DNA of 43,792 nucleotides from Dehalococcoidia bacterium (GTDB lineage Bacteria; Chloroflexota; Dehalococcoidia; UBA2979), in contig JAQWLS010000108.1 of assembly GCA_029247135.1 (NCBI GenBank), positions 1 to 43,792 of the forward strand, read 5' to 3'. Below are positions 1 to 43,792 of this stretch, piece by piece (positions within the stretch are counted from its first letter, which is position 1; each line of letters opens with the position of its first letter). The notes beneath the pieces were generated by a model, which did no database searches, was not told where the DNA came from, and was given only the letters and a program-made list of their open reading frames with translations. The translations under genes were made by a program, and so were the position numbers.

Positions 1-918
1 CTAGATCACGAACTGGTGAATCTAGTTGGGCTAGAAAAGCTGTTGGCAAATAAGGTTAGAGTTCAACCAACTCCGAAAACTTTACGATTTGCTCAGGATA
101 AGCTCTATCAGCGCAAATCTTTTCAGGCCGCTGGGTTTCCAGTTCCAACCTTCAAAAAAATCGAAACATTAGATGATTTTGTCGAGTTTGGAAACCATCA
201 CGGCTGGCCATTAGCAGTCAAAACAATTACGGGTGGTTACGACGGCCGCGGTGTTTGGATAATTGACGATTTAAAAGCCGCGGAGAAATTACTGAGTGAA
301 ACTAAAGGGACTAACATCAGCCTGTACGTCGAAGAGTATGTGGAAATAGAGAAAGAGTTAGCTGTATTAGTCGCGAGACGGCCATCAGGTGAGCTGCAAA
401 CTTACCCGGTTATAGAAACTCGCCAAAAAGATGGAATTTGCCATGAAGCAGTAGCACCTGCCCAAATAAGTGAGGCTGTCGCGCAAGCTGCCAAAAAAAT
501 TGGGCTAGACGTTGCTGAGTTCACAGAGGCCGGAGGAATCATCGCCATAGAACTTTTTCTTAAGGCAGATGGGGTCATTCTCATCAACGAAATAGCTACT
601 CGTCCTCACAATAGTGGTCATCTTACAATTGATGGAACAATAACGTCTCAATTTGAAAATCACCTACGTGGCGTGATGGACTGGCCGCTTGGGTCTACAA
701 CCATGACCAGTAAATTTGCTTTGATGATCAATATACTTGGTGCCAGTGAAGTCGATCCAAGCGATCGGCTGCCTTTAAATCATACAAATGACACCGCCAT
801 TCATCTTTATGGAAAGGTAGCCCGGCCTGGGCGAAAATTAGGACACATCACAACCATCGGCGACAACGCTGAAACAATATACCGAAACGCTCAAGAATTA
901 ATGAAGCATCTGGTGTAA
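1..918 (+). CDS. purK: 5-(carboxyamino)imidazole ribonucleotide synthase, N-terminus cut by window edge
   Basis: Frame is open from base 1 ([18 protein letters not shown]...); ATP-grasp motifs ([33 protein letters not shown]); followed by purE. Confidence 0.93.
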
Positions 919-946
919 GGCGCCCTCAAAAGTAAGGATATATTTA

Positions 947-1447
947 ATGATTAAAAACAATATTGAAGTTGGTATAGCAATGGGAAGCGACTCGGACCTT
1001 CCCATAATGGAAGACGCGTCAAAGTGTCTAGATGAATTGGGTATAGGCTACGAACTCAGAATAATATCGGCACATCGTACACCACAGAAAATGATTAAAT
1101 ATGGTGAAAAAGCAAAGGAAAGGGGATTAAAAGTTATCATCGCCGGTGCGGGTGGTGCTGCCCATCTGCCTGGCATGCTTGCCTCAGTCACAACATTACC
1201 CGTAATTGGAGTTCCTGTGGCATTAAGTCAGCTTGATGGCCTGGATTCTCTTTTATCCATTGTTCAAATGCCAAAGGGTGTTCCAGTAGCTACGGTCGCT
1301 ATTGGAAATGCCCGAAATGCCGCGCTATTAGCAGCTCGAATACTAGCAACTTCCGACGAAGAACTATCAAACAAACTCTCGGAACTTAGAAGAAATACTG
1401 CGCAAATTGTCCATGAAAAGGACGAAAGGCTGCAACGACTTGACTGA
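947..1447 (+). CDS. purE: 5-(carboxyamino)imidazole ribonucleotide mutase
   Basis: [43 protein letters not shown] motifs. Confidence 0.96.
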
Positions 1448-2668
1448 CTAGGCTCGACCCGGTGTATTTCTCGACGCAATTGAGTCTGGAGCGACCTTGC
1501 CAGCATCCTCAAATGCCTTAGCAACAACGCCTCCTTTCGGACCCCGGTTAATGGCCTCTAAATTATTTGCCACCCAATCACGAGAAGCTCTTACGCTGTC
1601 CAGCTGACCTTGAAAATGTGGTGCAACATATCGGGCCCAAAGTTCGTAGGATCTCGTGGTATGCTCAGAGCTCGCCCATTCATGCGCTAGTCCCATAAAT
1701 CCACCAAAGCCACCTGTACTCTCGACCAATTCTTCAATAGCGTTAATTGCGTCATCCGGAGTACCGACGATGGCGCCCCCACGGTCAACAATCTGCGAAA
1801 TATCTTCTTCCTCTTTGGATGACGCTCGCCCTAACGTTCCTTGAAAATAATCTTCGTTATATCTAGCTGAGCCTTCTCTAATTTGAGCCAAGGCATCGAT
1901 CTTGGAATCTGCTAGGTGAAATGGTATAACTATGCGCCACTTCTCCCGAGATGGCTTGGCAACCCCAGCCTGATCAGCTGCCTCTTCGGACCAAAGCCAA
2001 GCTTGTGCCAATGAACTTGACCCGCCAGGGTTAGAAACCCCGCCGGCACTCGCACCTATCGAAATCATTCCAATTTGATGTTTGCCAGATGCGGTCGGTC
2101 CGGCCGGCGATGCAATATGGGCTGCAGCCATTTCAAGATGTGGAGTTGAGTATGGCGACAACATTAATCTTGCATCTTTCAGGGTGAACCAGTCAGTCTC
2201 CATATTCACTGGCGCCTCCTGTGCAAACAAAGCCTTTATCGCGGTCAATGACTCGTCCATACGTCGTCGCTGATCGGCGGGCTTTATACCCATCATGTAT
2301 GCGTCTGAAGATAGAGCACCGGGGCCCACACCTAGCATCGCTCGACCTCGAGTCATGTGATCTAGCTGGACCGCACGATCTGCCACCATTAATGGGTGAT
2401 GATAAGGAAGCGATGTTACTCCTGTACCTAGTCGGATACTCTGCGTCCGAGGCGCAACTGCTGAAATTATTAATCCGGGATCAGCTATCAATTCCCAACC
2501 TGCAGAGTGATGCTCACCAATCCAAGCTTCGTCAAAACCCAAACTATCTAACAACTCGATCAGCTCAATATCTCGATTTAAAGCCAATGTCGGGTTTTCA
2601 CCTACCCTATGAAATGGCGCCAAAAACACCCCAAATTGCATTCTCCTAGGACGATAAACTAATGTCAT
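1448..2668 (-). CDS. LLM-class (luciferase-like, F420/FMN-dependent) monooxygenase
   Basis: MQFGVFLAPFHRVGENPTLALNRDIELIELLDSLGFDEAWIGEHH, bacterial luciferase-family fold motifs. Confidence 0.9.
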   Translation of the reverse strand: MTLVYRPRRMQFGVFLAPFHRVGENPTLALNRDIELIELLDSLGFDEAWIGEHHSAGWELIADPGLIISAVAPRTQSIRLGTGVTSLPYHHPLMVADRAVQLDHMTRGRAMLGVGPGALSSDAYMMGIKPADQRRRMDESLTAIKALFAQEAPVNMETDWFTLKDARLMLSPYSTPHLEMAAAHIASPAGPTASGKHQIGMISIGASAGGVSNPGGSSSLAQAWLWSEEAADQAGVAKPSREKWRIVIPFHLADSKIDALAQIREGSARYNEDYFQGTLGRASSKEEEDISQIVDRGGAIVGTPDDAINAIEELVESTGGFGGFMGLAHEWASSEHTTRSYELWARYVAPHFQGQLDSVRASRDWVANNLEAINRGPKGGVVAKAFEDAGKVAPDSIASRNTPGRA

Positions 2669-2922
2669 ATACTCACATCCCTAATCACCTGAAACCCACA
2701 ACTAATCTCATCAAATCCCATCCACGCTCCCATGAACACTCTAACCTAAAATAATGAAGCGCTCTGATCGTTCGCACGTATGATAGCTAACTGATAGAGT
2801 TTCACTTGATATAAATTAAGAAAAACGAAAAGAAAAGGAAATACTAAGTCGATTACGCTCGAAAACTTCTGCGCTCGACAATCGGAAGCGATAGCAACGG
2901 ACTGTGATGCTTCGAATTTACT

Positions 2923-3186
2923 ATGACTGACGAAAAAAAACTACAGACAATCGAAACCTATCAACAAAAAGAAGGTGATACCGGATCCACAGAGGTTCAG
3001 GTGGCACTTTTGACTGAGAGAATATCTTCACTAACTGAGCATCTGCGGGAACACATCCACGACTATGACACCCGTCGTGGGTTGTTAAAGCTTGTGGGGC
3101 AAAGGCGAAGGCTTCTAAGGTACTTGTCGAAAACTAATGTTGATCGCTACCACAAGATCATCGCATCATTAGGGCTTCGTCGCTAA
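2923..3186 (+). CDS. rpsO: 30S ribosomal protein S15
   Basis: 87 aa, [49 protein letters not shown]; upstream of pnp as usual. Confidence 0.97.
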
Positions 3187-3324
3187 ATTCACCTACTCAC
3201 TTGGTTTGAGTGCTCGTCAATATTTAGATTTCAGCCTAATCTTCGATGCCACAAAACCAATGTCTAAATTCTTAATTTAAAAAAACAAATCATGATTAAA
3301 CAAATAGTAAGGAAATAAATAAAC

Positions 3325-5658
3325 ATGACTAACTTAACCGTCACTGGTAATACTACCGGTGGACAAACACAGATTTTCTCTCGGGAGATCGGTGGAACCA
3401 CTTTTGAAATTGGTATAGGGCGACTTGCGCAAAGTGCGCTAGCCTCCGTAACCATTAGATACGGCGACACCGTAATGCTCACAACATTGTGCGACGGTGA
3501 ATCAAGGCCAGGTACGGATTTTTTTCCGCTAACCGTTGATTTTGAAGAGCGCATGTATTCAATCGGGAAAATCCCCGGTTCTTTCTTCAAGCGCGAAGGT
3601 CGACCGGGTACTGATGCAACGCTAGCGGCCCGAATGACTGACAGACCAATCAGGCCTCTTTTTCCCAAAAATTATAGGCGTGAAGTTCATTTAGTAAACA
3701 CTCTTCTTGCATCGGATCGAGCGCACCCAGCTGATGTACTAGCGACAACGGCCGCATCAACAGCAATTAACATGTCGCCACTTCCTTTCGAGGGCCCTGT
3801 CTCGTCTGTACAAGTGGGTCGAATAGATGGTGAGCTGATTCCATTTCCCACATATGAACAAATTGATGCTAGTGACCTGAATCTAGTTGTTGCCGCAAAT
3901 GATGACTCTGTAATTATGATTGAGGCTGGTGCAAAACAAATTCCCGAAGAGGATCTCATCGCAGCGATAGAATACGCCGAGGAAATTTGTAAAGAACTTA
4001 ATTCACTCCAGCGAGAAGTTGTCGCTGCTGCCGGTGTCGATAAAGATGAATGGATACCAGCAGAGACGGACGCCTCTCTCAGCTCACGTATTCAAGACAT
4101 GTTATTAAGTAACCCAGAAGCGATTCTTGATGCAGTCAAAGGCGACGGATTTAGAGGCATGGATGAAATGTCTAAAAAAGTACACGCACAGTTAATTGAA
4201 GATGGCGTGGACGAAGAAAGTCTGGACGCTAAAGCTGTCCGTGCTGAAACAGAATCGACAATAAAGACGTACGTGCGTGGAAGAATTCTCGATGAAGGAA
4301 AGCGCGCCGATGATCGATCCTCTGATCAGATACGCGAGCTTTCAGCAATGGTAGATGTTCTTCCTAGAGTCCACGGAAGTGGGCTCTTTCAACGGGGTGA
4401 TACGCAAGTGTTAACAGTAGCCACCCTCGGTTCCTTACGCGACAGAGCTCGCGTAGACACTATCGCTCCACGCGAATGGAACATGTTCATGCATCACTAC
4501 AACTTTCCACCTTATTCAGTCGGTGAGGCTCGCCCCCTTAGAACAGCCGGTCGACGTGAAATTGGTCACGGGATGCTAGCTGAAAAGGCACTTGAAGCCG
4601 TTCTCCCAGAATTTGATGAATTTCCATATGTAATCCGATTAGTATCAGACGTACTCGCATCAAATGGATCGACATCTCAAGCTGCGACATGCGGATCTAC
4701 TTTGGCTTTAATGGACGCTGGTGTTCCAATCAAGGCACCTGTGGCAGGTGTCGCAATGGGACTTGTATCGAATTCAGATGCAAGCAAATATGAAATACTT
4801 ACAGACATTGCGGGAATCGAAGATGCCTTAGGTGATATGGACTTCAAGGTCGCTGGTACCGCAGCTGGGGTTACGGCGGTGCAATTGGACATAAAGCTGA
4901 AAAAACTCCCGTCAAATTTCTTGAACGAAGTGTTTGAAAAAGCACGTATTGGTCGGATGACTATTTTAGATGCCATGAACGAAGCTTTATCGGAACCTCG
5001 TGAAGAAGTTGGTCTCCACGCGCCAAAGATTGCGGTTGCGAAAATCAATCCTGAAAAAATAGGCGCGTTAATTGGACCTGGTGGCAAAAATATAAATGCA
5101 ATTATTGCGGAAACTTCTGCGTCGATTGATGTCGAAGAAGATGGTACCGTTTATGTTGGTGGCGAGAGCAGTGATTCGCTAGAAGCAGCTCTACGTAAAG
5201 TAGACGCCCTAACTCGAGAATTAGAAGTTGGTGAAGAATTTGAAGGTTCTGTCGTGCGACTCATGAATTTCGGCGCCTTTGTAGAATTACTTCCTGGGAA
5301 AGATGGATTGTTGCATATATCTGAACTTGCTGAATCTCGCGACCAGCAAATGGAACAACTTGCTAATGTAGGAGACGTGTTAAAGGTAAGAATTAATGAA
5401 ATCGACGACCGTGGTCGTATTAATCTTGGGCTTGTAGGTACGGAAGGTCGGGTCGGCCTGACAGGTAACGAATCCGATGATACTGACAGCCCTGACAGAG
5501 GGCCACGGAATGACAGAGGGCCACGGAATGACAGAGGGTCACGGAATGACAGAGGGTCACGGAATGACAGAGGGCCACGGAATGACAGAGGGCCACGGAA
5601 TGACAGGCAATCCAGCAATCGCGACGAAGGTGGCGATTCTGGCCGAAGAAAGTGGTAA
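3325..5658 (+). CDS. pnp: polyribonucleotide nucleotidyltransferase with Arg/Asp/Asn-rich repetitive tail
   Basis: RNase PH, KH (GALIGPGGKNINAI) and S1 (EGSVVRLMNFGAFVELLPGKDGLLHISEL) domains; rpsO-pnp order. Confidence 0.97.
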   Translation: MTNLTVTGNTTGGQTQIFSREIGGTTFEIGIGRLAQSALASVTIRYGDTVMLTTLCDGESRPGTDFFPLTVDFEERMYSIGKIPGSFFKREGRPGTDATLAARMTDRPIRPLFPKNYRREVHLVNTLLASDRAHPADVLATTAASTAINMSPLPFEGPVSSVQVGRIDGELIPFPTYEQIDASDLNLVVAANDDSVIMIEAGAKQIPEEDLIAAIEYAEEICKELNSLQREVVAAAGVDKDEWIPAETDASLSSRIQDMLLSNPEAILDAVKGDGFRGMDEMSKKVHAQLIEDGVDEESLDAKAVRAETESTIKTYVRGRILDEGKRADDRSSDQIRELSAMVDVLPRVHGSGLFQRGDTQVLTVATLGSLRDRARVDTIAPREWNMFMHHYNFPPYSVGEARPLRTAGRREIGHGMLAEKALEAVLPEFDEFPYVIRLVSDVLASNGSTSQAATCGSTLALMDAGVPIKAPVAGVAMGLVSNSDASKYEILTDIAGIEDALGDMDFKVAGTAAGVTAVQLDIKLKKLPSNFLNEVFEKARIGRMTILDAMNEALSEPREEVGLHAPKIAVAKINPEKIGALIGPGGKNINAIIAETSASIDVEEDGTVYVGGESSDSLEAALRKVDALTRELEVGEEFEGSVVRLMNFGAFVELLPGKDGLLHISELAESRDQQMEQLANVGDVLKVRINEIDDRGRINLGLVGTEGRVGLTGNESDDTDSPDRGPRNDRGPRNDRGSRNDRGSRNDRGPRNDRGPRNDRQSSNRDEGGDSGRRKW
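5494..5607 (+). repeat. 18-bp tandem repeat (gacagaggg[c/t]cacggaat), 6 full copies plus a 6-nt partial copy, inside pnp
   Basis: Copies at 5494, 5512, 5530, 5548, 5566 and 5584; they differ only by c/t in copies 3 and 4; encodes (DRG[P/S]RN)n. Confidence 0.97.
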
Positions 5659-6629
5659 ACACTCGCGGACCACGAGTTTTCGTGGCGCGCATGCTTCCAG
5701 GTGAACTATCACCTGGAAGTCCACTTGATCGCCTTGCTAAGGTCGCTCAGCTTGATATCTGGCCAAGTCATGTGCCGCCTACGCCCTTAGAACTGAAGGC
5801 ACGGATTGAGACAGCCGATGGCGTAATAACCACTATCGCTGAGCAAATCAACCCTGACGTCTTAGAAGGCGCAAGTCGTTTAAAAATCGTTTCTCAGTTA
5901 GGTGTTGGCTTTGACAATATTGATGTTCTTGCTTGCAGTGCACGGGGAATCTTTGTAACCAACACACCCGATGTTGTTACCGACGCAACAGCCGATCTCA
6001 CATGGTCGTTATTGCTTTCGAGCGCTCGAAAGCTTTTTGAGGCCAACGCAGCAATTAGGGAATCAAAATGGGGGGCGTGGCATCCCTCGTGGATGTTAGG
6101 ATCCTCGGTTGCTGACAAAACACTAGGCATTATCGGACCAGGAAAGATTGGAACCGCCGTTGCCGAACGTGCTGCTGGCTTTCGAATGAATGTTTTGTAT
6201 CATGGAACCAATGAGAAGAAAAATTTTCCTGGTCAACCCGCAAGCCTGAATTCGTTACTGGAACAAAGTGACTTTGTCTCCATGCATATACCACTAATCG
6301 AGAGCACTCAGCATTATTGTGACTCAGACTTTTTCTCCAAAATGAAAGAAAGTGCAATCTTCATTAACACTGGTAGAGGTGGATTAGTAAACCAGCCTGA
6401 CTTGATAAGCGCTCTCAAAAATCAAACTATTGCTGGGGCAGGAATCGATGTTATGTCGCCAGAACCACTTCCAGCGAACCATCCTCTGCTGGAACTTGCG
6501 AATTGTACAATTACTCCACATATCGGTAGTGCGACACTGGAGACTCGACTGGCCATGTCGAATTTAGTAGCGGACAGTATTATTGCGACAATAGAAGGAA
6601 ATACCCCACCGAATTTGGTGAATCCTTAG
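5652..6629 (+). CDS. D-2-hydroxyacid dehydrogenase (phosphoglycerate dehydrogenase-like)
   Basis: GTG start overlapping the pnp stop (GTGGTAA); LGIIGPGKIGTAVAERAAGF Rossmann motif, INTGRGGLVNQPDLISAL, GAGIDVMSPEPLP...NCTITPHIGSAT. Confidence 0.92.
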   Translation: MVNTRGPRVFVARMLPGELSPGSPLDRLAKVAQLDIWPSHVPPTPLELKARIETADGVITTIAEQINPDVLEGASRLKIVSQLGVGFDNIDVLACSARGIFVTNTPDVVTDATADLTWSLLLSSARKLFEANAAIRESKWGAWHPSWMLGSSVADKTLGIIGPGKIGTAVAERAAGFRMNVLYHGTNEKKNFPGQPASLNSLLEQSDFVSMHIPLIESTQHYCDSDFFSKMKESAIFINTGRGGLVNQPDLISALKNQTIAGAGIDVMSPEPLPANHPLLELANCTITPHIGSATLETRLAMSNLVADSIIATIEGNTPPNLVNP

Positions 6630-6644
6630 TTTGGACCCCCAGCA

Positions 6645-7307
6645 TTGGCACCTAACCAACCGGAAAATAGAGCTAACCAGGATAAAGACGTTTTAATCGA
6701 GCAGCTTTGGGATCTTGGTGCCTTTCAATTTGGTCAATTTTCAGAAGGTAATACTACTCGAAATTCCCCAATATTTATTAACACAAAACGAATAATCTCA
6801 AAACCATCTGTGCTTATGTCAGCCGCACATCTAGTCGCTACTGAGCTCGAAATGTTACGTACCCGTCGCCGTCAACACCTAAGTGACTTCGATTTCATTG
6901 CTGGGATTCCCTTTGGTGGGCTACATCTCGCGACCGCCCTTTCACTATATCTCGACGAGCCTCTACTCTATGTAAGACCACCTCGTATTCCTGCCGATCT
7001 TGCCGAACCTCCGTATCTTGAAGGTTCATACAGACCGGGCCAAAGCGCACTTGTTATTGATGATTTGGCGGCGGGTGGGTCGTCACTCCGAGAAACTGTA
7101 GCAGTGCTTAGATCCATGGGAATTACTGTGTCCGATGCAATTGTATTGGTCGATAGAGAAGCTGGGGTGACTAGAAAAATGGAGCAGTTTGGAGTACGCG
7201 TCCATGCAGTTCTAAAAATCTCATACCTCGCAAGGCGACTCCTAGAACAAAATCATATAACGCAAGAGATTTACGAATCAATCGATAAGTATCTCGGTAA
7301 AGACTAA
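6645..7307 (+). CDS. type I phosphoribosyltransferase, orotate phosphoribosyltransferase-like
   Basis: TTG start; PRPP-binding motif SALVIDDLAAGGSSLRETV; GIPFGGLHLATALSLYLDEPLLYVR. Confidence 0.75.
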   Translation: MAPNQPENRANQDKDVLIEQLWDLGAFQFGQFSEGNTTRNSPIFINTKRIISKPSVLMSAAHLVATELEMLRTRRRQHLSDFDFIAGIPFGGLHLATALSLYLDEPLLYVRPPRIPADLAEPPYLEGSYRPGQSALVIDDLAAGGSSLRETVAVLRSMGITVSDAIVLVDREAGVTRKMEQFGVRVHAVLKISYLARRLLEQNHITQEIYESIDKYLGKD

Positions 7308-7339
7308 AATAATATATAAATATATTTACGGATAAATAC

Positions 7340-7888
7340 TTGCCTAGAAAAATCGCAACCGAGTCAGAAATACTGGAGCGTAAAATCAAACGCGATCCGG
7401 AAAGACGTGCTCTTGCCGCACTCCATAAAGGTATAAAAGGTCTCCCCGCCAAGCGCCAACCCCACGTTTCCTTACAGCTTGTTGCAGACCTATCTAAAAA
7501 ACTTACTCGCGCAACATATGTGGCTTTATCCATTACGGACACACATGATCGCGTAGAAGGGTTTATTACATCTGGCTTAAGTAACTCGGAGCTCGCTCGA
7601 CTTTCTACACCACCTCAAGGACATGGACCGCTTGGTTCTCTGCGATTGGACGGCCGGCCTGTGCACTTTGAAAATGTGCAAAATCATGCAAAAGCCTTTG
7701 GTTTTCCAAGTAATCACCCAGAGATGACTGCGATGATAGGTGTAGCTATATGGGTCTCAGGGTCAGTGCGAGGAGCACTCTACGCAACAGATCGAAAGGG
7801 CAGAAGAGGATTCAATTTAGATGATGAAATGATTCTTAGTGTGTTAGCCTCTCACGCGGGTCGAGTTATCGAAACGGAATGGTACTAA
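7340..7888 (+). CDS. stand-alone GAF domain protein
   Basis: TTG start; GHGPLGSLRLDGRPVHFENVQNHAKAFGFPSNHPEMTAMIGVAIWVSGSVRGALYATDRKGRRGFNLDDEMIL resembles DevS/DosT-type GAF domains; no output domain. Confidence 0.75.
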   Translation: MPRKIATESEILERKIKRDPERRALAALHKGIKGLPAKRQPHVSLQLVADLSKKLTRATYVALSITDTHDRVEGFITSGLSNSELARLSTPPQGHGPLGSLRLDGRPVHFENVQNHAKAFGFPSNHPEMTAMIGVAIWVSGSVRGALYATDRKGRRGFNLDDEMILSVLASHAGRVIETEWY

Positions 7889-8784
7889 GTGCTAAAGCAC
7901 TTCCATCCGACAACGATCGCGTCTGGGCCATATAACGTCGCCGACCTCAACGTCATAGGTGCAACCATCGTTTTTAAATGAGCGCCATCTACTGTTTTAT
8001 TAATCGAATAAGCCAAAGCTTCCGCTGCTTGATCAGATCCAGAATACATAATCGTAAGTTCAACAGATTCACCGACATGTGATTTTTGGATTTCATACGT
8101 AACCAAATCACGGAGTTCTTGTAAAAGATTAGAGCGACTGGGACGCTCCTTATCCGATGTGAGCATTCGGATTCCTTGATCTATAAAATTACCGATAAAT
8201 CTGGAGTGTTGAAACGTTCCGTACCCATGTCGCTCAGGCAAAGAGGTTGACTCAAATAGGCATAAAATTCGTGAACAACAAGAGGTCTCGTTCTTCAGGC
8301 TTTCTACAGCAAGTGCCACATTTACTCCGGCTTCCCCCCTCGCTACTAACTCAGCAACGCTTCGAGCCTGCCAGCTCGCAGCAATGCTTGAAGCTGCCTC
8401 GTTATTTGCTCCTACAATGTACAAGTCCATTTCTCGTTTAGTAAAAAATTTCTCTACCGCGTCTTGAAGCACATCGCTTCCTGTCTCGTCTCTCAGATTA
8501 GGAGGTATCTGTCCCTCAAGACAACGTATCCAAACAGCAGAATCTGCACTCCAATTAAACCGATGCAACAATCTGGATAATCCATCTTCAATGACGTGCT
8601 CGGAGTAAGGGCCTACTAGCGAAAAAAGATATGGAACTGTTAGTGAACTCTCGTTGGCGAGATTAGATGGATCGGCAGCAGCTACGGGAAACGCGTGTAC
8701 TTTAATGCCGCTCACTTCAAGCGAAGGCAGGAGAACCGCCACATCAGTATCCAAAAATATATTCGTCGTCAAAAAACCACCCAT
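7885..8784 (-). CDS. divergent DegV-like protein (uncertain)
   Basis: 299 aa ORF; weak DegV-like topology (SVAELVARGEAGVNVALAVESLKN..., C-terminal ATLYGPDAIVVGW). Confidence 0.5.
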   Translation of the reverse strand: MGGFLTTNIFLDTDVAVLLPSLEVSGIKVHAFPVAAADPSNLANESSLTVPYLFSLVGPYSEHVIEDGLSRLLHRFNWSADSAVWIRCLEGQIPPNLRDETGSDVLQDAVEKFFTKREMDLYIVGANNEAASSIAASWQARSVAELVARGEAGVNVALAVESLKNETSCCSRILCLFESTSLPERHGYGTFQHSRFIGNFIDQGIRMLTSDKERPSRSNLLQELRDLVTYEIQKSHVGESVELTIMYSGSDQAAEALAYSINKTVDGAHLKTMVAPMTLRSATLYGPDAIVVGWKCFST

Positions 8785-8832
8785 AAAACTAACTTATGTC
8801 TATAAAGCGTGCATCAATACCTGCGAGTTATA

Positions 8833-9546
8833 TCATTCAAAATATAACATCCGGTGCGATAACCGTGCGCCCAACCAAGCTAGAACACATATCGCTATCC
8901 CTATTAATCCGTCGAGCCAAAAATGATTAGCTGTGCAAACAATAGCTACGAGCTGAACTAAAAAAATTACTGCGAAAAAAAGCCTAAGGGTCATGCTTTT
9001 GAACCTACTCATAACCGATAAAACCAACAATAGCGCCCATCCTGCATGAAGTGAAGGCATCGCCGCATATTGATTCACAAATGGCGTGAATTCCTGTGCC
9101 TGATAAGACACATGCGAAAATAAGACCATCGTATCCACGAAATCGTATCCCTCAACAAGACGAGGTGGACTCACTGGGAAAAGCCAGTAGACCACTAGCG
9201 ATACACCGCCAGAGAGCAACATGGAGTTTCTCAACAGGACAAATGCCGGCCGAGCAATTATGGATAAAATAACACCGGTGACCGCGATCACCGGAAAATG
9301 AAACCAAAAATATACGCTATTAAAAATATGCGATACAACCTCATTCGAAGCAGTCCAATGATTAAGTTGTGGCTCAAAAAATAAACCTGCTGCTTTTTCA
9401 AAATTGATAATCAACTCGGCATTTTGCTCTGCTTGTATTTGCCTGTCGATGACTGAACCTCTGACCAAAAAATACAAAAGCAAGCCCAGAGTTACCCAAC
9501 CAAGGTCTAACAATTTACTAGCAATGTGCAGGCCAGATTTCAACAT
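8833..9546 (-). CDS. PAP2-superfamily membrane protein (phosphatase/inositolphosphotransferase-like)
   Basis: FPVSPPRLVEGYDF, AAMPSLHAGWALLL, ANHFWLDGLIGI motifs, several TM helices. ATG at 9546 has an SD (AGAGGA); the ORF track extends to a TTG at 9567. Confidence 0.8.
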   Translation of the reverse strand: MLKSGLHIASKLLDLGWVTLGLLLYFLVRGSVIDRQIQAEQNAELIINFEKAAGLFFEPQLNHWTASNEVVSHIFNSVYFWFHFPVIAVTGVILSIIARPAFVLLRNSMLLSGGVSLVVYWLFPVSPPRLVEGYDFVDTMVLFSHVSYQAQEFTPFVNQYAAMPSLHAGWALLLVLSVMSRFKSMTLRLFFAVIFLVQLVAIVCTANHFWLDGLIGIAICVLAWLGARLSHRMLYFE

Positions 9547-9695
9547 AAATCCTCTATGTGTTAACAAATATATTTCAGAACACCAATAAAATATCGTGCG
9601 TTCACCTGCTTCTCTAAAGAGCTAAACTAATTGTGAAATAAATTTACCAATCGTTAGCAAATTCTTCAATAACTGAAGTGAGAAAGATAAACTTT

Positions 9696-11222
9696 ATGCC
9701 CGGACCCAATACAGAAATTCTTACAAGTAATAAATCTCCTATGACTCTTTCTGGAGACACTCTCGTCATCATCATTAAAAAGGGAGACGCGCTTAAGGGC
9801 GATTTGTTAACCAAAATAAACACACTGGCCAAGGGTGGACTCACCGTGTTGAAATCAAATGGCTCATTGACGGGCGATTTAGGTGAGTTGATTTGGTTAC
9901 CAGTGCAAAATTCTCATTACAAACGAGTCGCTTTAGCGGGTGCTGGAGAATGTAAGCCCTCGGATTACACAGAAATCAGAGCGCGTGAATTTTTTGGAAA
10001 TTTGTCGAGAAAACTCCGGTCTGCAAACGCGGGTGAAGTGGTTATGACCATTGATCCGATCATTTCTGCTCTTAAATCAGCATCCCTTGGATCGCAAGCC
10101 GCTGCAGAGGGACTGATTCTTGGTCAATACCGGTTCGATACCCATCACACAAGAAAGGCTGATAGACCGAAATTCACGCTGGGCAATATTACGATTGCAG
10201 TCGGGACAAAGACTCCGGCATCGCAATTAGCCAATGGTGCATCCAAGGGCTCGATAATTGCCGAAGCTGTCAACACATCAAGAGATCTAGCCAACACTCC
10301 AGCAAATTTAATGACTCCCACCATCGTCGCCGAACGAGCGCGTGAGATAGCCGAGCAGGCTGGTATTGAAATCGAAATCATCGAGCGATCTGACGCTGAG
10401 CGATTAGGAATGGGTTCCTACCTCTCTGTCGCAAATGGCTCACACCAACCTCCTAAGTTCATCGTCATGACGTATAAAAACGGCGGCCCCCGAAAACCAA
10501 TTACGCTGGTCGGTAAGGGGATCACTTTTGACACGGGTGGCACGTCTCTCAAGCCTCCAGGTGGTATGGAAAGCATGAAATATGATATGTCTGGCGCAGC
10601 AACCGTGATTTCAGCAATCGGCGCTATAGCTCGCTTAAAGCTTAAAACACATGTCGTTGCAATCGCACCCTGTACCGAAAATATGCCTGGAGGAGGCGCA
10701 ACCAAACCAGGTGACGTCGTTTATGCCATGGACGGCCAATCGATCGAAGTCATAAACACAGACGCTGAGGGTCGACTAGTGCTTGCAGATGGTATTGCCT
10801 ATGCGAAAAAAGTTAAAAATGCCGGTGTCATACTTGACGTGGCAACCTTGACCGGAGCTATGAGTGTGTCGTTAGGAGATTACCGAATTGGGGTTTTCTG
10901 CAACCAAGACAGCCTATTTCGGCAACTCGACTCAGTAGCGCAATCCACCGGAGAGTTAATCTGGAGAATGCCGATTGATGACTACTACTCCAAGCAGATT
11001 AAAAGTGAGGTTGCCGATCTAGCAAACACAGGCGGCCGTCTTGCAGGCTCAATCACTGCGGCTAAATTTATAGAAGCGTTTGTGGGCGATAATCCTTGGG
11101 CGCACTTTGATATCGCGGGTTTAATGTCGGCAAAAAGCGATTCTGGGATTCATATTAAAGGAAGCTCCGGTGTACCCACCAAGTCTCTTATTGAATATGT
11201 TGCGGCTAAGAGTGCAAGTTAG
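9696..11222 (+). CDS. pepA: leucyl aminopeptidase (M17)
   Basis: VGKGITFDTGGTSLKP, NTDAEGRLVLADGIAYA, VATLTGAMSVSLG motifs. Start chosen at internal ATG 9696; GTG 9678 is possible. Confidence 0.94.
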   Translation: MPGPNTEILTSNKSPMTLSGDTLVIIIKKGDALKGDLLTKINTLAKGGLTVLKSNGSLTGDLGELIWLPVQNSHYKRVALAGAGECKPSDYTEIRAREFFGNLSRKLRSANAGEVVMTIDPIISALKSASLGSQAAAEGLILGQYRFDTHHTRKADRPKFTLGNITIAVGTKTPASQLANGASKGSIIAEAVNTSRDLANTPANLMTPTIVAERAREIAEQAGIEIEIIERSDAERLGMGSYLSVANGSHQPPKFIVMTYKNGGPRKPITLVGKGITFDTGGTSLKPPGGMESMKYDMSGAATVISAIGAIARLKLKTHVVAIAPCTENMPGGGATKPGDVVYAMDGQSIEVINTDAEGRLVLADGIAYAKKVKNAGVILDVATLTGAMSVSLGDYRIGVFCNQDSLFRQLDSVAQSTGELIWRMPIDDYYSKQIKSEVADLANTGGRLAGSITAAKFIEAFVGDNPWAHFDIAGLMSAKSDSGIHIKGSSGVPTKSLIEYVAAKSAS

Positions 11223-11236
11223 AACATCATCTCACC

Positions 11237-11626
11237 ATGGCTGAAATTAATCCTTTTGGAATCGCCGGAATAATCATCTGGACATCGGCAGATAGATTCG
11301 CAAAAATGGAGGATTTTTACGTAAACAAACTGGGCTTAGTGCCGCTACATCAGCGCGAAAACTTTGTTAACTTTAAGTGGTCCGGGGACAAAAAAGATAT
11401 TCGCCTGACAATTGGCGTCCACTCTAAAGTCCGGACTGAGAGCACTGACCCCGATCGCATAATGATTAACTTACACGTGGCAAATATTCACACTGTCACA
11501 AAGCGCTTGTCAGCTGTTGGAATTGACTTCATTCGTGAACCTGAACAAGAATCATGGGGTGGTTGGATAGCAACAATGAGAGACCCTGATAATAATACGA
11601 TTCAATTGCTACAATCATCGGACTAG
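11237..11626 (+). CDS. glyoxalase/bleomycin-resistance (VOC) family protein
   Basis: 129 aa; FYVNKLGLVPLHQRENFVNFKW ... GGWIATMRDPDNNTIQLLQ. Confidence 0.85.
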   Translation: MAEINPFGIAGIIIWTSADRFAKMEDFYVNKLGLVPLHQRENFVNFKWSGDKKDIRLTIGVHSKVRTESTDPDRIMINLHVANIHTVTKRLSAVGIDFIREPEQESWGGWIATMRDPDNNTIQLLQSSD

Positions 11627-11697
11627 ACTTTTCAATCTAATTAATCGAACCCTGACATTTGTGTCTGAAAATAACTACCCGCAAGGAGATTGCCCGT

Positions 11698-12270
11698 ATG
11701 AAAATCGGAATTGATTTTGACGACACACTCAATGACTATCGAGCCCTTCTAAAAGATTTAGTCCGTGAGCGCCACCATCATGATCTAAAATCCGGTGAGA
11801 CACTAGCTTCCACTATCGGAAAAGAGGTGAGTGAAAGTCTTGTCAAAGAAGTTTTAGAAACAGAGTTGTCTCTTCGGCTTGCTCCTCGACAAAATTCGAT
11901 AGAGGTAATGCAAAGATTGATCAAAGCAAGTCATGAATTTATTATCCTGACGGCGAGATACGATCGTGAAATTCACTATATAGACGAGTGGCTGTCTAAG
12001 CACGGACTTCAAGCGAACGTCTATCCTACCAATCGTGAAGATAAAGGACCTATCGCCGAAGAATTAGGGCTAGCGTTTCACCTAGATGACATGATTTCTC
12101 AAATTAATACATTTACTGTCGACCACCAAACTGTTCCGGTTCTAATTGCCGGCGGATGGATGCCCACAAGCCTTGCTGGAGGGGACAGCAACGCATCCAA
12201 AGTATCAGATCGTGTTGCAAAAGTTGACGATTGGCTTGAATTCGAATCGCTTATTAATACGGCCACGTAA
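11698..12270 (+). CDS. HAD-like 5'-nucleotidase/phosphatase (NagD/YqfW-like)
   Basis: MKIGIDFDDTLNDY; ATG 11698 preceded by AAGGAGA; the track start at 11659 is probably too early. Confidence 0.75.
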   Translation: MKIGIDFDDTLNDYRALLKDLVRERHHHDLKSGETLASTIGKEVSESLVKEVLETELSLRLAPRQNSIEVMQRLIKASHEFIILTARYDREIHYIDEWLSKHGLQANVYPTNREDKGPIAEELGLAFHLDDMISQINTFTVDHQTVPVLIAGGWMPTSLAGGDSNASKVSDRVAKVDDWLEFESLINTAT

Positions 12271-12312
12271 GTTCTGATTATCAGAGCATCAACCGTTCCA
12301 TAATCTTAAATT

Positions 12313-13590
12313 CTACGAAGCCGTAGATATGTCTCCGGCGGCGACCCTCTCACAGGCTCGCCCGAGACGCTTAGCCGCCTCCTCAAGATCGTCTTTCTGG
12401 GCCCATGAATACGCAAGTCTGATATTTCCAGAGCTCATCTCTTCTTGATGAGGGAAGAAAGCATGCCCCGCTGGTGCAATCAAGCCTTCTTCTACGGCCG
12501 CGGCTTGAACACTTTTCGGATCCAGTCCCTGCTGTAGATTAATCCACATAAAAAAACCGCCTAAAGGTTCCTTAAATGTTAAGTAGGGTTCGCAATAATC
12601 ACGAAGTCCTCTCGCAAGCGCGCTACACTTCTCCTGATAAATACTTCTCATCGAAATAATATGCTCATCAAGCTGACCAGAGCTCATAAAGTCTGTCAGC
12701 ATATGATGCAATAATGGCGAATTTCCCATATCAAATCTCATGCGTAGCACATGATCAAGTACTCTCGGATCTCCGTGAATCCAACCCACCCTTAGACCGG
12801 TCGCAATAATTTTTGAAAAAGTGCCAACCGAAATCACTCCGTGACAGCCTGAAAGCGTTGACAAATCTGTTGGCAATTGAGTCGACGGAAAGTATAACTC
12901 CGAATACGCCTCATCATCGACTACTAATATTTGGTGTTTTGCAGCGATTCGTAAAAGTTCTTCCCGACGGTCCTGCGACATTGAAATACCTGCAGGATTG
13001 TGGAAAGTAGCTATGGTGTAAATTATTTTTACTCTAGATCCATCTTTCTTGACTTTATCAATAACGTCTTCCAGCTGATCTGTACACATCCCGTTATCGT
13101 CGATAGGAACAGTCACTATGTTTGCTTGATGGCCTTTAAATGTTCTGACCGATCCAGAAAAAGTTGGTCTTTCGGTAATAACCGTGTCGCCAGGTGATAA
13201 GTATGCACTACAAACTAAATCAATTGCACCAGCACTGCCATTAGTCATCAAAAAATGTTCGGCAGTGACTTTAGCCCCACGCTCTCTATTGAATCGCTTA
13301 GCCAGTTCATGTCTCAAATCCTCGTATCCTACGCCACCGCCATATCTAAGAGGCTCATCTGTGGGTACATTTATGGTGCGGCCCATGGACTCGAGCAATT
13401 GCTGCCTTGGAAGGGAGCCTGGATCAGGAATTCCACCCCCGAGAGTGATTGGCGGGACTTTGGGTTCTATATCCGCAGGCAGCCCCCAGTCAGTGGACGA
13501 TCCTCTCGAGAGAAACTTAGCGCCCTCAGACGCCAATTCATCTAAATCGAAGTCAGACCATATGGCTTCCAATTCACCCGTAATACTCAT
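12313..13590 (-). CDS. PLP-dependent aminotransferase (2-aminoadipate/MocR-like fold type I)
   Basis: GGGIPDPGSLP, NGSAGAIDLVCSAYLSPGDTVITERPTFSGS, VDDEAYSELYFP, SVGTFSKIIATGLRVGWI. Confidence 0.9.
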   Translation of the reverse strand: MSITGELEAIWSDFDLDELASEGAKFLSRGSSTDWGLPADIEPKVPPITLGGGIPDPGSLPRQQLLESMGRTINVPTDEPLRYGGGVGYEDLRHELAKRFNRERGAKVTAEHFLMTNGSAGAIDLVCSAYLSPGDTVITERPTFSGSVRTFKGHQANIVTVPIDDNGMCTDQLEDVIDKVKKDGSRVKIIYTIATFHNPAGISMSQDRREELLRIAAKHQILVVDDEAYSELYFPSTQLPTDLSTLSGCHGVISVGTFSKIIATGLRVGWIHGDPRVLDHVLRMRFDMGNSPLLHHMLTDFMSSGQLDEHIISMRSIYQEKCSALARGLRDYCEPYLTFKEPLGGFFMWINLQQGLDPKSVQAAAVEEGLIAPAGHAFFPHQEEMSSGNIRLAYSWAQKDDLEEAAKRLGRACERVAAGDISTAS

Positions 13591-13696
13591 GTAAATACTC
13601 CATTTTTATTATGTAAACGCTGCCAAGATCCTAGAGCGTAATTGCTTTGTGTGGCAAGCTGCTTTGCCACTGAAGGATAAAACTATTGTAGTCGAC

Positions 13697-14902
13697 TTAC
13701 TTACTAATAATTTCGAGTGACTTGCCAAGTAATTTAATTGCCTGTACTAAAGAAACTTCATCAAGGGCTGAGAAAACAATTCTAACTCGTGACTCTTGTT
13801 CCACGTGATCTCCTAAGTAATAGCCTCGACCGGGTGAAATAGCCACGCCCTGTAAAGCTGCCACTTCTCGAACTTCGGTGGCAGAAAGCCCTTCTCGCAG
13901 TGTTAGCCAATGAAAAAAACCACCTTGCGGTTCCGAAAAAGTCACGAAAGACTTGCAGTATTTATCAAGCGCCTCCGTCACGACATCTCGCCGACCGCGA
14001 TAAATCTTCCGAATTTTCTCCAGATGCTCAGGGTACTCGTCCGAGGTAAAAAAATTGTGAATAGCCTGCTGGACCAAAGACGATGAGGCATTATCAAATC
14101 TCATAAATTTAAGGGCCTTCGTGATAGACGGGGATGCCAGTATGTACCCACTTCGCAGCCCCGTAGCTATTGTTTTTGAAAAAGTCCCGCAGTATACGAC
14201 ACCTCGGCCTTGGGCCAGTTGAAACAAAGAGGCTGGGGGTGGCCCCGACAAATCAATACCCGCATACGCGCCGTCCTCTATCAACAAAATCTCATGTCGC
14301 TTTGCAACTTCGATTAGTGCCTCACGACGCTCCAGAGGCATTAATGTCGATGAAGGATTGTCATAATTCGGAATTAGATACGCTGCCTTTATTTTTAACT
14401 TAGCAGCAGCACCACTTGTTAGCGCCGCATCCAATCCCACAGCACTAAATCCATATTCGTCCTGATCTACTGAAATTAATTTTGCTCCTCGTGAGGTGAA
14501 TGTTCTAATCGCACCTGGATAGGTCGGTGCCCCAACAAGAATCACGTCTCCTTCATCCACAAAAGTAGCGGCTATGTTATCAAGCCCATGCGCTGAACCT
14601 GATACTAGACTCACCCAAGACTCATCAATGCCACCAAGTGTTTTTGCGACCGTCTCTATAACCGCTTGCTTCAGCGGCTCAAATCCAAAATTTGGAGTGT
14701 CGTATGTAAGTGCCTGCTTAGGGTTAACTGAAAGCACTTCGTCAAACGCTCGCCGCAATGCCTCAAGTGGAAGGGATTCGCTATCTGGAACTCCCGCATT
14801 AAGATCGTACTCCAGACTCGAAATTGATGTTGGTGAACTTAGCTGTTCCAATCGATTAGACAGGAGCAACCCAAGCTTGTCATCGTCATGAACGCTCATC
14901 AA
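13697..14902 (-). CDS. PLP-dependent aminotransferase, paralogue of the neighbouring gene
   Basis: GVPDSESLPLEALRRAFDE, SGSAHGLDNIAATFVDEGDVILVGAPTYPGAIRTF, CGTFSKTIATGLRSGYI. Confidence 0.9.
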   Translation of the reverse strand: MMSVHDDDKLGLLLSNRLEQLSSPTSISSLEYDLNAGVPDSESLPLEALRRAFDEVLSVNPKQALTYDTPNFGFEPLKQAVIETVAKTLGGIDESWVSLVSGSAHGLDNIAATFVDEGDVILVGAPTYPGAIRTFTSRGAKLISVDQDEYGFSAVGLDAALTSGAAAKLKIKAAYLIPNYDNPSSTLMPLERREALIEVAKRHEILLIEDGAYAGIDLSGPPPASLFQLAQGRGVVYCGTFSKTIATGLRSGYILASPSITKALKFMRFDNASSSLVQQAIHNFFTSDEYPEHLEKIRKIYRGRRDVVTEALDKYCKSFVTFSEPQGGFFHWLTLREGLSATEVREVAALQGVAISPGRGYYLGDHVEQESRVRIVFSALDEVSLVQAIKLLGKSLEIISK

Positions 14903-14932
14903 CCCTCACTTCTTACGCCCTTGTCTCGGCGA

Positions 14933-15700
14933 TTATCCCTGCGGAAGCAATTGCGCCCTTACTACTAAACGATCGCTATACTTCCTAGATTCAGCATCAA
15001 AGGTACCGCCACACGTGTACAGGGTAACGCTCTCGATTGGGACATCGGCTGTCCAAGCCTCTCTCCAATTTTCCACGTCTACATCAAAGGCTCGACGCCA
15101 AATTACCTCATATATGTAAACTCTTTCATCCGTATGAATCTCAATTCTGTCGCCCTGCGACAAAAACCGAAGATTCTGAAAAATCCCGGGTCCCCGATAA
15201 TACGCTCCGGCATAAGGAACTGTGGCATTGTAATCAACGTGACCAGCCAAAATGGTGTTCCCTCCAGACCCAGGTGTCCCACCCAACCGATTCCATTGCG
15301 TTAAGTCGTACATAGCAACATCAGCCGGACCATATGGGTTGGGCATATTAGACCCAATAGGGACAAAATGGTTACAGATAGTAGCGCTCACACCCAAACT
15401 CTTTATTTCTAAACGAACATTCTCATCGCAATTCGAATGATAACCATAGAGACTAGTAAATCGCTCTAAGTCTAGGCTTTCTTCCGAGACTGTTTCGGTG
15501 TTGCCTGCCGTCGCGGTAGAAGTTGTTTGAGTTCCGTTGCTTGTCCCGACAGCTACTACAGAATTAGAATTTGGCTGCACAAGACTAGTATCTGTCTCTA
15601 TTGTGCATGCCAAGAAAAAAAGAAAGGAAATAAAGAGAATTAAAACGAGCTCTCCTAGCCGGATAAAATTCTTAGATCCCTCCAATAAACCAAATAACAC
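14933..15700 (-). CDS. sortase, probable lipoprotein/N-terminally anchored
   Basis: AGHVDY (His), ESVTLYTCGG (Cys), DRLVVRAQ (Arg); hydrophobic N-terminus ending FFLAC. Confidence 0.82.
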   Translation of the reverse strand: MLFGLLEGSKNFIRLGELVLILFISFLFFLACTIETDTSLVQPNSNSVVAVGTSNGTQTTSTATAGNTETVSEESLDLERFTSLYGYHSNCDENVRLEIKSLGVSATICNHFVPIGSNMPNPYGPADVAMYDLTQWNRLGGTPGSGGNTILAGHVDYNATVPYAGAYYRGPGIFQNLRFLSQGDRIEIHTDERVYIYEVIWRRAFDVDVENWREAWTADVPIESVTLYTCGGTFDAESRKYSDRLVVRAQLLPQG

Positions 15701-15842
15701 TGTCTTAACCTTACTTCTATAGCTGCAAACTCTTGAATTAACTATGATACAGCAGCAAGTTACAGATCATCATCTTTTGTTGATTAGGTCTTAGTATTAC
15801 CGGTGTAGTTCAAGCACTAAAATATTCAAAATAGGAGTGCAT

Positions 15843-17114
15843 ATGACATCAGGGCCACTTGACGGAATAAGGGTTCTCGAATTCACCCAAATTATAGCCG
15901 GGCCTCTTGGCTGCCAGTTCTTAGCCGACTTAGGAGCAGAAGTAATCAAAATAGAGCCTCCTAGCGGAGAACCGTGGAGGTTAGCCGCTCAATTTATTCC
16001 ACTTGAATCAAAAACATTCATTGGGCTTAATCGCGGAAAAAAATCTTTGGCAATCAATCTCGCAAACGAAAAATCCAGAGAAGCTATTCACCGCCTAGTT
16101 AACGAAATAGATGTGGTTGTTATAAATTATCGACCAGACGTAGCAAAGCGGTTAGAAATTGACTACGAGACACTTTCGGCGATTAAATCAGACATAATAT
16201 ATCTCGACAACACCGCTTGGGGACGTGAAGGCCATCTTGCTGACCGACCTGGCTACGATATAGTGGTTCAAGCCTTCAGTGGGATGATGTCGTCGGTTGG
16301 AAAAGTTACAGATGCCGGTGCACCGCAGGTCGGCCCAGCATATGCGGACACCACAACTGGCTATGCCATCTGCTCCGGCGTACTCGCTGCTCTGTTTCAT
16401 CGTGAGCGAACAGGGGAGGGTCAGAAAGTAGAAACCAGCCTATTGATAAACGCACTTACAACTCATATGAGTGCGTTTCACAGCGTTCCCGTAGCGGACC
16501 AAATTCAAAGAGATTCGTTTTTGCAAATGTTAAGCGAATCTCGCGACACCGGAATCCCGTACCTAGACGTTCTCCGAAAACGCGACGAGCTACTCAAAAC
16601 CGCAGCTCAGGGAAACGTATACTATCGAGTTTTTGAAACAGCTGATGGTGCCATTGCAATTGGTGCACTTTCAGCAAGCTTACGTGAAAAGGTACGAACC
16701 ACCGTCGGTTTTGAACATAACCGAGATGAAGATGGTTACGACCCGCAAAATCAAGCCCAGTTAGCGATCGATGCATCAGTCATCGCGCACGTAGAAGGTA
16801 TTTTTGCTGGGCGTAACACAGATGAATGGGAGCGAATACTTACCGCTGGCGGCGTACCGTGTGCGCCCGTGAAATTCGTGCAAGAGTTACTCGAAGACGA
16901 GCAAGTCATTTCTAATAACTACGTAATTGAACTCGAACACGAGCTCGCCGGACCTATCAAAATGCAAGCACCGCCTTGGAAAATGTCAAAAACTCCTCCC
17001 GCCCCTCGGGGGGCTAGCCCCACTTTAGGACGGCATACCGACGAACTACTTGCTGAAGTAGGTTATTCAGAAAGCGAAATAGCTGATCTCAGGCAAAATG
17101 GAGCTATTCTGTAA
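15843..17114 (+). CDS. class III CoA-transferase (CaiB/BaiF family)
   Basis: GPLDGIRVLEFTQIIAGPLGCQFLADLGAEVIKIEPPSGEPWR; ATG 15843 preceded by AGGAG. Confidence 0.93.
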   Translation: MTSGPLDGIRVLEFTQIIAGPLGCQFLADLGAEVIKIEPPSGEPWRLAAQFIPLESKTFIGLNRGKKSLAINLANEKSREAIHRLVNEIDVVVINYRPDVAKRLEIDYETLSAIKSDIIYLDNTAWGREGHLADRPGYDIVVQAFSGMMSSVGKVTDAGAPQVGPAYADTTTGYAICSGVLAALFHRERTGEGQKVETSLLINALTTHMSAFHSVPVADQIQRDSFLQMLSESRDTGIPYLDVLRKRDELLKTAAQGNVYYRVFETADGAIAIGALSASLREKVRTTVGFEHNRDEDGYDPQNQAQLAIDASVIAHVEGIFAGRNTDEWERILTAGGVPCAPVKFVQELLEDEQVISNNYVIELEHELAGPIKMQAPPWKMSKTPPAPRGASPTLGRHTDELLAEVGYSESEIADLRQNGAIL

Positions 17115-17144
17115 CTGTAATAATTTGCAAATTAGGAGGCTATC

Positions 17145-17897
17145 ATTTCTAAATTTGTCACCGTCGAGAAAAAGGATGGCGTAGGCCGCCTTAGGCTAAC
17201 CCGAGCCGATAAGCGCAATGCCATCAATGAAGAAATGGCCGTAGAAATCATTGAAGCTATGTCGGATCTCGATGCAGATTCTGACATCATCACTATAGTG
17301 ATCGAGGGTTCCGAGGGTTCGTTTTGTGCAGGAGCAGACATGGCAGAGGCAAACGCGGCGTATGAACGTGGCGAAAGAAGATTTAATCCCGCTCAAGAGG
17401 CGGCCAACCGAGTAGGTGCCTCAGAAAAACCAACTATCGCAAGTATCGACGGTCCAGCCTATGGCGCTGGTGCCGCACTCGCATGTGCATGTGACATCAG
17501 AATATGTAGCGATAGAACTCGCTTCCGTTTTCCTGGTGCTGATTATGGTTTAGTCGTCGGAGCCGCGGCTCTGCCATCCATCGTTGGAGGGCCAACTGCT
17601 AAAGAACTAATCTTTACTTCCCGAGTAGTAGATGCTCAAGAGGCATTAAGTATTGGACTGGTCAATAGGTGCGTCTCTCAAGCGGAGTTTCCCGCAGCTG
17701 TAGATTCAACAGCCAGTCAAGTGGCTGCCGCTTCTCCATTAGCTTTGAAATGGTCAAAATCAACAATTAACGCATCAATAAATGGTGGGGATGCGGTCGG
17801 GCTTGAAGTTCAGGCGGATCTGCTTCTGCGAGGCGGAATAGACCATCAGGAACGCTTCGGTCGGGCAACGGCAAAAATTACGGGAAAGAAGGGGTAG
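17145..17897 (+). CDS. enoyl-CoA hydratase/isomerase (crotonase family), apparent ATT start
   Basis: In-frame extension ISKFVTVEKKDGVGRLRLTRADKRNAINEEMAVEII upstream of the track start (17235) matches the crotonase N-terminus; AGGAGG at 17134-17139, ATT at 17145; in-frame stop at 17133. SFCAGADMAE and DGPAYGAGAALACACDIRI motifs. Confidence 0.88.
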   Translation: MSKFVTVEKKDGVGRLRLTRADKRNAINEEMAVEIIEAMSDLDADSDIITIVIEGSEGSFCAGADMAEANAAYERGERRFNPAQEAANRVGASEKPTIASIDGPAYGAGAALACACDIRICSDRTRFRFPGADYGLVVGAAALPSIVGGPTAKELIFTSRVVDAQEALSIGLVNRCVSQAEFPAAVDSTASQVAAASPLALKWSKSTINASINGGDAVGLEVQADLLLRGGIDHQERFGRATAKITGKKG

Positions 17898-17899
17898 TC

Positions 17900-18445
17900 A
17901 TGACAAATCAAAACACGGGCGGCCCAGGTGCTGAAGAGGCCGAAAAGGTACGCGGTTATCTTTTAGCTCAGGGTAGAAAATACACATGGGATCAATTGTG
18001 GCCTCGTATTGTCGGTTCACGAGCAACATTAGTTGAATCGCTCGCAGGAGTTTCTGATGAGCAGGGGGACTGGGAGCCAGGAACAGGGACTGGAGAGGAA
18101 GCTTGGGGAATCACACAAATCGTCAGACATGTCATCTCTGCTGGTGACGGTACTCTCGCCTCTACTGAAGCCCTCGCAAACGGAAACATCGCGCCTGATC
18201 GGAACTCACCAAACCTTGATAACTTGAAACTTTCAGAATTAATGCCCTTGCTGCTTGATTCCTCTGAGCATTTGGCGACGATGCGCCAACGGGTGCCGGA
18301 AAATCCAAACATGGAATTAACGTCCCCACATTCATTTTTCGGGGAACTTACAAGTAAGGCCTGGTTCCTATTTATACGAGTTCACGATACCGACCATCTA
18401 AACCAAATAGCAACCATAAAAGATACTGCTGGCTACCCTCAATAG
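17900..18445 (+). CDS. DinB-like family protein
   Basis: Four-helix DinB pattern with ITQIVRHVISAGD and VHDTDHLNQIATI. Confidence 0.7.
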   Translation: MTNQNTGGPGAEEAEKVRGYLLAQGRKYTWDQLWPRIVGSRATLVESLAGVSDEQGDWEPGTGTGEEAWGITQIVRHVISAGDGTLASTEALANGNIAPDRNSPNLDNLKLSELMPLLLDSSEHLATMRQRVPENPNMELTSPHSFFGELTSKAWFLFIRVHDTDHLNQIATIKDTAGYPQ

Positions 18446-18476
18446 ATAGCAATCTTGATTAGATACGGATCATACA

Positions 18477-18995
18477 ATGTCAGATTTATATAAAAGCGGG
18501 GCGTCGTTCACACCAGTAGAAGCTTCAAAGCTAGCGCAGAGAGTAATTAGTAAATGTACTGAGCTGGGTCTTACTATCGCCACCGCGGAATCAACCACCG
18601 GAGGCTTAGTTGGTCACTTGCTAGTATCAGTCCCTGGGGCATCCAAAGTGTTTATTGGCGGCATCACGGCCTATCATGGACGACCGAAAATAAACCTGCT
18701 CAATGTCGACCGAGAGACCCTCATTGACTCCGGTTCGGTGAGTCACGAAGCTGCAATCAAAATGGCCGAAGGCTCTTTAAGCCAATTCGACGTGGATATA
18801 TCGCTGTCGGAAAGTGGCATCGCAAGTACTACCGGGAACCCAGATCGCCCTGGCGGTCTCTACGCATTATCTCTAATTAAAAAATCAGGCACTGCTAAAA
18901 GTGAACTCCTGTTATTTTCTGGCAACCGCACAGAAACGATGTACAGCGCATCAGCTACTCTTTTTCAATGGATTCTAGAAAACATAGAAGCGTAA
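18477..18995 (+). CDS. cinA/pncC: CinA C-terminal domain protein (nicotinamide-nucleotide amidohydrolase family)
   Basis: TIATAESTTGGLVGHLLVSVPGASKVFIGGITAYHGRPKINLLNV; GIASTTGNPDRPGGLYAL. Confidence 0.9.
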   Translation: MSDLYKSGASFTPVEASKLAQRVISKCTELGLTIATAESTTGGLVGHLLVSVPGASKVFIGGITAYHGRPKINLLNVDRETLIDSGSVSHEAAIKMAEGSLSQFDVDISLSESGIASTTGNPDRPGGLYALSLIKKSGTAKSELLLFSGNRTETMYSASATLFQWILENIEA

Positions 18996-20336
18996 TTACA
19001 GAATTACGCCCGTTTCTCGCAGAGAAGCTATCTCCTGATCCGAAAAACCAGCCATCTTCGCGTACATATCATTATCTCTTCCAAGCGCCGGTGACGCACT
19101 AGTTTCTAATGGAGTTCCAGACATTTTAATAATTGGACCCACCTGAGTCTGAGGGCCACTTAGCTCGTGATTGAGCTCCACAAGCATATCGTTCGCTATG
19201 ACCTGTGGATCGGTCAACATGTCCTCCGGAAAATTAACCGGGCCGCCCGGCACTCCTTCTTTATCTAAAATCTCCATCCACTCCTCTGTCGTTTTCGATC
19301 TGACAAACGCTTCAAGCTCTTTGACTTGCTTTGTTGCATCTTCGATCCACTCAGGGGTAGCAGAGGCTAGGTTGGGATCGGCCCACCCGAGAAAATCTGT
19401 TTCGAGAGCCTTTCTGACCTTGGCCCACAAACCCGATGACAGCGCGCCGACAGCCATGGCCCCATCCTTGGTTTGATAGGGGCGATAGTAAATATTAGCG
19501 ATACCTCCCAGCAAAGAACTAATTCCACCGCTCCTCGCTTCAAGAAGTTCTACATAAGTCGCATTCTCCGAGCGCTTCTCGGCAACCATCTCTCTGCTTG
19601 CATATGCGCCTGATTGCGAATCAGCCAACGGGAGATCAAAAATCGACGACGCCTGAAATGACAATGCTGTTTGTAACAGCGTCGACTCAACCAGTTGACC
19701 TTCCCCCGTACGCTCACGATGAAACAAGGCCGCAGTTATCCCCCAAGCTAAAGCGAGACCGGTTCCATAGTCAGCAATAGCCGTAGAGCTGATTGTCTTC
19801 GGTTCGCCAGCGTCGCCAAGCTTACCTTCAGCAGCCATCATTCCAGATACGGCTTGGACGACTATGTCATAACCTGGTCGATGTGACCAAGGGCCACTCC
19901 TTCCAAACGCGGTATTGTCGGCATATATCAAATCAGATTTGATGCCTGATAAAGTCGAGTAGTCAATCCCAAGACGCTTAGCAACGTCAGGTCGATAGTT
20001 GACAAGAACAACATCACAAAAAGGTATCAGCCTAGCAATTAAGTCCTGTGCAGCTGGATCTTGAAGAGCAAGCGCCAATGAATTTTTACCCCTGTTTAAA
20101 CTTTGAAAATATTTAGCCTCGCCTGGGTAGAATTGTGAAAACTGACGCCACGGCTCACCATCCGGTGGCTCTACTTTAATTACCTCAGCGCCCATTTCAG
20201 CCAAATTTTGACAGGCATATGGTCCGGCAATAATTTGAGAAAATTCCAACACCCGTATTCCTTCTAATGCACCTGCCACAGTTACCCCCTTTTTCGCGCC
20301 ATCGTGTGGTTTAATCCTAGACCCCTCTTCAACCAT
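18996..20336 (-). CDS. class III CoA-transferase (CaiB/BaiF family), second paralogue
   Basis: GALEGIRVLEFSQIIAGPYACQNLAEMGAEVIKVEPPDGEPWRQF. Confidence 0.93.
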   Translation of the reverse strand: MVEEGSRIKPHDGAKKGVTVAGALEGIRVLEFSQIIAGPYACQNLAEMGAEVIKVEPPDGEPWRQFSQFYPGEAKYFQSLNRGKNSLALALQDPAAQDLIARLIPFCDVVLVNYRPDVAKRLGIDYSTLSGIKSDLIYADNTAFGRSGPWSHRPGYDIVVQAVSGMMAAEGKLGDAGEPKTISSTAIADYGTGLALAWGITAALFHRERTGEGQLVESTLLQTALSFQASSIFDLPLADSQSGAYASREMVAEKRSENATYVELLEARSGGISSLLGGIANIYYRPYQTKDGAMAVGALSSGLWAKVRKALETDFLGWADPNLASATPEWIEDATKQVKELEAFVRSKTTEEWMEILDKEGVPGGPVNFPEDMLTDPQVIANDMLVELNHELSGPQTQVGPIIKMSGTPLETSASPALGRDNDMYAKMAGFSDQEIASLRETGVIL

Positions 20337-20390
20337 TTTGCAAAGGCTTGATATGCTAGGTAATAAATCGTATTAGTTGCAAGGAAAATA

Positions 20391-21737
20391 ATGCCTGGAA
20401 AAATTTTATCTAATTACGAAAAATCACATCCAAACTCTCTAGCTCTGGCCACCCGAGCAGCAAAGCTGTTCCCATCTGGAGTCACGCATGATGGGAGATC
20501 TTTTTTTCCTTTTCCTATCTACGTCGAACGGGCCACGGGGGGTAAAAAATGGGACGTAGACGGAAATATGTATGTGGATTTTATTGGAGGGCATGGCTCA
20601 CTGCTTTTAGGCCACAGGCATCCCGAGGTTATGGATGCTGCTGATAAAGCTTCTAAGCGAGGAACTCACTTTGGCTCGTCTCATGACTTAGAAATAGACT
20701 GGGCAGAGCTCGTCTTGCAACTGGTGCCCTGCGCAGAAAAAGTTCGCTTCACCTCATCCGGAACTGAAGCAACAATGATGGCCCTTCGATTAGCACGGGC
20801 ATATACCAATCGAGATAAAATCATAAAATTCACAGATCACTTCCACGGATGGCATGACATCGTCGTTGGGCAACAAAGAGAAGATATGTCTTTACCGTCT
20901 TCTATTGGTGTACCAGACAGCTTTTATGAATCACTTGTCATTCTGCCACCAAATGACGAAAATCTGTTGATGGAAACGTTGGGGAAAAATGATATAGCAG
21001 CCGTAATTATCGAACCTACGGGCGCTCACTGGGGAAGGCATCCAATCCATCAAAGTTTTCTTGAAGCTATTCGAAGGCAAACCGCTAAGTACGGCACCTT
21101 ATTTATTATGGACGAAGTGATTACTGGCTTCCGAGCCTCCCCCGGCGGCATTCAGGGGAAATACAATATACTCCCCGATCTTTCAACACACGCAAAAATT
21201 TTAGCTGGAGGGTTTCCTGGGGGGTGTGTGGCTGGCAAAAAAGAAATCATGGATATCCTTGAGTTACGTGAGTCTGATGACGCTTGGAATAAAGAACAGC
21301 GGATTGCCCATCAAGGAACCTACAACGCAAACCCCGTATCTGCTGCTGCTGGGTCAAAAACGCTAAGCCTTATAAAGGACGGTGCACACACGCAGGTAGC
21401 TGATGCCACAACCGCTGAACTTGTATTTGAGTTGAATAAGCTCTTTCAGGCTCGAGCTTTAGATGCGTCCGCTTGGCATGTATCAAGCATGTGGCACCTA
21501 AACCTAGGCGAAAATTCGCCTAGGTCGACTGACGTTGAGACCGATCCCAACTATTTGCCTTCCGGCATAGACAAACCATTGCTTCAGCCGCTGAGGTGGG
21601 CTTTGTATAACCATGGTGTGGACTTAATGGCTGATGGTGGCATGGTCTCCTCAGCTCACGGAACAGAGGAAATAGCGCTTACCGTAGAGGCGTTTGATCT
21701 GGCAATAAATGATTTAAGGAATGATGGATATCTCTAA
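20391..21737 (+). CDS. class III aminotransferase (glutamate-1-semialdehyde aminotransferase-like)
   Basis: FTSSGTEATMMALRLARAYT, HFHGWHD, IMDEVITGFR, AKILAGGFPGG. Confidence 0.88.
   Translation: MPGKILSNYEKSHPNSLALATRAAKLFPSGVTHDGRSFFPFPIYVERATGGKKWDVDGNMYVDFIGGHGSLLLGHRHPEVMDAADKASKRGTHFGSSHDLEIDWAELVLQLVPCAEKVRFTSSGTEATMMALRLARAYTNRDKIIKFTDHFHGWHDIVVGQQREDMSLPSSIGVPDSFYESLVILPPNDENLLMETLGKNDIAAVIIEPTGAHWGRHPIHQSFLEAIRRQTAKYGTLFIMDEVITGFRASPGGIQGKYNILPDLSTHAKILAGGFPGGCVAGKKEIMDILELRESDDAWNKEQRIAHQGTYNANPVSAAAGSKTLSLIKDGAHTQVADATTAELVFELNKLFQARALDASAWHVSSMWHLNLGENSPRSTDVETDPNYLPSGIDKPLLQPLRWALYNHGVDLMADGGMVSSAHGTEEIALTVEAFDLAINDLRNDGYL
21502..21525. repeat. 24-nt perfect inverted repeat inside a coding region (acctaggcgaa-aa-ttcgcctaggt)
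   Basis: 11-nt arms, exact reverse complements, 2-nt loop. Confidence 0.95.
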
Positions 21738-22088
21738 GTGCCTATGGATAATTTAGTATTGACTAGTGACCAAATCAAAGAAGAGCTTGAAAATAACCTC
21801 AATCAATGGAAATTTATTGAGAGCAAACTTCAGACCTCATTCAAGCTTGCCAGCTTCCATGAAGCTCTGTTGTTGATTGCGCAAATTGGATCTATCTCTG
21901 AGGAACTCGATCACCACGCAGAGATTTGGAATCTCTACGATCAAGTAACTCTTGCAGTATGGTCACACGACGTAAGTGGAATTACCGGGCGCGACCTCGA
22001 TTTTGCTAAAAAAGCGACAGGTGCCTATCAAGCTATAGTAAGTCGGCGTCAGCTATCTCAATCCCAAACAGAGACCAACCCGGCCTAG
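21738..22088 (+). CDS. pterin-4a-carbinolamine dehydratase-like protein
   Basis: FKLASFHEALLLIAQIGSISEELDHHAEIWNLYDQVTLAVWSHDVSGITGRDLDFAKK matches the PCD/DCoH pattern; GTG start. Confidence 0.78.
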   Translation: MPMDNLVLTSDQIKEELENNLNQWKFIESKLQTSFKLASFHEALLLIAQIGSISEELDHHAEIWNLYDQVTLAVWSHDVSGITGRDLDFAKKATGAYQAIVSRRQLSQSQTETNPA

Positions 22089-22665
22089 CTGCTATAGATC
22101 CGCCCTGCTGAATGCGAAGACCTTGGTTGTCATTTGAGTTAAGAGTTAATTCGATAGCCCAACGTGACAATCCTTGAACTCCTTCCATTTGTCCCATCTC
22201 TTCCAAGGAAAAAAACCCCGCATTAGCTATTTCATCGCCATCCCAAACAGGCTCACCTGAAACATAATCTAGGGCGAAAACAATGTATACATTCGCGGAA
22301 GGGCCACCTGCCGTCCCGCCTAAAGAGTGTCTGAACGCTACAGCGCGGTTTACCTTTGCTTCCACTCCGGCTTCCTCCATCACCTCTCGGGCTACACCCT
22401 CTGTGATTACCTCATCTTGCTCTACGTACCCGCCCGGCAACTGCCAAGTGCCCGAAAATGGTTCCCAGCCTCTCTGCACCAAAAGAGCTTTATTGTCTCG
22501 AAGCACTACGCCCGCACATCCGATAGAGGATTCCCCAAAAAAAATAAATTTGCAGCCGGGCGTAGTGCAGGCTGGTCGATTTCTGCCTCCATCCATTTTC
22601 CAAATTAAGGAATTCGCACACCTCGGACAGTATTTTATGTTTTCTGGAAGCGGATTTGCTGTCAC
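22033..22665 (-). CDS. NUDIX hydrolase with N-terminal zinc-ribbon (NudC-like)
   Basis: YCPRCANSLIW...CTTPGCKFIFF; Nudix box GGYVEQDEVITEGVAREVMEEAGVE. Confidence 0.92.
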   Translation of the reverse strand: MTANPLPENIKYCPRCANSLIWKMDGGRNRPACTTPGCKFIFFGESSIGCAGVVLRDNKALLVQRGWEPFSGTWQLPGGYVEQDEVITEGVAREVMEEAGVEAKVNRAVAFRHSLGGTAGGPSANVYIVFALDYVSGEPVWDGDEIANAGFFSLEEMGQMEGVQGLSRWAIELTLNSNDNQGLRIQQGGSIAARPGWSLFGIEIADADLL

Positions 22666-22693
22666 TAAGTTCTCCTGACTTTTTACTTATTAA

Positions 22694-23830
22694 TTACACT
22701 CTGCCTGAGTTGAAGTCGAATATACCCCGAGCAATAGAAAGTCTCAAAATATCTGAAGCTCCTCCGGCAAACCTTAGCGATCTCACTCGCCTGTACATTT
22801 GTTCCAGCGCCTCACCCTCAATAAGAGCTTGTCCGCCAGCGAGTTGGACTGCTGTGTCAACGATCCTGCCTATCATCTCGGTACAGAGTACTTTAGTTGC
22901 AGCAGCTTCGTTGACAACATCCTCGCCTGACTCTGCCAAACGAGCAGTTCTATATAGTGCAGATCTTGCTGCATATAAATCAATTCGCATATCCGCGTAG
23001 CGAAGGCGAACCCCTTCTCTGTCGCTCAGTCGGGTCCCTGATCTATGAGCCGCATTTAATCGATCGGTTATGTGCTTGATGGTCCAGATTCCCATTCCGC
23101 AAGCACTTGCGGAAATCTGAAGGCGTTCTTCACCTATGTTAGACATCGCGCGCGGCATACCTTCACCAATATCTCCTACGGTGAGGTTATTAGAAACACG
23201 CACTTGATCTAGGTCTAATTCAACATGGCTGCCACCTTCTAGTGACCTAAAGCTCCTGGTTATTTCAACTCCTGAAAGATTACTATCTACTAAAACCATC
23301 GCCGGACCGCCCGTTACTCCGTCAAACTCTTCCACATTTACAAATACTGCAAAAAAGTCAGCCGTAGCTCCACCCGTGACGAATGATTTTGAGCCTGTAA
23401 TAATTAAATCGTCTCTGTCGCGAATCGCATATGTTTGCTTCTCGGGCGCTGATGCTCCTGAGGGTTCAGTAAAAGCAAACGACCAACGCTTCTCTCCTTG
23501 CATCACCGGATCCAAATAGGTCGCTTTTTTCTCACCTGTTAGATTTCGCAAAAACCCAGGGTCTGGACCAAGTACGAAGCCACCCATCGAACTATTTGCC
23601 GCTGCCACAGACTCGCGGGCTATCGTAAGTGCTAACGGACCAGCCCCAGAACCACCGAATTCTATAGGTTGAGTAAGTTGAAATACTCCATACTCCTTAG
23701 ATTTAGCTATTGCAGCTTTCCGTAAATTAACGTTATCCATTTCGGTGATTTCTAGCTCCGTGAGCTCAACCAGCAGTGACTCAACTCGCGATCGTAGGTC
23801 TTGCATTTCTGGACTTATAAACTCTGGCAT
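22694..23830 (-). CDS. acyl-CoA dehydrogenase
   Basis: WSFAFTEPSGAS, ITGSKSFVTGGATADFFAVF, AGGQALIEGEALEQMYRRVRSLRFAGGASDILR. Start set at the ATG encoding MPEFISPEMQD; track extends to 23863. Confidence 0.9.
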   Translation of the reverse strand: MPEFISPEMQDLRSRVESLLVELTELEITEMDNVNLRKAAIAKSKEYGVFQLTQPIEFGGSGAGPLALTIARESVAAANSSMGGFVLGPDPGFLRNLTGEKKATYLDPVMQGEKRWSFAFTEPSGASAPEKQTYAIRDRDDLIITGSKSFVTGGATADFFAVFVNVEEFDGVTGGPAMVLVDSNLSGVEITRSFRSLEGGSHVELDLDQVRVSNNLTVGDIGEGMPRAMSNIGEERLQISASACGMGIWTIKHITDRLNAAHRSGTRLSDREGVRLRYADMRIDLYAARSALYRTARLAESGEDVVNEAAATKVLCTEMIGRIVDTAVQLAGGQALIEGEALEQMYRRVRSLRFAGGASDILRLSIARGIFDFNSGRV

Positions 23831-24115
23831 CTTACACCTTTTATTTCTAGTATTTGCTGTCATCTTTAGTCTAAAAGACTTGCCTTAGATTACTACGACT
23901 TTCCTCCGAGCAAGCTGCCTGCTATTTTCTTGATAATTAACCTCCTCTATTACTTCATCGGTCATTATTTTCTCTCGACTCATCCTCAGACATGTCTGCA
24001 TTTTTGAAAAAAAATACCTAAATCTTCGTATGTGGACTTGCAAGGCATAGTCACTTTGTCGTATTTTCAAGTTGTCGGAATACACATTTAATTAATTAGA
24101 TGTATTTCTTCACTA

Positions 24116-24133
24116 AGGGGCGGGGAAACCCCT
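24116..24133 (+). promoter_or_regulatory. hairpin in dnaA leader (AGGGG-CGGGGAAA-CCCCT); the CCCCT arm also complements the dnaA SD
   Basis: AGGGG 24116-24120, CCCCT 24129-24133, SD AGGGG 24210-24214. Confidence 0.45.
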
Positions 24134-24221
24134 GATTTTATAAAAAATACTCGATATTTTATTATCGGAGCCACGGCTGATGGTGGGCGCGCCACTAGTT
24201 TGATTTTATAGGGGAATACCA

Positions 24222-25601
24222 ATTACTACTAAGAAGCCCACCAACCAACTAGACGCCGCAAGTGATATTTGGGAACAGGCAACTGTTTTACTACAGAAGG
24301 AAATAGGTAAGCGCCTCTGGTCGACTTGGTTCGCTGATGTTCGCATCTCAGAAATAACATCTAAGTCAATAATTATGGAAGCGCCGCATCTTGCAGTTGA
24401 GAGAATAAAAAAGCAGTGGCTCAATGAACTTAATACAGCTATAACTAATGCCGGCGGCCACGGGCTACAGATTACTTTGCAGGTGACTAAGGCAAGATCG
24501 ACAGAACAAATCGAGACTGGTGAAAATGTCACCTCGCCTCTGCATGATGATTTGGCTGATATCGGACTTAATCCCAGATTTACATTTAGTACATTTGCCG
24601 AAGCCGAATGCAACTCTTTCGCCCTCGGTCGAGCAAGAGAAGCCGCCATCGGAAAAGCCACTGAATACAGTCCCCTACAAATCAGCGGCCCTGCTGGTAT
24701 GGGCAAAACACACCTCCTACACGCAATTGGCGCTGAACTTGTAAAAGCTGGTAAGAAAATAACAATCACAACCGCTGACGAATTTACAGCGGAATTTATC
24801 TCCGCTGTAACAGGTAAGGATGGTCAAAATAAACGAACTAAAATCTCAGACTTTCGAAAAAAATACAGAAAAGTTGATGCTTTATTAATTGATGGTCTGG
24901 ATTTCTTTGATGGCTCCAAGCCTAAATCCGTCTTAGAACTAGCCGAAGTTATCAATGAACTTAATACTCGATCAAAACTCGTCGTCGTAACGTCCAGAAA
25001 AAACCCACTTAGTCTTAAGGTACATGAAGAACTTAAAAATAGAATGCACGGTGGCTTTACTGTCCGATTAGCAGAGCCAAAAACTGAAGACGGTGCGATT
25101 ATCGTGAAGCATCTCGCTTCAGCTATCGGTATTAAGCATATTTCAAAAGAGGCCGCCACTACTCTGGCTCGAAGACGACAACAATCTGTGTCAAGACTCG
25201 TCTCAGGGGTAAACGAGCTCGCTGTTTACTTAGAATTTACTAAATTAAAACCGACCGTTGATGCCGTTAATGCGGCATTGGAGATGAGCGCACCTGCACC
25301 GGAGGGCGTAATTGACTCGTCCATCGTTTCTCAAGTGATTTCAGAGTATTTTGATATACCCTGGGATGAAATAATCTCAGGTCGCCAAACTCATGATCTG
25401 ACCCGAGCCAAGCACATGGCGATGTATCTTCTCCGAACCGTTTGCGAATTACCTGTGAAGGAAACTGCTCGATTCGTGGGACTTAAACACTACTCGAACG
25501 CATCACGCGCAGAAAAAGACATTACTCTGAAAATGAAATCAAGCCCCTCACTGCGCGATTCGGTAGCTACATTGATTGAAAAGATTAATGAAGCTGCTTA
25601 A
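24222..25601 (+). CDS. dnaA: chromosomal replication initiator DnaA, apparent ATT start
   Basis: Domain I (IWEQATVLLQKEIGKRLWSTWFADVRI...) lies upstream of the track ATG (24375) with no in-frame NTG after the stop at 24201; AGGGG SD at 24210-24214. AAA+ motifs GPAGMGKTHLLHAIG, VDALLIDGLDFFDG; domain IV MAMYLLRTVCELPVKETARFVGLKHYSNASRAEKDI. Confidence 0.88.
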   Translation: MTTKKPTNQLDAASDIWEQATVLLQKEIGKRLWSTWFADVRISEITSKSIIMEAPHLAVERIKKQWLNELNTAITNAGGHGLQITLQVTKARSTEQIETGENVTSPLHDDLADIGLNPRFTFSTFAEAECNSFALGRAREAAIGKATEYSPLQISGPAGMGKTHLLHAIGAELVKAGKKITITTADEFTAEFISAVTGKDGQNKRTKISDFRKKYRKVDALLIDGLDFFDGSKPKSVLELAEVINELNTRSKLVVVTSRKNPLSLKVHEELKNRMHGGFTVRLAEPKTEDGAIIVKHLASAIGIKHISKEAATTLARRRQQSVSRLVSGVNELAVYLEFTKLKPTVDAVNAALEMSAPAPEGVIDSSIVSQVISEYFDIPWDEIISGRQTHDLTRAKHMAMYLLRTVCELPVKETARFVGLKHYSNASRAEKDITLKMKSSPSLRDSVATLIEKINEAA

Positions 25602-26218
25602 CTAGAAAAATAAATACCCTCCCGAGCAATAAATCTAGCCACGTGACTGGGTAAGTCCGCCTCGGTAAGTGGGTTCACCCCGCTTTGAAGCCGGGCTCGC
25701 AAGTTCGTCGATGCCGTTGCGCGCGGCTTCATCGGTACAAAATCGAGCTTTTCACGAATGTTTGGTATTAGTTCCAATAAGCTTGCATCTGGGACAGTCC
25801 CTGTACTTGCCCTGTCGGCTATAGCTAGGCGGGCCGTCGCTAGGATTCTCTCAGGCTTAACCCAATTACTCATATCTGCAAGAGAGTCGGCGCCGACAAT
25901 AAACCAGATCGCAGCTTCTGGATGTTCGGCATGTAGTGCTTCTAGCGTTTCAAAAGTATAAGTAGGCCCCGCCCTATCAATCTCCGCCTGCGACACCGTA
26001 GCCCAACTCAATCCCCTTATCGCCTCGTTGACCATCGCATATCTAAGATTTGCCGGAGTTAAATCAGCCCTATCTTTCCTCCACGGATTACCTGCGGGCA
26101 TAAATATCACTGAACCAAGATCAAGCTCCAGCCTCGCAGCCTTTGCAAGTTCCAAATGGGCACGGTGAGGAGGGTCAAAAGTGCCACCAAGTACCCCTAT
26201 GCGACTTTCCATCGACAT
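25598..26218 (-). CDS. nadD: nicotinate-nucleotide adenylyltransferase
   Basis: RIGVLGGTFDPPHRAHLELAKAA, FMPAGNPWRK, FIVGADSLADMSNW, ISTNLR-like C-terminus (TASTNLRARLQ). Confidence 0.95.
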   Translation of the reverse strand: MSMESRIGVLGGTFDPPHRAHLELAKAARLELDLGSVIFMPAGNPWRKDRADLTPANLRYAMVNEAIRGLSWATVSQAEIDRAGPTYTFETLEALHAEHPEAAIWFIVGADSLADMSNWVKPERILATARLAIADRASTGTVPDASLLELIPNIREKLDFVPMKPRATASTNLRARLQSGVNPLTEADLPSHVARFIAREGIYFSS

Positions 26219-27519
26219 TACATATCCCACACAACAAACAAACCCCTTATTTTGACCCTGTCGCCATCCTTGACGCCAGCTCTCCTTAATTCTCTCTCAA
26301 CACCTAATCTTTTCATTCTGTCAAAAAACTCCGCTCGCGCTTCTTCTTGCTGTAGGTCAAGGGTCAAGGCCCACCACTCGGGAGTTTCTCCCACAAGCTC
26401 TGGCTCCTTACCGTCCTCACTTAAAACTGAAAACCTTCGAGTCTCCGTGACTTTTGGCTTTAAGATCGGAACGCTGTCGCTCGGTGCTTTAGTATTTAAG
26501 CGCACTTGCTCCAGCGCCTTATTAGCTAAGCTGTCAAGGCCCTCTCCACTTTGTCCTGATATCTCAAAAAAATTACCAAACTCGTTCTTAATTTCGTCGT
26601 GTAGAAGCTCAACTCGAACACTCGCATCAGGATCGTCTATTTTATTAAGTGCTAACATAACCGGCTTTTCGCCCAAATTGTGGCCGGAACTAGCCAGTTC
26701 ACCCTGAATTATCCGAATATCTTGGATTGGATCTTCTCGACTCATATCGACCAAATGAATTAACACCTTAGTCCGCTCGATATGGCGCAAAAACTCATGC
26801 CCTAACCCGACACCCTTACTGGCACCCTCTATTAGCCCTGGCATATCTGCCGCGACAAACGAATCAAACCCCAAATATACAACACCTAAGTTCGGTTCGA
26901 GAGTTGTGAATTCGTAGGCACCAATCTTTGGCTGTGCTTTCGACCACATTGAAAGTAATGTCGATTTTCCCGCATTTGGTAAACCAACTAAGCCCACATC
27001 TGCTAACAATTTAAGCTCGATTTGTAAATGCTTTTGCTGCCCGACCATCCCTTTCTGAGCAAACATCGGGGTCTGCCGGGTTGATTTAGCAAACCTCTTA
27101 TTACCGCGACCTCCTCGGCCGCCGCGTGCCGCAATAAACACCATGCCATCTTCATCTAAATCTGCCAGCCGTTCACCATTCATCGCTATTTCTTTAACGG
27201 CGACTCCTACTTGGTGACTGTCCCCCATCACACCCCATACTATCGAACCTGTCGGAACATAAAGTACAACATCGTCGCCAGTTGCTCCATGTCTTTGTTT
27301 GGTGTTGCCTTTTACCCCACCTGTCGCCTGAACTGTTCGCGTGTTGGAATACTCTTGTAAAGTGCTTATGTTGTTCACTGCAATAAAAACTACATCGCCG
27401 CCGCGCCCTCCGTCGCCACCATCTGGGCCTCCTCGCGGAATAAATTTTTCCCGCCTAAATGAAACAGCTCCATCACCACCGTCGCCACCTATCACTTCGA
27501 AGTTAACCACATCCAGCAT
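26218..27519 (-). CDS. obgE: Obg family GTPase
   Basis: Gly-rich Obg fold (GGDGGDGAVSFRREKFIPRGGPDGGDGGRGG), GLPNAGKSTLLS, OCT-like C-terminal domain. Confidence 0.96.
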   Translation of the reverse strand: MLDVVNFEVIGGDGGDGAVSFRREKFIPRGGPDGGDGGRGGDVVFIAVNNISTLQEYSNTRTVQATGGVKGNTKQRHGATGDDVVLYVPTGSIVWGVMGDSHQVGVAVKEIAMNGERLADLDEDGMVFIAARGGRGGRGNKRFAKSTRQTPMFAQKGMVGQQKHLQIELKLLADVGLVGLPNAGKSTLLSMWSKAQPKIGAYEFTTLEPNLGVVYLGFDSFVAADMPGLIEGASKGVGLGHEFLRHIERTKVLIHLVDMSREDPIQDIRIIQGELASSGHNLGEKPVMLALNKIDDPDASVRVELLHDEIKNEFGNFFEISGQSGEGLDSLANKALEQVRLNTKAPSDSVPILKPKVTETRRFSVLSEDGKEPELVGETPEWWALTLDLQQEEARAEFFDRMKRLGVERELRRAGVKDGDRVKIRGLFVVWDM

Positions 27520-27800
27520 GAAAATTCCTAATTTTATTTTATTTACTTTGTTTTGGTTTTTTTTAAGTTGAACGCATAGTTAGTGTTAATTTATTTAATA
27601 GTAGTAGTAGGTGAAATGAATGTGTGAAAAGGTTCCCCTAAATAAGCGTTTTGCCTATCTGTTGCAACAATTTGGTTGGTTAAGGTTATGCGAAGTATTT
27701 GTTAATGTTATGTGCAAGAAAATGAAGCTTGCTGACGACGCTCGCCAGGGTTCTAATTTCAGATTTTTCGTATATGGACAGGCGAAAGATATTCACAAAA
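27520..27800. other. candidate origin of replication (oriC)
   Basis: Flip from C-rich to G-rich on + strand at about 27.52-27.55 kb; T-rich/AT-rich tract 27531-27600; TAGTAGTAGTAG 27599-27610; degenerate DnaA-box-like TGTGAAAAG 27623-27631 and ATATTCACA 27789-27797; near dnaA. Confidence 0.6.
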
Positions 27801-27835
27801 GATTAAATTATTTTGGCAGAGATCAAACATTTGAT

Positions 27836-28573
27836 TCACGGCGTTTCAGTTCGCAGTCGATCTGAAACCTCAAAGCCCTCAGGTGGCTTTCCTGCAAGTA
27901 TCGATGCTCGCGGGATGGGGGGGAAAAGAAAGGGCCGAAGTCGAGCATCTTCATAAAAGCCAAACCCAGCATCGTCCGCAATCTCTTGCAGTGTTTCAGT
28001 AGAGCGAAGAATTGGTTGACTTACATAACGTGATAAGACAAAAGAATTCCATCGATCAAGCCTTTTGTTGCCGCTTGGGCCAAATTCCCAAAGTAGAAAC
28101 AATCCGCCTGGTGTCAACAATCGATAGGCTTCAGAAAAAAGTTTAAATAAGTCAGTTTCGTCCAGGTGTTTGGCGACATAACCACATGTTATTAGGTTAA
28201 ATGTAGCAGTTTTTAGAGGTATATCAGTTGCGGTTGCTTGAAGCAGGTGGGGAACGGTGTTTCGGTCTGGCATTCCCATCGGCTTGTTTTCTCGAGCAAT
28301 TTTTAAGGCTATGGAAGAGAAGTCAATTAGTACCGGGGCATTAGGGCTCTCCGTACGAAGGGATAGATGGCGGGCAAGTGCACCGGTTCCGGAACCTATA
28401 TCCAGATGTGTTGTTTTTGCTGTTAGCGACAGTTCTTCAGGCAGTCTTATGAGAGGGGTTGAGGCCGCCCATAGGCCAAAGGTACCGAATAACTGTCGAG
28501 CGAGGAAACCTTTAAGGCCGGTCGAGTCAAACCAGGCATCATACTCGTTTAGGAGGGCGGACTGGTTATCCAT
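27836..28573 (-). CDS. class I SAM-dependent methyltransferase
   Basis: TTHLDIGSGTGALARHLSLR, LITCGYVAKHLDETDLFKLFSEAYRLLTPGGLFLLWEF. Confidence 0.85.
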   Translation of the reverse strand: MDNQSALLNEYDAWFDSTGLKGFLARQLFGTFGLWAASTPLIRLPEELSLTAKTTHLDIGSGTGALARHLSLRTESPNAPVLIDFSSIALKIARENKPMGMPDRNTVPHLLQATATDIPLKTATFNLITCGYVAKHLDETDLFKLFSEAYRLLTPGGLFLLWEFGPSGNKRLDRWNSFVLSRYVSQPILRSTETLQEIADDAGFGFYEDARLRPFLFPPIPRASILAGKPPEGFEVSDRLRTETP

Positions 28574-28585
28574 ATAGAGAGTTAA

Positions 28586-28915
28586 TCAGTTGATAATTTG
28601 CGAAGGGGCGATTCGTTCAACGAAGACATTCATGATTCCTCCACAAATTTTATCTTCACCCTCGGTTGGTTCAGTCAGATCAACAACCACTGTTCGGGAT
28701 TCACCATCGAGCATTGTTTCCATCGCACTTTGCCAGACCTCTGCTTCGCCACATCCACCCCCTATTGTTCCGGCGAACGTCCCATCGGGACGCAGAAGCA
28801 TTATTGCCCCAGTGGATCGCGGGGTAGAGCCGGAGGTTTCAGACACGGTGGCTAAAACACGTGCTTCGCCAGCAGTTTGGGATTTTATAAGTTCTTTAAA
28901 AATTTCCGTACTCAA
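28586..28915 (-). CDS. XdhC/CoxI N-terminal-domain-only protein
   Basis: 109 aa; ARVLATVSETSGSTPRSTGAIMLLRPDGTFAGTIGGGCGEAEVW ... ICGGIMNVFVE. Confidence 0.85.
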   Translation of the reverse strand: MSTEIFKELIKSQTAGEARVLATVSETSGSTPRSTGAIMLLRPDGTFAGTIGGGCGEAEVWQSAMETMLDGESRTVVVDLTEPTEGEDKICGGIMNVFVERIAPSQIIN

Positions 28916-28972
28916 AGTAAATAAGCCCTCGTATGCAACGATTTTTCTAAGTGTACCATTAAAATGTTGACG

Positions 28973-30076
28973 TTAAATGTTGAATAAAATGTTTAAAATG
29001 TCTCCATCATTAACAACATAATCCCTTCCCTCGGTCCTAGTTAAGCCACTTTGTCGGAGCGATGCGGCTGACCCTGCATTAGCCTGATAGTCAGAAAACG
29101 AAGTGACCTCCGCCCTGATAAATCCTCTTTCGAGGTCACTGTGGATTTTTCCAGCAGCTTGCACGGCGGTGGTTCCTATAGGGATTGGCCAAGCCCGAAC
29201 CTCGTCTTCGCCGGTGGTAAGGAATGAATGCATGCCGAGTAATGAGTAAGCAGCGTTTAGGGCTTTATCTCGGGAAGATTCTTCGGGTAGGCCTAGGTCT
29301 TGTCGAAAAGCGTCAGCCTCGGACGGTTCAAGTTGACTGACCTCACGCTCTATTTCGGCTGAAATTACCGCCACGGCTGTGTAGTCATCATTGGATAGAT
29401 TTTGATATTGATTTTCAAATGCAGCGGTTTGGCTTACGTCTGATTCATTTATGTTCACGAGGATTAGTAGTGGCCTATCAGTAACAAACCGATAACCTTG
29501 CAATTCCTTTTCCTCGTCGCTTGTTCGCTCGAAGGAGCGTAAAGCTCTTCCTGATTCAAGGTGTTCTCGCATTCGAGCCAAGAGCGCTGCGTGTCGCTCT
29601 GCATTTACTCGCTCACTGGCCTTCATTGATCGAGTTTCTACCTCGATTCGATCGAGGCGACGTTCAATTAGTCCAATGTCAGCTACGGTCAGTTCTAGGT
29701 CCAGTGTTTCAACATCTCGTTCTGCATTTACTCCGTCACTCGGTAGTGGCACTCGCTCATCTTCAAATGCTCGGATTATATAAACAAGTGCATCAGATAA
29801 CGCTAATTGATCTATAAATCTGGCGAGTCCTCGTCCCGTGCCTGCGGAGTCAGTAAATACGGCACCGGGGTAATCGATACATTTCATTTCTGCCGGTATA
29901 ATCCGATTTGGATTATCTATCTGAGACAGAATTTGGAGTCGTCGATCTGGAACTTTTAAGATGCCGATATTTGGGTCTCCACCACTGTATCCACCGGTCT
30001 CAGCATTTTGACCTGTGATGGCGTTAAAAAAAGTGGTTTTACCCGAAAGCGGGAGTCCTAATATAGCTAGTTCCAT
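28973..30076 (-). CDS. ychF: YchF/OLA1-family redox-regulated ATPase
   Basis: MELAILGLPLSGKTTFFNAITGQ, IDYPGAVFTDSAGTGRGLARFIDQLALSDALVYIIRAFED, TGS-like C-terminus. Confidence 0.9.
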   Translation of the reverse strand: MELAILGLPLSGKTTFFNAITGQNAETGGYSGGDPNIGILKVPDRRLQILSQIDNPNRIIPAEMKCIDYPGAVFTDSAGTGRGLARFIDQLALSDALVYIIRAFEDERVPLPSDGVNAERDVETLDLELTVADIGLIERRLDRIEVETRSMKASERVNAERHAALLARMREHLESGRALRSFERTSDEEKELQGYRFVTDRPLLILVNINESDVSQTAAFENQYQNLSNDDYTAVAVISAEIEREVSQLEPSEADAFRQDLGLPEESSRDKALNAAYSLLGMHSFLTTGEDEVRAWPIPIGTTAVQAAGKIHSDLERGFIRAEVTSFSDYQANAGSAASLRQSGLTRTEGRDYVVNDGDILNILFNI

Positions 30077-30133
30077 AATGATAAGTTTCTCACTCTAAGC
30101 GCGTATGATCGTCCTATCGGTGAAAGGGATTTT

Positions 30134-30985
30134 GTGGAACAAAACAATGAAACATTGGCGATAATGCAGGATGCTCTGGCGGCACTCGAAGGCGGCGAGG
30201 CGCTTTTTGTGTTTACGATCACTAATTCTGGAGAGTTTTCCGATTTAAGACTTGGTAGAAAGATTGCCTTCCGCGGTAGGAAAATTGTGCAAATTGGTTC
30301 ATCAGGAGACCTAGAGTTCGATTCGCTATTGGAGTCGTACGCTCACTCAGCCTTATCGGGAACCGCGAGCAGTGAGGCGAGTACGGTTTATATCAATCGT
30401 AATTTAGGGGGAAAACTGGCGCTAACTAATCGTCGCAGTGAGGCAGAAGAAAAATCAGCTCGCGTGCTTACGCAACTTTTTACCGGTTCGCCGAGGCTAC
30501 TTATTGTTGGCGGAGGACATGTAGCGCTTGCGCTTGCGCGTGTGGGGGAAATAGTAGGATTCGAGATTGTAGTTACGGATGACAGAGACTCGTTTGCTAA
30601 CAAAGACAGATTTCCGATGGCTGTAATAATAGATGTTGCCGAGCCATCAGATGCAATTCCAAGACTGGTGGGACAGGCAGAGACCTTTATTGTGCTTGTG
30701 TCACGAGGCCACCGACTAGATGAGGAAGGGTTGCGTCAGGCTCTTAAAACTGGGGCTAGCTACATAGGAATGATCGGTTCAAAGCGCAGAACCGAAACGG
30801 TATTGCGACATATGGCCGAGGAGGGTGTGGATCAGGAATTGCTTGATGCAGTGAGTACTCCTATCGGTCTAAATATAGGGGCAGAAACACCGGAAGAGAT
30901 TGCGGTTGCGATTATCGCAGAAATACTTATGTTACGGAATGGTGAATCTGGAAACCGGATGATAGATGGGGCGAGAGCCAAGTGA
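30134..30985 (+). CDS. XdhC Rossmann (C-terminal) domain protein with atypical N-terminus
   Basis: PRLLIVGGGHVALALARVGEIVGFEIVVTDDRDSFANKDRFP, GASYIGMIGSKRR, IGLNIGAETPEEIAVAIIAEIL. Confidence 0.87.
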   Translation: MEQNNETLAIMQDALAALEGGEALFVFTITNSGEFSDLRLGRKIAFRGRKIVQIGSSGDLEFDSLLESYAHSALSGTASSEASTVYINRNLGGKLALTNRRSEAEEKSARVLTQLFTGSPRLLIVGGGHVALALARVGEIVGFEIVVTDDRDSFANKDRFPMAVIIDVAEPSDAIPRLVGQAETFIVLVSRGHRLDEEGLRQALKTGASYIGMIGSKRRTETVLRHMAEEGVDQELLDAVSTPIGLNIGAETPEEIAVAIIAEILMLRNGESGNRMIDGARAK

Positions 30986-31431
30986 GTATTTCGGATAGTT
31001 TAAGCGTCGCACCAATAGGGTATGTAGAGAGTAAGCACGACGATGTCACTCAGACTTCTTGGGATAAAGTGAAGTCATCTATCTTAATTGATGAAAATTT
31101 CACAGAGGCTTTAAGCGGACTTGGGGGTTTTTCTCATATTTTTGTTATTGGTTGGCTACATCTTCTCCCAGATCGCCTTAGAAACAGAACCCTTGCATTC
31201 CCTCGTGGTGATTTGACGCTACCTGAGTTAGGCAGCTTTGCTTTGCGTGGTGCACGCCCAAATCCCATTTCTGTGACCGTCTGTAAATTACTAAAAATAG
31301 ACGGGAATAATATATTGGTTCAGGGGCTCGACTTAGTTAACACGACTCCTGTTTTAGATATCAAGCCGTACATTCCTGAATACGATTCGAATTCATCAGC
31401 GAGTTTGCCAGACTGGGCGTATGAAAAGTAG
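30982..31431 (+). CDS. trmO: tRNA methyltransferase TrmO-like (YaeB/VirR family)
   Basis: GTG start overlapping upstream stop (GTGA); FSHIFVIGWLHLLPDRLRNRTLAFPRGDLTLPELGSFALRGARPNPISVTVCKLL, DIKPYIPEYD. Confidence 0.82.
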   Translation: MSISDSLSVAPIGYVESKHDDVTQTSWDKVKSSILIDENFTEALSGLGGFSHIFVIGWLHLLPDRLRNRTLAFPRGDLTLPELGSFALRGARPNPISVTVCKLLKIDGNNILVQGLDLVNTTPVLDIKPYIPEYDSNSSASLPDWAYEK

Positions 31432-31437
31432 AAGTAC

Positions 31438-31728
31438 TTAGTTAGCGTCAGATTGAGCTTTGAGGAGTTTTACCAGCCGACTTTTTCGACGAGCTGCTGT
31501 ATTTTTGTGAATAATATTTCGACGAGCAGCCCTATCTATTGCAGCCTGAGCGGCTTTAACCAAATCAGCGCTATCGGCATCGTTGTTTTGGATTGCTATC
31601 CGAGCATCTCGAACACTACTAGTTGCACGGGTCCGATAAGGCTTTAATCGAGCTGTACGCTTTTCTGTGGTTCTCCAACGCTTCTTAATAGACGGAGAGT
31701 ATTTTTTGAATGGATTATTATCGGGCAT
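31438..31728 (-). CDS. rpsT: 30S ribosomal protein S20
   Basis: 96 aa; SPSIKKRWRTTEKRTARLKPYRTRATSSVRDARIAI ... AAIDRAARRNIIHKNTAARRKSRLVKLL. Confidence 0.93.
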   Translation of the reverse strand: MPDNNPFKKYSPSIKKRWRTTEKRTARLKPYRTRATSSVRDARIAIQNNDADSADLVKAAQAAIDRAARRNIIHKNTAARRKSRLVKLLKAQSDAN

Positions 31729-31781
31729 CGTTGCCCTCCTATGGGCTTAAAAAATCTGGATCCTTAGGTTACGCATGAACT

Positions 31782-31798
31782 TCCCTTGGATCAAGGGA
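31782..31798. repeat. perfect 7-nt-arm hairpin TCCCTTG-GAT-CAAGGGA in the rpsT / globin intergenic region
   Basis: Exact inverted repeat; no long T-tract on either strand. Confidence 0.7.
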
Positions 31799-31814
31799 TA
31801 TATGAATTTTGTTC

Positions 31815-32429
31815 TTAATTCATCCACTTGTTGGTTTGGGGCTCGCGTGGCACGTCATCGTCGATGTTAATCATATGTTTGGCCAAGGGCTTTAATCGGT
31901 TCGTTATTTCATTAGTTAAATCAGTAGCGATTCCGGACTGGATCAGTGCCTCTCGCATTAATTTTAGCCATCTTTCGGCATGATCAGGACCGATTACAAA
32001 GGGAAAATGCCTAATTCGGAGACGCGGGTGCCCCCATATTTTTGAGTACACAGGTTCACCGCCAAGCCATTGCTCCATGAATAAAGATTGTTTTGCTTGG
32101 CCGGCTTTTACATTTTCACTAAACAGGTGCCCAATTAACTCATCCACAGAAGCGTTGGCGTAAAACACTTCAACAAATTTGTGGATCACTGGTTTACCTC
32201 CAATTGCCTGCAGTAGGCTTTGAGGAGAAGTCAGCTCCTCGGTGGCGGGATTCTTAGTCTTTTTACTGAATCCGTCGCAGGTTATGAGCGGCAAGGAAGG
32301 ATATTTTTTGAATTTGGTGGGATTATGGTCACTTAAGGAGCACCGGAGGTATTCGGTGGTATTTTTAGCTGTGACAATTGTGGCGTGTGCACACACTCCA
32401 CAGATACCCTGATTCAATCTAGCCGTCAT
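31815..32429 (-). CDS. group II truncated hemoglobin domain with N-terminal Cys cluster
   Basis: N-term CGVCAHA...CSLSDHNPTKFKKYPSLPLITCDGF; then LLQAIGGKPVIHKFVEVFYANASVD...FMEQWLGGEPVYSKIWGHPRLRIRHFPFVIGPDHAERWLKLMREAL. Confidence 0.88.
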   Translation of the reverse strand: MTARLNQGICGVCAHATIVTAKNTTEYLRCSLSDHNPTKFKKYPSLPLITCDGFSKKTKNPATEELTSPQSLLQAIGGKPVIHKFVEVFYANASVDELIGHLFSENVKAGQAKQSLFMEQWLGGEPVYSKIWGHPRLRIRHFPFVIGPDHAERWLKLMREALIQSGIATDLTNEITNRLKPLAKHMINIDDDVPREPQTNKWMN

Positions 32430-32435
32430 TAGGCA

Positions 32436-33191
32436 TCATTGTTCCTTGATGGCAATATGCATCATTACGGTGCCGAAAACGTATTCAAATACCCGGACAA
32501 CGGTGAAGCCGTTAATTCTTAGTTGGGCGGAAAATTCGTTTGGGCTAAAAAAATTCTCAGCTGAAACAGGTAAATAGCTGTATGCATCTTCATGTCCGGA
32601 AAGAATTTTGCCTATTACTGGTACAAGTTTGTTGAAGTGAAAGCGAGCACCAGGAGCGGCGATTTGCTGCACTAGTGTGCTTGGTTGCAGCCGAGCCGCA
32701 TCAAGGGTGATAAGTCGCCCTCCTGGTTTTAGTACTCGATATGCTTCTTGCAGTGCTAGATCTAATTTTGGAATATTGCGGAGGACAAAGGCGCCAGTCC
32801 AAGCATCGGCGACTGCATCACGTAAAGGTAGTCTGGTCCCATCGGCAGCTGCGAAATCGATATTTGTCACGTCATTTTTTTTCGATTTTGAACGAGCATT
32901 AGTTAGCATAGGTTGAGCAAAGTCCAAGCCGAAAACGTTTTTAGCCCCCATCTTCGAACATTCAAGTGCGAGGTCTCCACTCCCCGTACCGGCATCGATT
33001 ATTAAATCGGCACCGGTGCCAACCGCGGCGGTGGCGACAAGATTTCTCCATCGGATATCTAGACCAAAAGTCATCACTCTGTTGACGAGGTCGTATTTGG
33101 GAGCAATTTCGCTGAACATATTTTGCACGTAGTTAGCCCGTATTTCGGGATTTTGAAACATATCATCCAGTGAATCTTTATTAGGTACCAT
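32436..33191 (-). CDS. ubiE: ubiquinone/menaquinone biosynthesis C-methyltransferase
   Basis: YVQNMFSEIAPKYDLVNRVMTFGLDIRWR, DAGTGSGDLALECSKMGA, FVLRNIPKLDLALQEAYRVLKPGGRL. Confidence 0.92.
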   Translation of the reverse strand: MVPNKDSLDDMFQNPEIRANYVQNMFSEIAPKYDLVNRVMTFGLDIRWRNLVATAAVGTGADLIIDAGTGSGDLALECSKMGAKNVFGLDFAQPMLTNARSKSKKNDVTNIDFAAADGTRLPLRDAVADAWTGAFVLRNIPKLDLALQEAYRVLKPGGRLITLDAARLQPSTLVQQIAAPGARFHFNKLVPVIGKILSGHEDAYSYLPVSAENFFSPNEFSAQLRINGFTVVRVFEYVFGTVMMHIAIKEQ

Positions 33192-33241
33192 TTACTTAGA
33201 ATAAACGCACGAGCGTTCCTGTGCAGTTGATGTAGAATCTT

Positions 33242-34060
33242 ATGATGAGTAGTAAAGCTAGAGTAACCAGACTGTTTAAGTACCCAGTGAAGTCATTCAC
33301 CCCAGAATCGGTTCAATCACTTCAGGTGGCTGATGACGGGCGAGCTTTGGGCGACAGGGTGCTCGCCTTTCGGTTCGATAACTCCGGTGAGCCAATGAGA
33401 GATACACCGCATGGCGGATGGTGGTATAAATCGAATCTTGTGTCGTTGATGCATCTTCCTGACATTGCCAGACTAGATGTTATTTTTGATAATGAGACCC
33501 AGTATTTGACTATCTCCAAGGACGACAAGGTATTGGTTAGTGATTCCGTCCAGACGGACGAGGGACGTTCTAGCATCGAGACGGAATTGGAGGGCTTTCT
33601 GCGCGATCTTCCCGAGGACTTAAGGCCAAAAGATGAGCAATTCCCACTGCATATGGAGGGTGATGGAGTTGGCGGGAGATTTCATGACCGACCCACTGGC
33701 CAGTTGTCATTACATAGTTTGGCGAGTCTAGATGCTTTGGAGATGGCTCTGGAGACACATTCATTAGATGAATCTAGATTCAGGTCAAATATCGTAATCG
33801 ATGGGGTTGAGCCATGGGAAGAGCTTGAGCTGATCGGTAAAAGGGTATCGATTGGCGATTTAGACTTTGAGGTAACTGGTCCAGTGATTAGGTGTTTGGC
33901 CGTTCATGCAAATCCGCTTACAGGAGTGCGCGATGAGCAAATACTTACGACTTTGACTCGTAAGCTGGGGCAGGAAGATCCGACATTTGGAATTCTTTTG
34001 CAACCGGTCCAGAAGGGCGGACTGTTAAAACTTGATGATAATTTGGTGGTCAGGTCCTAG
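33242..34060 (+). CDS. MOSC domain protein (N-terminal beta-barrel + MOSC)
   Basis: VTRLFKYPVKSFTPESVQSLQV start; SLASLDALEMALETHSLDESRFRSNIVIDG, GPVIRCLAVHANPLTG. Confidence 0.87.
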   Translation: MMSSKARVTRLFKYPVKSFTPESVQSLQVADDGRALGDRVLAFRFDNSGEPMRDTPHGGWWYKSNLVSLMHLPDIARLDVIFDNETQYLTISKDDKVLVSDSVQTDEGRSSIETELEGFLRDLPEDLRPKDEQFPLHMEGDGVGGRFHDRPTGQLSLHSLASLDALEMALETHSLDESRFRSNIVIDGVEPWEELELIGKRVSIGDLDFEVTGPVIRCLAVHANPLTGVRDEQILTTLTRKLGQEDPTFGILLQPVQKGGLLKLDDNLVVRS

Positions 34061-34080
34061 GTAAAAGGAGCTTATTTAAT

Positions 34081-34542
34081 ATGATTCCTTACGATATGAC
34101 AGCGGATGATGCAGGAGATCGCCTGGCTAACTTTGAAAAAGAGTTGCTGGTGCTGCCTGCAGTCAAATCTTATCTACTACCAGCCTTTCACCTAGCCCAA
34201 GAGCGCCTTGACTGGCTTCCGCCCGAGTCCATCGTTGTTATTTCTAGCCACCTACGAATTCCTTTGTCTGAGGTATATGCCACAGCGACCGCATATTCTG
34301 AACTACGTTTGGAGAAGCCTCAATATGGAGCATGGTATATGTGTACCGGAGTTGCTTGTGAGGCCGCGGGCGCGCAGCGCCTAATTGACGCGGTAGATAT
34401 TGCACCGGAAAAACTTGGACGTATAGATTGCCAATTTCTGTGTTCGTTGGCTCCGGTATGCACCGATCACCATGGGAAAATTCTTGGAAGACTGACCGCA
34501 GATAGAGTAAGGGCTTTTTTCATGGAAGACATAGGAGACTAG
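34081..34542 (+). CDS. NuoE-like 2Fe-2S subunit
   Basis: CTGVACEAAGAQRL...CQFLCSLAPV (Cx4C...Cx3C); immediately upstream of NuoF-like gene. Confidence 0.85.
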   Translation: MIPYDMTADDAGDRLANFEKELLVLPAVKSYLLPAFHLAQERLDWLPPESIVVISSHLRIPLSEVYATATAYSELRLEKPQYGAWYMCTGVACEAAGAQRLIDAVDIAPEKLGRIDCQFLCSLAPVCTDHHGKILGRLTADRVRAFFMEDIGD

Positions 34543-34549
34543 CCAGTTT

Positions 34550-36049
34550 ATGACTATTCAACACACCTTTTTGGAAGCCATTCGCCAAGAATCGAGGAGA
34601 CAACCTATCTCCAAATTATTTATCCACAAGGGTACCTGCGGAATGGCGACAGACATTGTTTCGGTTTGTGAGGAGCTAGGAATAATCGATATGGCAATGA
34701 GCTTAAACGCTGAGATTATCGAAACATCGTGTGATGGTAGGTGCTGGGCAGCACCGTCTGTTACTGTGCAAAAAATCGATGACGCAGGTGCGGCTTATAG
34801 TAGGCGATTCGATCGTATTGACTTGGGCATAGACCTTGAAGAATTTAACAAGGTGCTTGATTTAACTACGGTACATAATGTGTTCGATGATGGTGTAACA
34901 GGACTAGCTTCGCGATTTGGTCAATTGGATGGAAGTCTACTCGCTGCGGTGGAGCTCGGCGCGTACTCTGTGGCGGAGAAAGTTTTTTTACAGGATCAAA
35001 AGACCATTCTCAGTAAAATAGAGACGAGTAAGCTTTCTGGACGAGGGGGGGCACATTTCCCCACAGGATTAAAATGGAAGCTGGCAGCACAGAATGCAGG
35101 ACCGCGATATTTGGTCGTGAATGCTGAAGAAGGTGAACCTGGGGTTTTTAAAGATAGGCATTTGCTGGAAGCAGACCCACATAGGCTGATCGAGGGGATA
35201 TTGATATGCTGTTATGCCGTTGGAGTGGAGAAAGCCTTCGTGTATGTAAATGGCCAGGCTCATAAGGCGATCGAGTCACTTTTAACCGCACTGGATCAAG
35301 CTAAAAATTATGGGATCTTGGGATCGGAATTTCTTCCAGAAGAAATGTCTGTCGATATAGAGGTGCGGGCCGGTGCTGGTGGATATGTTTGTGGTGAAGA
35401 GTCTGTAATTTTGAACTCGATAGAAGGTGAGCGGCCTGTCCCTAGATTTAAACCACCTTTTGCGACCGATCAAGGCTTGTGGGGCATGCCGACGGTGATT
35501 AATAACGTGGAGACTCTGGCTGCGGTTACTACTCTTTGGCAAGATTCTCCTCCTCCCACCAAGCTTGTTTCTCTTTCGGGTAATGTGACTCGCCCAGGCG
35601 TTTACGAAGTTCCTGCTGATGGAACCTTGAGCTGGAATGGGTTTTTGTTGTCGGCTGGAGCCGAATTAGAAACTGTGCCAGCGCTTCTTCTTGGAGGACC
35701 TTCTGGAATATTCCTGCCTCGGGATAAGTTTGAAGAACGGATAGAAATGAAAAATATCGGCGCCGGAGGAATTTTCGTATTGTCACCAGAATCATCGGTA
35801 AGGGAAATTACGAACGCTCTTGCTGGATATAATGAGCGAGAGTCGTGTGGAGAATGCACGCCATGTAGAGAAGGCACTATTCGGCTCACTAAGTTACTTC
35901 AGCAGGAAACAGTGGATCTGGAAAAGGTTGAAGAATTGATCGAGGTCATGGAGGAAGCATCGCTATGCATGCTCGGTGGAATGGCTGGCAGACCGGTGAA
36001 AAGCGCAATTGAAAATTTTCCTGCCACTTGGATATCAGTAGACCGGTGA
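34550..36049 (+). CDS. NuoF-like NAD(P)H-binding flavoprotein subunit with N-terminal thioredoxin-like 2Fe-2S domain
   Basis: SGRGGAHFPTGLKWKLA, EGEPGVFKDRHLLEADPHRLIEG, ESCGECTPCREGT; N-term TCGMATDIVSVC...CDGRCWAAP. Confidence 0.93.
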   Translation: MTIQHTFLEAIRQESRRQPISKLFIHKGTCGMATDIVSVCEELGIIDMAMSLNAEIIETSCDGRCWAAPSVTVQKIDDAGAAYSRRFDRIDLGIDLEEFNKVLDLTTVHNVFDDGVTGLASRFGQLDGSLLAAVELGAYSVAEKVFLQDQKTILSKIETSKLSGRGGAHFPTGLKWKLAAQNAGPRYLVVNAEEGEPGVFKDRHLLEADPHRLIEGILICCYAVGVEKAFVYVNGQAHKAIESLLTALDQAKNYGILGSEFLPEEMSVDIEVRAGAGGYVCGEESVILNSIEGERPVPRFKPPFATDQGLWGMPTVINNVETLAAVTTLWQDSPPPTKLVSLSGNVTRPGVYEVPADGTLSWNGFLLSAGAELETVPALLLGGPSGIFLPRDKFEERIEMKNIGAGGIFVLSPESSVREITNALAGYNERESCGECTPCREGTIRLTKLLQQETVDLEKVEELIEVMEEASLCMLGGMAGRPVKSAIENFPATWISVDR

Positions 36050-36828
36050 GAAGGCTAGCACTGCTCGTACTGCTGGGATGCAGCTTGCTTGTTGGATGCT
36101 CCGAGGAGTCTGCTGAAGTGGTGGTAATTGCGACAGCGCAACCGCAGGATACAGAAACCCCGGCAGCCGTAGAAACGGTTGTGACGTCTGCGACAGTTAC
36201 TGGAACCCCTGTTCCTCAGCGAACGGCGAGCGCCACGGCCACTGCGTCGTCAGTCCCAGTCCCGACTGCTCCTTTGGCGGTTACTGACTTGAACGATTTC
36301 GTTGCTAACTATGGATATCCATCAACGGCTACCTATGCCCAAATTAAAATTGACCGGATTGGCGTGGACGCGTTCGTATCCGCACGCACGGTTAACCAAG
36401 GTCAAGCTATGCCAGACCCGTATGGGCCAGCCGATGTAGTTTGGTACGATTTGAGTGCGTGGGGTGGCAGCTTAGGCGGATCTCCCGGTGTAGGGAATGC
36501 AATTTTTGCTGGACATTATGATTATGCGGCGTGGGTGCCATATGCAGGTGTGCGGTACGGACCTGCATGGTCTGTTTTCGTGAATCTGAGGAACTTAGTA
36601 GTTGGGGACATAGTTGAAATAGACAAGGACTATCTCACTTACAGATATGCAGTATCTCAGGTTTGGAACGTGGGACCAGAAAAAGACACAGAATTTTGGG
36701 AGCGTATGTGGTCGTCTGATGTGTTAGTTGATTCTGTAACGCTTTATACGTGCGGAGGTGTGTTTGATAAGGCTACGGGTGAATATCCCAGAAGAACAGT
36801 AGTACGTGCAGAGAGAGTGATCGATTAG
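36046..36828 (+). CDS. lipoprotein-type sortase
   Basis: GTG start overlapping nuoF stop (GTGA); lipobox LLVGC; AGHYDY (His), DSVTLYTCGG (Cys), RRTVVRAE (Arg). Confidence 0.87.
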   Translation: MRRLALLVLLGCSLLVGCSEESAEVVVIATAQPQDTETPAAVETVVTSATVTGTPVPQRTASATATASSVPVPTAPLAVTDLNDFVANYGYPSTATYAQIKIDRIGVDAFVSARTVNQGQAMPDPYGPADVVWYDLSAWGGSLGGSPGVGNAIFAGHYDYAAWVPYAGVRYGPAWSVFVNLRNLVVGDIVEIDKDYLTYRYAVSQVWNVGPEKDTEFWERMWSSDVLVDSVTLYTCGGVFDKATGEYPRRTVVRAERVID

Positions 36829-36850
36829 TAAATCGAGTAGTGGAGATGTT

Positions 36851-38452
36851 GTGAAACCTACGGCTTTAATCGCGGTGTCTGATAAAACTGATCTGGGGTA
36901 TTTGGCAGAAGAGTTAGTGAGGCTTGGATGGCAGATTTTAGCGACTGGTGGAACGGCGAGCTTTATTCGTGATTTGAATCTTCCCGTGATTCCGGTGTCG
37001 GAGTATACGAAAAGTCCCGAAATGCTTGGTGGGAGAGTTAAAACGTTACATCCGCTAATACACGGAGGCATCTTATATCGTCGAGGCAATATGGAGGATG
37101 AAAGTGAGATGAAGGCCCAGGGAATGAGGTCAATTGATCTTGTAGTCTGTAATCTTTATCCCTTCCAGGAAACGATTGCGCGCGATGGGTACACTGAGGC
37201 TGAAGCGATTGAGCAAATCGATATAGGGGGGCCGACTATGATCCGAGCGGCCGCAAAAAATCATGAGGCCGTAGGGGTTATTGTCGATCCCACTGATTAT
37301 AAAAAGGTAATTGATCTTCTTGATGAAGGTAACGATATGGAAGCTTTTGATTTGTCGGTCAGAAGGCAACTCGCTGCGAAAGCCTTTATGCATGTTAGTA
37401 CTTACGACGCCGCAATTTTTAATTTCATGACGGATAAAAATACTGTTTTTCCAGATGAATTGATAATCACGGCGCAACTAAAAAGCAAATTACGCTACGG
37501 TGAAAATCCGCATCAAAAAGGTGCTTTATATGAAATTAGGGATAATCACGGTTCAGTTGAAGGAGCGGGAGGATACACGCAGCACCCTGGTTTGGAGATG
37601 TCATACGTAAATGTGCTGGACGCATCGGCCGCCTTTGATTGCGTTGCTGATCTTGAGGGGCCAGCTGTGGTAATCGTTAAGCATACTAATCCGTGTGTGG
37701 CTGGTATGGTGGATTCGACGAAAGATCAAGATCAGTCACTTTCTAAACTTTATGAGCGGGCTTTGATAAATGGTGATTATGTAAGTGCCTACGGCGGCAT
37801 TATTGCGGTAAACAGGCCGGTTGATTTTGCACTAGCAGAAGCGATAAGAGATGTCAGACACCCTGAGCTTGGATCTCGAATGTTATACGACATTGTCATA
37901 GCTCCGGCTTATGATTCCGACGCCCTTCAACACCTAAAGAAAAAATCTAAGAATCTGCGAATATTGGAGGCTCCTCTCGGGTCACCTCAGCAGGATTTTC
38001 GACAAGTAGAAGTCAGGGGTATCAAGGGAGGGCTTTTGCTTCAGACACCAGATAGGACTCCTGAGATTGAGTTTGAGTCGGTAAGTAATAAACCTTTAAC
38101 ATCGGATATGGAGGCGGATCTAGGAGTTGCTTGGACGCTATGCAAGCACGTCTCTTCAAATGCAGTCGTGCTTGTTAAGGATCGAGTTTTAGTCGGGATG
38201 GGTGCCGGTCAACCAAACAGGGTAGGTTCGGCGAAGATTGCGGTTGACCAGGCCAAACATCGTACAGACGGTGCTGTATGCGCGACGGATGCTTTTTTGC
38301 CATTCCCTGACACTCTCGTAGTGGTTGCAGATGCAGGTTGTGTTGCGCTAGCTCACACAGGAGGCTCGATTCGAGACGAAGACTCGATAGTGGCTGCGAA
38401 CGAGAGAGACATTGTGCTGGTCACTACAGGTTATCGACATTTCAGGCATTAG
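36851..38452 (+). CDS. purH: bifunctional AICAR transformylase/IMP cyclohydrolase
   Basis: ALIAVSDKTDLGYLAEELVRLGWQILATGGTA, GGRVKTLHPLIHGGIL, LRYGENPHQKGALY, VIVKHTNPCVA. Confidence 0.97.
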   Translation: MKPTALIAVSDKTDLGYLAEELVRLGWQILATGGTASFIRDLNLPVIPVSEYTKSPEMLGGRVKTLHPLIHGGILYRRGNMEDESEMKAQGMRSIDLVVCNLYPFQETIARDGYTEAEAIEQIDIGGPTMIRAAAKNHEAVGVIVDPTDYKKVIDLLDEGNDMEAFDLSVRRQLAAKAFMHVSTYDAAIFNFMTDKNTVFPDELIITAQLKSKLRYGENPHQKGALYEIRDNHGSVEGAGGYTQHPGLEMSYVNVLDASAAFDCVADLEGPAVVIVKHTNPCVAGMVDSTKDQDQSLSKLYERALINGDYVSAYGGIIAVNRPVDFALAEAIRDVRHPELGSRMLYDIVIAPAYDSDALQHLKKKSKNLRILEAPLGSPQQDFRQVEVRGIKGGLLLQTPDRTPEIEFESVSNKPLTSDMEADLGVAWTLCKHVSSNAVVLVKDRVLVGMGAGQPNRVGSAKIAVDQAKHRTDGAVCATDAFLPFPDTLVVVADAGCVALAHTGGSIRDEDSIVAANERDIVLVTTGYRHFRH

Positions 38453-38576
38453 GTAGGCGGTTCGACAGGCCAGCCTGCTATAGATACACTAAGCTTACAT
38501 GGCTTAATGGCGACGGGAAATCAGTTACCTATGATTCACGTAGACTTCATTATGACTGTTTCCGAGGGACATTTTT

Positions 38577-39641
38577 TTGTCTAATAATTCAGGACCTCTT
38601 ACCTATGCTAAGTCGGGAGTTGACTTAGAGGCAGACTCGCGTCGAACTGAGAGGATTATTCACGAAGTATCAAAGACTCATGCGGGCACAATGGTAGACA
38701 ACCTGCCGGGTGGTTTTGCTGGGGGTATTAGATTGCCCGAAGGAAATCAGACATTAGTTGCATGCACTGATGGGGTTGGCACGAAGACCTTATTACATTC
38801 TTACTCTGGAACTTTTCAATCGGCTGGCATGGATGTTGTTGCTAATAACGTTAATGACTTAATTGTAACGGGAGCGACCCCCGTCGCATTTTTAGACTAC
38901 ATTGCAATGTCTGGACTAAGTGAGGATTCGGTTGTTGAGATTGTCAAAGGTGTTAGTGAGGCCTGTCGCTTGGATGGATTGGCACTTATATCCGGTGAGA
39001 CCGCTGAGATGCCTGGCATATATACATCCGGACATTTTGATCTCGCAGGCACCGCAATTGGTCTGGTATCAGAGTTAGATAAATTTCGAATAGATGAGAT
39101 AAGTGCTAACGATGTCCTGTTAGGTCTACCCTCCGGCGGGCTCATGACTAACGGGTTTTCTTTAGCTCGCGCGGCTCTAGGAATTAGTGGAGAAGAGTTG
39201 CATGACAAAGCGATGCTCCAAAATCGTCCTAGCCTGTTAGAGGGTGACAGTGTGGGAGGGTGGTTGACGCGACCTCACCCTTCGTTTTGGAATGTGTTTA
39301 AACAAATAAAAGACTTGGGAATAATTATTAAAGGTGCCGCTCACATAACTGGAGGTGGTATTGCTGGAAACCTGTCGCGCGTTATTCCAACTGGATGTGT
39401 GGGAGTTGTCGACGTTACAAGTTGGCGGCGTGATCAGATTTTTGACTACATTCAAGCGCAGGGCGGAATTGAATTGGAAGAAATGTATAGAGCCTTTAAT
39501 ATGGGAATCGGCATGATAATGGCTCTCTCGAAGGAAGACTCGAGGATAGCACTCGCCAGTGTCCCCGAGTTAGTGGAGTTGGGAAAGATAGAGCAATCGG
39601 ATAAAAGCGAGAAGGTCATTCTTTCAGGAGTGACATTATGA
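38577..39641 (+). CDS. purM: phosphoribosylformylglycinamidine cyclo-ligase
   Basis: TTG start; TYAKSGVDLEADSRRTERI, CTDGVGTKTLLH, GETAEMPGIY, HITGGGIAGNLSRVIP. Confidence 0.96.
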   Translation: MSNNSGPLTYAKSGVDLEADSRRTERIIHEVSKTHAGTMVDNLPGGFAGGIRLPEGNQTLVACTDGVGTKTLLHSYSGTFQSAGMDVVANNVNDLIVTGATPVAFLDYIAMSGLSEDSVVEIVKGVSEACRLDGLALISGETAEMPGIYTSGHFDLAGTAIGLVSELDKFRIDEISANDVLLGLPSGGLMTNGFSLARAALGISGEELHDKAMLQNRPSLLEGDSVGGWLTRPHPSFWNVFKQIKDLGIIIKGAAHITGGGIAGNLSRVIPTGCVGVVDVTSWRRDQIFDYIQAQGGIELEEMYRAFNMGIGMIMALSKEDSRIALASVPELVELGKIEQSDKSEKVILSGVTL

Positions 39642-40039
39642 AAAATTCAGTTGATCCGGTTGAGCTAATGCAATCTGCAGAGAGCATAGCAGTGGTCGGT
39701 GTTTCTGCCCGCTCGGACAGGCCGTCATACGAGGTCGCAGAGTACTTGATTGAGGCTGGATACGAAGTTTATCTTGTGAATCCTCGCGAGACTGAAATCC
39801 TCGGAAAGAAGGTTTACGATCGGGTTCAAGATTTACCGAAGCCTGTTGATATTGTTGATATTTTTAGAAAACCAGCGGACGTGTTGACTGTTGTAGAAGA
39901 TGCGATAGAGGCGTCAGCGGGTGCAATTTGGATGCAGCTTGAGATAGTGAATCAAGAAGCGGCACGTCTGGCACAGGCAGCTGGTCTCGATGTGATAATG
40001 GATAGGTGTACGAAAATCGAACATCGAAAAATCTCATGA
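39638..40039 (+). CDS. CoA-binding domain protein (YccU-like)
   Basis: SIAVVGVSARSDRPSYEVAEYLIEAGYEVYLVNPRETEILGKKVYDRVQDLPKPVDIVDIFRKP; AGLDVIMDRCTKIEH. Confidence 0.92.
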   Translation: MKNSVDPVELMQSAESIAVVGVSARSDRPSYEVAEYLIEAGYEVYLVNPRETEILGKKVYDRVQDLPKPVDIVDIFRKPADVLTVVEDAIEASAGAIWMQLEIVNQEAARLAQAAGLDVIMDRCTKIEHRKIS

Positions 40040-40067
40040 GTGAGATAACTAAATAAGGAGTCAGCAC

Positions 40068-41567
40068 TTGGATGGTCTTTCAGAGAAGTGTGGTGTTTTT
40101 GGTGTGTATGCACCAGAAGAAGATGTCGCCAGACTGACTTTTTTCGGTATTTATTCTCTCCAGCATCGTGGACAAGAATCAGCAGGAATTGCTGCATCTG
40201 ATGGTCGTCAGATCAGAATCGAAGCAGGGATGGGACTAGTTTCTCAGGCTTTTGATGAGCAGCGTTTAGGCGCGTTGCCTGGCATTGCTGCAATAGGGCA
40301 CACTCGCTATTCGACGACGGGTTCTACTTTAGCGTGTAATACCCAGCCGCTGTTGGTAAATGGCGTACATGGTGAATATGCATTAGCTCATAATGGAAAC
40401 GTGGTGAATGCCAAGGAATTAAAGTCATCATTGGGTTTAGAAGATCACTTTTTTGAGACAACTACTGATTCTGAGGTCTTGGCGAGAATACTTAGTGACG
40501 GACCAGGCAGGGACCTAAACGACAGATTCGCTTACATGATGACTAAGGCGAATGGCGCGTATTCTTTAGCGGTATTAACGAATGACGCGCTTTATGCGGT
40601 TAGAGACCCCCTCGGTATTAGACCCCTTTGTATTGGAAAGTTGCCCTCGCGTGATAACGGTGGCGGCGGCTGGGTTGTGTCATCTGAATCATGTGCCTTA
40701 GATCATCTTGGGGCCACGGTTATTAGGGATGTGTCACCGGGCGAGGTGGTAAAGATTGATGCGGGAGGTATTAGTTCTTTTTTCCCGCTCGGCCAAAATT
40801 CAGGTAGGACGGATAAAGATGAAAAGCTTTGTCTTTTTGAGTTTATCTATTTTGCGCGACCTGACTCCGTTTTATCCGGATCGCTTTTGCATGAGGTTAG
40901 GCGGAGGATGGGGGTTAGGTTGGCTCAGGAGCATCCAGCGGAGGCAGATATTGTCATCGGTGTTCCAGATTCCGCAACTCCAGCAGCGATTGGATACGCG
41001 GAAGAGAGTGGAATTCCCTACGTCGAAGCTTTAGTTAAAAACAGGTATGTGGGTAGGACTTTTATCAAGCCGGATCAACGATTACGGGAGCGTGATGTTG
41101 AGCTGAAATTGAACCCGCTTAAGCATGTTCTTGAAGGTAAGAGAGTTCTGGTTGTTGATGATTCTATTGTTCGAGGTACAACCACGCCTCGAGTAATTCG
41201 CATGCTACGTGAGGCTGGTGCGAAGGAAATACACATGCGAATTTCTGCCCCTCCCATAACCCACCCCTGTCCTTATGGCACAGATATGGCTACAAGAGGT
41301 GAATTGATCGCGGCTCAGAATTTTCAGCCTGACGGTCGAACTGTAGACGTAGATGCTATTGAGAATCACGTAGGAGCAGATAGTTTGCGTTATATTTCTT
41401 TGGAAGGTGCAAGTTGGGCTACCCGAAGAGGTGCCGGCCATTGTGCCGGTTGCTTCACCGGTAAATATCCCTCGGAAGGAATTCCTCTCCAGCTGGATAA
41501 GTTTGAACTTGAGACGGATGATGAAACGGGATCGATGCCGTCTATTTTGCCTCTGATTCGTTCATAA
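40068..41567 (+). CDS. purF: amidophosphoribosyltransferase
   Basis: TTG start with AAGGAG SD; EKCGVFGVYAPEEDVARLTFFGIYSLQHRGQESAGI, VVDDSIVRGTTTPRVIRMLREAGAKEIHMRISAPPITHPCPYGTDM. Confidence 0.97.
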   Translation: MDGLSEKCGVFGVYAPEEDVARLTFFGIYSLQHRGQESAGIAASDGRQIRIEAGMGLVSQAFDEQRLGALPGIAAIGHTRYSTTGSTLACNTQPLLVNGVHGEYALAHNGNVVNAKELKSSLGLEDHFFETTTDSEVLARILSDGPGRDLNDRFAYMMTKANGAYSLAVLTNDALYAVRDPLGIRPLCIGKLPSRDNGGGGWVVSSESCALDHLGATVIRDVSPGEVVKIDAGGISSFFPLGQNSGRTDKDEKLCLFEFIYFARPDSVLSGSLLHEVRRRMGVRLAQEHPAEADIVIGVPDSATPAAIGYAEESGIPYVEALVKNRYVGRTFIKPDQRLRERDVELKLNPLKHVLEGKRVLVVDDSIVRGTTTPRVIRMLREAGAKEIHMRISAPPITHPCPYGTDMATRGELIAAQNFQPDGRTVDVDAIENHVGADSLRYISLEGASWATRRGAGHCAGCFTGKYPSEGIPLQLDKFELETDDETGSMPSILPLIRS

Positions 41568-42219
41568 TCTCTAGTGCCCATTCAGGTATTACGCCGGAAT
41601 TGAATTGCGAGTCACTCATATCTGCCAGAGCTTTAGCGACCATATTTGCTTTCAGTAGAGAGTTGTCTGCCAAGATTCGCGCTGAATTTGCCTTACAGAC
41701 CGATATTTTTCTGTCGTTATCTTTTATTAGAAAAACTTCCCATTCAGTTATATCTTGTAAATCGCCAGAAGCATGCTCTTCCATGAAGTTTCCTTCCACG
41801 GTGACAGATTTAATCCGATCGAAAGGTATCATTTCTTGAGTGCCAATACCTAATCCAAGATATCTTTGTTGTAGGCGTGAGGTACCTTTATTTTTTTCCA
41901 TAACGAAATTACTTCCCACTATCCCATACACAGTTCCCAAAATGGCCGTAGGCCCAAAAATTACTATGATTATCAGTAAAATCATTGAAATCCAAAGTGG
42001 TAATTCGGCTAGTCCATTTATCAGGGTTATGACCGCGGCGATAGTAATCACAGCTTGAAAAACCGGTACTAACAGCGTCCGTCTAGATGGCCTAATTACC
42101 ACCTCTGTAGCAGATATTGTGGCGTAGCTTTTAAATAGTGGAACGGAGGTGTTTTCTTGCCCTAAGGTGTTGTTTTGGTTTTTTTTCACATTTGTAATCA
42201 TATTGCAAAAGACACTCAT
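41542..42219 (-). CDS. membrane protein with two TM segments and a PH-like soluble domain (uncertain)
   Basis: 225 aa; hydrophobic VPVFQAVITIAAVITLINGL and ISMILLIIIVIFGPTAILGTVYGIV, then a PH-like strand-rich region (MIPFDRIKSVTVEGN). Confidence 0.55.
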   Translation of the reverse strand: MSVFCNMITNVKKNQNNTLGQENTSVPLFKSYATISATEVVIRPSRRTLLVPVFQAVITIAAVITLINGLAELPLWISMILLIIIVIFGPTAILGTVYGIVGSNFVMEKNKGTSRLQQRYLGLGIGTQEMIPFDRIKSVTVEGNFMEEHASGDLQDITEWEVFLIKDNDRKISVCKANSARILADNSLLKANMVAKALADMSDSQFNSGVIPEWALEIMNESEAK

Positions 42220-42435
42220 GGGTAGGTCAATTACAGAGTCATTACTGGGTAAACGACCGGGTTTGTGTGTATGTACAGGCGGTGGATGGGATTGAATTTC
42301 GGTTCTCTTGTCGCGTCACAGAAGTCACGAATATTGGTCGGCTAAAAGCACGTTGGACGGGTTATATGCCGACCGTAAATAGTTTGCAGCCCGCATCGAT
42401 TCACATGTTTATTAAGCCTGTATAAATATGATTAA

Positions 42436-43452
42436 TTAAAACTTAATTACCATCTGTATTTGATTCGATGGCTTGATCAGCGATTCAAAGGCTTTTTGGA
42501 TATCTTCAAGTTTTATTGTGTCAGTTTCCGATAATAAGGGTTCCAAGAGAAATTTTTTAGTAGCGATTAAATCTACTGCGACCTTGAAATCGTACGGTTC
42601 ACTACCGAAAGTAGTGTTTAACTGTATTTCTTTTCCTGCCCAGTCAACAGGTAATAAAGGCACATCTTCCCAAGCTAAAGCCACTAACATTACATTGCCT
42701 TTTTTTCGTACCATATCCAAGGCACTCTGTAGACTGGGTTTGGCGGCTGCACATTCGTACACCACGTGGGGGCCATTACCGTCTGTTAGTTCTATGATTC
42801 TTTCCACAGGGTCTTGCGTGGTCGGATCTACCACTGCGTCAGCGCCCAGCTCTAAAGCAATAGTTCGTCTAGCTTCAGATGGCTCTGAGACAATGACCTT
42901 GTTAGCGCCCGCCGCTTTTGCTGCCTGTAAACATAAAAGCCCGATGGGGCCTGCTCCTAGTACGGCAACAGTATCTCCCAATCTTTGCTGGGACAGCCTG
43001 ACTGCTCTAGTTACTACTGCACAGGGTTCAGCTAAAGCTCCTTCTAAAGTTGAAACATTGTCAGGTAGTTTCAGCGGTTCCCATTCTTTACAAACGGTAT
43101 ATTCCGCGTATCCACGCGTCCTACTGTTTGTAATGCCCTCAAGTCGATAGTTAAATTGCTCTTGCTTTCGCAAAGGACTCTCTTTGCCTGGAGGTGGGTT
43201 GCCACCCATACCAATTACTCTGTCTCCTACTTTAAATCGCGTTACATCCGACCCGATTTTAGAGATCTCTCCAGCAAATTCATGCCCTAAAACTGTGTTT
43301 GGAGGTGCAATGTCGTATAGATAGACATGCACGTCAGTGCCGCAAATTGCACTATGTGAGATTTTAATTTGAATTTCGTCGGGTTCAGGTTCAGGTGTGG
43401 GGATTTCTTCGACCACTAAACTCTGTTTGCTTTTGTATATCGCTGCTTTCAT
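42436..43452 (-). CDS. zinc-dependent medium-chain alcohol/sorbitol dehydrogenase
   Basis: HSAICGTDVHVYL, NTVLGHEFAGEISKIG, GDTVAVLGAGPIGLLCLQAAKAAGA. Confidence 0.92.
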   Translation of the reverse strand: MKAAIYKSKQSLVVEEIPTPEPEPDEIQIKISHSAICGTDVHVYLYDIAPPNTVLGHEFAGEISKIGSDVTRFKVGDRVIGMGGNPPPGKESPLRKQEQFNYRLEGITNSRTRGYAEYTVCKEWEPLKLPDNVSTLEGALAEPCAVVTRAVRLSQQRLGDTVAVLGAGPIGLLCLQAAKAAGANKVIVSEPSEARRTIALELGADAVVDPTTQDPVERIIELTDGNGPHVVYECAAAKPSLQSALDMVRKKGNVMLVALAWEDVPLLPVDWAGKEIQLNTTFGSEPYDFKVAVDLIATKKFLLEPLLSETDTIKLEDIQKAFESLIKPSNQIQMVIKF

Positions 43453-43696
43453 TTGGCCCCCTATTTACCTGAACGATAGCAGATTGCCTATGGTCTTTGC
43501 TTCGCATTCTGTTATTTCAATTAGGGTTCTGGTTAAATATCTTTGAGCAACTTATGCCTGAGATAGAAGATAGCGCCAAACAATTATCCACTTTAAGTAA
43601 GGCAAGAAAGGTAACTATCATCAACTAAAATATGGGTCTTATACTCGTAAGGTATGTTTTGGTAGCGCGGGTACATGGTATCGGAAGGGACAAGAA

Positions 43697-43792
43697 ATGC
43701 GGCCAACACTTTTGGAAATATTAGCATGCCCTGTATGTAAAAATTCCTTGCGACTAGAGGTTTCCAGTGAGAATGACACGGAAATACTTGAA
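43697..43792 (+). CDS. Trm112-family protein, C-terminus cut by window edge
   Basis: MRPTLLEILACPVCKNSLRLEV with AAGGGA SD; runs off window. Confidence 0.75.
   Translation, partial: MRPTLLEILACPVCKNSLRLEVSSENDTEILE

Follow-up and report, generated by a model that had tools for sequence, protein, structure and literature searches.

A putative chromosomal origin with DnaA-trios upstream of obgE, in an inverted block, in a Dehalococcoidia genus with a divergent DnaA

Where does replication of the chromosome begin in this uncultured Dehalococcoidia bacterium, whose genus is represented here by metagenome assemblies alone? The stretch analysed (the window) is one contig of 43,792 bases from a 1.6-Mb assembly of 115 contigs that is 72% complete (G000). 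An earlier note had proposed that the intergenic gap between obgE and a class I methyltransferase gene (27520–27835) is the origin of replication, oriC. The cumulative skew minimum, a switch in the sign of third-codon-position skew, synteny with 27 loci of the same family, conserved DnaA-trios and a fixed box-trio geometry all favour that proposal. We hold it to be very probable that the gap is the chromosomal oriC, that it carries a basal unwinding system (BUS) of DnaA-box and DnaA-trios, and that it lies in an inverted block in a genus whose DnaA and box have changed together; this would locate the origin for the genus. Statements about the genus are based on three species, G000, G001 (JAPYRK01, also named Dehalococcoidia bacterium, in which a 165,321-base contig spans most of the window and more) and G002; the DnaA proteins of the last two are 87% and 61% identical to that of the window. 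The family comparison covers the gap upstream of obgE in 27 loci from other genera.

Base composition on the plus strand flips at the gap, and recounting gave exactly the figures reported before (C24/G6 at 26221–26280, C16/G6 at 27481–27540, G9/C3 at 27541–27600, G16/C4 at 27661–27720 and G22/C11 at 27901–27960). The cumulative GC-skew minimum, which had been expected in the gap, lies there both in the window (27546) and in the 165-kb contig of G001, where the skew drops nearly unbroken over approximately 156 kb and reverses at the homologous gap (156646, equivalent to about 27600 in the window). These curves cover the window and contigs of relatives, a whole-chromosome curve being precluded by the 115-contig, 72%-complete assembly. 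In G024, which represents another genus of the family, the skew of a 543-kb contig reverses at its own obgE-upstream gap, samples between position 330 kb or so and the gap running from -0.15 to -0.22 and those to the right of it from +0.06 to +0.19. In a single-contig genome from another family in the class the skew also reverses at dnaA-obgE.

Within the gap the putative elements follow one another in the order expected of a BUS. The AT-rich duplex unwinding element (27521–27598, about 19% GC) is one of only two stretches in the window with 70 bases at 20% GC or less, and it lies on the trio side, distal to the box, which is also where the AT-rich DNA lies in Bacillus subtilis (PMC8287927). 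Next comes the TAG run TAGTAGTAGTAG, located as described at 27599–27610 of the plus strand and reading 3'-GAT-5' from the box side. It is one of only two perfect fourfold trinucleotide runs in the window, it occurs once in the 1.6-Mb assembly of G000, and in all three species it supplies what characterises a BUS, an uninterrupted series of at least three trios whose central base is A (.A.). A 12-bp spacer (27611–27622, counted to a 9-bp box) follows, within the 10–13 bp at which box-trio spacers of BUS elements peak (PMC8287927); it probably also contains a degenerate proximal DnaA box, since family members have a second TCCACA-type box here. The box-like sequence TGTGAAAAG occupies 27623–27631, again as noted, and is read as a putative DnaA box, CTTTTCACA, on the minus strand. 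Two candidate outer boxes may complete the set, one with a TGCACA core on the minus strand at 27711–27716 (each of the three genus members has TGTGCA at the corresponding position of the alignment), the other with a TTCACA core on the plus strand at 27792–27797 (ATTCACAAA, found in G001 too and absent from G002). An open reading frame across the gap (27620–27865) was rejected as a gene, having no Pfam match and lying in a gap conserved only in short blocks, as was a structured RNA, there being no Rfam match and no tRNA.

When the gaps of the three species are compared, the longest string common to all is ATAGTAGTAGTAG, a 13-bp block containing TAGx4 (the maximum in shuffled sequences was 9). 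It is embedded in 23 bases identical between the window and G001, whose gaps are 65% identical overall, and TTATTTAATAGTAGTAGTAGGTG is identical between these two. G002 has TAGx4 once, at the homologous place; G001 has a second copy, which lies within a coding frame. Close relatives keep both the TAG run and the AT tract, and a rival cluster of boxes was sought in the window and not found.

The box itself departs from the consensus, and no site within one mismatch of TTATCCACA occurs inside the gap, as had been stated. The published BUS rule allows up to two mismatches to TTATCCACA at 0–16 bp from the trios. The box of G002 (TCATTCACA) has two; that of G000 differs at three of nine positions and so falls outside the rule unless one admits boxes specific to a lineage. 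In G000, G001 and G002 alike, precisely 18 bp separate the TTCACA core from the trios, and relatives have TCCACA at about that place; this fixed distance and the homology within the family support a lineage-specific box. Of the earlier description, "degenerate DnaA box," the place stands, and "degenerate" gives way to a TTCACA-core box at a fixed distance, matched by an altered box-reading helix in DnaA.

The family at large apparently carries a BUS between dnaA and obgE. In the 27 loci the gap upstream of obgE contains one or more DnaA boxes, a few bases and then a period-3 array (for example GTCCACACTATCCACGGCACTACGATGACTACG), located 84–127 bp from the obgE start with the trios pointing to obgE; the comparison among relatives for which the earlier note had asked thus came out in its favour. 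The joint score for box and array averaged 15.0 against 9.8 (s.d. 1.3) in shuffles, and 28 of 30 loci scored at least 13, the 95th percentile of the shuffles being 12. Given a register set without using the middle base, the middle base of the trio strand is A in 62 triplets, C in 53, G in 12 and T in none; the loci are related, and these 127 triplets (115 with A or C) are therefore not independent tests. The G cases are mostly, by inspection, a CCA triplet beside the box and probably belong to the spacer. Trio mutations in B. subtilis showed that C can replace A and that G and T cannot (PMC10721633), and the middle bases in this family agree with the amino-group rule as predicted from Bacillus; the family would thus display in nature what was derived by mutagenesis. 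In high-GC relatives (L052–L078, upstream of obgE) trios with C in the middle (3'-GCT-5') are mixed with GAT.

In 22 of the 27 loci dnaA is directly upstream and co-oriented; in every one (27/27) obgE is succeeded by nadD, which shares the strand of dnaA, and in 22/27 the gene after that is the methyltransferase gene, convergent with nadD. From these orders the ancestral arrangement would be dnaA - oriC - obgE - nadD, and dnaA-obgE adjacency extends across family and class, in keeping with an intergenic origin near dnaA. The gene dnaN is on other contigs or, in single-contig genomes, distant; it is on a separate contig in G000, in agreement with the earlier claim that dnaA and dnaN are not neighbours. 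In another genus of the family (G032:C85:31793–37161) dnaA is about 3 kb from obgE and points away, with the box-trio element still at obgE, so that here too the neighbourhood of the origin has been reshuffled locally.

The window and G002 instead show the order dnaA> <nadD <obgE oriC <methyltransferase. Both nadD (25598–26230, Pfam CTP_transf_like) and obgE (26218–27519, GTP1_OBG), with oriC directly upstream of the latter as in every family member examined, are on the minus strand, as is the methyltransferase gene (27836–28573, Methyltransf_11), the unmoved right neighbour. Judged by these gene orders, oriC, obgE and nadD are inverted in place between unmoved neighbours in this genus. That they turned together away from dnaA explains why dnaA, rightly placed near the origin by the earlier note, does not abut it, the end of dnaA (25601) and the gap being 1.9 kb apart. 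Since the origin turned along with both genes, the relation of obgE and nadD to the fork is presumably unchanged.

The initiator is the most altered component. The dnaA gene (24222–25601, plus strand) encodes a protein with domains I, III and IV (Pfam DnaA_N, Bac_DnaA and Bac_DnaA_C, all above cut-off), Walker A and the box VII arginine. Its predicted model (mean pLDDT 79) has as its best PDB match 8btg, the B. subtilis BUS complex. Genus DnaA is only about 27% identical to family DnaA, compared to 51–58% for ObgE, and the genus stem branch is 4.1 to 6.3 changes per site, depending on the root, for a DnaA branch that is poorly measured and placed, against 0.46 for ObgE. In all three species the second Walker B aspartate is glycine and the sensor-2 arginine is glutamate, from which we infer that this DnaA hydrolyses ATP poorly. 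All three also have Ala or Ser at the equivalent of Asn187, which in B. subtilis contacts the middle base of the trio (PMC10721633), and a 7-residue insert after the initiator-specific-motif (ISM) helix; the change at Asn187 counts against the BUS reading. No in-frame ATG, GTG or TTG precedes the region coding for domain I, though that domain is conserved (DnaA_N); ATT, ATT and ATC respectively occur 7 nt after an AGGGG Shine-Dalgarno in the three species (window 24222–24224; G001:C1:153315; G002 contig C37), and dnaA of the genus probably starts at this ATT/ATC codon. A search for a donor in 400 phylum genomes, phages or plasmids returned nothing above approximately 30% identity, on which account replacement from an unsampled source and rapid divergence are indistinguishable, and either might explain the odd DnaA.

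The altered residues include those which read the box. Genus DnaA lacks the canonical set R399, R432-D433-H434 and H439 and has (E. coli numbering) K399, K432, H433, Y/H434, S435, S438 and R439, where its own family has mostly R, S, H and H at 432, 435, 438 and 439. It appears that DnaA and box changed together, the core from C to T and the protein at residues 399, 432–434, 438 and 439. TTCAC-core boxes are known from the Epsilonproteobacteria, where they have been linked to Lys432, Ser435, Ser438 and Lys439 of DnaA helix 5 (PMC5043019). The genus shares with them T at box position 5, Lys432, Ser435, Ser438 and a basic residue at 439, although most of its own family has Ser435 as well. The Epsilonproteobacteria keep R399 and a conserved 433–434 dyad, whereas the genus has K399 and H-Y or H-H; since theirs is an unrelated lineage, we read the likeness as partial convergence, residues 399 and 433–434 being unlike those of both the Epsilonproteobacteria and the family. 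In another family of the class, L099 (G090) and L101 (G055) have helix 5 RSAS, most of the class having RDHS or RDHT, and TNNATAAC-like repeats in the dnaA-obgE gap where other families have GTGGATAAC; initiator and box may have changed here a second time, independently.

So altered a protein raises the possibility that the origin is here and is fired by another initiator or independently of DnaA, the latter being a decaying relic as has been discussed for some cyanobacteria. The lost Walker B aspartate, sensor-2 arginine and standard box-reading residues, together with the very long stem branch, would fit such a relic, but DnaA and ObgE are conserved to much the same degree inside the genus (87/61% versus 85/62%), DnaA retains Walker A and the box VII arginine, the trios and their distance from the box have been preserved, and there is a strong skew. 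We regard a relic DnaA as very improbable.

A slightly less probable explanation still is that the gap is only the promoter or 5' region of obgE, with the TAG run a regulatory or chance repeat, and that replication starts at some other place, such as the region upstream of dnaA. The AT-rich tract is immediately upstream of obgE and could contain a promoter, and dnaA-upstream regions serve as origins in many bacteria. However, one family locus after another has boxes and trios upstream of obgE, there is no box cluster upstream of dnaA, and the skew changes sign at the gap and not at dnaA. Third-codon-position GC skew, calculated per gene on the plus strand, is negative for 27/27 genes on the left and positive for 15/17 on the right, on either coding strand, and switches on passing from obgE (-0.217) to the methyltransferase gene (+0.175); dnaA itself (-0.176) has the left-side sign. 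A promoter may function in the gap alongside the origin. That the flip is merely a coding-strand or local composition effect, as minus-strand obgE and nadD on the left and many plus-strand genes on the right might suggest, is hardly credible and is contradicted by the split by gene strand (left, plus -0.10 and minus -0.215; right, plus +0.235 and minus +0.151), since a sign that is the same on both strands, and which holds across the 165 kb of the sister contig, tracks replication rather than coding.

We return to the gap as a DnaA-dependent oriC, for which binding, unwinding and firing are inferred from the observed asymmetry flip, conserved synteny and sequence, and fixed geometry. DnaA would bind the TTCACA-core box at 27623–27631, aided by the weaker proximal site, and an oligomer would grow from it on the plus strand over TAGx4, capturing the bases of each trio; the AT-rich tract at 27521–27598 would then melt on the obgE side, and helicase would be loaded there for two forks. 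With the B. subtilis BUS (DnaA-boxes #6/#7 and trios; PMC6669920, PMC8287927, PMC10721633) this scheme shares the order box - spacer - 3'-GAT-5' trios - AT-rich DNA, the 12-bp spacer, at least three trios and a DnaA of the same fold (8btg). It differs in the TTCACA core and in a DnaA without the Asn187 equivalent and with the 7-residue insert; moreover, the B. subtilis origin is between dnaA and dnaN, whereas that of the genus is beside obgE in a block inverted relative to dnaA. The family origin is likewise directly upstream of obgE, but has TCCACA boxes, often in tandem, a canonical DnaA and trios whose middle base is either A or C.

What is new in the genus is the inverted block, the TTCACA core and a drastically changed DnaA; the unwinding element is common to its relatives. 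The inversion would have displaced the origin from dnaA, and DnaA and box would have co-changed while the trios stayed canonical. One might speculate, tentatively and with the balance against it, that initiator and origin were reset as a pair, either at the time of the inversion or following it: DnaA lost its ATP-hydrolysis motifs and standard box reading, the TTCACA boxes converged with those of the Epsilonproteobacteria, the AUU/AUC start may limit DnaA instead of ATP turnover, and the trio code remained fixed. The genus can serve as a natural experiment on bacterial origin opening, in which some features stay constant (trios, spacing) and others prove open to rewiring (box, DnaA domain IV, ATPase motifs and the orientation relative to dnaA).

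A second dnaA was sought and none was found, additional Bac_DnaA matches belonging to a tandem IstB/DnaC-like ATPase. This 462-aa protein, with two such domains and an N-terminal Cys-rich segment, is present in all four genus members (G000:C103:46726–47706; G001:C1:69862–70833, L160:655–2043) and is possibly a double helicase loader. Flanking the origin are two lipoprotein-like proteins that resemble each other and carry sortase-like motifs (TLYTCGG), one encoded at 14933–15700 on the minus strand and the other at 36028–36828 on the plus strand.
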